Shown piece by piece: positions 1 through 64,000 of a stretch of 64,000 nucleotides of DNA (positions within the stretch are counted from its first letter, which is position 1; each line of letters begins with the position of its first letter). Origin of the DNA: Xanthostigma xanthostigma (Eukaryota > Arthropoda > Insecta > Raphidioptera > Raphidiidae). The notes under the pieces are model-generated. The model saw only the letters and a list, made by a program, of their open reading frames with translations, searched no databases and was not told the origin of the DNA. The stretch lies in assembly GCA_963575645.1 (NCBI GenBank), contig OY754467.1, forward strand, positions 54,097,108-54,161,107, given 5' to 3'. The translations under genes were made by a program, and so were the position numbers.

Positions 1-160
1 GTTTTAATGAGAAGTAGAGCACAATATATGTTTCATCACGATGTGTATGAATTAACACAAATTAAAAATGTAATGAATTACGGTCGAATTTCGGCCACTT
101 GGCGACCACACTAGTATAGTCATAAATCTTTTGAGGTTATAGAGAACTCAATGTTTTTTT

Positions 161-385
161 TTTTGACGTGATAACGTCTTATAAATTGATGAAACACCAG
201 CTGCACGCACGAAAAAGTGTAACGTTCCTAATGTTCCGCCTGACCCTGTGCGTGCAAGCGAGAGCGCAGTATGCTTCGGCCCAAGTTTGACAGCTACTAA
301 AATTTAGGTTATGTATTACGGAATACGTTTTCACATAAAACTATCGTCCGTAAACCGACTTTACAGACAACCAATTTTTTTTTTT
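161..385 (+). mobile_element. GATA-hairpin element, copy 1 (short form)
   Basis: This is a short copy of an unclassified repeat seen nine times in the window. It begins in a T run followed by GACGTGATAACGTC, a 5-bp stem with a GATA loop. It ends with CGTCCGTAAACCGACTT, CAGACAACCAA and another T run. Between the ends lies CCTGACCCTGTGCGTGC, followed by a segment starting AAGCGAGAGCGCAGT, which replaces the long middle found in other copies. The right-hand hairpin has decayed here (TTTTCACATAA). No coding sequence is present. The boundaries come from comparison with the other copies, and the T runs hide any target duplication. Confidence 0.75.
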
Positions 386-701
386 ACTTAAATATAACAA
401 AATATTATCTCAAAATGAATCTGAGTTTTTGTGAAATATGTTAATTTTCAGGCGTGAATACTACAAACGAAACAGAAAACATTCCAACTGTACAAAGAGA
501 TGCTTAAACAGTGATGAGTGTGGTAGAAAGATGGGGGGAGGGGGGGGGTGAGCGTGTCGTCAGTTAATGATATTGCACGCTAGTTAAACACTCGTTGCCT
601 TAATGAAGTGACGGCATATAAGTGCAGGCTCTGCCCCCGCAAATATACCAAGCGTCTTCCATAAAAATAGCAGACAACAAGTAGGTATATATAGACGCTG
701 T
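386..701. other. no gene seen
   Basis: I see no gene here. The stretch is AT-rich with a short G run near 535-547 and no recognisable repeat ends. Confidence 0.5.
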
Positions 702-791
702 TATAATACCCGCCACGAATCTAAAAGGCTCGGAAGTTAGATGCGAATGCGGGCTTGTGTGTGATCCTTGCCCCAGGGCAAGATATCACAC
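702..791. mobile_element. fragment of the ATACGCGCCACG MITE plus hairpin
   Basis: One terminal segment (about 702-757) of the TIR element found whole at 6495-6763 is followed at once by a 15-bp-arm hairpin (759-791; GTGTGAT-CCTTGCC ... GGGCAAG-ATATCACAC). The second TIR is missing. It is best read as a broken MITE end next to another short repeat. Confidence 0.5.
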
Positions 792-811
792 TTTCGACCC
801 TTGTGGTGTAA

Positions 812-1512
812 TCTATACTAATATATAAAGCTGAAGAGTTTGTTTGTTTGTTTGGTTGAACGCGCTAATCTCAGAAACTACTGGTTCGAATTGAAAAAAA
901 TTTTTTTTGTTGGGTAGCCCATTTATCGAGGAAGGCTATAGGCTATATCACGCTACGACCAATTGGAGCGGAACATCAATGAAAAATGTTGCATGATGTA
1001 TCTCAAAATTAGTCCGTCCAACAAATATTATCAGGTAAATATATTGCAATATTAGCGCGTCACGTTCACAAGCCCGGATAGCTCAATCGGTAGAGCGTAA
1101 GATTCTTAATGCCAGGATCTTGGGTTCAAGCCCCACGTCGGCGAATATATTTTTATTTTTTTTATTTTCTACATTGCTTTCTTCTAAGGCTTACATTTCA
1201 ATTTTTTTAAATTTTATTACGACTAATTAAAATTAAATAAATCTAATTAATAGCTCATTTGAAAACTATTACGACTATACCTATATAAAAATAATTTTCC
1301 TACAGTGTTTTCAATTAAATAAAGAAATTTAAAACTTAAAAAAAGTATAAATACTGCTTTTTAACGACAAAAACGTTTGAACGGTAACTCCGATCATTAT
1401 GAAGTTTGGACACAACATTCATCTCGGTAAACTAAGATGAATGTTCCTACTCATGTCCCTTCCTTCCCCATTCGTTCTTTTGCACCCGGGTGAAACCGGG
1501 CGGGACCGCTAG
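812..1512 (+). mobile_element. non-autonomous Helitron, family A, long form with tRNA-Lys-like module
   Basis: The element starts with TC after an A (TCTATACTAATATATAAAGC). It ends with a hairpin (CCCGG-GTGAAA-CCGGG) a few bases before CTAG, followed by T. That combination (5' TC, 3' hairpin plus CTRR, insertion between A and T) is the Helitron signature. At 701 bp it is twice as long as the short copies at 24070 and 51199, because it carries a tRNA-Lys-like sequence (1071-1145) and an AT-rich tail. No Rep/helicase coding sequence is present, so it depends on helper proteins made elsewhere. Confidence 0.8.
1071..1145 (+). tRNA. tRNA-Lys(CTT)-like sequence inside a Helitron (pseudo-tRNA)
   Basis: GCCCGGATAGCTCAATCGG matches the 5' half of eukaryotic tRNA-Lys, the anticodon loop reads CTT, and a T-arm-like GGGTTCAAGCCCC follows. 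The 3' acceptor strand (CGTCGGCG) no longer matches the 5' strand GCCCGGA well, so this is probably a tRNA-derived module and not a working gene. The same module lies in the Helitron copy at 44603-45186 with the same flanking sequence, so it moved as part of that element. Confidence 0.65.
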
Positions 1513-1957
1513 TATACTATATCGATTAAATGATCAAACTAAGCAGGGACGCTCAATATGTATTCATATTATGCTTATGAGCATAGCAGCGTAGGCTTGG
1601 CACAACTGTCACAAAGCGCACGGCATAGCAATGCTACACACTCACAGAGCCGCATGTACTCGACATCCCTCTCCCTTTTACCGCGGCACTTCTAATCCTG
1701 ATTCCTGAAGCCTCCAGCACAGAAGGTATTATTGTATTAACGCGAAAAGTGAGCCTAGCCCCCTGTTTGATGTAGCAAAACTACCGAAAACCAACTACTA
1801 TAACAAAATGATATTATTTAACACTTTGAAATATAACTCTAGAAATCACAAAAGCAATAACAGACTCGGCACGTCATCCTATGCTAGAAATACAGTTAAG
1901 TTCGCTGCACACGCTGAATTTTTTGCTAGGTTCCTTACCCGTTTCAAGCCCGGTTTT

Positions 1958-2660
1958 TTTTCAAGGCACACCCCTTTAAAAAAATGCGATTTTTGACGAA
2001 AACCGAAATCTTCCAGAACTTTGGCAAAATCATCATGCTTATAGAAAAAACACGCTGAATCCAATGAGCACAGACAAACGCCTGTATGTATTTTGGTTTA
2101 GAAGTTATTTGCGTTTATAGTTTTTGGAAAATCATATAAAACCTCCGAATGGCCGTAGTTTCCAAACTAAAAGAGATACAGACGTTTGCTTATGCTCATT
2201 GAATTCAGCGTATTTTTTTCTGTAAGCATTCTGAATTTCAAATGTATATTAAAGAATTCGATTTTTGCCATTTTTTCAAGGCATACCCCTTTAAAAAAAT
2301 GCGATTTTTGACGAAAACCGAAATCTTCCGGAACTTTGGTAAAATCATCATGCTTATAGAAAAAAACACGCTGAATCCTTAATGAGCACAAACAAACGTC
2401 TGTATGTATTTTGGTTTAGAAGTTATTTGCGTTTATAATTTTTGCAAAATCATATAAAACCTTCGAATGGCCGTAGTTTCCAAACTGACGTTTGCTTAAG
2501 CTCGTTGAATTCAGCGTATTTTTTTCTGTAAGCATTCTCAATTTCAAAAGTATATTAAAGAATTCGATTTTTGCCATTTTTTCAAGGCACACCCCTTTAA
2601 AAAAATGCGATTTTTGACGAAAACCGCAATCTTTCGGAACTTTGGCAAAATCATCAGACT
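1958..2660. repeat. tandem repeat, 306-315 bp unit, about 2.3 copies
   Basis: The phrase CCCCTTTAAAAAAATGCG recurs at about 1971, 2286 and 2592, giving unit lengths near 315 and 306 bp. Each full unit also contains GACGAAAACCG, CATCATGCTTATAG and a CGAATGGCCGTAGTTTCC block. The third copy is cut short. The short open frames here are accidental. The repeat could be a satellite seed or a duplicated inner part of a transposon; no terminal repeats were seen. Confidence 0.8.
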
Positions 2661-3275
2661 GAATTCAGCATGGTCGTAAAAAGTCGATTGTCGTCCAAAA
2701 AAAGTTTCGAACTAAAAAAAATAGTATTTAACCATCCCCCTCTCCCTTTCTAAGTAACGCCACTGACTTAGTGACCCACGAGCTAGTACTAAAAAAATAA
2801 TTAACAAAATTTGACCCACATCTCAAAAAAGTTCGCCACCACTGACATATGGCAATATAATATTCTCTCCGGAAATAAAAAATGTTTTTTTCAAAAACTT
2901 ATTTTTATTTTTGTAGAAGAACAACTGCTGTTACAATCCATGATTTTTATCAGGACGACTCAGGATAAATAAACCAAAAATCAGTTGATAAAAACATCTG
3001 ACGGGTCCTTTATAATAATGTACAAATGATTGCTGTAGCAAGAATTGCACCGTTACATAAATACCAACCGCACAACTCTGTTATAATATGTGCAGCAGTC
3101 AGTTGTTCGCTCTGTCTGCCTGCCGTTTGCCAGCTTTCCTGCGACATCAAATAATAACAAGCGAAAATCGTTTCCATGGCAATTCACGAGGATTTCATTT
3201 AAATTGTATACGGCGTACGTGTGTACGCTATCGCTATCGTGCGGCACACTTTAATATTGTACATTACAAGACAAT
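2661..3275. other. no gene seen
   Basis: No gene or complete repeat was recognised. Short overlapping open frames near 3053-3315 occur on both strands, have no domain, and run into the neighbouring repeat, so they are treated as chance. Confidence 0.5.
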
Positions 3276-3485
3276 AAAAAATTGGTTGTCTGTAATGTCG
3301 GTTTACGGACGATAGTTTTACGTGATAACGTATTCCGCTCGAATATCCATATTTAATAATACATAACTGCGCTCTCGCTTGCACCCACATGGTCAGGCGG
3401 AACGTTACGGCGGAACGGAACGTTACACTTTTTCGTGCGTGCAGCTGGTGTTTCATCAATTTATAAGACGTTATCACGTCAAAAA
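3276..3485 (-). mobile_element. GATA-hairpin element, copy 2 (short form)
   Basis: On the minus strand it runs from GACGTGATAACGTC to CAGACAACCAAT, with both GATA-loop hairpins intact. The middle is the short type containing GCAAGCGAGAGCGCAG. It is bordered by A runs on the + strand. It sits just left of Helitron copy 2. Confidence 0.75.
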
Positions 3486-3518
3486 CGTGCTTTAAAATTG
3501 TTTCGCAGATCCTTTAAA

Positions 3519-3855
3519 TCTATATCTAATACTAATCTATAAAGCTGAAGAGTTTGTTTGTTTGTTTGGTTGAACGCGCTAATGTCAGGAACTAGGTACT
3601 GGTTCGAATTAAAATTTTTTTTTGTTGGATAGTCCATTTATCGAGGAAGGCTATAGGCAGTATAATATCACACTACGACCAATAGGAGCGGAGAATCAAT
3701 GAAAAATGTTGCCGTCCGACAAAAAAATTTGGATAGCCCATTTATCGAGGAAGGTTATAGGCTATAATATAATATCACACTACGACCAATAGGAGCGGAG
3801 CATCAATGACAAATGTAGCTCAAAATATGTCTGTCCGACAAAAAATTTTGAACGG
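3519..3855 (+). mobile_element. Helitron family A, 3'-truncated, with internal duplication
   Basis: The 5' end (AATCTATAAAGCTGAAGAG) and the conserved CCATTTATCGAGGAAGG block are present. A segment of about 110 bp is tandemly duplicated (roughly 3625-3725 and 3726-3840). The 3' hairpin and CTAG end are missing, so the copy is truncated after the CCGACAAAAAATTTTGAACGG motif. Confidence 0.7.
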
Positions 3856-3994
3856 TCATTGAAACAATTGTAACATTTAATTATCAAGCACCCCACGCTT
3901 TTTTACTATAATTGAATTATCTGTTTAATAGATTTTATTTTCTACTTTTTAGTCCAGTTTGCTATTAAAACGTGTTTTTTAGTTTTTTAAACTA

Positions 3995-4218
3995 CAGCGT
4001 GTAATCTCACTAATCCGGCACTATTAAAAACCCGAAGGTGCCGGATTATTGGAATGTTCGGATTACTGGATTATAGTGAAAAAGTCATAGGTAATGAATA
4101 AAATAAAGCATTTCATAGAGGGAATAAATGTATGTGGGGCGAGGGAGGCGTGGGCGGAGGGTGCCGGATTATTGGACGTGCCGATCTATCGAAGTGCCGG
4201 ATTAGTGAGATTATACTG
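3995..4218. mobile_element. pogo/Tigger-type MITE
   Basis: The terminal inverted repeats read CAGCGTGTAATCTCACTAAT on the left and, reverse-complemented, CAGTATAATCTCACTAATCC on the right, both leading into CCGGCAC. TA dinucleotides flank both ends (3993-3994 and 4219-4220). CAGT termini with a TA duplication fit the pogo/Tigger branch of Tc1/mariner. It is 224 bp with no coding capacity. Confidence 0.75.
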
Positions 4219-4680
4219 TATATACTTTTTATAAAAATAATATTATTATTTTTGCTGGGAATGTGAATTCCGAAATATCTGAGTTTTTTTTTGTAATAAT
4301 TATTGTGCACTAGACAAAATATGTTTTTAATATTATCTATTAGTAGTAGATTTTTTATCTACCTAATATTTAATTAAATAGTCTGTGAACCGCTTCATTT
4401 GAACGGTGGTTTGTACACGTCGTGGTAATTCACTGGGATTTAATTTAAATTAGTTTTCGGGCCGGTGGGGTCGTACATCCAGCCAACTCAACCCAGTCGC
4501 CCTTTCTGTCTCCTGTACATATCTACGTACACCCCACCTGCCTACCGCCCCCCCCCACTATTCGCTATAGCCGCTTGCCACACTACACTACTGCACAGAA
4601 GTCTCTAGGCAGTGACGACTCGTTTAAATTGGAATAGTGAGTAGAAAAAGAAAAAACTAACGCCCGACTACTGAAAAGCA

Positions 4681-4879
4681 GGAAACATAAAAATATTCTC
4701 ATCCGAGGATAGCCGTGGTCATATGCCACCTACCCTAAAAAAACATTACATTTAAACAGTATAGTAAGCGATCATAAGCTCTAGGGCAAAGTGCATCACA
4801 TACATCTAGGGGGGTCTCATTTATATTAAATGGCATACGACCACGGCTATCCACATATGAGAATATTTTCTTGTTTCCT
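4681..4879. repeat. foldback repeat
   Basis: Arms of about 49 bp (4681-4730 and 4831-4879) are inverted copies sharing GGATAGCCGTGGTC and GGAAACA. The loop is about 100 bp. No clear target duplication was found. Confidence 0.7.
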
Positions 4880-4893
4880 ATACTTTGTTGAAA

Positions 4894-5921
4894 TCCCACC
4901 AAAAACATAAATGTGAAAAAAGAGGCCAAGTTCTCGTCAAAACCGCCTTTTGTTATCTTTAAAAAATTAATGTCGAAAATATGCCAAGTTCCTTGCCTAC
5001 ACGTTTATAAATTTCCACGCCAAACTTGGCAAGTTTTCGTTAAAGAAGTGATCATTATTGTGCCAAGTTTGGCGTGTAAATTTATAAACGTGTAGGCAAG
5101 GAACTTGGCATATTTACGAAATTAATTTTTTTTAAGATAACAAATGGCAGTGAAAAAAATATAAAGAAGTTATTAACATTTTTAGAAACTTCCGGACTAC
5201 TACAAAAAATATAATACACTACTAATATAAAATTATTACTTACCTATATAATTTATTATTGCAATTACCTGATATATACCATTGTACAATGTACAGTGCT
5301 AATAATCCTCGGGTTGAAGCACACTTTGTGTTGTTTGTTTTCAAAATAAAAAATTGGTTGTCTGTAAAGTCGGTTTACGGACGATAGTTTTACGTGATAA
5401 CGTATTCCGCTCGTATATCATATTTAATAACCACGCACAGGGTCAGGCAGAACGTTAATTTATTTATTAAAATTACTCACCACCTATAAAAATAATTGTT
5501 TTTTTTAACTTTCTTTCTTTCGTATTTATTTTAAGTCTCAAAGATTAACTGTCATAATATTTTGAAAACAATTGTTTCATTGTTTATATAAAATTCCAAA
5601 ACCTACTTACAATATTTAAGTATTTTCATACGTCAAAAAATTGATTTTTATAATGATAAAATTTGTAAGAAAACGATTTTTTCGAGAGATGAGACCTAGC
5701 TAAAACGATTTTTTGCCCCCCAAAATCCCTTTTCAGTAAATTTCATCCAAATCGTTAGGACCGTTTTCGAGAAAAGCACGCACAGGGTCAGGCGGAACGT
5801 TAGGAACGTTGCACTTTTTCGTGCATACAGCCGGTGTTTCATCAATTTATAAGACGTTATCACGTCAAAAAAAGGCAGTTTTGAACTTGGCCTTTTTTTC
5901 ACATTTATGTTTCTGGTGGGA
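4894..5921. mobile_element. TIR MITE (TCCCACC ends) interrupted by another element
   Basis: The left end TCCCACCAAAAACATAAATG and the right end (reverse complement TCCCACCAGAAACATAAATG) form TIRs of about 50 bp that continue through AGGCCAAGTTC. Inside is a second, stronger inverted repeat (about 4951-5031 and 5060-5143) built on TTGCCTACACGTTTATAAAT. The GATA-hairpin element at 5348-5873 has been inserted into it. Without that insert the element would be about 500 bp. Confidence 0.7.
5348..5873 (-). mobile_element. GATA-hairpin element, copy 3 (long form)
   Basis: On the minus strand it has both conserved ends and most of the long middle, including the GGGATTTTGGGGGGCAAAAA and TAGGTCTCATCTCTCG blocks. 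A second copy of the GTGCGTG segment sits next to the right end (about 5430-5455), so the middle has been rearranged. It is nested in the TCCCACC MITE. Confidence 0.75.
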
Positions 5922-6262
5922 TAAATAATAAGTGAAATTATTAGAAAGCTTTTAAAATATACGAGCTCCGATGGTTTGGTAAGACAATGGTCCGCCACTG
6001 GAATACACAATACGTCGAAAGGAATGAGTGGGAAGGTAACGATGATGGTAACGGAGCTATGCGTTTGATTCGTGGTGACATTGCGCTCTCCCTGCACCAC
6101 ACAGAGAGCCCCGTCCCTGCACTAGATATATACCTATACATCTAGATACCTACACTGCCTACACTATACACCTACCGTGCCAACGATGCCACCGCCTCAC
6201 CAGCCACCGCTCCTCATCGATAGTAATTCCTCCTTCAAAAGATACAATTCAACACGCTTTAA

Positions 6263-6472
6263 GGCCTAGCACACATGAAGAGCGTTCAACGCGCGTTGGC
6301 CCAACGCGCGTTTACAATTTCTATACAATTGTATAGAACTGTTTATATGATAACGTGCGTTGACGCCGCGTTGAACGCGCGTTATCATATAAACAGTTCT
6401 ATACAATTGTATAGAAATTGTAAACGCGCGTTGGGCTAACGCGCGTTGAACGCCTCTCATATAAACTAGGCC
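6263..6472. mobile_element. near-perfect palindromic MITE flanked by TTAA/TTAT
   Basis: GGCCTAG begins the left arm and CTAGGCC closes the right arm. The arms are about 95 bp each and almost identical, containing TTCAACGCGCGTT and TATACAATTGTATAGAA. The left flank is TTAA and the right is TTAT, so a TTAA target is possible with one later change. It has no coding capacity. Confidence 0.7.
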
Positions 6473-6494
6473 TTATAGAATACCAGTCTGAACG

Positions 6495-6763
6495 TATAAT
6501 ACGCGCCACGAATCTAAAAGGCTCGGAAGTTAGATGCGAATGCGGGCTTGCGTTTGTACAGTCTGTTGAAAAACTGCAAACTCGCAATTCAACAAAACTA
6601 AAATAACAACTTGACAATAGCGTACTCGACTGTACTTTAAAGCAGGAAAGCGACAAGTGACAAAGGCAACGAGCGATCACGGCCAATCACCGACGAGCGC
6701 ACGTTCTTGCGACGCTGTTTGTGACAAACTTCCGTACCTTTTAGATCCGTGGCGCGTATTATA
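6495..6763. mobile_element. TIR MITE (ATACGCGCCACG family), complete copy
   Basis: The ends TATAATACGCGCCACG and CGTGGCGCGTATTATA form TIRs that continue through ATCTAAAAGG and GGAAGTT to about 38 bp. Related copies lie at 702, 27691 and 63705. The copies at 27691 and 63705 carry a GTAGCTGGGAGGTGGTGGGA block that this one lacks. The boundary and the target duplication (TA or TATA) cannot be separated by eye. The superfamily was not assigned. Confidence 0.75.
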
Positions 6764-7552
6764 CCAAAAATCGGGTCGTGTCGGGGACATGACAAGCAAT
6801 TTGACTAATACTCTACCCTGATGTTGAACTGTGGAAAGAATAAAGGAGACTAATTATATAAAGTAATTCGTTAACTGTCGAATGGTACCTACTACTCAAA
6901 ATTTGCCTACCTTATCTTAATGTCCTAAAATTCCTTCACTCGCCCATTGGTATTGATTAAGTGGGTAAGTTTAAAAATGTAGAAAATAACGGGAGGTGTG
7001 ATGGAAAATAGTAAAGGTGCGAATGGCGTCTGGTTAAGACATTATAAGTCGAGAAACGGACTTTAGGAGATTGATGCGTTACAGTCCCAATCAAAAGTAA
7101 GTCGAATTCTAAATGGGAACTTTTATAGTTTATAAGTCGATCATACTAATAAATTATTGTCATAAAGGCATAAATAAATATTTTTTTTTTAATTTTAATT
7201 AATTATTTCAGTACTTTATATTTAATGGACTAACTTTGGAATTTTTTGTACAAAGTTAGGTTAAAAAAAATAAATTTATCTAAATATCTGTAGTTACATA
7301 TTTTTTGCAGTAAATAATTAAAAAAAGAAATTAGAAGTAATAAAAATTAAAATTAAATCATTGAAAAGTTGAAAATTCACAAAATTGTTAAAATTGTCAA
7401 GAATAAAAGTCCACAATCGAAAGTGCTAAGGTTTAATAATTTTTTTTATTGATTAAAAGTCTCCTAATTAAATTGGAAAAAATATTAAAATATGCGTAAG
7501 ACATCGATGCTTTACATAGTGAGTTTTCGGAACTGCTGACATTATTTGGTTA

Positions 7553-8490
7553 CTAGCCGCTACCCGCGGCTACGCCCGCGATTGAGATGGAAATCGACTT
7601 TTGACATGCATATCAGGGGTTGTTTTGACAAACAATTTTCTTATTTTTCGTAAAAAATTTTTATTTTTTTTTTAATAAAAAGTATCCTATGTTACATCTA
7701 ATACCTTCAAGAGTGTATGTGCAAAGTTTCATGATGATCGGTTAAGTAGTTTTTGCGTGAAAGCGTAACAAACAAACTTACATTCGCATTTATAATATTA
7801 TATGATGATATTTTTCGTAAAAAATTTTTATTTTTTTTTAATAAAAAGTATCCTATGTTACTTCTAATACCTTCAAGAGTGTATGTGCAAAGTTTCATGA
7901 TGATCGGTTAAGTAGTTTTTGCGTGAAAGCGTAACAAACAAACTTACATTCGCATTTATAATATTTCGTTTTCATAAAATTTGTAAGTCCGGTCCTGTCG
8001 GGCCGATTTTAATGAAATTTTAATAGCACATTTTAATCATTACTAAAGGGTTAAATTTCAATTTTGAAACGATTCGGAGAAATTTTTCGGTATTTTTGGG
8101 CCCAAAAAATGTTTTCAACCCTTTCTTATTTTTCGTAAAAAATTTTTATTTTTTTTTAATAAAAAGTATCCTATGTTACTTCTAATACCTTCAAGAGTGT
8201 ATGTGCAAAGTTTCATGATGATCGGTTAAGTAGTTTTTGCGTGAAAGCGTAACAAACAAACTTACATTCGCATTTATAATATTAGTATGATTGGGCCCAA
8301 AAAATGTTTTCAACCCTTTCTTATTTTTCGTAAAAAATTTTTATTTTTTTTTAATAAAAAGTACCTATCCTATGTTACTTCTAATACCTTCAAGAGTGTA
8401 TGTGCAAAGTTTCATGATGATCGGTTAAGTAGTTTTTGCGTGAAAGCGTAACAAACAAACTTACATTCGCATTTATAATATTAGTATGAT
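7553..8490 (-). mobile_element. array of Helitron ends (CGCGGCTACGCCCGCG family)
   Basis: On the minus strand a Helitron of 253 bp (7553-7805) has a 5' end of the type TCATATAATATTATAAATGC and a 3' hairpin of GCGGGCGTAGCCGCGG shape before CTAG-T. Three more copies of its 5' part, about 160 bp each, follow at 7807-7965, 8126-8286 and 8321-8490, all in the same orientation. The last two are separated by a shared GGGCCCAAAAAATGTTTTC segment. Such arrays can come from rolling-circle read-through or from later tandem duplication. Confidence 0.7.
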
Positions 8491-9258
8491 GATATGAAAA
8501 ATATGATTTGCAAAAAATTAAAATGTACCGTTTGCATGCTAGGTTGACATATTTTCCATAAGACTACATGTAAAAGTTTTTTTTAATTTTCAACTTTATA
8601 AATCTCCTAATGATTTTGGATTTTTTACAGAAAATTTTGTCACAAAAAAATCTATTAAAAAAACTTTATTTCATATTTTTTTCATTATCTTCGTAAAACG
8701 GCTCAACCTTCTTAAGCGCATTATTATTATTTTAATGTTTTTCCACTTGTTTTAAAAGTCACTATATCCACCTACCAGTGCTTTAACCTATAGCTTATTT
8801 CTGATGTAATTGTCACCACGCTCAAATATGTTATCGTCTATATGTTTACCGCCGCGGCTTACATAATGGAATACATTTTGTCTCTCCATGACGATGATGA
8901 AATAAATTTATTACCACGCAATACAAGTGTGTTCAATGAAATATAATCAATAATTATAGTTCAGGCAATTATATAACACATATTATATATTAAAGACACA
9001 ACATAAGTCAGTATTTAATAACTATTATGTTTAATTATATTTAGCTAATTAAATGTTTGATTACATGAAATACGTATCTATTAAATTATACACTAGATGT
9101 ATAAAAATTTAAGTATGTAAGTATATTTTTTACAACATATTTTGAGCGAGTGATTTTTTTATTGAATTTTAACACACTGGCACCGTTGCTAAATATTATT
9201 GCAATATTGAAAATTATTCAGTTGAGAATTAATCGGCGAAATAAATCTATTTTGTTTG
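8491..9258. other. no gene seen
   Basis: Very AT-rich sequence without a recognisable gene, repeat end or conserved motif. Confidence 0.5.
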
Positions 9259-9901
9259 TTTTTTGACGTGATAACGTCTTATAAATTGATGAATCACCAA
9301 TCTTATAAATTGATAAAACACCGGCTGCATGCACGAAAAAGTGTAACGTTCCTAACGTAACGTTCCTAACGTTCCTAACGTAACGTTCCTAACGTTCGTA
9401 ACGCGTAACGTTCCGCCTGACCCTGTGCGTGCTTTTCTCGAAAACGGCCCTAACGATTTGGATGAAATTTACTGAAAAGGGATTTTGGGGGGCAAAAAAT
9501 CGTTTTAGCTAGGTCTCATCTCTCGAAAAAATCGTTTTCTTACAAATTTTATCATTATAAAAATCAATTTTTTGACGTATGAAAATACTTAAATATTGTA
9601 AGTAGGTTTTGGAATTTTATATTATAAACAGTGAAACAATTGTTTTATAAATATTATGACAGCTAATCTTTGAGACTTAAAATAAAAATACGAAAGAAAG
9701 AAAGTTAAAAAAAACAATTATATTATATGGTGAGTAATTTAAATAAATAAAATTAACCTAAATTTGAAGCGAAAGATGCAATATCATAGATTCGAATTAT
9801 TATAATTATTATATGTAGAATTTAGGTTATGTATTACGGAATACGTTATCACGTAAAACTATCGTCCGTAAACCGACTTTACAGACAACCAATTTTTTTT
9901 T
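9259..9901 (+). mobile_element. GATA-hairpin element, copy 4 (full-length type)
   Basis: This is one of the three best long copies. After the left hairpin there is a duplicated CTTATAAATTGAT segment, then an expanded ACGTTCCTA run (about 9345-9410). The conserved CCTGACCCTGTGCGTGC comes next, then the long middle with AAAGGGATTTTGGGGGGC, then the right hairpin ATACGTTATCACGTA and the closing ACAACCAA plus T run. I see no open reading frame over the length and no Pol III boxes. Confidence 0.8.
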
Positions 9902-10022
9902 AAGTGAAATCTCTTACGCCGCACCTGGACGATTTGGCCAATAAAATGAATGAAAAGAAATAATGACACAAATGCGTTCAGAATTGAGTGACATACCTTT
10001 TCATGAGAGTAATATAGACTGT

Positions 10023-10095
10023 CGATCAACTCAGTTAATTAGAGCGTCGTTCTGATAACGCGAAGATCGCAGGTTCGAGTTCCCCGTGAACCTTA
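10023..10095 (+). tRNA. tRNA-Ile-like relic
   Basis: CTCAGTTAATTAGAGCGTCG followed by GCGAAGATCGCAGGTTCGAG resembles the D arm to T arm of insect tRNA-Ile. The loop reads GAT, whereas eukaryotic nuclear tRNA-Ile uses AAT or TAT, and the acceptor strands (GTCGATC / GTGAACC) do not pair. It is therefore a tRNA-derived relic and not a functional gene. Confidence 0.45.
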
Positions 10096-10374
10096 GTAGT
10101 ATTATGTGTTTTTACATTGAATTTTTGTTTTTAATTAATTAAATATATAGCTTTTTATTTTTTGTAATAGTGATAAACTCGTCATCTTTTTATTTAAACA
10201 ATAAAAAAATAATAAGTAGACGTTATCGATTATTCACAAAAGAAATTTCACTTCATATATAACAGTTGATATCAGTGATAAAAATTCCATAAGGCGTTAA
10301 TGATAACTTATCATGATAAAGATACAATCAAATGTCAGCGTTTCATGTTTATAAATAATCTATTTTTTGAACCT
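10096..10374. other. no gene seen
   Basis: AT-rich tail after the tRNA-like relic, with no further recognisable content. Confidence 0.4.
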
Positions 10375-10440
10375 TGTCCGATTTCGGACATTGCCCGATG
10401 TGGCTCGGGCATTGTCGATATTGACCGGTCAATGTCGACA
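10375..10440. repeat. cluster of three short hairpins
   Basis: Three perfect inverted repeats follow one another in 66 bases: TGTCCGA-TT-TCGGACA (10375-10390), TGCCCGA-TGTGGC-TCGGGCA (10392-10411) and ATTGACCGGTCAAT (10420-10433). The first two stems share the shape T-G-n-C-C-G-A. The cluster is GC-rich against an AT-rich background. Function unknown. Confidence 0.6.
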
Positions 10441-10702
10441 TTCCGCAGATTCCGGACATTGACCGTAACATATAGACTCTGTAGTTGTTTCATCAATACG
10501 TATGTAACACTATACAAAGGGTCTCTTTTTTGAATTTTTGTCTGATGCATCGCCATTACACGAAATCTGCTGTACCGATTTTGATGAAACTTATAATATA
10601 TTTGAAAAAAAAAATTAAATTAAAAAAAAAAATAAAAATATGATTATATATAAATATCAAGTGGAAATAAAATGGAGTAGAAAAAAAAAATTTCCAATGA
10701 TG

Positions 10703-10780
10703 CTGGCGGGAATCGAGCCCGAGATCCTGTTATTAGTTATTACAAGTCTAACGTCGTAACCACTCGTCCACGGGCACATT
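10703..10780 (-). tRNA. tRNA-like relic
   Basis: On the minus strand, GTGGACGAGTGGTTACGACG is followed 30-40 bases later by GGGCTCGATTCCCGCC, like the box A and box B regions of a Ser/Leu-type tRNA. No consistent acceptor stem forms. It is probably the head of an old tRNA-derived SINE or a carried tRNA fragment. Confidence 0.45.
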
Positions 10781-11500
10781 CGCAGTATAAGCTGTTATTG
10801 TGGTACAGAAGTATATATGGGTGATACGAAAAATCGGTCCTATGAAAGTCACGTGGTCACAGAACTATAAAACTTGGAAACTGGTCTCATATACACGGCG
10901 TTATATGGGAGCTAGGCAAAATCAATGTATAAGAATACGTTAGAGATACGTCGGCATTTAGCACAGAAAAGAATCTCTAACGAGATTCTTCGATACAGAC
11001 TACTATGTTTGCCCGCGTAAAATTTTGAACATTTCTGTTCTACACTATATCATTTGCACACCGCTCTTATATAAAGTTTCGATGAAGGGAAAATGATGAA
11101 ACACAATTTGGCTGGTTTTCAACAAGAAAAGTTTTCTATAAACATAAACCTGATACGTGGTTTGGCAGGTCTTCTTTTTCATTAAAATTATTAACATCAT
11201 TTGTCTTTTTATTGAGTCTTTCGAACGAATAGAATGACAATTTTAAATTACTTATAAGATGTTTGTAGTTTGCGGTCGTTATGAACCGTTAAACGAAATT
11301 AGTACTACGTTCTTTTCGTTCAAATTATGATAAAAGCTCTAATGCATCTTTCCATATGTCAAATTTTAGACTGAGAGAGAAAGAAACAAGAAATATTACA
11401 TTACCGTAATTAATTTCAACTTTAACGTAAATATTTTAACGATTGGATGAAGAAATTCTTCGTAGTATGGGATCAAAAACAAAAGCGATATTATGCTAGA
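10781..11500. other. no gene seen
   Basis: No gene was recognised. At 11501-11545 the sequence GACGTTTCGAC ... CATCTTCTGAG is a weak form of the hammerhead-like motif described in the findings. Confidence 0.45.
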
Positions 11501-11579
11501 AATTGCATCTGACGTTTCGACAAATATTTTTTTGCCATCTTCTGAGCTCAAATGCAGTTAAAAAAATGTTAATAAAACT

Positions 11580-11775
11580 TTAACTAATTATTAATTAATT
11601 TTTATATTATGAGATCAGTTGTTAAGAAGATTCAAATCCGGACCGAAAGGTTAATGTATTTTTTGTATATTTGTCTGAAAAATTGGTCGACAATTTTATT
11701 TATTGAATAGTTCTAATCAGACGTTACTCTGCAAAGATTTAAAAATAAATCTATGTTTGGATACTCGCTAACTTG
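11580..11775 (+). repeat. repeat of the GATCCAAATCCGG family
   Basis: AAGATTCAAATCCGGACCGA is followed by GTCTGAAAAATTGGTCGA, ATTTTATTTATTGAA and TCTAATCAGACGTTA. The same order occurs at 38353-38540 and 50483-50645. This copy has one arm only. No coding sequence. Confidence 0.6.
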
Positions 11776-12680
11776 GTCTGGTATTATATTTTTGATAGGA
11801 TTTTCTCGATTTAAAAAGTACCTATTACACTAGAATTTTTCAGAAAATTTTGAAACCGCATTTATTTATTTATTTTTATGACTAAACAGCTGCATGTTAC
11901 AAAATCAGACCAGGAACGAAAGCAGACAATCTCTCCAACAGTTTCAGGTGAAATGACGAAGAACCGGTAAGGAGTGAAGACGGCGCCCGAGGGCTTGCGT
12001 GCGTCCGGGCTTGGACCATCATTCGAGGCGTTTGTTTAAAACAACTAATGAAATATTTTCATTAAACAAATCTAAATAAGTATAAACTGTACGCGCTACC
12101 ATCACTGTTATTATATTAATAACTGTTATACTGTAATAATATGCATGCATTTGGTGTTGATAAAGTTGTTTTATAAAGGACTTCGCACAATCAATATTGA
12201 ATTCTTAACGAATCTTGAACTGATTTTCAAAACATTACTAGTAGTTTATAAATGTGGATTGTAATGAAATATTTTATGTGCGAATTGTGACATTATGTCG
12301 TTAACAGCCAAAAAAGCATTACGTTCGAGATACATACTGCATTTTTTGCACGTACTTCCTAAAAAATAGCTTCTTTTCACTCAAAATAAATTTACACTTT
12401 ATAATACATCTGACAGCTGTCATATTCTGTGTGTGCGATCATATTGTAAAACAGTTTAAGGACTCACCAACGCCAAAATCGAAAGTTTCAACGTGAAATA
12501 TCCAAAAAAAATAATGAATTTTTCGAGGAAAACTCAAAGAACTTTTTTTGAAGTGCTTGAAAAAATATTTTTTTTTATGGAAGCTCCAGTATCAAACTTA
12601 AGCGAGTTATGACAAAAACAAAATTGGCCCCTATTTTTTGGCGGCAAATAAATGTGGAAATCACATATTTATTTTGAATC
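11776..12680. other. no gene seen
   Basis: No gene or clear repeat was recognised. A mildly GC-rich patch (about 11930-12020) has no open frame of note. Confidence 0.45.
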
Positions 12681-12991
12681 ATATTGTAACAGAGACCCCC
12701 CAGCAGGCGACGGCAAATAATTTCGTGAGATAACAATCGGCTCGTCATTCTAACAATGACACACAGATTGTTATTGGGCAACAATCGGCTTGTTATTCTA
12801 ACAATGACACACGAATTGTTGTGGGACAACAATCGGCTTGATTGTTCAAACAATTTGATACTGTATCATTGTTTAAACACCAATCCGTTTTTGCCCCACA
12901 ACAATATGTGTGTCATTGTTAAAATGACTAGTCGATTGTTGTCTCACGAAATTCTTTGTCGTCGCCTGCTGGGAGGTCTCTGTTACAATAT
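12681..12991. mobile_element. foldback MITE with long TIRs
   Basis: The arms start ATATTGTAACAGAGACC and run about 110 bp inward, sharing CCAGCAGGCGACG, AATTTCGTGAGA and AACAATGACACAC. The right arm is the inverted copy, ending GTCTCTGTTACAATAT. Inner short repeats of AACAATCGGCTTG make the loop repetitive. The open frames on both strands are mirror images produced by the palindrome. Confidence 0.75.
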
Positions 12992-13530
12992 TTTAGGAAC
13001 ATTGTCATTTCATTAATCGTTTAGTAATAAAAAAGTATTTTTCCAAAATTCCTTTTAAAAAAGAAATAAACTAGCTTCGTATAATACCTATATAGCTTGT
13101 TAATAAAATTACAGGCATGCCATACTGTAAGTCCGTGTCAATAATAATAACACATATATAGGAGATGTGGCCGTAGCCTCAGGGATTAATACACTTCAGT
13201 GACTTTTTAATAGAGATATTTTTAACGCCTGTGTATAACCACCGTTCTTTTTTTAATTTCCGACGCTACAATGCTGAGAAACTAAAGCTACGTTCATATG
13301 ATTTCTCTTATAGCTAGTTGTACTATTTATTCTATGTTTCCTATAGAAACCTCTCTAAAAATGTAAGTACAAAAATGTTTTATATAGACAAGCTTTCATT
13401 GAAATGTACCTATTAAAAAGGAAAAAAAAAGACGGGTTGCACTCCGGGAGTGCCGGCAGGACTGAAAACTTGAATATTAACGTCTTAATTTTTTGCATTT
13501 AGAAGCATTGTTTATTTATTGGCAACACTT
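12992..13530. other. no gene seen
   Basis: AT-rich sequence with no recognised gene or repeat end. Confidence 0.4.
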
Positions 13531-13921
13531 GTAAATAAAATGGTTTGTATCATAGATTGCATTTTTATGTACGATATTTCAACGCTAGATGTCTAACGTT
13601 GTATAAAAAGTATCTGGCAATTACTATCACTCAGAGAGTCTCACCCAGTTCTTACTTTTCCTGACGCGAGTTTAACATTTTTTACCCATTACAAAAAAAG
13701 GATGTACAACGCCGCTAAAGAAGTTTTGTAAATAAAATGGTTTGTATCATAGATTGCATTTTTATGTACGACATTTCAACGCTAGATGTCTAACGTTGTA
13801 TAAAAAGTATCTGGCAATTACTATCACTTAAAGAGTTTCACCCAGTTCTTACTTTTCCTGACGCGAGTTTAACATTTTTTACCCATTACAAAAAAAGTGT
13901 ACAACACCGCTAAAGAAGTTT
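13531..13921. repeat. tandem duplication, 197-bp unit, two copies
   Basis: Two adjacent copies (13531-13727 and 13728-13921) start GTAAATAAAATGGTTTG and share AACGCTAGATGTCTAACG and CTGACGCGAGTTTAACA. They differ at only a handful of sites, so the duplication is recent. No reading frame runs through both units. Confidence 0.85.
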
Positions 13922-14577
13922 TCACTTCAAAATTTTTAATAATCTTGGGTTGTGACTTAAAAGATCATAGCTTTTACAACCCTCGCTTTTATAATCATAT
14001 GAAGTTAAGTTTATAAAAATGATTTTTTTTCTTTTTAGTATACATTTCAAGAAAAGCTTGCCTTTAAAAATAGTATTTCTTAGTCTTTGAAAACTTTTAC
14101 TGTTAAAACATTAATTACTTGATTATTTAATTCTAAAAACATTAATGATGTCACCTAGCTTATCGTATTCCACTTGCCAAAATATTTCAATTGATAGCCA
14201 TAGAAAAATGTAATCCCGCCATCTTGGTGCGTCCGCCATATTGAATTTATCCACACTCACCGGACTTATACGCGTGTGCAAAATTTCAAAGCTCTATAGC
14301 TTAATTAATCTAGTCGAAATTTTGATTGCAAAATTTGACCCAAACTGACTGATTGGCAAACATGACAAGTTAAAAAAAAATCTTGTAAAAACATACGAGA
14401 TAATATAATCTAAAATCTTAACAGTTTATTTTCTCTGCCCATTCGATTGAATAGTTCAACGTGTTCCGACATATCGATAGAGGCGAATTATTCGTATTAT
14501 TTTTGTAGTAATGTAAGACCCTATGTATCCACGCTTACCTACGTTCAAGTTTTCCAATCATCCGGCAATTTTTCTTA
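13922..14577. other. no gene seen
   Basis: Degenerate repeat matter. The stretch around 13973-14090 (CTTTTACAACCCTCGCTTTT) resembles 21590-21700 in the same orientation, so both come from one dispersed family. No gene. Confidence 0.4.
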
Positions 14578-15197
14578 ACATATTTTACCATTCCAACCCA
14601 CAAGTGGGGAATGTAACTAGTTTAGGTCGAAAATCACTTTTCAAGAATTTTACAATATCTTTCCGTTTTGAGGTCCCCTGAATCCAAAAAACATATTTTT
14701 GAAAAATCTCTGTGCGTCTGTTTGTCTGTGAACACGATACAGGTCAAACGGATGAACGGATTGAAACCAAATTTTGGGAGGATGTTTGGTATGCAAATAT
14801 GAAGAGCCCTATTGTTTTTGGGGAAAGTCGGCGCATGCGCAGAAGATATATATGCTAAAAAGGTGTTTTTTATATAATAATGGTATACTTTTCATAACGG
14901 ATTATTATTCTATTTATTTTTTCAAGAACGTTTTGTTGAAAAATTTTTTTCCTAAACTTTATAGTTTCGGAAATATTTTGAAAATAAAAAAAAATCAATC
15001 GCTCTTTTGTTTTATGGATCTGTCAGAAATAAACAGTTCGGCATGCTTTGATTAATGTTTACATGACGTGGAATATTATTATGTAGGTAACCATGGCAAC
15101 GAATAGTTAATATCATATTGAATACTAGCGATTACCCGCGTCACCTCACACGATATCAAAAATTTTATTTTCTTTATTATATAATCAAATGTCAACA

Positions 15198-15771
15198 TTT
15201 TGACGTGATAACGTCTTATAAATTGATGAATCACCAATCTTATAAATTGATGAAACACCGGCTGCATGCACGAAAAAGTGTAACGTTCCTAACGTTCCGC
15301 CTGACCCTGTGCGTGCTTTTCTCGAAAACGGCCCTAACTATTTGGATGAAATTTACTGAAAAGGGATTTTGGGGGGCAAAAAATCGTTTTAGCTAGGTCT
15401 CATCTCTCGAAAAAATCGTTTTCATACAAATTTTATAAATCAATTTTTTGACGTATGAAAATACTTAAATATTGTAAGTAGGTTTTGGAATTTTATATAA
15501 ACAATGAAACAATTGTTTTCAAAATATTATGACAGTTAATCTTTGAGACTTAAAATAAATACGAAAGAACGAAAGCTAAAAAAAACAATTATATTATAGG
15601 TGGTGAGTAATTTTAATAAATAAAATTAACCTAAATTTGAAGCGAAATATGCAATATCATAGATTCGAATTATTATAATTATTATATAAATTTAGGTTAT
15701 GTATTACGGAATACGTTATCACGTAAAACTATTGTCCGTAAACCACTTTACAGACAACCAATTTTTTTTTT
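15198..15771 (+). mobile_element. GATA-hairpin element, copy 5 (full-length type)
   Basis: It has the left hairpin, the duplicated TTATAAATTGATGA segment, one GTAACGTTCCTAACGTTCC, the long middle and the right hairpin with ACAACCAA plus T run. It is close to copies 4 and 7 along its whole length. It inserted at ACATTTT. Confidence 0.8.
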
Positions 15772-15867
15772 GAAGTTGGAATGGTCCCGTCGCCCAATTG
15801 GCTGGAATTTTTTTCTTAAGTTGAGGTAATTCCTAAACCGCGTGACAATTATCCTAGCGTCTGCGGG

Positions 15868-16296
15868 ATGCGTTACTCAGAGTGTCGGCTTCATTCGTAT
15901 GTCTGTCTTCACGATTGCGTTGAGGTTTACCCTTCATCAGCAGGCCATATATCTATCGCAGGACATCACTGTCAGTGCAGCGGCTTTACTACGCTAGGAT
16001 ATTGTGTTTGGCGCCCGCCACCTCACAGTATACTCTCCGTTGCACGGCGAAGTGGCGAGGATCTGACGTTAAACGCGACATTAGTTTGTGGCGTCACGTG
16101 CGCGCTCTTATTCCTCGTTAGCGCCATTTTTATGTACCTACCGTCGCCCGTTCTCCTGAAGGATGAACAAGCATCCTGTAACCTCGTACAGAGACTTCGA
16201 CAAAATATGTGCCTATACAGGATATATTGGCTTCCAATGCCAAATCAACATTTTCACAGTCAACACTCAACGCTGAACCATTTTCGGCTTAATTGA
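15868..16296 (+). CDS. unrecognised open frame, 142 codons (doubtful)
   Basis: This frame lies in the only GC-richer part of the composite region and reads from ATG to a stop just before GATA-hairpin copy 6. The product has a cysteine-rich first half (residues 6-75), one hydrophobic stretch (about residues 70-92: VCGVTCALLFLVSAIFMYL) that could be a membrane segment, and a His/Asn-rich tail. I recognise no domain, no signal peptide and no splice sites. It may be chance, or host sequence captured by a transposon. Confidence 0.2.
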   Translation: MRYSECRLHSYVCLHDCVEVYPSSAGHISIAGHHCQCSGFTTLGYCVWRPPPHSILSVARRSGEDLTLNATLVCGVTCALLFLVSAIFMYLPSPVLLKDEQASCNLVQRLRQNMCLYRIYWLPMPNQHFHSQHSTLNHFRLN

Positions 16297-16299
16297 AGA

Positions 16300-16465
16300 T
16301 TTTTTGACGTGATAACGTCTTATAAATTGATGAAACACCGGCTGCATGCACGAAAAAGTGTCACGTTCCGAAATGTGTCACGTTCCGCCTGACCTTCGAG
16401 CGGAATACGTTATCACGTAAAACTATCGTCCGTAAACCGACTTTACAGACAACCAATTTTTTTTT
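16300..16465 (+). mobile_element. GATA-hairpin element, copy 6 (minimal form, 166 bp)
   Basis: The left end through GTCACGTTCCGCCTGACC joins directly to the right end starting TTCGAGCGGAATACG. Only the two hairpin-bearing ends remain, with no middle. This is the smallest copy and shows what is kept when the middle is lost. Confidence 0.8.
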
Positions 16466-16573
16466 GGATTCGGGGAACCTCAAAACTAAAAAATATTATA
16501 AAATTTTGAAAAGTTAATTTTACCTAAATTAGTACCATTGTCCACTTGTGGTGTTGGAATGGTAAAAATATTT

Positions 16574-17094
16574 TGACGAAAAAGCATCCACAAAATTCTT
16601 CGCAACGCATTTTCAATACAATATTGAATTATCCCGTCATAAACGATGCAGCAGTCTAAAAAACTACAAAACAATGTGCAGTATTTTTTTTTTTTTGAAA
16701 AAAATGTTGACATCCCTTATTTCCGAAAGGAAACGGCGATACCTTAAAAATGGCATCCGGTTGCAATTGTCTCGCAGTCTGTATAAAATAGAACCTACCT
16801 ATTCATATATGATCAGCAGGAACATCTGAGATCCTGGTAGCGCGCGCTTGCGACACGGCACGGCAGCGCGTTGGGTTCTTTTTTTTTGCGACGTCCGCAT
16901 TGCCCCGCTCCTTCTCGAGTTCGACTGAGAAGTAGAGGAACGCAAGCTGCTCTCTAACTGTGATTTACTAGGACTACATGTCCGGACTCTTGTATAAGCG
17001 GTTTGTGATATGATGTACAAGCCTTATATTATACGCTTGTTGTAACTGTAGATTTCATTTGTCGTTCCAGATTGGACTTATGGCATAATAGTTA
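16574..17094. other. no gene seen
   Basis: AT-rich, then a moderately GC-rich patch at 16830-16990 with a short minus-strand frame lacking any domain. Nothing supportable. Confidence 0.4.
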
Positions 17095-17573
17095 TTGGCG
17101 TAACTAGTAGTCTAAGTCATTCATCGCGCTGACAGGTCATGCCTTAGCCTACAAGTTACGCCCATAATTTTATTCAACAATTGCGCGTTATTCATGTTTT
17201 ATTTATTGTTATTAATGAGATGTTGTAAATATCTATTTATTTCTTTATAAAAAAAACTGTCAATACTAACAGCACCAAACAGCACGATTCAATGTTTTGG
17301 TTTGAGGTTAGCCGGTTATGAATAAACTCCATGTCGAAAACATTCGGCCTCTCAATTTTAGCCTCAATGAGTAACAACGGAGTTGTTGTTACCTACTATT
17401 TCGTTACGACTCAGAAAATAGTTACGTTTATTTTCATTACTCCACAATGGCCGAGCTATAGTAGGAATCTTCATTGAGTTATGACAAGTAATTGTCACCA
17501 GTCGGTAAATGGCTATTTAGGGTTCGGTTTTTAGGCATGATAAAACATGAATAGCGCGCATGAGTTGAATCAA
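17095..17573. repeat. two adjacent inverted-repeat elements
   Basis: A short foldback (17095-17166) has arms TGGCGTAACTAGTAGTCTAAG and its approximate inverse ending GTTACGCCCA. Next to it, TTCAACAATTGCGCGTTATT (17174) and its inverse near 17543-17573 (ATGAATAGCGCGCATGAG) bound about 400 bp. Both look like small non-autonomous TIR elements. Target duplications are not clear. Confidence 0.5.
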
Positions 17574-17719
17574 ATATATTTACGTAAGCTATAATGTTCG
17601 TTGTAAATAAACGCTAATGGAGATGGACACATGTAAAGGGTGTTTTTTTTGGAGGTTTGGTTTTGAAATTGGCAACACCGTTTCAAGTGACAGTTAATTT
17701 GACAGTTGACAGATGACTT

Positions 17720-18253
17720 GTGGTCAGTATGTTTTGCCATTTAACCATGAATAGACTGACATCAGTACAACGCTTGCAAATTGTGCAAATTTATTTTGAA
17801 AATTATGGTTCAGTTTGCCAAACTAACCGTGCGCTACGTCCATTTTACGGTCGACATAATCGTCCATCCGAGCAAGTTATTCGGAAAACCATGGATCGTT
17901 TTCGAACTACGCATACTCTAGTTGATAATACGCATCCACAAAGACGCCATGCAGTGCGCACAGAAGATGCCATTGCTGCTGTGGTGCGTAGTGTTGAGGA
18001 GGACCCGAATGAGTCGATACGCCGTCGTGCACAGCAATTGGGACTGTGCCCATCCACGTTGTGGAAGATTTTGCGAAAAGATCTTGGCTTACGAGCTTAC
18101 AATATCCAGCTTGTGCAAGAGTTAAATCCGCGTGACCATTATGCGCGCCGTACGTTCGGTGAATGGGCCGAAAACAATATTCAGCTTGATCCTCTTTTTC
18201 AACGCAAAATTTTGATCTCACACCTATGGATTACTTTCTTTGGGAATACGTGA
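17720..18253 (+). pseudogene. mariner transposase, N-terminal part
   Basis: The DNA-binding half of a mariner-like transposase. LTSVQRLQIVQIYFEN opens the first helix-turn-helix (from about residue 12), followed by RPFYGRHNRPSEQVIRKTMD and a second helix-turn-helix region around SIRRRAQQLGLCPSTLWKIL. The last recognisable family residues are FGEWAENNIQLDPLFQRKI; the first catalytic aspartate region (normally FSDEAHF) should follow but is deleted, and the reading frame shifts at the join. The Met at 17747 (MNRLTS) is the more likely original start than 17720. Confidence 0.85.
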
Positions 18254-18435
18254 AGTCACTAGTCTACGCCGATAAACCACATACGTTGGATCACTTGGAA
18301 GTCAACATTCGCCGCGCTATTGGCGATATACGGCCCCAGATGCTCGATAAAGTGATCGAAAATTGGACTTCCCGATTGCGCTTCATTCAAGCCAGCCGTG
18401 GCGTCCATATGCCCGAAATCATATTTAAACATTAA
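18211..18435 (+). pseudogene. mariner transposase, C-terminal part
   Basis: Reads FDLTPMDYFLWEYVKSLVY and ends near MPEIIFKH. The D of DLTP is the third catalytic acidic residue of mariner transposases, and DYFLW-Y-K is the adjoining signature, so the third catalytic residue survives while the first two are lost. It is out of frame with the N-terminal part because of the internal deletion. Confidence 0.85.
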
Positions 18436-18543
18436 TGGCATAAAATTATATTTTAAACAAAGCCAACAACGTGGCCAGCAACCTTATTTTTACGTGTTTT
18501 ATTTCATTTTAAACTTGTATACCTCTAAAAAAAACACCCATTA

Positions 18544-19010
18544 GATGGCAGCAGGTATATAGCTACTTAAGTTATGATTGGTTTTTATAGGACACGCGCT
18601 TTTTCCCTTCTTTTTCAGTTCCAAATCCTTTGCAAATACAAAACCTTCATAATTTGAACATTGATAAACACAACACATCGGCATTGTCAATGGTTTATTA
18701 TTTTAAATTAACTTATTTTGTAGATAGTACGATTCACAAATCAAGGTGGTTATATAGCTGGTGCCTCTAGCGGTCAAGTTTGGCAGTGCCCATCCTCATT
18801 ACCTTCATTGTCGAACGTTTATAATCTACAATTTTTTCCTTATTTATGCTGTTTATAAAGCAAAGATGGACTAGTTACTAGATTATATTTCGCAATAATA
18901 GAGCCAATTTATATATTTTCAATGGTTTTCCATAACATCGAAAAAAAAATTGACTGAATACGCAGTAAATCGATGTGATATATTTTTTCTGCCAACTCAA
19001 AGTACGTATT
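18544..19010. other. no gene seen
   Basis: No recognised gene or repeat end. Confidence 0.4.
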
Positions 19011-19013
19011 TTA

Positions 19014-19582
19014 AGCAGCTCATAGACGCTCAATATTATTGCGCAATATTTGGGTTTGTGCAATATAATTGACCGTGTGTAGACGAGATTGAAAGGTTGC
19101 GCAATATATTGTGTGATTTTCAAAATCTTGAAAATACATTGCACAAACGGGGAAATATTGTGCCGTCTGTTGTCAATATTGCGCAATATCCCGTCAGTTG
19201 ATCTCAAGTAGCGGTCGTTTCAACAAGTCGTCTCAACTACGCCTCATCGTGGGTGACAAGAAAGCCGAAAGACAATTTATTGTTGAATTTATCAAGGTGT
19301 ATCGTAGTCTTCCGGCTTTGTGGGATACGAAGTCCAAAGACTATAGTAATCGTGATAGCATGATGACTGAAGTTCTGGTGGGGACTATTTGCACATAATG
19401 TGGCTGTACCGTCTGTGCTCGCAATTGAGCAATATATTGCACAACCTTCAATATCGCCTCCATACAATACAATTTTTTGCACAAACCAAAATATTGTACA
19501 ATAATATTGACCGTCTAGGGGCCGCGGTCAAAATATTGTGCAACCCACCTTGCACAATAATATTGAGCGTCTATGGGCCGCT
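19014..19582. mobile_element. PIF/Harbinger non-autonomous element with MADF fragment
   Basis: The ends AGCAGCTCATAGACGCTCAA and (reverse complement) AGCGGCCCATAGACGCTCAA form TIRs continuing through TATTATTG-GCAA. TTA flanks both sides (19011-19013 and 19583-19585), the PIF/Harbinger target. Inside is a piece of a MADF-domain protein, the usual second protein of this superfamily. A second, older-looking right end (GACCGTCTAGGGGCCGC, near 19509-19526) lies 55 bp inside the outer one. Confidence 0.8.
19198..19398 (+). pseudogene. MADF-domain fragment (Harbinger accessory protein)
   Basis: Reads [20 protein letters not shown] then [16 protein letters not shown]. The pattern F-I-x-V-Y-x-x-x-P-x-LWD-x-x-S-x-x-Y-x-NR is the start of a MADF (Myb/SANT-like) DNA-binding domain. 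It stops after about 65 residues; a full domain is about 80-90 residues and the rest of the protein is absent. In PIF/Harbinger elements such a protein helps bring the transposase to the ends. Confidence 0.75.
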
Positions 19583-19623
19583 TTAATCATGATTAACAAA
19601 ACACTAAATACAATATAATATAA

Positions 19624-20323
19624 TCTTTATATATAAAAATTACGTGTCACTTTGTTTGTCCGCGTTTGTCCACGATGAACTCCTAAACTACTGAACTGAT
19701 TTTAAATTTGATTTGCACACTGTGTGCAATTCGACCCAACTTGAAAGATAGGATAGCTTACATTTCAATTTATAGTCGCAATATTATTTTATTGCAAATT
19801 ATTTGTCTATTCCTTGACAGTCATAATACAACCATATAAGATGGCGTACCTGTTGACTGGATTGAGTGAATATTCAATAGATGGCGCAACGAACTTAACA
19901 ACCATATAAGATCTGTTGACTGGATTGAGTGAATATTCAATAGATGGCGCAACGAACTTAACAACCATATAAGATCTGTTGACTGGATTGAGTGAATATT
20001 CAATAGATGGCGCAACGAACTTAACAACCATATATCTAGATCGAGGATGTAAAAAAACTGAATATCGTTTAAAACTGCTCGGCACGACGGCGCAGCCGGA
20101 GTGCTCGAAATAGAGCAAGTGTTTTAAAGACCAGTTATCCACGAATACTTTACGCTATTTTTTTCGAGCACGACGGCGCAGCCGGAGTGCTCGACATACA
20201 CACATATACGCCCATGTATATTTTAAAATAGCTAGCAATTAATAAAATAGATAGATAGATGTTCCAATTAAATTGTTTTATTATTTCACTTTATACGTAG
20301 CGAAGCACGTACAGGGCCGCTAG
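19624..20323 (+). mobile_element. non-autonomous Helitron, family B
   Basis: Starts A|TCTTTATATATAAAAATTAC and ends GTACAGGGCCGCTAG|T, with the Helitron TC and CTAG termini and A/T flanks. It contains three direct repeats of about 60-65 bp (19831-20034; TGGATTGAGTGAATATTCAA), two copies of CGGCGCAGCCGGAGTGCTCG and a short ATAG run. Relatives lie at 30539, 37108 (minus) and 45180. No coding capacity; the open frames here come from the repeats. Confidence 0.8.
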
Positions 20324-20572
20324 TAACACATTTTTGCGATAAATTATTTTTTTTTTGTATTTAATTGAAGATCAAATTGAGGCAGTCGATCTATTCTATT
20401 GAAGGAGACTTGTAAGTCGATGCTTATGTGGCTGACATAGAATGAGCTTTTGTGTGAAACGGTGTAATGAAAATACATCACGCTTATATCGACTAACACA
20501 TGTTCACCGCTTATTCTACATACATAGCTACACCAAAGGCGTACTAGGATCACGACTGGGACTACACATCCC

Positions 20573-21057
20573 CAGTGCCGGATTTAGACTCTTTGATGCT
20601 CTAAACATTTCTTGGTTATGGGCCCCATCTCTAATATTATGTTCAGTTTATAAAAAAAATTCAAATTGATAGGAAAAAGTTAAAAAGCATAAATTTTTAC
20701 GAAAAAAATTGAATTTTACAATCAATGCTTTCAGTGAAAATTTGGCTGTCTATAAAATCGAACCTTAGGCATTTTTATACAATTAATAGAAACAAATTTC
20801 CTAAACTTTAAAATTAAAAAAATTGAACCCTTAAATAAAAATGTTTCTTTTGTCTTCAATTTCAAAAATAAATAATTATTTATTTTTAACTTTTATACTT
20901 CTAAAGACATACCAGTATAGATCAAATTTTTGATAACATGACAAAAAGAAAAAAAATTGTTGACAGGGGATTTTTCATGAGTTGTGCTTCTTGGTGCCCC
21001 CTGAGATGTGATGCCCTAAGCAATTGCTTAATTTGCTTACAGGTTAATCCGGCACTG
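20573..21057. mobile_element. hAT MITE with 8-bp target duplication
   Basis: The TIRs are CAGTGCCGGATTTAGAC and, from the right, CAGTGCCGGATTAACC. The 8-bp direct repeat CACATCCC lies on both sides (20565-20572 and 21058-21065), the hAT hallmark. At 485 bp it encodes no transposase. Confidence 0.9.
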
Positions 21058-21065
21058 CACATCCC

Positions 21066-22097
21066 GGATCGACAGGGGACGAAACTTGGAAAAATGAGAT
21101 AGTGTGTGCTTACCACACGGACGTATAGATTACAGACTAACTGCAATAAAATGATTACCAAATGAGGGCATAGGTCGTTTATTGAAATTAAAATTTTAGT
21201 TTATGAAAGAGTCGCCGCAAACAAGAAGGCAGAGTAAACCAGAGAAGTAGCTCCATTGAAAGCAGAGAGAAAACTTCAAAGAAAAGACGTAAGCCAAAAG
21301 GTTAAAAAATTCGTGATTTTTTTTTATCACATTTATTTTCTATAATTCTTCGCAGCTCTCTTGACATGTATATCAATTGAACGGATTCTTAACCTAATAT
21401 GGCAGACGCCCCAAGATGGCGGATCACTTTTTTCTTCCATTATGAAAAATGTGTACGTAGGTTAAGACGAAACTAACAATTTAAAAATAAAAGGTTTTGA
21501 AAAAAACTTTTAAAAGATTTGCCTTTATAGCAGTGTACTAAAAAGTAAAAATTGATTTTTAATAATTTAGCTTCATGATTATGAACCATCAGAGAGGTTA
21601 CAACCCACGCTTTTGTAACTATGAACCTAAATTATTGAAAAAATATTTTTTTCCTTTTTAGAACACTGGCAATAAAAGCTTGTCTTTAAAATTTTTTTTT
21701 CTAATATTTTTCTATATTCGATCGGAATAAAATAAGTTATAAATCACGTTCTGTATCGATGAGGATTTTTTTAACAGTGTGCTCCACATAATATAATTTC
21801 AGACAATATTTACTGACTACGCCACTGACACTGTATGCATACAATTTATTGTTAACGTAGTCCTAGCATACATGAATAAGTTTGTTGCATATAGTTAATC
21901 CGCTTGACAAAGGCACTGGAAGCTTTTTAAAATAGAACACTTGATTACAAAAAAAGCATCTGAATCAAAAAGATTTGCTTGATCGAAACAAAAGTTGTAT
22001 GAACTAAATCGATTGTTCTAAATTAAAAAAAAATGTTAGAGTCAAAAAAAATACTTCTGAATGAAAAGCAATTTACCTGAATAAAAACCAACAAACA
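21066..22097. other. no gene seen
   Basis: Repeat relics only. Near 21585-21700 a segment (GGTTACAACCCACGCTTTTG) matches the dispersed family also seen at 13973. No gene supported. Confidence 0.4.
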
Positions 22098-22352
22098 AGT
22101 GCCCCAATATGTTCAGAATGCGATGTGCCCCTCACTGTGCAACACATCATAACAGACTGCAATCAACACCTCAAATCAGGCAACACCTAAATATTTCACA
22201 AAATCTGGAAAAAGCCTTAGGCGATGAGGAAATCGAATTAAATAAAAGTATCAAATTTACTGTTGGATTTTTAAAAGAAGACCGGTCTATGGAATGTAGT
22301 CCTATGACCTTATTGCAGAAGAGCGCACATGTATTTTATATTGGTAAAAGGT
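22098..22352 (+). pseudogene. LINE (Jockey-like) C-terminal fragment
   Basis: One frame reads ICSECDVPLTVQHIITDC, a C-x2-C...H-x4-C knuckle like the one after the reverse transcriptase in Jockey-type LINEs. A neighbouring frame continues RQHLNISQNLEKALGDEEIE, which is typical of the C-terminal tail. The two are offset by a frameshift. No reverse transcriptase or endonuclease sequence lies upstream, so this is a 5'-truncated copy, the normal result of incomplete target-primed insertion. Confidence 0.65.
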
Positions 22353-22555
22353 AATGATCCTGGAACCGCTTCTATGCAATAAGGGAGTCCAGTCGACCAA
22401 ACGTGTCGCAATTGTCGTATCGCGATAATTGTACTATTACATAGCTGTACGACTACACAGCGACACTTGCTAACAGTACAAAAAAATCATACACCAGACA
22501 GTACATAGGTGTGCGTTCACGGACTAAGTTGAGGGGTGTTGTCTGAATATCATCA

Positions 22556-22700
22556 AAATGGAAAGTAAAAAGGGAAAACAGTTAGAAGTGGCGCTAGGGA
22601 GGTCATAGCGAATGTAATTAAAATGTGCGAGTTAGAGGCTCAAAATAATGCCTTAAAATTTAAAGCTATACATTGTTTGCATGCCTTGCTATGCGCCGCC
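22556..22700 (+). pseudogene. possible transposon protein N-terminus relic
   Basis: ATG at 22558 opens MESKKGKQLEVALGRS and then stops. After a frame change the sequence continues REVIANVIKMCELEAQNN. The basic start followed by a helix of the form REVI-NVI-K resembles the openings of some insect transposase-derived proteins. The match is weak and the family is not assigned. Confidence 0.25.
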
Positions 22701-22796
22701 TATGAATTCCGATAATTTGGGAACACATCAACGACTTCTTGCCCTTTCCCCACCGGTCTTCTTTCGCCGATCGCACCGTACAAAGAAAACGGACAC

Positions 22797-22955
22797 ATAA
22801 TATAATAAAATATAAAAGTTTCTAAAGTGAACCAACAATACAAATTGTTCCTTATCTAGCAGTAAGCTAATGTACGATGTATATTTTTGTTACTTTATTT
22901 TATTTTTTCGCATGAAATGACCAAGTTGTCAAAAATGCACTTTTAATAATTATTA
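22797..22955 (+). repeat. dispersed repeat, inverted partner at 34690-34840
   Basis: AAAGTTTCTAAAGTGAACCA, TTCCTTATCTAGCAGTAAGC and TGTATATTTTTGTTACTTT recur inverted at 34690-34840 in the same order. Ends and family not determined. Confidence 0.6.
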
Positions 22956-23141
22956 ATAAAAAAAAAAACAAACAATGCGTCAGGATCAAATAAACCTCGT
23001 TTGATCTTAAACAAAACTGGCTTGAATTAATCAAAAGTCGTCCTTATCAAATTAATTTTGCTTGAATGAAGTAAAATTCATTTGAACTAACTTAGACATT
23101 TTAACAATTTTTGCCAGTTTGTTCGTTCCGGGCTAATTAAA

Positions 23142-23831
23142 ACAGGGTGTCCACGCAAGTTCTTTACAAATGGAATTTTTTTTTATTAATTATTGGAGCA
23201 AAAATTTTTTTCTGTGGAAAAGTTCTGCTTCGTCCAAAACCTCTAAAACACCAAAGAAAGTTTTTGTCGGCCTAAAGTTATACGAGGGAAATCAAAAAGT
23301 TTTATTTTACTAAAGCCAGATCACCCGATTTAACACCCCTAGATTATTTCCTCTGCGACTATCTAAAGAAAATGGTGTACTCTGAAAGACCTTTTCAAGA
23401 TATTGATCAATTGGAAAGGATTATCACCGAAAAAATCCATCAAATTCCTTCTACAATGATTCGAAATACAGTGAGTCAGTGACGGATTTTGGAAGGAGAA
23501 CCGTTCTTTGTATGGAGAGAGATGAAGGATATGTTGAATTCTGATTTATAATTCTGAATAAATAATTACTTAGAAGTTAGTTATGTTATTATTTTGAATT
23601 AAATTTGATTATGTAACTAATTTTATGAAAATGTTGAATATCACAGATAATTTTTATTTTTAGTCAAATAAAACTTTTTGATTTCCCTCGTATAACTTTA
23701 GGCCGAAGAAAATTTTCTTTGGTGTTTTAGAGGTTTTGGACGAGGCAGAACTTTTCCACAAAAAAAAATTTTTGCTTCTATAATTAACAAAAAAAAATTC
23801 CATTTGTAAAGAACTTCCGTGGACACGCTGT
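23142..23831. mobile_element. Tc1/mariner-type element with long TIRs, internally deleted
   Basis: Left ACAGGGTGTCCACGCAAGTT and right (reverse complement) ACAGCGTGTCCACGGAAGTT start TIRs of about 165 bp that run through GAAATCAAAAAGTTTTATTT. Only the C-terminal end of a transposase is left between them. The target duplication is not clean (a TA follows the right end only). It is 690 bp. Confidence 0.8.
23309..23481 (+). pseudogene. transposase C-terminal fragment
   Basis: Reads KARSPDLTPLDYFLCDYLKK, then MVYSERPFQDIDQLERIITE up to a stop. SPDLTPLDYFLC-Y matches the region around the third catalytic acidic residue of mariner/Tc1 transposases (the D of SPDLTP). The DNA-binding and first two catalytic parts are absent. 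Confidence 0.75.
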
Positions 23832-24069
23832 ATAGTGTGCAGGGAACAGGATAGTCCAAAACCTAGCAATAACGCGACTAATCCTTTTTTTCGGGAACGA
23901 CGAATCACTTTCCTCAACGAACAGAGTATAGTTTTTGTTAGTACATTGTATGATCCATCAGGCGACGAATTGATCGCGGCTCGCGGTACTTTATTCTACA
24001 CATTCCGATTTCATTTTACATGAAAGATAAAAATGTAATATACTGCGCCAACAATGGCTAGAATCTATA

Positions 24070-24406
24070 TCTATACTAATATATAAAGCTGAAGAGTTTG
24101 TTTGTTTGTTTGGTTGAACGTGCTAATCTCAGGAACTACTGGTTCGAATTGAAAATTTTTTTTGTTGTTGGATAGTCCATTTACCGAGGAAGGCTATAGG
24201 CTATATAATATCACGCTACGACCAATAGGAGCGGAGCATCAATGAAACTCAAAATTTGTTCGTCCGACAAAAACTTTGGAACCGTAACTACGATCATCAT
24301 GAAATTTGGACACAACATTCATCTCGGTAAACTAAGATGAATGTGCGCCTCTCCCCCCCCCCCATTCGTTCTTTTGCACCTGGGTGAAACCGGGCGGGAC
24401 CGCTAG
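24070..24406 (+). mobile_element. non-autonomous Helitron, family A, short form
   Basis: TCTATACTAATATATAAAGC to GGGCGGGACCGCTAG, followed by T. The 3' hairpin is slightly decayed (CCTGG-GTGAAA-CCGGG). At 337 bp it lacks the tRNA-Lys module of copy 812-1512. An extra TCTATA stands just before it, so the start could also be 24064. Confidence 0.8.
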
Positions 24407-24882
24407 TAGTTGGATAACACATTATGTTTAGTAATTTTTATGTTTGATTATTTTTGACTGAAAGGGTATTGTTTGTTTTATTAATTTTGTAGTTTTATGC
24501 AATTGACTTGAGAAATTTCAAACCGCTCTAATATGATATAAAAGTTGAAAATTCCCACGATGTGATGCATTTATATGGATAGGTTAGAAGTCAGAACATA
24601 TTAAAATCTATTCTCTAATTTAACATGTACACTAGTGCAGCAAAATTTTTAAATTCAAATTCAAAATCGGTTTTCCATAGAAGTACTTTGCAAAGCAAAC
24701 AATAATTACACGATCAGTTAAAAATACCTATTTGTGAAATTTTTCAAATCAATGTATAACACAAAAAGAACTGGTCACATATATTTTATAGTAAAAGTTA
24801 TCATTACATGAAGTTTCAGGTTGCACAAACAAACCTGTTTGTGTTGCAAGCTAGTATCAGGAAATTTAACAATGACCTTATA

Positions 24883-25441
24883 CAGTATGTAAACACAAGG
24901 TGCACATAGGGAAATTAACATTGGGAAAAAATGACTGGATCAGAGTGAGCCTTGAAATCTTGTTTTTCAATTTGACAGATAATCTTCTTTTGCAAAATGA
25001 ATGTGTATACTACCGAAGAAAATATTCAAATGATTACAACATAATCGGACTTTTTTATTAATGGGACATTAAATTCCCAAAAATACTTAAATATGGTGCG
25101 AGATCAAATATCTCCGCCTATTCGTGTTGAACTTAAAGACATTGGGTCAGTGATTTACCTACGCGCATACATCATACCAGTCAACAATTTTTGAATGAAA
25201 TGTTTCCAAACAGTGGAGTTGTTTTTTTTTGTACAAAAAAATTAAAATAATGATTTATAAGAGCTTTTTATTATTAAAAAAGCCAAGTAAAATAAAAATA
25301 AATCAAAATAAAATAGAAATCCTCAAGATAATCACGATAATTCAATAGAAATAACAATTAATGCAGTCATGGCTAACTCTGATCCAAGTATTTTTGCCCA
25401 ATGCTAATTTCCCTATGTGCACCTTACGCGTTTACATACTG
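24883..25441. mobile_element. Tc1/mariner MITE (CAGTATGTAAAC family), copy 1
   Basis: The TIRs start CAGTATGTAAACACAAGGTG on the left and (inverted) CAGTATGTAAACGCGTAAGG on the right, then share GCACATAGGGAAATTA. TA flanks both ends (24881-24882 and 25442-25443). The interior keeps traces of a transposase: MNVYTTEENIQMITT near 24997 resembles a DUF4817-type helix-turn-helix start, and FLNEMFPN near 25192 resembles a mariner catalytic-domain end. A sister copy is at 33950. Confidence 0.8.
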
Positions 25442-25722
25442 TAGATTGTGAACACGTAGGTACCCATTTCTCCATACGAAACGCATTGTAGCACATTAAA
25501 TTGTCCTGATCGAAAAATAATTGATCGCTTGAAACGATATTTTTCTTAAGCTGTGTATATATCTACTGCATGTATTTAGCATCGTTTTTTGTACAGTTTC
25601 CACTTCAAAACAAAGTTTTTCTACTGATTTTGATAAAAATTTAGCTTGAAAATCCATCTTTTTCTATGTTGAACAATCATATTTTGTTTTTGTGTCAGTA
25701 TATGTAATCTAATGTTCTAGAT

Positions 25723-25984
25723 TAGGCCTGAGCAAATGGCGGCCCGCGGGCCGGATCCGGCCCGCAGCACAATTTTGTTCGGCCCGCGAAGCATTTTATA
25801 AATTTTAAAAAATAGTAAAGAAATAGCAAGGGCCAGAACAGACGAAAAATGAATTTTTTTTTTTTTGCTCTCCAAATGCGGAAATAGAATGTGAAGACCT
25901 TTTTTTTTCTCTGCAAATATTTGGCCCGCGGTCTAATTTTCATCAGTTATGTGGCCCGGCGATCAAAAGATTTGCCCGCCCCTG
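25723..25984. mobile_element. hAT MITE with 8-bp target duplication (GGCCCGC-rich)
   Basis: Starts TAGGCCTGAGCAAATGG and ends TTTGCCCGCCCCTG. The direct repeat TTCTAGAT stands on both sides (25715-25722 and 25985-25992). The inner parts are rich in GGCCCGC, as in several hAT MITEs. 262 bp, no coding capacity. Confidence 0.9.
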
Positions 25985-25992
25985 TTCTAGAT

Positions 25993-26630
25993 GAAAGGAA
26001 GATTAAATATATTGGATGTGGGTATGAAAACTGAAATTTAATATGATCACAATCTAAGGTAATTGTCAAATAAGATTTTTGACAATCCTTTCTGCAACCC
26101 AGCATAAGTGTACCAGAATTTTTGAGTAGGTACGATATATTATGTTTCTTTCGGGAAAAAAGCATCGAAGTGTACATAGCGTGTTATTTTATTTCCACTA
26201 TTTTCTTTTCCAACCCAACATTTATTTTTCTATAAGAACGTATAGGCCAAACCAATGATTATCACCGTTGACTACATTCAATTGGTTAATGAAATATTCT
26301 GTTTAATGTTTCATTTTCACAGTACTGTAAATGTGTAACAGCATGCACAACCTATAATATACAACATACATTAGTAGTTATCGTTAGCTGACGCGATATC
26401 TCAATCAGCCAACGCGAACGAAGCAACTGTCTGTTAAACACTGTTACCAATCTTAAACAGTCATAGTACAGTGGAGTAGTTGAGACAAGACATCGAGCGC
26501 TGCATTCTTTTTGAAGTGAATACTTCTTCAAAAACGGGGGTGAACTCGTTTTCCTATGTAACGAAATTTGTAACAGAATTTGTCACGAAATTATTGTACT
26601 ATTAGTAACTCTATATAAACAATAATTCTT
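25993..26630. other. no gene seen
   Basis: No gene or repeat end recognised. Confidence 0.4.
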
Positions 26631-26632
26631 TA

Positions 26633-26678
26633 TACGAATTGGTAGCTAAGTGGTAGAATCCTGGCATACCACGCACAT
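26633..26678 (+). tRNA. tRNA-Gly 5'-half relic
   Basis: GAATTGGTAGCTAAGTGGTA and GAATCCTGGCATACCACGC align with the 5' half of eukaryotic tRNA-Gly(GCC), with changes in the anticodon region (ATACCA for TGCCA). The T arm and 3' half are missing. It is not a functional gene. Confidence 0.5.
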
Positions 26679-26899
26679 ATTATAGTAAAAAACATTTTTA
26701 AAAAGAAGCTTTTCTTTAAATGCTCTAGAAAAATAAGAAAATATACTTTAAATTAAATCAAACCGAACCATTCATTACATTATACAATTTATTTGATATA
26801 AAAGCTTGTCGCGAGATTTGTCTGTGTAAATAAACAAGAATACAATATGCAACTTGATCTTGACACAATTAATTCCAAATAAAAAATGTATGTTCAAAT

Positions 26900-27065
26900 C
26901 TTTGATTAATTATATTAATTAATTTTTATATTTTTTAGATCAGTTCTGAAGAAAATCCAAATCCGCACCGAAACGTTTATGTATTCATTTTTATATTTTT
27001 TGTTAATATATATTTTGTCTGCAAAATTGATCATTTTTTTTTATTTATTAAAAAAATGTATGTAT
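26900..27065 (+). repeat. GATCCAAATCCGG-family repeat
   Basis: CTGAAGAAAATCCAAATCCG then CACCGAAACGT, followed by AATATATATTTTGTCTG and an AATTGATCA block. It shares the order of parts with 11580, 36060, 38353, 42776 and 50483. Confidence 0.6.
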
Positions 27066-27690
27066 TTCATAAAATAAAATTTCACAGGATCATCTCGCGA
27101 CATGATTTTATATCATATAAATTGTATAATGTAATAAATGATTGGGCTTCATTTAATTAAAAGTTTATTTTCTTATGTTTATACAGCATTTAAGTAAAAG
27201 CTTGTTTATAAAAATGTTTTTTTACTATTAATTTTTTTCTTTATTACATAAATTAAACTTACGTTCTGTAATCAATATTTATATTTTAAATAACCATATA
27301 ATGATTAATTATTTCGCATGAAAAATACACACGTTCTTACGAAAGTTTCTAAAAATGAAGAAGCAAAACTAGATATACTATAAGTACTCGATTGAACAGC
27401 AATGATCAGTCTAGTGGTACGCTGCTGATTAACCATCACCGATATAGATCGATCAGTAACAATAACCTATCGAACCAAGCACCAACTCCACGCGGTGTTA
27501 TATCTACATAAATCAGTTGATTATATTGTGTTAGACGCGATCATAATGTGAACTGTTGATAATAATGCATCCATTTCTGACTGTACCTACATTTTGATAA
27601 TGCAGAGTCCTTGCTGGTCCTTGTGCATACCATATTAAGAATTTTATCCCTAAACCCAGGAATCTTTTCTATTGAAAGGTGTTTCTTGTT
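27066..27690. other. no gene seen
   Basis: AT-rich sequence without recognised content. Confidence 0.4.
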
Positions 27691-28004
27691 TATAATACGA
27701 ATCTAAAAGGCTCGGAAGTCAGATGCGAATGCGGGCTTGCGCTTGTACAGTCTGTTGAAAAACTACAAACTCGCAACTCAACAAAACTAAAATAACAATA
27801 ACAACTTGACAATAGCGTACTCGACTGTACTTTAAAGCAAGAAAGCGACAAGTGACAACGAGCGATCACGGCCAATCACCGACGAGCGCACGTTCCGTGC
27901 AGGTAGCTGGGAGGTGGTGGGAGTCACAACGGCTCTAAAATGTGCCTTTGCGACGCTGTTTGTGACTAACTTTCGAACCTTTTAGATCCGTGGCGCGTAT
28001 TATA
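27691..28004. mobile_element. TIR MITE (ATACGCGCCACG family), fuller copy
   Basis: The right TIR is complete (TTAGATCCGTGGCGCGTATT) while the left has lost CGCCAC. The inside is longer than the copy at 6495, with an added GTAGCTGGGAGGTGGTGGGA segment also present in the copy at the window's right edge. 314 bp, non-coding. Confidence 0.75.
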
Positions 28005-30530
28005 TACGTAATCATAATACATAAATATCTACTACATATAGCTCATAATATGATGGTCTTTGGCAGGAACGAAATTTTAAAAATTCATCATTTCGGTGTT
28101 GATGTGTCTTATCTTCAATATGCCTACACTGGCTCCAACGGATATTTGAAAGTAATATGTATAGGGAATTCCAAGGAATTTTAGAATATATATATTTTTT
28201 TTGAGGAACGATTTGACAAATCGTTCAACATTCCCATCTGATAACAATGTACATATAAGGCTCTTTGAGGATGTTAAATGATCTTCATGGCATTCTTCTA
28301 GCATGCTTATAACACTAACATCATTACATCAGAGACATCTGAATTCTGAGGCCTGAGCAACATAACAACTACCGAATTTTTTCTCTAATTTATAGATATA
28401 TGAAGAGTTAGAAGAGAATAAAGTTATTGTGATATACTTTTATATACCTATAATTGACCAGCCATTCATAAAAAAAACATTTTAAAGAAACTACCTACCT
28501 AAATGTGAAGAAAAGGACCATTTACTTAATAAAATATTAACAAAAGAACGCAATCATGTAAAACAATGACTATCAATAATTTATAATTATGCAATGTGGG
28601 AAACCGCAGATCCAAAAATCTCTATACTCTTTGCGATTGTGGACCCAGTTATTAATAACTGTCAAAACGTTAAACTGAAAAAGTTTTTTAAACCTCAGCC
28701 GAATAATCTAGCGTTGTTGAAGACAAATTGAAAGTAGCGTAACGTTTCCAAAAATATTTGTGAAAATTAATTATTAATAAAAATCTCAAAATAAATATTA
28801 CCTCAGTTAGATTCGTGTATCTATAACACTGTAGGTACTTGAAGTTTTGGGTAAAAATCAACTATATAAATCCGTTTAGCTAAAATTCACTAGAGAGATA
28901 AATGAGAAAAAAAATACACAATCTTAGATCCTGATAACTATTAAAAAGTCTATTTGTAGCATAATTAAAATACTCTACCTGCCATTAAGATGTAATCATA
29001 TTACAAAAACTTGAGAAAGAAATATGCATGGAGAATAAAGAAATTGAATCTTTGAATTTCACGCAACGATAACTTGGCTATTATATTTATTTACAAAAAG
29101 CACTATGGGGACCTTAAATTCACTGTTTTTTTTTAATATTTAGCGATACAGAAATTGATGTTGTATAATAAAACATACACTTAAGTGTTTTACTATCATT
29201 TTCATTTAATTTTATCATAATTAACACAAATGTCTATTTAACCTGGAATAAGGTTGTATTTAGGTATGTCTCTGATTGCATATTTATGTACCTAAGAAAA
29301 ATTTGCAAAAATATGTTTTTATTTCGTCACAAAAAGTTCGGAAGGCTTAGTTTTATGTTGTTTGGCGTTTGCATGGAGCTTTACCACAAAAAGGACTGAC
29401 AAACAGAATTAAATTTGTATTTCAATTAATTACCTGCTTGTTCTGGGGTAGCAATTTTGAGATGAACCATTAGCTCCAAAATCTCGATGCATAATATTCT
29501 GTAACACAATAAGAAACTTTATAATTATTAACGGCATGTATATTTATATATTATAATTTTATTTATATAGATATAATGAGCATTATTTGACTCTGCAGTG
29601 TATGATTTCGTTAAAAGCAACAGAATTATTGTATTTCAACTGTGAAAAAGTGATTGTATTAAAAGTTTCATTAGAGATAAATATCGATATGAAGAATCAT
29701 ACATGACTTTCATGTTCCAAAAAAAATTTAAATGCCTACAAACCATTCTCTTGATATTTTTTTATCCTAGGTATATCATACTTTCAATAGGGAAAAAAAT
29801 GCCAAACATTTAACAAATCTGACAAACTGAAAATGGAGGAATTGAAAAGATTTTTAGTAGGTATCTCATATCAATCTCATCAAATCAAAATTATATAAAT
29901 ATGCGTAAATATAGCAAAATCCTTTATAATTGATGAATGCAATGAACATTTCCAATGTTATTGAAATTGCATCTAGAATCTTGCGCATGAATCGAGGGTT
30001 TTGAGACTGTTATTTCAAATCTCGGTGCTATTTTCATTGGCTATAAGTTCAATTTAAAATAAAACACTGCTGACAACCACGGGCAGTTACAAAACCCGAT
30101 TTAATAATATCCTAAGCGAATCATATTACCTATATTAACTATACACTGGGTCCGATTAAAGTGGGTGTAACCATAATAATAATAATAATGATATCGCTTC
30201 AAGACACGATCCGCTGATTTATCGTGACAAGCCCGATGCGGCTAAATTGTTTATGATTGTTTGTACGCCTTCAGCTGGCAGTGAAATCATCTGCCTGATT
30301 TGTAGCAGTGTCCTATATCTTATTATTGAATTAATAATAATTATTCTACACTCCTTCCTACTATTGTTAAATGAGTGTAGACTCTTTGTTGATTTTTGGT
30401 TTCCTAACAAAAGTCCTGCAGCTCATTATTATCCTTGATTCAATTTGTAGTACAGCAGGATTTTTGCAGTCGCTTCATCATCATCACATACTGCAAAGAA
30501 ATGCGGAAACATGTTCCAGAAGAGTCAGTA
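28005..30530. other. repeat-poor stretch, no gene seen
   Basis: About 2.5 kb of AT-rich DNA with no recognised gene, RNA gene or complete transposon. The open frames (28077, 28304 and 30219-30616 regions) are short, without domains, and overlap on both strands. It lies upstream of the transcription-factor exon and could hold regulatory sequence, but nothing specific can be pointed to. Confidence 0.45.
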
Positions 30531-30538
30531 GATCTATA

Positions 30539-31378
30539 TCTATAAAAATCAATGCCACTTTTCGTTGTAATTTTATAACTCAAGAACGGGCTCACCTATC
30601 CAAACCAAATGTTTAGGCTTTGTTCGAACTATTTAGTAGATGGTTTATGTGAAGTTTGCACAAAATCGGTCGAGCGGTTCTTCATTTATCACATTTTTTT
30701 GTAACAAATGAATTCAATAAATGGCGGATCATTTTGTTAATGGGGATTTTGCTGTCAAATTGAAACTTTTTTCAGTGTTGACAGTACAAGCATGTTGTTA
30801 TGTCATTCATGCGGTCATTTCATTTTGGACGTGCTTCGATTAAAGCAAATTGTCAGCGATAATTATTGCTTTGTGTTTATATTTTTAAACATATTGTTGA
30901 GTGCATTCATACAAACGGTGAGTCTTGAATTGTTCAAATTTACTATGTATATGTGTGCGTGTACTTTTCTCAGTTTTTTAGCGAGCCGTCGGTGTTTCAT
31001 ATCGTTTACAGGCTTTTTTTTAATTAAATTGTCAAACGCATTTACACAAACGGTAAGTTTTGAACTGTTGAAGTGAATTACATGTATGTATGTGTGTTTC
31101 TTTATTTGAAAAAACATATTGTGTGCATACGGGTGTTTTATTCTTTTGTAACAGATGGAAGCACGTCGATTTAATAATTAATTATTTAATGACATTTTTA
31201 TATATATTGACGTATGTAGTCATATATATTTCCATACATACATATACGCACATGTATATTTTAAAATAGCTAGCAATTAATAAAATATTTTTTTGTTTGA
31301 ATAAATGAATTTGATGTTCTAAGTAATTTTTTTTATTATTTCACTTTATACATAGCGAAGCACGTACCGGGCCGCTAG
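30539..31378 (+). mobile_element. non-autonomous Helitron, family B relative, long form
   Basis: Starts A|TCTATAAAAATCAATGCC and ends CACGTACCGGGCCGCTAG|T. The last 150 bp closely match the family B copies (AAAATAGCTAGCAATTAATA, AGCGAAGCACGTAC), while the front half differs and contains two imperfect repeats with ACAAACGGT-AG-TTTGAA (about 30790-30940 and 30960-31080). About 840 bp. Confidence 0.7.
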
Positions 31379-32240
31379 TATCTTATAATAATTTATCGTG
31401 TCGCTTTAAAATTGGTTCGACATTCAACTTGTATACGGTTACAAAATTTATATTTTATTTGGTAGCTTTTAAGGAATGTTACTACTTGAAAACCGAGATT
31501 TCTTGTAACTTACAAGGTACCTACAAGGGATCTTTGACTTACGAGGCGAGAATGGCAATGTCTCCACTGTTAGGAAATACTAGATTGTATATCTAGGGTG
31601 GAATGAGGTTTGATACTGACAAGTAAGTGATATTATGTCAAAAACAAGGGCAAGCGAGTTTTAACATAAGTCAGAATAGCGTTGCCCATTAAATTAATAG
31701 ATTAATGTGCCATTTCATATGACTTCGTGATTATTGGGTAATTTCTGAACATTCATGACCGTATCTTCATCTTACAGAGGTCCCAAATTACTATTTCTAA
31801 AAACTTTGCTTTAAAGTCTACGGCGATGTTATCAGTGGATTGAGCGAATAATCATAATTTAATCTTTTAAATTTCGTTTACTCAAAGTATATATCAAGAT
31901 TATTATTTTTATTCGTGAATAAGTTATTAATAGTTATTGCACAGTCCCACTGTCGAAACAAATTTCATCATCGTAAATGCTTTTATGTCGGTACTTAAAT
32001 GCCTTCACCGCAGCACCAGCTCACTCATAATGTAATGATAATAAAAACTCTGTCCTCAAACTATAGCCAAGGCATCAAATAACAATCAGAAGACAACGAA
32101 TCACTTCAGGGCGACGAAGAAGGAACAACTTCCAACTATGTACGTATATCTATTATATATAGCTGCCTCCGAGTCTGATAGAAACCAGGGTTGCAACAAG
32201 CAATTAATAAATCCTCATCATCCCCCATAAAACACTTGAA
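31379..32240. other. no gene seen; upstream of the host exon
   Basis: AT-rich sequence without repeat ends. It lies directly upstream of the proposed leader of the transcription-factor gene and may include regulatory sequence. Confidence 0.35.
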
Positions 32241-33252
32241 CGTCGGCTAACAGTCACACATCGTCTCGCGCCCTTCAACTCTCGTCAGAACTCCGCCTGT
32301 GCTAACAAAAGCCGATCGTTCGTCGGCGAATGGAATCGTGGGATTCGGTCGAGGCGGAGCGTGCTCGTACGCCCAGAGGGGCAAAGCGACACACTCTTCC
32401 AAGGGGCAGAGTGTCGGACAGCTGGCGTTACGGACAGTGTTGCGTGTTCTGCCAACCTAACAATACGATCGACATATCTGTGATGCTTGATTGTTTTGAC
32501 TACAGTGTTTTTTTGTTATCGAGTTGCGATACGATTATTGTTCATTGCATAAATCAGACATCGCTGAAAGACAAGTGTTTAAAACGACTGTACAAAATAT
32601 TATTGATAAAAATTATTATGCTAAATAAAACCATAAAATTGCGCGCTGACAGTTATGCAGCTTGTAATCATCAATTCAAACAATTCAATTGTTCTGCCGA
32701 TAATAAAGATGGCGTGTTAAGACGTCAGGATTTAAACGCGCTTCAATTATTTTGTGAATAGTGTACGCGTGTTCAGACTTCAGACAACCCCATCAGACAT
32801 CTGACTGTATTGTATTCAGCGCAGGTGTCAGAAAATTAAGTGTTTTAAAAATATGTTTTAGTTGTTTATAATTACTACACCGAAAACTTACTGTGATAAA
32901 ACGCGATTGAAATTGTTGTTTAGTCAATAAAACAATGACGAACCAAATTATCAAAAACTTGTAAAAAACATATTGGGACATGAAAACGATACACTTTTTT
33001 TTGGATTTGTAAACTATTGAGAGTCATGTTAATTAATTTGACATCGAAACGATTTAATGAACATTGAGATATGAAAATAATATAATAACGTGGGGATTAA
33101 CTGTGAATAAGAAGTGTTGACTTGGTGTTAAATTTGTGATTAAATTTGTGTCAAAATGCGCGTGGACTGTTGAGGACGAAATTAATATAGATATTGAAGA
33201 GTGAAAGAAGAGGAAGATTTGTGTTGTTTTTCATGCGATGTTCTTTGATCAG
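32241..33252 (+). promoter_or_regulatory. probable promoter and 5' leader of the transcription-factor gene
   Basis: From about 32250 the sequence becomes richer in CpG (TCGTCTCGCGCCCTTCAACT, GTTCGTCGGCGAATGG). CTCGTCAGAACTC at about 32280 could serve as an insect initiator. An open frame at 32330-32761 (143 codons) starts inside it and shows no domain, so I read it as an upstream frame in a long leader. TTCTTTGATCAG ending at 33252 could be a splice acceptor before the coding exon. The evidence is composition and position only. Confidence 0.35.
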
Positions 33253-33828
33253 GCATCATCACGATTGCCGTCAGCGCGCCATTAATCCGCGCGGTGGCCG
33301 CTGGAGCGGTCAGCGTAAGTAGCGGTGGAGGAGCGGGCAGTGCTAGCGCATTGTCTCAACACGAAAGACAAGAAGAGGCTGACCGCGCGGTAGCCCGCGC
33401 CGCGGTCGACGCGGGACGTCGTATGGTTCTTGAAAGCGCTCTAGCGCTGCCGCCACCGGCTCTTCAGCTGTATGCGGCGGCGGCGGCCGTCGGTCATTTG
33501 CATCAGCAGGCCGGTGGCGGCGCGGGCGGTGGACCGCGACCGTGGCCTCTGTTGCATCATTTTCCGTCGGCGGCGCAATTGTTCGCGGCCGGTATGCCGC
33601 CGGGCGCGTTCGCGCCGGCATTTCAACGCGCCGCGGCGGCAGCTAACGCCGTAGGGGGCGTAGCGCCCGCTCACCATCAGAGGTTTCATCCGTCGGCGGC
33701 GGCCGCTGTGGCCGCTGCGGCGGCACAACACCATCATCACCAGACGAGCGTCGCCGTTCACCAGAGATTGCACGCACAGCCTGGACCGCCCAGTGAAGAC
33801 AGCGGCAGTGAAACTCATTGTCCTAGAG
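33253..33828 (+). CDS. N-terminal exon of a putative developmental transcription factor
   Basis: A GC-rich open frame of about 178 codons, counted from the GTG at 33294, stands out sharply from its AT-rich surroundings. It has an Ala/Gly/Ser start, a charged helix (HERQEEADRAVARAAVDAGR, residues 23-42), VLESALALPPPALQLY (45-60), a proline/aromatic patch PRPWPLLHHFPSAAQLF (81-97), Ala runs (113-117, 135-144), HHHH (146-149) and an acidic PPSEDSGSE near the end. Low-complexity Ala/His tracts with an acidic end are typical of N-termini of insect homeobox and related factors. The DNA-binding domain is not in the window. The donor is probably GAG|GTTGGT at 33828/33829. No in-frame ATG precedes the frame (TGA at 33246-33248); ATG at 33238 starts another frame, MFFDQASSRLPSARH, ending at 33285. 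The gene name cannot be given. Confidence 0.6.
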
Positions 33829-33949
33829 GTTGGTGTAACTTTTTTATATTAAGTTGGCAATGGCGATTGGCGGCGATGAAAATATTCGCAAAAATGCTAG
33901 TACAAGAATCATATAGGGGTTGTTTCAAGTTCACATAAATTTACATCTA

Positions 33950-34521
33950 CAGTATGTAAACACGTATGGTGCACATAGGGAAATTAACATTGGAAAAAAA
34001 TGACTGGATCAGAGTGAGCCTTGAAATCTTGTTTTTCAATTCGACAGATAATATTCTTTTGCAAAATGAATGTGTACCTATACTACCGAAGAAAATATTC
34101 AAATGATTACAACATAATCGCGGGACTTTTTTTTTATTAATGGGAGATTAAATTCCCAAAAATACTTAAATATAGTGCGAGATCAAATATTCGTGTTGAA
34201 CCTAAAGACATTGGGTCACTGATTTATCAACGCGCATACGTCATACCAGTCAGACAATTTTTGAATGAAATGTTTCCAAACAGATGGAGTTGTTTTTTTG
34301 TTTTATTTTTGTACAAAAAAATTAAAATAATGATTTATAAGAGCTTTTTATTATTAAAAAAGCCAAGTAAAATAAAAATAAATCAAAATGAAATAGAAAT
34401 CCTCAAGATTACTACGATAATTCAATAGAAATAACAATTAATGCAGTCATGGCTAACTCTGATCCAAGTATTTTTTCACAATGCTAATTTCCCTATGTGC
34501 ACCTTACGCGTTTACATACTG
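33950..34521. mobile_element. Tc1/mariner MITE (CAGTATGTAAAC family), copy 2
   Basis: Sister of 24883-25441, with TA at both ends (33948-33949 and 34522-34523) and the same interior, including the decayed MNVYTTEE start. It sits only about 120 bp downstream of the exon's splice donor, hence at the start of the presumed first intron. The copies differ by small indels and a modest number of substitutions, so both moved within a similar period. Confidence 0.8.
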
Positions 34522-34689
34522 TATATAACGCTTATAAGTTGTGTGTTATCGAACGCCCATATTTTAAAATATCTATAGTTCTTTCAAATAAATGGCACTA
34601 TGCATTACTCAATAAAGTATAAATAGCATAGGTGCTACTAATTGTAATACCGATCGAGCTATTGACCGGCCCTGCAGTTCCTTATATAA

Positions 34690-34840
34690 TTTTTTTTCAA
34701 TTAAAAGTACATTTTTGACAACTTGCGGTCATGCGAAATAATAAAATAAAGTAACAAAAATATACATCGTACATTGCTTACTGCTAGATAAGGAACAATT
34801 TGTATTGTTGGTTCACTTTAGAAACTTTTATAATATTTTT
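34690..34840 (-). repeat. dispersed repeat, inverted partner of 22797-22955
   Basis: Contains GCTTACTGCTAGATAAGGAA and TGGTTCACTTTAGAAACTTT, the inverse of the sequence at 22797. Confidence 0.6.
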
Positions 34841-36060
34841 TTTTACAACTATAGATATATATATTATAGATACCTATTATACTGAGTAGGTACAAAAAAA
34901 TATAATTTTTATAACTAATTTTTTTGTTACACTTCGGCTTCGTAACTCGTATGGTACCGTCTTACCGGTAATTTGCAATTTCCCGCCGGCATACCTCGGC
35001 CGTGTTTTAACATTATTTTGATAAATTTCAAGGGAAAACGAATTGCTGATTTTATATAGACATTGGTACTTACTAATTGAATTGTGATATGTTCGCTACA
35101 TCAAAACAATCGAAACAAAAAAACGAAATTCAGTATGGTAATAAATTGTAATGGAAATTCAAAATAGACAGAAGAGCAAAGCTGTAGCGTCTTCAATCGA
35201 AAAGAATTTGCAAAATGAAATCTTCAAAATGTTAGGTTATAAATCTTTCCTTGCTGCATTTTGAAAAAAAGATGTATGAAAAGTATCAAATGAAACTCGA
35301 AACGAACAATAGACGAGGGAACATACTGATGTTTCGACAATTTAGTATATTCGTCATTAAGGCGGTAAAAAAGTTGATATTAAGAAGAATAATTACTAAA
35401 AGAGCGAAGTCACGGCCAAAGCTATAATATAGGTATAAATCGCAAGCGAAGCCGCAGGTTCAGGCTACTATTTACAGAATTACTTCCGTTTGTCACTGAA
35501 TTTGACTAATGTTCACAAAAATTCCCATAAATTACAATATATTTAACCATAAACATTACATCAAATTAATTAGTATCTAGCTGCATATATATAAAAAATA
35601 TGTGCAAATTATGCTGTTATAAAAATATTATGTTTGCTACTTTGTTTGTGTGAGTCCCTCGGGTCCTATATCATTAAAATCGCGATTTCATAATGCAACT
35701 GAATACTGAATTTAAATTAAGTATCTTAAAGTACTCTATAATTTGATAGCTTTGTGAGCATAAGAAACATGTTTGAAGTATGCTATTTCAATTTAATATT
35801 ATGAGAAAAGAAATTTAAGATGTAAAATTATTAAGCGACGAGATGAATAAATATTATTAAAATAAACTATATAATAATAGAGTTACTGGAAATTACCATT
35901 CGTATTTTAATTCTCAAATTTGCACATTTGAAGAATAAATTTTAAACTATTAATTAGATAATGTTTGTAAATTAACTTTTTAATAAAAAATAATTAATTA
36001 ACATTAATAGAAAAATGCGTGAAAAGGACAACATATATATAATTGAAAAATATTAAAATT
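34841..36060. other. no gene seen (presumed intron)
   Basis: AT-rich, with a possible Helitron-like end near 35430-35460 (GCAAGCGAAGCCGCAGGTTC) that is too decayed to call. No exon recognised. Confidence 0.4.
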
Positions 36061-36395
36061 GGGTACAGTATAGGTATACATTTTCAAATAAATAAAATTA
36101 TCAACCAGTATTTCAGACTGTATATATTGACAAAAAATTATAAAATTGTAGAGAGAGAGATTGTGAATTATAGACGCTCAACAGTTGAGGTCATCAGCGT
36201 CTATATAAAATTGTAATTTAATACCTCAATAAATGAAGAAGATCCAAATCCGGACCTAAACGTCATTTATTGGGATATTGAATTATAATTTTATAATTTT
36301 TTGTCAATATACAGTTTGAAAAAATTAATTGATAATTTTATTTATTTGATGATTTTTATTCAGACGTTAATCTAAGATTTGAACAGTATATAGGT
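36060..36395 (+). repeat. foldback of the GATCCAAATCCGG family
   Basis: The arm AATAAAATTATCAACCAGTA with TTTCAGACTG returns inverted near 36315-36350. The centre holds AATGAAGAAGATCCAAATCC then GGACCTAAACGTC, a variant of the hammerhead-like motif. Confidence 0.6.
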
Positions 36396-36466
36396 ACATT
36401 GTCTAATTAAAAAATGGCCCTAAATAAAAAGGCTTTAACAAATTCAAATCAAACATTTCGAACGAA

Positions 36467-36523
36467 TTAAACTCCCTAAAATTTGTAATATAGGATGTAT
36501 ATTACAAATTTTAAGGAGTTTAA
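36467..36523. repeat. 26-bp stem hairpin
   Basis: TTAAACTCCCTAAAATTTG ... CAAATTTTAAGGAGTTTAA forms a stem of about 26 bp with one mismatch and a loop of five. Very small for a MITE and without flanking duplication. Confidence 0.7.
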
Positions 36524-37107
36524 TTTTTTAATCTTTTAGAAGAACTATGATATCATCATCAAATGAAATTTGTTGATTATCAAATCACAAGATCCACTTT
36601 TACGGTCTAAATGCGAACTTGTATTACAAAATTAAAACCTTTGAAAGGTTTTATTACTGAGGCATTTGTCAGTGTAAACGAAATTAATTTCACTTGACAA
36701 GTAAAAGAGCAAAGTCATTAGTGTTGTGCATCGGGGGTCGTTGAGTAAACCGGCTATAACCAGGCCCGACACTAAATTGGAAAAACACCCCTTACAACCC
36801 CCCCTACACCTACCTATATATACACATATATAGGTATCCTATACCTATACCGACAGCCCCAGTATAACAGTATAACCCGGCAATAATGATGTTGTTCATT
36901 TATTTTGATATAATACGGATGATGTGATAGGAAACGTTAGGCTTGGCCAACAAACAATCGATGGACGATCTATACTTAATAAAGATTAAACTTGTTTGTC
37001 GCGAGTAATTTTAGAAGCTACTGAGTCAATATGAAAAATTGATTAGCGACTTATTTCTTAATGCGAGTAACATAAATTATAAATATTTAGATTTTTATTG
37101 TCAACTA

Positions 37108-37565
37108 ACGGCCCTGTACGTGCTTCGCTACGTATAAAGTGAAATAATAAAACAATTTAATTGGAACATCTATGTATCTATTTTATTAATTGCTAGCTAT
37201 TTTAAAATATACATGGGCGTATATGTGTGTATGTCGAGCACTCCGGCTGCGCCGTCGTGTTCGAAAAAAAAATAGCGTAAATTATTCGTGGATAACTTGC
37301 TCTATTTCGAGCACTCCGGCTGCGCCGTCGTGCTCGAAAAAAAAAGCATTTATTTTAAACGATATTCAGTTTTTTTACATCCTCGATCTAGATATATGGA
37401 TTCTTAAAGTTTCTCTTTTTCCGCGCAATTTTTTAAATTTTTTCTGTCATAAGAACCTTCTCCTGACAATAACAAACACAACAAAAAAAATATTGAAATC
37501 AGTCCAGCCGTTCACGCGTGATGGCGTGACCAAGGGATATAGGGATTCATTTTTATATATATAGA
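37108..37565 (-). mobile_element. Helitron family B, minus strand
   Basis: Minus-strand 5' end TCTATATATATAAAAATGAA and 3' end AAGCACGTACAGGGCCGTTAG (CTAG changed to TTAG). It carries two copies of the CGGCGCAGCCGGAGTGCTCG block. The three 60-bp repeats of the 19624 copy are absent. Confidence 0.75.
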
Positions 37566-37629
37566 TATTTTGCCTATCAATTTGACTCAATCAACACTGT
37601 ATTGCGATATTTTTTATGGAATGAAGATT

Positions 37630-37631
37630 TA

Positions 37632-37683
<52 letters not shown>
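37630..37683. repeat. ATT microsatellite
   Basis: An uninterrupted ATT/TTA run of about 54 bp. Confidence 0.95.
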
Positions 37684-37872
37684 GCGCTAAGACGAAAGGA
37701 GAATGAGCAGTGAGCGAAAATGTAAAGCCGGGGATTCCGCATGCGAATTGTGAACAAAATTGGAATAGGGTGGCTATATGTAAATAGAGATGCAATAAAG
37801 TAATATATTATGAAAAAGTTGTTGCTCTTGATTGTTTCCCTAGGCCAAACTAAAATTTATTCCTAAATAAAG

Positions 37873-38030
37873 AATAGTTACTTCTTACCACAACAGTTTT
37901 ATTAGAGGATGTGCATTTCGGGAGCTAAGCTCTCATCTTCAGCAAACACTAAACTCATTAGAGAACATAATTATAGCTTCCGAAATGTACATCAGCTAAT
38001 AAAACTGTTGTGGTAAGGAGTAACTATTTT
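37873..38030. repeat. foldback repeat (TTACCACAACAGTTTTATTAG)
   Basis: Arms of about 33 bp, AATAGTTACTTCTTACCACA with ACAGTTTTATTAG, return inverted as CTAATAAAACTGTTGTGGTA then AGGAGTAACTATT. Inside, GCATTTCGGGAGCTAAGCTC then TCATCTTCAG is another form of the hammerhead-like motif on the minus strand. A half copy at 55695-56230 is split by a GATA-hairpin element. Confidence 0.7.
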
Positions 38031-38352
38031 TTATTTTTGTTTCAACCAAGTGCTTCTTAATATCTTTATTTAGTGGTTATTTAATTAAAATTGTTTGCAT
38101 AAACCTGAAAGTGCAGACGCATTTTCTTAAACTTTTTCCGTAACAAACGCTCATTAGAACTAAAAACTGTTTTGAAATCGGTGCAGTAGTTTCAAGAGAC
38201 CATTTTTACTTGCTAATAATATACGAAAACCGTATTCTTCTTAATATTCTGTCCATTAGTAAAGTAGCCGCAGGCTAAACACCCGTTTTACATAAAATAC
38301 GAAAAAAATCTTTCTAGAGAATTGTGTAAAAATTCGACATAATTGAATGCAT

Positions 38353-38540
38353 TTTAATAAATAAAATTATCGACCAATTTTTCAGACAATATATTAACAA
38401 AAAATATCAATAATACATTTAACGTTTCGATCCGGATTTGGATGTATTATTGATATTTTTTGTTAATGTATTGTCTGAAAAATTGGTCGATAATTTTATT
38501 TATTGAAGAGTTCTAATCAGACGTTAATCAAAGATTTGAA
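38353..38540. repeat. foldback of the GATCCAAATCCGG family
   Basis: AATAAAATTATCGACCAATT, TTTCAGACAATA and ATATCAATAATACA on the left return inverted on the right (about 38440-38505), followed by TCTAATCAGACGTTAATC. The centre reads ACGTTTCGATCCGGATTTGG. About 75-bp arms, nearly perfect. Confidence 0.75.
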
Positions 38541-38901
38541 TGCATTTTAAATACAGCAACACTGTAAATCACGGAATAAAACAGGTACCTAGTCAAAAAT
38601 GTTGACCACCCCAAATACAATGAAAGGGTGTGTACACACCCCTTTAAGAAAACGATTAATAATAATTGTTTATTGCATTATTTATATTGGAAAGATGTAT
38701 TAATAGCTTTTCTATATAATACAATTTATAGTTGTGTCGGCTTTATTCGTTATCCGACGGGCGTGACAGTGTTTTGTTACGGTTTCGAATTTGTTTCTGT
38801 GTGACGTAGACATGCCAGTTAGTGTTTTGTTTCTTCTTTCACGCAGACCGACGACTCGAAGAGATCGTGCCCGAACTTTAATAAAATATTATATTTTAAC
38901 G

Positions 38902-39150
38902 TAAGTGTGTGTCCACACCATGGGGACTGAAAATGACCCGATGCAATCCCATCCCGTCACCAAAATGTATACCTCAAAGAGATATGGTGTTGACATATAT
39001 GCATTAATTAACTATATGAATCATTGCCTATTTACTCAATGTGCGGTGAGTGAACGCAACAAAGCGATCTGCGTCTCTTTCTTCGATGTAATTCCCTATG
39101 ATTTCTCCGATGACAGGATTGATTGATGTACTTGCATTCAATCTGAATAA
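38902..39150 (+). CDS. small unrecognised open frame (73 codons) with AATAAA downstream (doubtful)
   Basis: ATG at 38905 opens MCVHTMGTENDPMQSHPVTK and runs 73 codons to TGA at about 39124, with AATAAA about 20 bases later. The product has an even amino-acid mix and no low complexity, unlike most chance frames here. I recognise no domain. Upstream, CTTTCACGCAG at about 38847 could be a splice acceptor. It may be a processed remnant of a host gene or chance. Confidence 0.2.
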
Positions 39151-39680
39151 AGTATCTCTGTTTCAAAAACTTTTTCTATGACGTTAACATGTGCGTACCC
39201 AGTTTTTGACCCAAGAGGGGGCAAATTAGAAATTTCCTAAGCCGGGACCCCGTGCTTGTTTTGCCCTTTCATGGATACGCCAGTGCTAAATACACATTTT
39301 TTGTTTTATAGCATTGATTTGAAAGCTGTGAAATTTGGTTAAAGTGTGGCAACACTTAAGTTTACTAAAGCTCTGTAATACATGGAGACGATGGTGATCC
39401 GTAATCCGGTCAAGTGTAGACGCGGACATAAAAGGAAGACGAATATACGAATATGGAATATTTTATGGACTCACTGCAGGTGTTTTGTTAACAAATGAAA
39501 ATAGGGTGTTAAATAGCTTGTCAAACACGAAAATAAAACTTATATATACACCGACCGGCGTCTTTATAAATGTATATAAAGTAAGGTTGCGTTTCATAAT
39601 ATCGTTGCACACAGACCTCTATATTCTGTAACGCGTGCCGGGTCGACTAGATGTGCACCTTGTTATTTCAGCTATACTAG
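39151..39680. other. no gene seen
   Basis: No recognised gene or repeat end. Confidence 0.4.
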
Positions 39681-39684
39681 TTAA

Positions 39685-40405
39685 GGGGTTAGGTGGGTTT
39701 CAAAGGCTCAAAACAGGTACATTTTTACGAATTTTTTTTTATTTAACCAACAAAATATTTCATTCTATCAATTTACCATATAAAAGGTATATATTTCATA
39801 AGTAGTTTGTGAAATTTTCATTAAAAAATATTGAAAATTAAGGCGTGGGCACGTCGTTTCCTGTGACCCCTCAAAAAAAAGTTCTATCGGCGTGGTCAGG
39901 ATAACTCATGACAGATTCATCGGAAATGCAAAAACCAAAAATTTTCTGTTAGTAGATGCTTAAAGCTTGTGCTTGGACGAAGGAAAAAAATAAATAAATA
40001 AAATTGCATTTTTGGCGGCGCTGAGAACAAAAAAACCTTTTTTTTGAGTAAAATTTGCACCCTTCATGGCCTTGAAAAATCACTTAAAATAGAAAAAAAA
40101 AATCCTTCGTTCAAGCACGAGATAATGTTATTTTGAAGAAGTGTGCAAAATTTCAAAGAGATCGGTTCATAATTTTTCGAGAAATCGTGACCACCGATTT
40201 CAAAAACGTAGTTTCGAGAAAAACGCGATTAAAGATTTACATTCAAATAACATAGCCTGAAGGGTAGAACATCCGAAGGCTATATCTCTTAGAATATTAC
40301 TCAGATCGTTTTAAAACTTTAAGAGAATATTCTAAACATATTGAATTATAAGATAAGCAAAAAAAAAAAATCGATTTTTTGAAATTTTGAAACCCACCTA
40401 ACCCC
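39685..40405. mobile_element. TTAA-flanked MITE 1 (GGGGTTAGGTGGG)
   Basis: Left GGGGTTAGGTGGGTTTCAAA and right TTTGAAACCCACCTAACCCC form TIRs of 20 bp or more. TTAA lies on both sides (39681-39684 and 40406-40409). TTAA targets are known for piggyBac and Kolobok; the GG start does not fit the usual piggyBac CC start. The inside contains AATTTCAAAGAGATCGGTTC and AACGTAGTTTCGAGAAAAAC blocks. No transposase. Confidence 0.8.
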
Positions 40406-40501
40406 TTAAGGTAAATGGGATAACAGTAAGCAAGTTTTGTGGATTCTGCATGCGTTTTCTGAGCTGAATCAGTACTTTAAGAAATAAAGTGATATAATAT
40501 G

Positions 40502-41163
40502 TTTTTGTTGCTCTTCATTATTTTGTTGTTGAATTAAAATTAATCCAGCAGACGAAGCTTATATCGAACTAAAAAGTAAAAAATAATTTTTTTAAAGTAA
40601 GCTTAAAACAATAATGAATAAAAAATACAAGTATTATTGTGAATAAAACGTGAGGCGCTTTGTTCCACATTTTCGTACATCGAGCGCCCCACGTTTTTTT
40701 TTCACAATAATACTTGTATTTTTTATTCATTATTGTTTTAAGCTTATTTAAAAAAAAAAATATTTTTTACTTTTTAGTTCGATATAAAGCGTGTTTTTTA
40801 GTTTTTTCTTATTTTCCACTTTTTAGTTCGATTTTTGTTGCTCTTCATTATTTTGTTGTTGAATTAAAATTAATCCAGCAGACGAAGCTTATATCGAACT
40901 AAAAAGTAAAAAATAATTTTTTTAAAGTAAGCTTAAAACAATAATGAATAAAAAATACAAGTATTATTGTGAATAAAACGTGAGGCGCTTTGTTCCACAT
41001 TTTCGTACATCGAGCGCCCCACGTTTTTTTTTTCACAATAATACTTGTATTTTTTATTCATTATTGTTTTAAGCTTATTTAAAAAAAAAATATTTTTTAC
41101 TTTTTAGTTCGATATAAAGCGTGTTTTTTAGTTTTTTCTTATTTTCCACTTTTTAGTTCGATT
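40502..41163. repeat. tandem duplication of a palindromic repeat, 330-bp unit
   Basis: Two almost identical units (40502-40831 and 40832-41161). Each contains an inverted repeat with arms GCTTAAAACAATAATGAATA and ATACAAGTATTATTGTGAA, and a central GAGGCGCTTTGTTCCACATT. Differences are limited to run lengths in A/T tracts, so the duplication is very recent or an assembly artefact. Confidence 0.85.
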
Positions 41164-41207
41164 TAATGTCAAAAATTTGCCGAAAAAAAAACAATTTTTT
41201 TTTCGGC

Positions 41208-41305
41208 GTGGACGGGATTAGAACCCACGACCCGTGATTCCGAGAGTTGACGTCAGCGAAGACCCGTGCCTTAGATCGCACGGCTAACCACAGTGCTGGC
41301 ATATT
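41208..41305 (-). tRNA. tRNA-like relic
   Basis: On the minus strand TGGTTAGCCGTGCGATCTAA leads to CGGGTCTTCGCTGACG and later GGGTTCTAATCCCGTCCACG, resembling D-arm, anticodon-arm and T-arm order of a Ser/Leu-type tRNA with a long spacer. The box B-like GGTTCTAATCC is good; the acceptor ends do not match. Probably a SINE head or carried tRNA relic. Confidence 0.4.
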
Positions 41306-42240
41306 ATACTACAGTAATAAACCACTTGCTGTATAGTCCAAACGAAGGTTACAAACAAACATATATACTTACATACATACATATACATACAAACTTACAA
41401 GTGAAGTTAATAATAAAGCGTGTAAAAATGTGACAGAAACGAGTATAATAATTTTTTGACGCGAGATGGCAGCACTATTGTTAAATTGTGTTTTTTTTTT
41501 TGTAAAAATGTTACAGTATTTGTTGTACAAGATGTGATGGCATAACCGTAAAATATAAATTTTATTATTTATTAAAATAATATAGACTACTTTCAATTTT
41601 ATGACTGTAAAATAAAATATAGTGTTTCTAGTTGTTCTATTACTGATGATTTGTGTTTAGCGGCATTTCTGTATAAACATTAGGTATATCTAAAATATAG
41701 CCAGATGTGAGAATTAAATTTATATGTTATTAGATATTAAGATACAATCATTTTTGTAAGACCAATACCACGTATGGCCGCCATAAATTTATTGTAATTA
41801 TTAAATAATTGGTTTCTTTAACCCCTCTGTGGTCATATCTGTCAAAATTGACTATAAATATTGTTAATTTAATACCGCTTTGACTTTAATATTTGGGTCA
41901 AATTGAATCGAAATCTTATAATTTATTTATTGATCAGGATTTATAGTGACAATTGCAGCTAAGAAATTGAATTTGAGAATAGCCAAAGCTCCTACAAGAG
42001 TTCAGTTAGTATTCATTTAATTACAAAATCTAGATTTTAATCAGAAAACTGGTGAAAGTACTGAATTAAATAATTAAAATAATAAAAAAAAATTTAAAAT
42101 ATGAGTGACATTAAAAAAAAAAATAAAATTTTGTTTTCTTTTTTACTTGATAAATTTATAATAATTTCGCTGCCTCCACTGCGGATGACAATAATATTAT
42201 TTGTGAAATTTAAAGAAAGACCTCCTCATGTAAATGACAC
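41306..42240. other. no gene seen
   Basis: AT-rich presumed intron sequence without recognised content. Confidence 0.4.
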
Positions 42241-42320
42241 AGTACTGATGTTTCAGATTGCATTTAATCTACTGACGTTTCGATACGCCTTGCGTCTCAT
42301 CTTCGAAATATTTTAGAATG
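42240..42320 (-). repeat. hammerhead-like motif repeat (GAGACGC type)
   Basis: On the minus strand GAAGATGAGACGCAAGGCGT is followed by ATCGAAACGTCAGTAGATT. A stem GAGACGC/GCGTATC with loop AAG sits between GAAGAT and GAAACGTC. No larger element boundary was found. Confidence 0.5.
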
Positions 42321-42775
42321 ATATTATGTACAATCGTTATAGTTATTTAAGAAGATGAATAATAAAAAAATATCAGATCAAATAATTGTTTGTTAATTTT
42401 TTGAAGTTAAACTTGTGTAGTTTTCGCAAAGGGACAACCCCGTGAGTAGTCATCACATAGTACCTATATCGTCTAAGCTAAGTATATATATAAGCATGTA
42501 ACTTAGTACAGAATTTTCAAGTTAAGAGTCGGACTATAAGAGCCAAAAAAACCGAAATAAATCTTTTCGAAGTCTCGGATATGGAAACCCCTTTCCAATA
42601 ACAGTATATTTATTGTTTAGATGTTTTACTTCAACGCACACTTTTTTTGGAACAGGTATTTTATAGATATTTTACCAATGTTTTCAGTATCCAATCAATA
42701 CCTATGTGTAAAAACAATAAGTTTATCAGAAAACTTACTGTACACCTGTATTATAAATTTCATCAAGTACCTAGT

Positions 42776-42910
42776 TTTTCAAATAAATAAAATTGTCGAC
42801 CAATTTTTCTCAGACCAATATATTGACAAAAAATAAAAAAATAACAAATCAATATAACATAAGATGACGTTTCGATCCGGATTTGGATCTTCTTCAGAAA
42901 AATCTAAAAA
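42776..42910 (-). repeat. GATCCAAATCCGG-family repeat with the best hammerhead-like motif
   Basis: AATAAAATTGTCGACCAATT and CAGACCAATATATTGACA are followed at 42866-42897 by the minus-strand motif CTGAAGAAGATCCAAATCCG then GATCGAAACGTC. GATCC and GGATC pair as a 5-bp stem between CTGAAGA and GAAAC. The second foldback arm is missing in this copy. Confidence 0.6.
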
Positions 42911-44600
42911 ATATATAAATTATTAGTATTAGTTATTTAATATTTGAATTCATCAAGTATAGTGTTAACCAGTATAAGAGTCTGGATTATTAAGATTATA
43001 GATTGTCTGTTTATAATTTGACAACTTCGATTGTATATTGATTTAAAACATAAAAAAAATAATAGTACGGAGAATAAAAAAATCTCACGGTATAAAACTA
43101 TAAAAAAAATGCAACAAAAAAAATATTTTAACCCCTGCATCGCTTCCCTCAAAAAAGTCATTATGACATAATTAAAAATCCGACAGGCGGAACAAATTTC
43201 AACTTTGTATGCTATTCGCAGCCGCGCCGCATTAACTACATAAAGAAACAAAACAAATACATAACACGCTCGTACAGAAACAAAAAACGCTCACAGACAA
43301 ATGAGCGCGGCAAAAAAAAAACAACTAACGGGAGAATAAAAAATAACATGTTTAGCGTGCAAAATCATTGAATTAACTATTAATTTAGACATTAAATATT
43401 ATATGTTATACAATCGTTATTATTATTATGATTTTTTTTTACTGAACATAGAATACAAGTATGAAGTGACTAAAATCGGTTGTTGTACTAAATTTTTAAA
43501 GAAAATTCAACTTAAATGTACCTAAATCGAATGAACCATTTTTATAATTTTTTGCAAGTTTGTTATATTTAACTTCATTATGGTCTAGTTGAGTCTACTA
43601 AAATAGAGAAACTTTTATTTACACAAGTTGTGAAAATATAAATTTTTGTCAATCATGACCTTGGTTGTTGAGCGTCTATATAATTACAAACAACCAGTTA
43701 ATAAAGTGAGGTTATGCACCTAGGAATTAATTCTTTTGTGTTACCTTTTTGTTGGTATCGTATTTTAATCTGGATGTTTACACATTTTTTAGAGAACCGG
43801 AGACATGTTTTTTTTTATTGGTAGAAAACTTTATGATCAACATTTCTCCCGTTTTGCAGAAAAATGGACGAATAAGTGTCATTTTTCGCTACAGTAAATG
43901 GAGATAACACTGGAGATCACATAGTTTTAGATAGGTAGGCATCTTTTCGTTACATGAATGTTTCTAACGACGAATTGAACAAAATTTGTTTTTAACACAG
44001 TTTTTTCGAGTTTCAAAAATGATTATGAAAAACTAAATTTTGTTCGCAACTAGTAATATGTCACACATAAAAAATTCATTGCTGTTTGTTTCTCCATAAT
44101 TGATTTAGAAATAAGTACTTATTTTTGATAGGTGTAAAAAACTAACAAATGAATTTAAGCAATCACAAAGGTTAAGTAAATATATGTAAAAAGTGTTATA
44201 GTAACTTGCAATTACACAATACATAATTAAAATTGTTGACGAAAAGCTTTTTTTTTAATTTATTTTTAATCTAAAACGTTCTGCATAAAATGGAAAGAGT
44301 ATATAATAACAGAACCAAATAAAAATTCATTAGATTAGCACAAAATTTCATAGCGTTCATATTATATTATAAAAAGGCCACCCGTACATGAAAACCGGCA
44401 AACAACATAAATATACCAATAAAAAGTTGTATGAATACATGAAATTTAAAACAGTTACGCATTTTGTAAATGTGCAAACAAAGTTCATATACAAGTTGTT
44501 TGAATTACAGGGACTTTTGTATACTGGGCGTACGATTCGTTATAGGCACGCAATGGATGTGCAAAATCGACTATGAAATCTTTTTTGTAACTTCTTAGAA
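42911..44600. other. no gene seen
   Basis: AT-rich presumed intron; the open frames are short and without domains. Nothing supportable beyond composition. Confidence 0.4.
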
Positions 44601-44602
44601 AA

Positions 44603-45186
44603 AAAAATGTTTTTGTCGATCAAAAGCAGTAAATTATACTTTTCATAAGTATAGATAATAAATTTCTTTAAAATCATTAATTACTGGAATTAATAAAATA
44701 TAATAAATATTTAATTTAAAACACTGTAGGAAAATTATTTTCATAATAGGTTATAACAGTTTTTAAATGAGCTATTAATTAGATTTATTTAATTTTAATT
44801 AGTCGTAAATAAAATTAAAATAAATTTAAATGTAAGAAAGTAATGTATAAAAATAAATTAAAAATATTTTTGTCCGACGGTGGGCTCGATCCCACGACCC
44901 TGATATTAAGAGTCACGTACTCTACCGACTGAGCCAGCCGGACTTCTGGATTTACAACGCTAATATTGCTATATTTAGTTACGGCATTTCACCTAAATAG
45001 AAAGTTATTTTTAAGATACATTTTGCAACATTTTTCATTGATGCTCCGCTCTTATTGATCGTATATAGCCTATAGCCTTCCTCGATAAATGGGCTATCCA
45101 ACAATATTTTTTTTCAATTTGATCCAGCAGTTCCTGAGACTAGTGCGTTCAACCAAACAAACAAACAAACTCTTCAGCTTTATATA
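44603..45186 (-). mobile_element. Helitron family A, long form with tRNA-Lys module, 3'-truncated
   Basis: On the minus strand it begins within AAAGCTGAAGAGTTTGTTTG, passes the CCATTTATCGAGGAAGG block, the tRNA-Lys-like module (44872-44943), and then the same AT-rich tail as 812-1512 (ATTAGTCG-AAATAAATCTAATTAATAG order). It stops near ACAAAAACATTTT, before the 3' hairpin. Its 5' end abuts or overlaps the Helitron B copy at 45180. Confidence 0.7.
44872..44943 (-). tRNA. tRNA-Lys(CTT)-like sequence inside a Helitron (pseudo-tRNA)
   Basis: Minus strand: GTCCGGCTGGCTCAGTCGG, TAGAGTACGTGACTCTTAAT, then GTGGGATCGAGCCCACCGTC and GGAC. The acceptor ends GTCCGG / CCGTCGGAC pair partly, the loop reads CTT, and the T arm GTGGG-ATCGAGC-CCAC pairs well. 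It is better preserved than the copy at 1071. The shared flanks with that copy show it travels with the Helitron. A remaining tRNA function cannot be excluded but is unlikely. Confidence 0.6.
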
Positions 45187-45803
45187 TAAAAATTACGTGT
45201 CACATGTTTGTCCGCGATGAACTCCTAAACTACTGAACCGATTTTAAATTTGATTTGCACACCGTGTGCAATTCGACCCAACTTGAAAGATAGGATAGCT
45301 TACATTTCAATTTATAGTCGCAATATTATTTTATTGCAAATTATTTGTCTATTCCTTGACAGTCATAGTACAACCATATAAGATGGCGAACCTGTTGACT
45401 GGATTGAGTGAATATTCAATAGATGGCGCAACGAACTTAACAACCATATAAGATGGCAATACCTGTTGACTGGATTGAGTGAATATTCAATAGATGGCGC
45501 AACGAACTTAACAACCATATAAGATGGCAATACCTGTTGACTGGATTGAGTGAATATTCAATAGATGGCGCAACGAACTTAACAACCATATATCTAGATC
45601 GAGGATGTAAAAAAACTGAATATCGTTTAAAACTGCTCGGCACGACGGCGCAGCCGGAGTGCTCGACATACACACATATACGCCCATGTATATTTTAAAA
45701 TAGCTAGCAATTAATAAAATAGATAGATAGATAGATAGATGTTCCAATTAAATTGTTTTATTATTTCACTTTATACGTAGCGAAGCACGTACAGGGCCGC
45801 TAG
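45180..45803 (+). mobile_element. non-autonomous Helitron, family B
   Basis: From about TTATATATAAAAATTACGTG to CACGTACAGGGCCGCTAG|T, with three 60-66-bp direct repeats (45381-45590) and an ATAG run, as in the copy at 19624. Its first bases are shared with the neighbouring family A copy, so one inserted at the edge of the other or the two recombined there. Confidence 0.8.
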
Positions 45804-46029
45804 TATTAGTATAGATTGTCGCAGTTTAACTGTGTTAGACAAGCTATAAATTAAAATCTTACAATTCGAGAGCCGTGTGCCAATCGGGGATTGAATGTAT
45901 TCAAAAATTCACAACATTCACAAACAGCCGGTATATTCAATACTTAAACAGAGACACCACCCCGGTTGAAGTTTGTACATATATAGGTATATATACAGGG
46001 TTATGTGTATAAGCTAGAGACGGTTGTAT

Positions 46030-46320
46030 GTCAGCTGATTTATAAGTAAAATTAAGTTCATTTTCTGGTCCCCATCGTGTGGCAGATTTGTTTTCGAGCC
46101 GCAATAATAGACTCTGAGTTGGTTTGATGTGGCCCTTGGGGGCCGTCCGTCAGCGCGATCTCACTTTCACTCTGTGTGCTCTGTGCTACCGGGGGCGGAA
46201 CACCCTTGCAGACGCTCCGTGCCTTTGTGCAGTCAAGAGTCTACGACCTCCCTTACACACAGTCACTATAATACGGCGAATACCGTAGGTACGGTAGAAC
46301 AACTTTTATTCACCTGAAGA
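46030..46320. other. GC-richer island of unknown nature
   Basis: A CpG-containing stretch (GGGGGCCGTCCGTCAGCGCG, ACCGGGGGCGGAACACCC) in AT-rich DNA. A 62-codon frame starts at 46129 but shows no domain. It could be an untranslated or alternative exon of the large gene, a promoter, or captured host DNA. Confidence 0.3.
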
Positions 46321-46331
46321 ATTTAATTTAA

Positions 46332-47135
46332 GGTTATACGCCCGATAGAGCAATGTATAGATAATACGCTGAAATTTTAATATGTTAATTATGGATATCT
46401 CATACATTCAACTGCATTTTTTAAAAAACATTGACCGTCTAGTTTTCAAGTTATTAATTATTAAAAATGCGATTTTTAACACAATGATATATGAGAAGAC
46501 TGACCGGAAGTGTATATAAAAATAAGATTAAACCAAATTGGCTATAGACAAATTTTTAAAAAACTGATTATTCGAAAGTTTGACTCATTTAGATAACGTA
46601 AAAATTAAAAAAAAACTATACTTTCCCGTGCAGTTTTGGAGAAATATTAATTAAAAATTTTCGAAACAACTCTCAAAATCTCTATTTTCTAGATTTGAAT
46701 TATGTCACCATGAAAACCAGATTACACGAAAAGTTTTTCATAAATTTTGTTTTTATTAAATAATTTTTTTGACGTAGCTAATAACTAAAACTTGAAAATT
46801 GGATATTATCTCATTTACCGTGTATTAAAAACTGCATTTAGTATCCAATAACTCAAAAACTATACGTCTAACGGTTCAAAGGTTTTTAAAATCAAAACGT
46901 AAGATAAAATCATTCGTGTACACTGGACTTAATTAAATATACTGCTTAAGTCACAACTTTATGATATTATGTCAAATGTTTAAATATTATTTCTTAAATA
47001 TTAAAAAATAAAGCTATGATCAACAGGATATAATATTTCCATAAGAAATAATAAATTTACCAAGTCATATAACATTTTTTTGTTACAACAAAATACGGAC
47101 GCAGTTTTTACTAATACGGTCGAGAGCGTATAACC
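46332..47135. mobile_element. TTAA-flanked MITE 2 (GGTTATACGC)
   Basis: Ends GGTTATACGC and GCGTATAACC, with TTAA on both sides (46328-46331 and 47136-47139). The TIR is short (about 10-12 bp perfect) and the interior is AT-rich, 804 bp. No transposase. Confidence 0.75.
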
Positions 47136-47455
47136 TTAAAGAAATAGTCAATTGAAAGTTGAAACAAAAGAGTTCGGGGTAAGAAAGATTAAATAATACC
47201 TAAGTTTTGATTGCAAAGTGCTTCAAGAAAATTATTTGAAATTATATTTTTTGAAGTAAAACTTCTTTAGGCACGCTTGGCTTGGGGAGTAAGCTATAAT
47301 AATAATAATAATAATTTTTATTACTCTATAACATGCGTATAACAGGAGAATTTGTCAAATGTTACATATTATATAGGTAAATAGGTAAATGCCTGACGAA
47401 ATCGTTTACGGAAGTGCATCATCGCGAACGGTGCGTGATCGTTCGAGGCGAACGG

Positions 47456-47745
47456 TAGTTGAGAGGGAGATATAAGTTAGTGAAGATAGTAAGAGAGAGA
47501 GTTACGTTTCGTGTATTGGAAGTTGAGAGGGAGATATAAGTTAGTGAAGGTAGTAAGAGAGAGAGTTTCGTTTCGTATATTGGAAGTTGAGAGGGAGAGA
47601 TAAGTTAGTGAAGACAGTAAGAGAGAGAGTTATGTTTCATATATTGGAAGTTAAGAAGGACAGATAAGTTAGAGAAGACAGTAAGAGAGAGAGAGTTATG
47701 TTTCATATATTGGAAGTTGAGAGGGAGATATGTTAGTGAGTGAGA
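47456..47745. repeat. purine-rich minisatellite, about 61-bp unit, 4.5 copies
   Basis: GGAAGTTGAGAGGGAGATAT, AAGTTAGTGAAG and GTAAGAGAGAGAGTTACGTT recur every 60-62 bases, with the + strand strongly purine-rich. Copies differ at several sites each, so the array is not very recent. Confidence 0.9.
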
Positions 47746-48240
47746 CGGAGCATTAATCGAAATTCTTTTTTTTTTTTTGGACAACTATTTGACGCTTATA
47801 ATGAAAACAACATTTCATCGAATTTGCTGCATTTTAGCACGGGAAATAAATAAATATATAATGCATAGGAAACAACCCATTGTAAAAAATTGTCACGTAA
47901 ATTATTTTAATTATAAATCGGATAATAGTCGTTTTACTGTACGCACGTGTAGTATACGCACGCCGTACAGTTTTACTAGTCCAATTTACCGCTAGATTAT
48001 GCTCGGTGCATTGGTTAAGCCAGACCAAATCACAGATGGCATTTGTTATTTCCTGCAACTACTGCACCCTGAACTGCACTACCCTATAATGCTGTTCGCA
48101 CTTTGACATAACCCTACGTAGGTAACGCAATACTCGCAAACCGTGAATATTATATTCATACTATATATAGGTACTATATAGTTAAGAAAACAATGTATTC
48201 AAGTGATTATTGTCTGAGTGATGTTTATAATGAAATGAAT
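47746..48240. other. no gene seen
   Basis: Short open frames on both strands near 47777-48058 have no domain. A dense ACGCACG/ACGCCG patch near 47940 is not interpretable. Confidence 0.35.
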
Positions 48241-48243
48241 ATA

Positions 48244-48737
48244 CAGTGTAAACTCTTTATAACGTCCTTCGTTATAACGAAAAACTCCCTATAACGTCGA
48301 AATTTTTACGATTTGGTTGGTTTACCTTAAAACCTATACATTAATACCCTCTTTATAACGCAACAGCCATTCTCTATTACGAAGAAATATGTTCATATTT
48401 AGGCGTCAGCAAATGTTTACAGACATAAAGAGGACCATTCTGAACCATCACCATCTATTCAACAAGCACTTGATGACGCCAAACTATAGGTATATGTGTT
48501 TGAAATAAATTAATTTTGTGAAAATTGGTTATTTTTCTTTCTTCCCTCCATATAACGAAAATTCTTTATAACGAAAAAAATGTTCGGTCCCTTAAAATTC
48601 GTTATAAAGAGATTATACAGTACATTGAAGATTATTGTTAATTTGGTTGTTTTTCTTTCTTCACTCCATATATAACGGTAACTATAACGATAAAAAATGC
48701 TCGGTCCCTTGAGTTTCGTTATAAAGAGTTTACACTG
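48244..48737. mobile_element. Tigger/pogo MITE with a duplicated right end
   Basis: The TIRs are CAGTGTAAACTCTTTATAAC and its inverse, with TA on both sides (48242-48243 and 48738-48739). An inner right end (CGTTATAAAGAGATTATACAG followed by TA, near 48600-48622) is followed by a second, diverged copy of the last 110 bp. The piece ANVYRHKEDHSEPSPSIQQA then LDDAKL (about 48402-48488) looks like the C-terminal tail of a Tigger/jerky-type transposase. Confidence 0.8.
48402..48490 (+). pseudogene. Tigger-like transposase C-terminal remnant
   Basis: A 29-codon stretch ending at a stop: ANVYRHKEDHSEPSPSIQQA followed by LDDAKL. An acidic/proline spacer before an S-I-x-x-A-L helix is usual at the C-terminus of pogo/Tigger transposases. 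Position inside a Tigger-type MITE supports this; the length is too small for certainty. Confidence 0.45.
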
Positions 48738-48739
48738 TA

Positions 48740-49365
48740 ATTATTCTGCAATTAATGCTGGCTGCTTTTTCTTAAAGATATAGATGGTTTATTCAGAAAA
48801 AAATATTTAAAAATAAAAACCAAACGTGCTGTTTTTTTTTCCCAGTTCATGACTTAAAACTTTTATATTTGAAGTAAATAATTAATATTTACTTCAAATT
48901 CTAAACAGTATTCATAAATTAATTTAAATATATAATTTTATATTCAGCTTTCACAACGATCATCTCCATAATAATAATGCTATAATTAAAATTTTATTAT
49001 TTTTAATTTTTTCTAAATGACTCGACAGTTTTGTTCCGTAAAGTATTTAACGCGTTATGTAAAGTAAATTCCTGGAACTCACGTCATTAAATATATCTGA
49101 TACCTAATTATAACAATAATATTTAGAAAAATAATAAATTATTTTTTCTGTACTTACATCACTCCCGGAAGATAAAATAATAAAGATTTAAGACTTTCAC
49201 AGAACGAGGCCGGAACGTCAAACTATATGGCGGGATATTTTAGCCTTTGCACTCTAACGATATCCTGCTAACAATAATGTCATCGCATATTTTGATCCCG
49301 CGTCGCGTTTGCTCCCGCTCTCCTCGTCTCACTTTGGCCATTTAGGTGCGGCTTTAAATTTTAAA
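48740..49365. other. no gene seen
   Basis: AT-rich, with a CpG-rich patch at 49200-49350 lacking an open frame of note. Confidence 0.4.
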
Positions 49366-49780
49366 CTAGAGTGACCCGTGCGAATTATTCGCACTAAATA
49401 AGTATAATAATTATCACTTTACAAAATTATTTTTAAAATATGATTGCAGGTATTCAATTCGTTTCTAATTTTGCACACTGCTTATAACGTTCTTCTTTTT
49501 GTTGTATTACAATATGAAGCTCAGATGACAGATCGAAGAAATATTTCACTAAAATTGTCATATAGAGGCGCAAGTAGCAAAAGCGTTGAGCTAAGCCGTC
49601 AGATGGCATCTTGCAGCAATGTTGTGACGTTGTTCAGCGTTGCTCGCTGTTTCAAAATTAAAGCCGTCAGATGGCAGTATACAGTATTGTGTCTGTTGTA
49701 TATGAAGGTCAGATGACAGATCGAAGTGTTGACGTCAGATGGCAGACGTTGTTCAGCGTTGCTGTATTTTAACAAAAGAA
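49366..49780 (-). mobile_element. Helitron-like 3' end, minus strand, with CAGATGGCA repeats
   Basis: On the minus strand the hairpin GTGCGAA-TAA-TTCGCAC is followed by GGGTCACTCTAG and then T, a Helitron-type 3' end. To its right lie short direct repeats: GTCAGATGGCA (three or more times), CAGATGACAGATCGAAG (twice) and GTTGTTCAGCGTTGCT (twice). The 5' end was not located, so the right border is only where these repeats end. Confidence 0.5.
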
Positions 49781-50480
49781 ATAATAAATTTTTTAGTTGT
49801 CGATGTCAGTAGAGCAAGCAATTATCTGTAAAATGATATATAATTTATGTGGAGAAATTGTGTGGTTTTTTCTAAAAAGGGTGGCAAACATCTTTAACCT
49901 TAGCGTATTAATACCTATATATGATTACGTATATTTGATTGAAAATAATTTATGCCTATACAAAAAACTTTTTTTTTAATTTTGTTAAAACTAGTAAATC
50001 GATTTTAGAAACAGTTATATGGGACCAATCCGTGAACATTCTGATATAAATTATATCAAAATTTTGTTAGTCTGTTAACTGGCTGAACAAGCATAAAAAT
50101 ACACGTCGTGTTGAATTGATAACCTATTTTTTAAGCCTGTTAAAAATATTGTCGTCTGAATCAAAAGTTCATTTTAGAAAGAGTCAAAAAAAATTTTTAA
50201 ATCGTGGCACCCCCTAAAATAAGAAACCTATTTAAAAAAACTAAGTGTCTCAATTTCGTTTCTCGTCAATTGCAATTACGACGGAACTCTTGCGTTACGC
50301 CGAGCGCAGCCGCTTAAAAAAAATTGGACAGGTCTGCGGAATCTGGGAGCTTCCGATTCAAATCTCGTCAATTTGTAACTTCCATGACAAAATAGTTGTC
50401 TGGAAAATGTAATACGCTAATGAAATGTGGATTCGGGAAAGAGTTTATATAAACATTGATTAAATAGATCTCATGCAATG
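49781..50480. other. no gene seen
   Basis: AT-rich presumed intron. The 60-codon frame at 49797 has no domain. Confidence 0.4.
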
Positions 50481-50482
50481 TT

Positions 50483-50645
50483 CAATAAATAAAATTATCG
50501 ACCATTTTTCAGACAAATATATTAACAAAAAAATAATAACGTCAATGTATTAATTATTATTTTTTATTAATATATTTGTCTGAAAAATTGGTCGATAATT
50601 TTATTTATTGAAGAATTCTAATCAGACGTTAATCAAAGATTTGAA
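50483..50645. repeat. foldback of the GATCCAAATCCGG family lacking the central motif
   Basis: AATAAAATTATCGACCATTT and TTCAGACAAATATATTAA return inverted, then TCTAATCAGACGTTAATC as in 38353-38540. The central GATCC motif has been replaced by AATAATAACGTCAATG. Confidence 0.7.
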
Positions 50646-51198
50646 TAAATCCATAAGTTACATTTTCTGTTTTAATAAACTTATTATCTATAATAAGTAC
50701 CTATGTATTATAAATTTTATAAACAAAATTAATGAGAGACATTGTCGCCAGTTCATATTATAGATTAGAACTCCGGAACTGGGCGTTGTCTTGGTTTGGA
50801 GATAACGGCTTCATTTTCTCTCTTATTTCATCTCAGGATAAGCAATACAGGAAATTATCGCAAAAAGTAGGTAACATATAAAATTACATCATTGCATTTA
50901 ATAACCGTGTTTTTATCAATTTAAATAATCGAATGACTAGTCAACAAGAGGCTAATACCGATATACAAAATAATAATATAAAAAAAATAATGAAACCAAT
51001 TTGAAGAGCGACGTTAATTTTAACTGCACGGGGTATAATAATAATATAATGTACAGGTATAATGTAGTAGTTATAAAAACCAGGTGGCTAAATTAAATTA
51101 AAACGCACACAAGGTAGCATAATACAGACATTACATATTATAGTCTGTCAGTTTATATAGATTGACTCAAAATACAAACATCTGCTCTACATTGTATA
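50646..51198. other. no gene seen
   Basis: AT-rich presumed intron without recognised content. Confidence 0.4.
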
Positions 51199-51547
51199 TC
51201 TATACTAATATATAAAGCTGAGGAGTTTGTTTGTTTGTTTGGTTGAACGCGCTAATCTCAGGAACTACTAGTTCGAATGAATATTTTTTTTATTGTTGGA
51301 TAGTTCATTTATCGAGGAAGGCTATATAATATCACGCTACGACCAAAAATAGCGGAGCATCAAGAAAAATGTTGCAAAATATAACTCTAAATTTCTCCGT
51401 CCGACAATAACTTTTGAACGGTAACTCCGAACATCATTAAATTTGGACACAACATTCATCTCAGTAAACTAAGATGAACGTGCGTACTCATGTCCCTTTC
51501 CCTCATTCGTTCTTTTGTACCCGGGTGAAACCGGGCGGGACTGTTAG
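51199..51547 (+). mobile_element. non-autonomous Helitron, family A, short form
   Basis: TCTATACTAATATATAAAGC to CCCGGGTGAAACCGGGCGGG and ACTGTTAG, then T. The 3' hairpin is intact (CCCGG-GTGAAA-CCGGG) and the final CTAG has become TTAG, still within the CTRR/TTRR range of decayed copies. Confidence 0.8.
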
Positions 51548-53376
51548 TTATATATCTATCGCATAGTTCTTTTTTTTTACATGGCTGTGTTAATTTGTCT
51601 ATTTATAAAGTTGTTTAATTTTTTTCTTGTGTTCTAAAACTAATAGGCAAGTTTGGTTTATGGTGCCCACATTTTGCTTTATTTGTGAAATTTATTTCTA
51701 ATTATGTATAATATCGTCCCGTTCCCTCGCCATAATATTACCGTAGCTTCCACCATAACACCGGCACTTCCACCACAAAATTTCGTCGAGCGTAAAAAAT
51801 CTACGTTTTCTGTTTGTCCCTTATTGAAAAGTAATAATATTGATTGAAATAAACAAGGTAAATAAATGACAAACGACGCGATTCAATGAAAGTCTTCTAA
51901 AAAAATAAATAAATGGTGGAATTCTTTTGTTTGTAACTGGATACAGAACAAATGAAATATGATTAAAAAGTTACTGTTTCATATGATATACTTAGGGATA
52001 ATTTTAAACACGAAAAACTATTTTTTACGGAATAGTAAAATGATTTTTTTTTAATTAATAATAAAATATTTTAATTGTTGTTGTTTGATTAATTTAAAAT
52101 ACAATTTTTGATAGTGCATTTCGAATATTTTTTTATGCTTAAAAAATAGACTGTACTATGCATACTGCATAGTGATCATCAGAGAAGGCTTGGGTTCGCG
52201 AAGCTCGGACCGAGGGTGGCACAATCTGAGGGGCGGCAAAATATAGGAGGCGACTAAAATTTTAAAAGCGACTTAAAATTTTAAAAAATGTTAAAAATTC
52301 AAAATTGAATGAGTTTTCCCTCGATTATGAGAACGAATTTTAGTACTTTCTCTCTCACTGTTTCGACTCAGAAATATTAATATTTCAAGACTATCATTTT
52401 ACTATGTTAAATATGCAATCACTTAAATTCAAAATATCAAACAAAAAGTTACGGTTTAGAAGATAAATGATTAAAAGTCAAAACGAGTTCGCCACACGGG
52501 TAGTTTTTTGTTCAGAAGGAGGTGTCGCGTCAACGATATACGAGTAGATGACAACATTATATATTTTATATAATATTCTTTGATATTACAAGAAGAGTAG
52601 CATATCAAAGTGGGTCTAACGCGGCATCACAACCAAATCCATCCCTGGTGACAATAATTTATGAAGAAAACTTTAATAACTTTTTTTACAATTTTTCACC
52701 TAGAAATATTTTTAGATTTGCAATCAATTACAAAAAAATCGATATTTTTAACATTAAGTACCTATTCATGAATTTTTAACTTTAACTGCAAATAGAAACT
52801 AAACTAAAATAAAGAAATTGCGGATCCAAATTAAAAAGTTATAAATTAATCTCGATACTTATTTCTGCAGTAGCAAAAAAAAAATGCCTTTTCTAGAGTA
52901 AGATAGAAAGATAATCATTGGTTATTTTAAATAATAAATTGAATATATGAAGTGGCAGTTCAAACCTAAAATAAATAATAAAAAAAAAGAAACAAACGAT
53001 GCTTTTTGACAATACAGCAATTAATTATGAACCACTCTGTAGAAGCGCGACATGTTAAGGCGAAAGAGTAGGTTCGTTTCTTGAGCAGGTAGAACAGGCC
53101 GTCATAAGGCATAAACAAGCACGCTGCTGCAACGTCCTGCAGTTTACCTGCTGACTGCATTTATGCTCTGTCGTGAGATTCTGCAGGATGAGTAAATTTT
53201 AACGATATATAGATTGGGTATACCTGTCTGAAGACACAGCCAATGTAAAAAGATCAGTATAATCACGTGTTTTATGATTATATAAATGCGCGCTTTTGTT
53301 TGTTTGTTTTTTTTATAATTCAAGTGGATACTTCACATGACCACCTAATTGAATTTAAAATGGAGAACTCCACATG
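51548..53376. other. no gene seen
   Basis: AT-rich presumed intron of 1.8 kb. A GC-richer line at 52195-52250 (CTCGGACCGAGGGTGGC, GAGGGGCGGCAAA) may be the end of a decayed hAT-type MITE, but no partner end or target duplication was found. Confidence 0.4.
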
Positions 53377-53997
53377 AAAAATTGGTTGTCTGTAAAGTCG
53401 GTTTACGGACGATAGTTTTACGTGATAACGTATTCCGTAATACATAACCTAAATTCTACATATAATAATTATAATAATTCGAATCTATGATATTGCATCT
53501 TTCGCTTCAAATTTAGGTTAATTTTATTTATTAAATTACTCACCACCTATAAAAATAATTTTTTTTATTAACTTTCTTTCATTCGTATTTATTTAAGTCT
53601 CAAAGATTAACTGTCATAATATTTAGAAAACAATTGTTTTATTGTTTAAGTATATAAAATTCCAAAACCTACTTACAATATTTAAGTATTTTCATACGTC
53701 AAAAAATTGATTTTTATAATGATAAAATTTGTAAGAAAACGATTTTTTCGAGAGATGAGACCTAGCTAAAACGATGTTTTGCCCCCCAAAATCCCTTTTC
53801 AGTAAATTTCATCCAAATCGTTAGGGCCGTTTTCGAGAAAAGCACGCACAGGGTCAGGCGGAACGTTACGCGTTACGCGTTACGAACGTTAGGAACGTTA
53901 CGTTAGGAACGTTACACTTTTTCGTGCATGCAGCCGGTGTTTTATCAATTTATAAGATTGATGATTCATCAATTTATAAGACGTTATCACGTCAAAA
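53377..53997 (-). mobile_element. GATA-hairpin element, copy 7 (full-length type)
   Basis: All blocks of the long form are present in minus orientation, including the duplicated TTTATAAG segment and an expanded GTTACGCGTTACG run near 53868-53910. It is bordered by AAAA on both sides. Confidence 0.8.
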
Positions 53998-55690
53998 CGT
54001 ATAGAAGATTATAGATAACTTTTATTTATATCGGGTCATATTATGTAAACCTATAGGGTTGCCATCCGTCTGGATTTGTCCTCTTTTTAAGCAGGGGGGG
54101 TGTTTGGTTTTAAAGTGACTAGATAAATTTTTTTTTATCAAGAGTCGATAGTAAATTTTAGTAGGTATCTTCAATTAAAAAAAAAATTGAAAAAGAAAGT
54201 AGAGTTATTGTTTGGTTTATTTGTTTTCAATTTGCTCACCTCTGGGACCAAAATTCAGTAGTCGGATTTTAGTTTTTGAACTTAGTTTGTATTTAATTTT
54301 TTTTTGAACTTTTTTTTATTTGTTTTCAATTGGCTCCACTCTGGGACCAAAATTCAAAAATAAATGTATCCTATGTTACCCGGGCTATAATAACGAATCG
54401 ATTGACACCGTATTTATCAAAATCGGATGAATAGTTTAGGCGCTACGGTGGAACATCCGTAAATACAAACATACATAGACTGTTAAACTCATAACCCTTC
54501 CTTTTGGCTTCGCCGCAGTCGGGTAAAAAATTTGTAAAATACCTAAATCAAAAACCTGGCCTATCAGTCGATTCATTTGATACAAAAAACATTTATTTAC
54601 CCAATTATTATTATTGACATTTACATTACGTAAACATTTGTATATAGAAGATGCAATTGTAAGGTTAGATTTTTTTTAGATTTTTAAATAAAGCAAAGAA
54701 CGCAACCATGGAGAGTAATATAATAACATAAAAACAAATCCACAACAGATTACCAATTTATTATCAATAAAATTGCGTTTACTTATTTAAATTTATTTAA
54801 ATTTTAAATCGTTGGCTAGTGTATAAATTGTTAAAATGTTGGTAACACAATCTTCCCGAAACGTTCAACAAACATTAAATGCATCGTGCAGCAGTCTTAA
54901 CTAGTATTATGATAGTAAATTATTAACAAGATAAATAGAGTTGTTATGCTAATAGCAAGACACACTGGTGTGTATTGCTCTGCGTTGGTAACTCTGAACT
55001 CAAAACATACACACACACACACAGGCATGCCAACCTAAAGTGAGCCATTTACCACAGAATGTAAATTATTAACAACAAAACGGAGTTGTTATGCTAATCG
55101 TACCAATTGACTTGCAGATTGGATCGTGCAATTGAGCAGGAAAAATATCGCTCAGAAAGTGGTGGCTACTCTCTTTTACCTCTTTTTATAATCAGACAAG
55201 GATCATAAAGGCTTTGTTCGCACCCCGTCTAAGGGCGTAGATATGTTTTTTCCTAGGGGGGTTAAAGCAACAAAATTCATTTTTTTTTTAAGTTTTATTA
55301 ATATCACACAAGAATACTCACGAAAGAAGGTGTCCAGCAAAAATATTAATTTGCAAACCAATTTACAAATTTTTTTTCAAGAACTATTTCTAAATTTTAT
55401 TTTTTAGCCAGGTATTCGTATATTATTTTCAATTTTACTTTTGTATTATTATGATCCTGGAGGAGATTTTTTCTTTTTTTTTGATTAATTTGAAACTGTA
55501 GTCGAATTATATATAACAAAACAAGACAGTGTGAAATGGTTTATTGAAAATTTTCGAATTTGGGTAATGTTAAAAACGTGTGTGAGTTTTTCTAGCATCG
55601 TCATTGGCAGTTACCGAGTCCAGAGAGTGGTCAATTCGTCGCATTTGCGAGTAATTATAGATGTAAAAATAAAAAATAAACAATAGTTTT
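53998..55690. other. no gene seen; one non-LTR-like tail
   Basis: Around 54190-54540 there is a decayed repeat: TTTGTTTTCAATT-GCTC-C-CTGGGACCAAAATTC appears twice, then GTATCCTATGTTACCCGGGC and CATAACCCTTCCTTTTGGCT with TCGCCGCAGTCGGG. The latter is a common insect repeat tail. A short CA run lies near 55005-55022. No gene. Confidence 0.45.
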
Positions 55691-55694
55691 CTCT

Positions 55695-56230
55695 CATCTC
55701 ATGAGAGCATAGCTCCCGAAATGTACATCCGCTAATAAAACTGTTATAGTAAGAAGTAACCATTCTTTATTTTTGACGTGATAACGTCTTATAAATTGAT
55801 GAAACACCGGCTGCACGCACGAAAAAGAGTAACGTTCCGCAAGCGAGAGCGCGATATAATTAGCGATAGTCTCTCTCTTCTCGCGTGACGTCAGAGAGTA
55901 GTGTGCGTTCAACATTTTTTTCGGCTGTTCCAGCGATAGCTACATCTGACAGATGGCCTAGATAAATTATACGGTTTGTTAACAAATATATAATATATAT
56001 ATAGGTACATTCTTTTAAATGTCTTTTATAATTGCTTAAAAATATGTATTTTGCTTTGGTTGATCAAATTATTAGTCGGTAAAAATATAGTTTGACAGCT
56101 ACTAAAATTTAGGTTGTGTATTATTAAATATGATATTTGCGCGGAATACGTTATCACGTAAAACTATCGTCCGTAAACCGACTTTACAGACAACCAATTT
56201 TTTAATTTTGTTTCAACCAGTCTCTTAATA
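55695..56230. repeat. half foldback repeat interrupted by GATA-hairpin copy 8
   Basis: CTCCCGAAATGTACATCCGC, TAATAAAACTGTTATAGTAA and GAAGTAACCATTCTTTATTT match the right half of the foldback at 37873-38030. After the inserted element the match resumes with AATTTTGTTTCAACCAG (compare TTTTTGTTTCAACCAAG at about 38034). This gives an uninterrupted reference for the insertion site. Confidence 0.7.
55771..56203 (+). mobile_element. GATA-hairpin element, copy 8 (alternative middle)
   Basis: Conserved left end through GAAAAAGAGTAACGTTCCGC, then GCAAGCGAGAGCGC and a middle unlike the long form (TCTCGCGTGACGTCAGAGAG, a dinucleotide AT run). It then has TTTGACAGCTACTAAAATTT, shared with copy 1, and the conserved right end with the hairpin. 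Confidence 0.8.
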
Positions 56231-57072
56231 TTTGTATTGTACTTATAGATGTGTTTGAGATGTATTATAGCGCAAAGAATCTTGATTGCGTTACCCAACT
56301 CTTGTCCGTTCTTTAAGTCAATGATTGTACTGTACTGGTGTAATTTTGTGGTGGTATCTTTGCGTCAGCGCAGTTATACCAACATTTATTATATGTCGAA
56401 TAAAGTAAATATACCAACAGAGAGAACGGCTCAGTCTTATGTAAATTATCAAAAGCGAAATATAGCTGTTATGCTAATCGTATAGAGAAATTACATATTT
56501 AAATCGTACACAACACGCACTGTCTAGTGTATTATTATTTTATGTCGTGGTATCACTGCACATAACAGCAGCGCACGTCTACCAACCTTAAACGAACTGT
56601 CACTGTGCTCATACGATATGTGCGAAAATTCACGACGCGAAACACGCCACCGCGGCGCTAGTTTTTTTTTGTTCAACAACAAAATATAGTCTAAGCAGGT
56701 TTACCAACTTACATAATTAAACTATCATTGTCTTGTTTATGTATTCAGTACGTTCACATATAAGGGTTGGTACTTTTTCATTAGCACAGGTGTACCAATA
56801 TGTACATATATATACAGGTTTGCCAACCATATTTACGAGGTTCACATTATAACATGTCTTATAAAAACAGAGCAGCACGCCTCGCCGGTTAAGTTAATCA
56901 TAGTTTTTTTGTTTAAAACAATATTTATGCTGTACACAACATTTCTTGGTCGGGCATTAAGTCGTTATGTATTTTTAATTCAGGGTTGCCAACTGCGGAC
57001 GCTCTAATTTCAGCCCCAATAAAAATAGTATTTATGAACGTAAACAAAACAAAACAGTTGAATTTAATTGTG
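56231..57072. other. no gene seen
   Basis: Phrases such as GGTTTACCAACTTAC, GGTTTGCCAACCAT and GGTTGCCAACTGC recur every 100-200 bp between 56690 and 56995, suggesting a decayed repeat. No gene. Confidence 0.35.
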
Positions 57073-57574
57073 GCACTTCACATGGCTATTTGTGTTCGCT
57101 ATTGGATGTTTGTTGTATTTGGCAAAATATATGACGTTCAAGGCAAACGTGCAAATAGAGGCAAATACGACCATCCACACATACAGTCAAATAGCAAACA
57201 CACAAACATTTGGCAGCAGAACGCAAGGTTCAAAATTCCAGGAATTTTAGCACTGTTTCATTGTCCCAATTCATTTTCAATAGTAATTGTTCCAGTTCTC
57301 GCTCACAGCACAGACACAAAAATACTGCACGTTCGTACAGGTTCACGGCGCGTGCGCTTCTGAATATGGCCATTGTGTGGACGGTTTATTTGCGTATTTG
57401 ACTCCTTTGATGTGCCTCGAAAAACCGACAAGCGCACGGTAACGCGTATTTGGTATTGGCCTTATTTGTCAAATAGACAAATAAGGCCAACACTTTGTCA
57501 AATAGACCCTCCACACTTGGTAATTCTTTGCCAAATATGCCAAATACACAAATACAAATAGCCATGTGAAGTGC
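57073..57574. mobile_element. TIR MITE (GCACTTCACATGGC)
   Basis: Left GCACTTCACATGGCTATTTG and its inverse on the right (57555-57574) form the TIR; inner parts repeat GGCAAATA/CAAATAC motifs, with a 26-bp palindrome near 57475. The target duplication is not clear. Open frames inside are chance products of the repeats. Confidence 0.7.
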
Positions 57575-57631
57575 TGGCATAACAGTTTAACTCCACAAAT
57601 GTTTTTCTATTGCAATGAAAGGACATCTTAA

Positions 57632-58532
57632 GGACGTAGTCCTATGTTCAGGCTCGTTTTCAAGCGTTATTTCAATTTTTTTTTTAATATCAAAATAACG
57701 TAGAATGTTTTCAATTTTGTTACATGTTTTTACTGACATCGTAAACTAAGAAAAAAAAATTTTTTTTGCTTAATTTTACGCCATTTTATAATTGTGTTTT
57801 TAACCTAAAGTAGACAACTTTAAATGGAGGTAGGTGGGTAGCGCGGGTGATAACGTCACTTGGAGTCAACTGAATTATAAAAATTAAATTGATTATTGTT
57901 TCGTAGGCTTGTGGCTCTATCCCGTACTAGAAATAAACATTTTTATTGATTAATAACAAAATGGCGGGTTTTAGAAAAAATAGAAAAAAAAAACAACGAG
58001 AAAATCGTGATTTTTTCGTTGAAAATCGGTTTAAAAAAATAGAAATAATTTTTATAATTAAGTAATTCTAGTACCGGACGGAGCAATTGTTGTGTAGAAT
58101 ACCCTGTGCAAAATTGAAAGCAATCGGTTGTATACAATTGTTTCAATCACCCGCGCCGTTTAGAAAAACGTAGTTTTGAGAAAAATGCGTTTAAAGTTTT
58201 AATTTCAGATTTCTTACAAAAAAATAAAACTGAATATTTACACTAATCAGCTATGCCCGGTGTATAGTAAACCTTCCGTTTCTTCAAAGGCATCGTTTTC
58301 TGTTAATTTTTTGCTCTACTCTGCGAGAGTATAAGGGTAACGTGATAACAATTGAGAGGTAAGAGTTTACCGTAAGACCGTTGCTGCTCTCGAGTATATG
58401 CTGCAGCTTTGTAAATATTTAATATTTCCGTCTAAAATTTTTACAGTATTTTCTCAATATATTATACTTATTAAAAATGTAAAAAAAAATAAATTCGTTT
58501 TTTCAAAACCCGAACACCAGACTACTACGTCC
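57632..58532. mobile_element. TTAA-flanked MITE 3 (GGACGTAGT)
   Basis: Ends GGACGTAGTCC and ACTACTACGTCC (inverse GGACGTAGT), with TTAA on both sides (57628-57631 and 58533-58536). Inside, AAAAACGTAGTTTTGAGAAA resembles the AACGTAGTTTCGAGAAAAAC block of the TTAA MITE at 39685, linking the two. 901 bp, no transposase. Confidence 0.8.
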
Positions 58533-58536
58533 TTAA

Positions 58537-59690
58537 GCGAGTACGGAACGCGTTAAATATTAACTACCGGTGTAAATAATAGCTATTGTATTTTGGATAG
58601 ATCTGATGCGCGCGCAGTGACAGTTCAAATATAAACACATAGCAAAACGTGTCCGTTGTCTGACTCTGAGCAGAATGACGCCATGTTGGTTTGTGGACGT
58701 TTGTTCAAGTCATCCACGTGACAAGATACTGCTTTCCGGTTGGTTCTTGGTCATACCTAGCAAGAAAAATAGCCCCTGTTCTAATATTTTAAAACCTATC
58801 TTGTGAGCTAGCAGGCCAGCCCGCAGTGACGTCATTTCCAGCTTCGTACCCAGCCTACCGGCCAGAACTTCTAGCAATGTTTCTTAGAATAAATTTAAAT
58901 ATATCCCCCTACCAAGAAGACTTATAAGCGTCCATTAAACATGAAGTTCGTGTAGGTATTTATCAAATTGAAAATCGTTGGAGAAATAGAATGACCGTGT
59001 TATTATGGAGCAATTTAATAAAGACAACAAAATGAACGGAAACAAACACATAATACCTACTTACATGTTAAATAACAATACAAACCACGTGATATGACTA
59101 ACAAATGGACAAACAAGCCTGTCATACACCCTATTTGTTATGATTATACAAGACTAACTAGACACAGTAGAAGTTAGAACTGGTTCAGGAAGTCGTAATG
59201 AAACTTCACATTAAAAACTAAAAATTATAAAACAAAACAATACTAAATGTAACGTTGCAGTGTGGAAAAAGTTTTGTAAAAGCAATTAAAAGTGTTATTT
59301 AAACGTTTTCAAACTTTCATCAACAAATCGACGCAATTTTGATGTTTTTAATTCAATAAGTAAACTGTTATCAAACGATAAATTAAATAGTAAATTTATA
59401 ATCTATATTTTCAGCCAAATTAACATGTTACTGATTTCGTTTTTAGGCGCGACCCAAGCTTTAGCTGAAAGCCCCTATACGAGTATGTACTTGCTTTGTC
59501 TGTGAATCTGTATGTCACGCTTTTTTGTGTCACGTGTACAGCTCAAACGCCTTAACCGATTTTAAAAAACTTTTTTTTTGTTCGATTCGTCTCCGGGTAA
59601 CTTAGATTCTAACCAAGCCCGATTTTTAACCGACTTCAACAAAAAGGAGCAGGTTCTGTGTTCGTCTGTATATTTTTTTTATGTATGTTC
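58537..59690. other. no gene seen
   Basis: A mixed patch at 58600-58870 includes a CRE-like palindrome TGACGTCA (about 58828) and CACGTG-like CCACGTGA (about 58713). The rest is AT-rich. No exon recognised. Confidence 0.4.
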
Positions 59691-59698
59691 ACCGATTT

Positions 59699-59880
59699 TT
59701 AACAAAAAAATTGAACCGACTTCACACTAAAAAGTAAAAAATAATTGCGTATTGAAATGTTTTGGAGTCGGTGTAGTTCTCGGAATAGATTTCATTTTGG
59801 CTGACACCGACTCCAAAACATTTCAATACGCAATTATTTTTTACTTTTTAGTGTGAAGTCGGTTCAATTTTTTTGTTAAA
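59699..59880. repeat. foldback repeat (GAACCGACTTCACAC)
   Basis: Arms of about 77 bp, TTGAACCGACTTCACACTAA with AATTGCGTATTGAAATG and TTTTGGAGTCGGTGT, return inverted and nearly perfect. The spacer is about 27 bp. An adjoining AACCGACTTCAACAAAAAGG at 59628 belongs to a common insect repeat tail. Confidence 0.8.
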
Positions 59881-60139
59881 AATATTTTTTATACTGTCAT
59901 ATCATTTAGCTTTTTGCACATACCGCTAAACTAGCGGTATGTGCTTTATTATCGCTTTGTGCATCAGAGCTGACTTTCGTTCAGATAAGAAGTTATATCT
60001 AAGTTAATTTCACACGAAATCCATTCAAAATGAAACTTTTTGAAAAGAGGAGATTCTGATCTATAAAACAGAACCATTTTTAAATCAATTCGAGTTCATA
60101 AACACTATTAAAATTGTAATTGAAAATCACAAACAGCAG

Positions 60140-60205
60140 TTGTCGGTTGGTCTGTACGTATGTACGTACGTACGTACGTACGTACGTACGTATGTACGTA
60201 CGTCA
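60140..60205. repeat. TACG microsatellite
   Basis: A run of (TACG/GTAC)n of about 50-60 bp with two interruptions; the Tyr-Val-Arg-Thr open frame across it is a product of the repeat. Confidence 0.9.
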
Positions 60206-60467
60206 CGACTCTACAGATCGCAATTTTGGTCGGATCCCCTTGGGTTATATTTTATTCACTTTGTTTACTATCAGACCAGAACCCTATTTAAATTCACTAA
60301 AATGTGTTCAGTAGTTTAATTTTTATAAACAGTTTTTTTTTTATTATTTTTGACAGCTAATTAAAATAAAAAAACAAAAAACATAATAAATATACTCAAT
60401 TAATGTAGTATGATACGTAAAATAACTGCTACACTTCTATACCATAATAACAAAGGCGTTGTACGGC

Positions 60468-60540
60468 ATCGGTGTGGCCGAACGGTTAAAGCGTAAGTCC
60501 TGTAATCCCAAGGTGCCGGGTTCGATTCCCGCTGATATAA
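60468..60540 (+). tRNA. tRNA-like sequence with good Pol III boxes
   Basis: GTGGCCGAACGG fits box A (Ser/Leu-type D arm) and GGGTTCGATTCCC contains a perfect box B core GGTTCGATTCC. The anticodon-arm region CCTGTAATCCCAAGG does not pair cleanly, and the acceptor ends pair only with wobbles. It could start transcription by Pol III but is probably the head of a SINE-like or carried sequence, not a functional tRNA gene. Confidence 0.5.
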
Positions 60541-60704
60541 GAAATTTTTTTTTTTTATATTCCATTTTATTCCACTTAATATTTATATATTATATATAAT
60601 ATATTTCTCATATATTTTTTTTATTATTATTTTTTTTTTTCATTTTATTTTTTTCATTTTAATTTTTTAATTGTTTTTTTTAATCTATTGCACATACCGC
60701 TAGT

Positions 60705-61802
60705 GTAGCGGTGGGATATTCTTGAAAAATAGTGTTTTGGGATATTGTGTCTATAAAATGCGTTCTTCGATAAACTAGAAAGTCAATAAACTAGGACAAG
60801 AAACTCAAAAAATCGGGATTTTTGAGAGCAAAACCCTTGCATAATTGCTAAAAAAAATTTCTTATTTTACTAATGTTTCTCGTATAGGTATTTTTATTTT
60901 TTTTTTATTTGTTTTAATCTATTTTCTCAATTTTTTTCATTATAATATAATGTACAGTGGAAAACTTGCGGGATGTGCACTTTTGGTTTTGCCAACTATT
61001 TGTGTTTGCTGTGAATTGCCGTTTATTGAGGAAACTAAGGAACTTGAAGTTTAGCGTTCCAACGATGGCTATAGATGCGTCGCACATTTCAACTTATTTT
61101 TCCAACATTTTTTAAGTAAAACTTAATTACAAAGGTAGCCTCGTTCCGTTGGATAGTCTAAACGACGGACCTGTCAATTGATTTCGTGACAACGCCAGTT
61201 GTTTATATAAACTTTAATGGCAAGTGTTTAACAAATGTCAAAGAAATTAAAAGACATAATAATGGTATTATTTGTCTTAAATTGAACGTTTAAGCTAAGA
61301 TATTTACATAGTCCTAATCAAAAATAAATGACGCTATTGTCATTATAGGTTGATAAAAATATTCGCCAGTGATGTCATATTTCCCGCGTTTAAACATACA
61401 GCCTCTGTAATCTATTAACTTTGTTTGGTCGTAGAGGTCGCTCAGAGGGAGTCGTTCAAAGGAGCGACACTAGACAGTACGCACTACAGAAGAGTGCAGA
61501 ACTGTCATCATGCATGCTCAGGAGTCACTTAGCATTGCACAGCACAATACACACACTCAGCTCTGAGCTAATTTTCATATGATTCTGATCTTATATTATT
61601 CGCATTTCGGATAAACTATATAAAGTATAATAAAAGCTTAACAATAATAATGTTTATGGTTACAATATTATATTTTTGTCAACGACGTCAATGTGAATGG
61701 TTTAAGTCACTGTAAACAGTGTGTCATTCAACATTAAACGACTCAGCAAAGATAACTCCGTACGTGCAAAGTTCACTAGTGTCTCTGTGCCCTGATATTG
61801 TT
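60705..61802. other. no gene seen; GC-richer patch
   Basis: A patch at 61425-61570 (GAGGTCGCTCAGAGGGAGTC, GAGTGCAGAACTGTCATCAT) is less AT-rich than its surroundings and could be an untranslated exon or promoter. No frame or splice pattern supports a gene. Confidence 0.35.
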
Positions 61803-62467
61803 AAAAAAAAATTGGTTGTCTGTAAAGTCGGTTTACGGACGATAGTTTTACGTGATAACGTATTCCGTAATACATAACCTAAACCTCCCAAAATTTGGTT
61901 TCAATCCGCTTATCCTTGGTGTCGGAATGATAAGAAATGTCAAAAGTGACGTTTGCAACTGTCAAAGTATTATGTTCTAATAATAATTAGTTATTCCAAT
62001 ACTTAACTTAGAAGGCGTTGCATTTCACAAAATACTAATGTAATTAATTAAACATTAGAAATGCAGCCGTTTTCATGTTAAGACAAGACATACGTTATTT
62101 TCTAATTTCCATGTACGGCAAACAAAGACAACCGACCGCGTCGCGCCATGCATTAGACAACATTGCATTTATACAGCTATTTTTCTATATAAATTTGTAT
62201 AAAAAAACTGTTTAGGCAAATTCTGTTATACGAAATCTATGTAAAATGTTCTCCTCTTTCGTTTAAGACTGGTTTCAAACCGATCTGATTTAAATTGAGC
62301 GAGAAATTAGCAAAAAGCACGCACAGGGTCAGGCGGAACGTTACGCGTTACGAACGTTAGGAACGTTAGGATTTAGGAACGTTACACTTTTTCGTGCATG
62401 CAGCCGGTGTTTTATCAATTTATAAGATTGGTTATTCATCAATTTATAAGACGTTATCACGTCAAAA
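61803..62467 (-). mobile_element. GATA-hairpin element, copy 9 (foreign middle)
   Basis: Both conserved ends are intact in minus orientation. Between them the usual middle is replaced by about 430 bp beginning (on the + strand) CCTCCCAAAATTTGGTTTCA, which matches the inverse of 14752-14780 in the composite region. The element therefore has normal ends with borrowed contents. Confidence 0.7.
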
Positions 62468-62984
62468 GATATAAGTAGCTAGAGTACGCTAGTGCGTGTG
62501 CTTGCCATAAGTAACATTCGTTGGTAGATTTAATTTGGAATTTTAAATTATAGTATTCCACCCCTGTGTTTAAGTCAATATCCTCAGTTAATGTTAGTAT
62601 TATAAATTATAATTGCTTTTGGACAGCGCAGGTAATGGTTCTATAATATCTATTTTTAGGGGGTTTGTTGTTTATTATAATAGTTTAGTTCTTGGCCCTG
62701 CGATCTTATCATTTAGATTAAAATAGCAGCCCGTATATCATATTTATATGTGTATAAAAAACTTTTACAGTTTGTTAAATAGAATACACAGTCATTTGCA
62801 GGATGTTAAACATGGGTGTTTCAACTTAATTTTTATTGGCCTTCCTATAATTATTATCAAGCATAAATATACTGTTATATTTTATATTTTGCAACTCTCA
62901 ACTTTACGATCTCATTCCTTTGCTGGAAGCGCATTTTTTTCTGAATTCTAAAAACATTTTGAAAATAAAAAAAATTAAACTTAT
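62468..62984. other. no gene seen
   Basis: AT-rich sequence; the 67-codon frame at 62748 has no domain. Confidence 0.4.
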
Positions 62985-63171
62985 TTTTGAGATACATTTT
63001 TCATTGATGTTCCGCTCCTATTGGTTGTAGCGTGATATTATATAGCCTATAGCCGTCCTCAATAAATGGGCTATCCAACAAAAAATATTTTCATTTTGAA
63101 CCAGTAGTTCCTGAGATTAGCGCGTTCTAAAAAACAAACAAACTCTTCAGCTTTATATATTATAGTATAGA
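62985..63171 (-). mobile_element. Helitron family A, 5' part only
   Basis: Minus strand TCTATACTATAATATATAAA then GCTGAAGAGTTTG, with the CCATTTATTGAGGACGG and GGAGCGGAACATCAATG blocks. It stops before any 3' hairpin. Confidence 0.7.
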
Positions 63172-63704
63172 TTCATTTTTTGTGCGTGAACGAATAGAGG
63201 TTGAGATATATAAAAACCATAGGTTAATAATCAAGTTATATAAAGTACTTCTATATTACGCGGTATAAATTTATAGCTGTAATTTTATACTTATAATATA
63301 TAGATAGTAAGTCCGAAATTTGCAGCGTGTCTAAGATACGGTTAAACAAAGTTTTGCGGAAAAACTGGTTGTCACGTTATAATAAAATAATATCAAGGAT
63401 AACAATTGTATTGCCCCTGCAGCACTCACAGGCCTTGTCCAACCCTTATATTGTTAAAATGACGCATCTATTTTTACTAACTCCGCACTGAAAAAAAAAA
63501 ACATTAATAGCAATATCTTTATAAAATTAAACTGTTTTAACGTCTTATCAGAGATCTACAGATGTATTTTTTATAAACTAAATTATAAGGTTGAAGAAGT
63601 TATGTGTTTTTTAAAAAACATAATTAGTTAATTTCCAGTTCATGTCGAATTTTAAAGAGTAGGTACAAATCTTGAAAGGAGGGTACCAACACAACGTAAT
63701 TAGG
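63172..63704. other. no gene seen
   Basis: AT-rich sequence without recognised content. Confidence 0.4.
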
Positions 63705-64000
63705 TATAATACGCGCCACGGATCTAAAAGGTTCGGAAGTTAGTCACAAACAGCGTCGCAAAGGCACATTTTAAAGCCGTTGATGTTCCCACCACCTCCC
63801 AGCTACCTGCACGGAACGCGCGCTCGTCGGTGATTGGCCGTGATCGCTCGTTGCCTTTGTCACTTGTCGCTTTCCTGCTTTATAAAGTACAGTCGAGTAC
63901 GCTATTGTCGAGTTGTTATTGTTATTTTAGTTTTGTTGAGTTGCGAGTTTGTAGTTTTTCAACAGATTGTACAAGCGTAAGTTCGCATTCGCATCTTACT
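63705..64000. mobile_element. TIR MITE (ATACGCGCCACG family), cut by the window edge
   Basis: Starts TATAATACGCGCCACGGATC and is in inverse orientation to the copy at 27691, matching its inner GTGGTGGGA block and the CGACGAGCGC region. The other TIR lies beyond the window. Confidence 0.75.

Follow-up and report, generated by a model that had tools for sequence, protein, structure and literature searches.

A very abundant repeat family of Xanthostigma xanthostigma with the end anatomy, T-run target and coding partner of Helentron derivatives

The window analysed here, a stretch of 64,000 nucleotides (64 kb) of DNA from Xanthostigma xanthostigma, contains nine copies of a short repeat. All nine had been reported in an original prediction made from the sequence alone, and all (9/9) were located at the positions and with the ends given there. 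The copy under study occupies positions 9265..9892 on the plus strand (628 bp as a core without its flanking T-runs), and its insertion borders are formed by a T-run on the left (9259..9264) and a second T-run on the right (9893..9901). The other plus-strand copies are found at 165..374 (210 bp), 15202..15761 (560 bp), 16306..16456 (151 bp, the shortest in the window) and 55775..56197 (423 bp). The minus-strand copies lie at 3282..3480 (199 bp), 5354..5866 (513 bp, in a poly-T that borders another multicopy repeat), 53382..53993 (612 bp) and 61812..62463 (652 bp), and lengths in the window thus range from 151 to 652 bp.

The left end of the copy under study is formed by the palindromic subTIR GACGT-GATA-ACGTC (9265..9278, plus strand), with a 12-bp shared core, ACGTGATAACGT, and the right side carries a second palindromic subTIR, TACGT-TATC-ACGTA (9842..9855, plus strand), which ends 38 bp before the CAA/T-run border. 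The core of the right subTIR (9843-9854) and the left core are reverse complements of each other, and the unit ACGTGATAACGT is itself palindromic except for its GATA loop. The opposed GATA and TATC loops belong to a single inverted repeat with two arms. Its left arm is terminal, separated from the border by one base and the Ts, and its right arm is subterminal, 38 bp plus Ts from the border. The original prediction had placed the right palindrome about 45 bp inside the end and had described the very termini of the copies as free of inverted repeats; the second of these statements is confirmed.

The sequence GACGTGATAACGTC stands at the left border behind 4 to 11 T in all nine window copies, and the exact right palindrome TACGTTATCACGTA is present in eight of them. 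In the remaining copy (165..374, listed at 161 in the original prediction) the right palindrome is mutated and reads ATGTGAAAACGT on the minus strand. The right ends of the window copies read ...ACAGACAACCAA followed by the T-run. Sequence shared at high identity extends over approximately 29 to 66 bp on the left and over 50 bp or slightly more on the right, and the earlier estimate of about 60 bp per end is therefore roughly right. Between the right palindrome and the T-run sits a feature absent from the original prediction, a 3' stem-loop with one mismatch (GTCCGTAAA-CCGAC-TTTACAGAC; 9864..9886, plus strand, 6 nt before the T-run), which folds as a 3+5 bp stem with an energy that by itself is not significant (z -0.9). 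The stem is unaltered in eight of the nine window copies, with a single change in the ninth (3282..3480).

The window also holds a long palindrome at 6299-6436, whose 57-bp arms (6299-6355 and 6380-6436) match perfectly and enclose a centre of 24 bp; it is probably a separate small inverted-repeat element. It contains ATATGATAACGT, which is two mismatches away from the repeat of the family described here, a resemblance that is probably due to chance.

In the 623-Mb host genome, the left 14-mer has 24,546 exact occurrences, compared with one for the reversed control and a chance expectation of about 4 (33% G+C assumed), a count far above chance. TTTT precedes 22,800 of these 24,546 exact left ends, and directly follows 20,316 of the 21,044 exact occurrences of the right 18-mer GACTTTACAGACAACCAA. 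Exact left and right ends were paired on sequence C1, from listings limited to the first 100 places for either end. Among the places listed, the 92 plus-strand left ends gave 69 pairs, and 23 of them, together with 6 of the 75 right ends, had no counterpart. In 68 of the pairs the distance from end to end, taken from the end positions alone, is 174 to 1,217 bp. A 9,463-bp pair was considered as a long copy and rejected, as its sequence consists of two separate copies that enclose a third one on the opposite strand.

The original prediction had proposed a comparison of filled and empty sites, and this comparison identifies the T-run as the target for two window copies. The flanks of ten copies were compared with a limited set of host-genome sequence, and matches spanning the junction were found for two of them. 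The host repeat around copy 15202..15761 (15052-15201 with 15772-15911) is very abundant, with 2,719 first-look candidates, of which 40 were scored. All 40 matches listed for the joined flanks (40 scored of the 2,719 candidates) span the junction, with 94-95% identity. The empty site reads CAACA-TTTTT-GAAGTTGG in all six loci that were read, and the filled site reads CAACA-T4-[element]-T10-GAAGTTGG; at the junction of two paralogues in L033, which are more diverged, nine Ts and TTTCT are found. For copy 55775..56197, the junction is spanned by 38 matches besides the site itself. Three of its empty sites were read and contain 4, 6 and 7 Ts, as against T5-[element]-T6 in the filled site; point differences aside, nothing else is duplicated or lost. 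A fourth empty site, at window position 37973, has diverged further and shows a small gap close by. The host repeat around this copy has inverted arms, and two opposite-strand matches to the left flank only (L057 and L058), which continue differently, were not counted.

The T-run empty sites of these two copies indicate that insertion took place within the T-run. At both sites the element lies inside a short T-run with no target duplication except possibly of T alone, a T-only duplication being indistinguishable from none in such a run. Genome searches with the joined flanks gave no spanning match for copy 9265..9892 or for copy 5354..5866. In the case of the latter, 38 matches besides its own site share the right flank only, from the T-run on, and the two that were read have a T-run and other DNA at that place. 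The right flank of copy 16306..16456 matches repeats only from the T-run on and the left side differs, and it was therefore not counted as an empty site.

The position of the right arm and the empty sites bear directly on the ordinary TIR MITE that the original prediction had named as its own refutation. In this reading, taken up here with inverted repeats of 12 bp, the repeat would be a MITE of a TIR DNA transposon and would be moved by a DDE transposase. The two palindromes are indeed inverted repeats of each other, and many MITEs are short and numerous. However, the right repeat is located 38 bp plus Ts inside the end, the empty sites lack any duplication beyond T, and the coding partner with the same ends that is described below encodes a Rep/PIF1 protein. 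The element does not have terminal inverted repeats at both borders, and no fixed-length duplication was found at the two sites, a duplication of T alone being possible. The DDE-type TIR MITE is rejected on the subterminal position of its right repeat and on the lack of any non-T duplication at the two empty sites, and we consider it scarcely credible. A canonical Helitron, which has no subTIRs and inserts between A and T (partly after PMC4067079), is rejected on the T-run insertion and the subTIRs. Canonical Helitrons belong to the same rolling-circle Rep/helicase group, and differ from the present family in these two respects.

A coding partner was sought among the 89 Helitron_like_N matches listed across the genome, and the flanks of five Helentron-type matches were examined. 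An element of 7,127 bp at C5:10936346-10943472, on the minus strand, has the left end (10943472) and the right end (10936346) of the family, both adjoining T-runs. It shares the 12-bp subTIR core with the window copies and carries the identical letters of the 3' stem-loop. Its 1,162-aa open frame matches Helitron_like_N (6.2e-26) and DUF6570 (1.9e-16), and a PIF1 helicase fragment (2.5e-16) is situated behind this Rep frame. The HUH motif and the two tyrosines (Y-x3-Y) of the Rep are invariant with respect to two other Helentrons of the host genome. A further remnant aligns in pairwise comparison with the endonuclease regions of those two Helentrons (E 2e-7 and 3e-5) and matches no Pfam family at E up to 0.1; judged from these alignments, it is probably an incomplete endonuclease remnant. 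In the C5 copy most of the helicase is missing, as is part of the endonuclease, and with both of these incomplete the copy constitutes a broken relative of the mover; as an autonomous Helentron, with complete Rep, helicase and endonuclease, it was rejected. A long copy of the kind that the original prediction had proposed to look for between the same ends exists, with a Rep and a partial PIF1, in a form that is broken.

The coding content of this element also bears on the second reading offered by the original prediction, in which a site-specific recombinase (tyrosine or serine) binds the opposed hairpins. The palindromes do resemble recombinase sites, an idea put forward in that prediction. 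The sense strand of the C5 region has nine frames of at least 60 aa, one of them outside the element, and no recombinase gene was found in the three that were scanned against Pfam. Against such an enzyme, the insertion flanks differ and have only a T-run in common, the ends were found to enclose only one coding element, a Rep/helicase Helentron, and the palindromes are accounted for by known Helentron anatomy. We attach almost no weight to a recombinase. Of the two readings originally offered, a Helentron with T-T insertion agrees with the anatomy, the empty sites and the C5 partner, and the hairpin-binding recombinase is without support here.

The relationship between the C5 element and the short copies is illustrated by a 245-bp copy, found in L040 and nested inside the C5 element. 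It corresponds to partner bases 1-170 (94% identity), followed by 5 nt and then by bases 7058-7127 (the last 70 bp, 98.6%), and on this alignment it is a plain internal-deletion derivative of the C5 element. The last 50 bp of the partner are matched at 50/50 positions in six window copies and at 48 and 49 of 50 in two, and the ninth copy is 96% identical with a 1-bp gap and a substitution. Over the last 60 positions, ungapped identity to the partner is 50 to 53 of 60 in eight of the nine window copies; copy 15202..15761 gives 27/60 ungapped, and 96% over 50 bp with a 1-bp gap. According to excerpts of Thomas et al. (2014; PMC4067079), members of a family share an identical subTIR of at least 11 bp, and members of a subfamily have 80% identity over the last 60 bp. 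By these rules, the 12-bp subTIR unites the window copies with the C5 element in one family, and eight of the nine copies fall into its subfamily in the ungapped comparison.

A different arrangement has to be weighed, in which the C5 Rep gene is not the partner at all, an unrelated Helentron lies by chance between two solo ends, and the family is moved by another Helentron of the genome. In its favour, a single such copy was found and it is broken, and the genome contains other Helentrons with full-length open frames. However, the order and orientation of the ends are right relative to the Rep, both ends touch T-runs, and the 245-bp copy shares 170 bp of the left and 70 bp of the right of the partner. 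In addition, the flanks of four other Helentrons, perhaps too short for the purpose, contain no end of this type with up to two mismatches. We regard a chance arrangement of solo ends as very unlikely, and the C5 element is taken below as the coding partner of the family. A genome search with its Rep, in which 40 of 57 candidates were scored, gave no second close copy; in the scored set, the other long matches are 30-33% identical to the C5 Rep, and the best short matches are 42% (374 aa, with stops) and 53% (59 aa) identical.

Several other mobile elements were encountered in the course of the analysis. The window segment 48242-48739 contains inner repeats around CGTTATAAAGAG and has 95% identity to a stretch of approximately 510 bp within the C5 Helentron (6495-7005); it is probably another mobile element nested in the partner. 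Among Helitrons, the 30 loci L001-L030 (3.5 kb each) contain no exact end of the type described here. The host genome has many open frames of about 1,555 aa that contain Helitron_like_N. In a 2-kb stretch around the Rep domain, the copies L017, L020, L021, L025, L027, L028 and L030 show 0-2 base differences from L017, in a comparison that was entered with 14 loci and in which seven opposite-strand loci were not properly compared. Judged from their sequences, the near-identity and the 1,555-aa frames of the L017-type Helitrons suggest very recent movement. Two other Helentrons, L031 and L032, have single open frames of 2,372 and 2,216 aa; a ubiquitin hydrolase domain (UCH, 1.1e-10) closes L031, and L032 has only a weak Ulp1-like match near its start (Peptidase_C48, E 0.05). 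The right end of one of the four other Helentrons whose flanks were examined, defined by comparing its C2 and C3 copies, consists of a hairpin, GACCGG and a T-run, and is alike in general plan.

Taken together, the anatomy of the ends, the empty sites and the coding partner with the same ends assign the repeat to the Helentron type. It is almost certain that the nine copies are HINEs, non-autonomous and internally deleted derivatives of a Helentron, a rolling-circle transposon of the Helitron group. The description of the family as unclassified, as given in the original prediction, is wrong at the level of the class.

The HINEs of the mite Metaseiulus occidentalis, as described in excerpts of Thomas et al. 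(2014; PMC4067079), have palindromic subTIRs of 12-15 bp, placed 2-4 nt inside the 5' end and 38-60 bp inside the 3' end. They also have a palindrome at a distance of 8-35 bp from the 3' end, and their targets are T-rich; the target site of HINEs is unmodified and the number of Ts variable. The present family fits this description in its 12-bp core, which sits at the 5' border and again 38 bp plus Ts inside the 3' border, in its 3' stem-loop (9864-9886, 6 nt plus the T-run from the terminus, with a z of only -0.9), in the T-run insertion of two window copies with paralogous empty sites, and in the ends shared with a Rep/PIF1 partner, the C5 element, whose PIF1 is partial. In the same excerpts, the HINE-Mo families are alike in the size and placement of the palindromic subTIRs, the 3' palindrome, the T-rich unmodified target and the lack of coding capacity, a likeness drawn from the description of these families. 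Palindromic subTIRs are also described there for Helentrons of Culex, Drosophila ananassae and D. willistoni, which resemble the present family in their T-rich insertion and variable border Ts, in having a Rep/helicase/endonuclease partner, and in being outnumbered by their HINEs (PMC4067079). These Helentrons have named partners in that account, whereas the sole partner found here is broken. The DINE-1/INE-1 elements of Drosophila are likewise very abundant non-autonomous Helentron derivatives with subTIRs and a 3' stem-loop, but their subTIRs, as far as described in the excerpts, are not themselves palindromic (PMC4067079). A literature search for the letters of the motifs found no paper. 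The family is ordinary in its design and very common in its host genome, and belongs to the known Helentron/HINE group; it may already bear a name in Repbase or Dfam.

The ends of the copies, their T-run target, the coding type of the partner and the origin of one HINE by internal deletion are read directly. The steps of movement can be proposed from them and from what is known of the Helitron/Helentron group. The palindromic 5' subTIR, its inverted copy and the 3' stem-loop before the T-run should be the signals recognised by the transposase, and a full-length partner would supply the Rep-helicase-endonuclease in trans. By analogy with the group, the Rep would nick at the border between the 5' Ts and the subTIR, and the helicase would unwind the element while one strand is copied or peeled off up to the 3' stem-loop, where termination is anticipated. 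The single strand would then be inserted between T and T in a T-run, with the other target bases unduplicated, strand transfer again being modelled on the group. One could further imagine that the family's own Helentron is nearly extinct, with one broken copy left, and that the spread of the HINEs, past or present, to more than 20,000 exact ends per side has relied on a different Helentron lineage with a Rep of about 33% identity that recognises nothing but the subTIR and the 3' stem-loop; we consider this improbable.

The known transposon classes are unchanged by this family. Its class and its partner matter for genome annotation; without them, tens of thousands of copies would be labelled as MITEs or as unknown. 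The family adds another case of a broken Helentron beside very many passengers, which can serve for dating and for the question of what is recognised by Helentron proteins.
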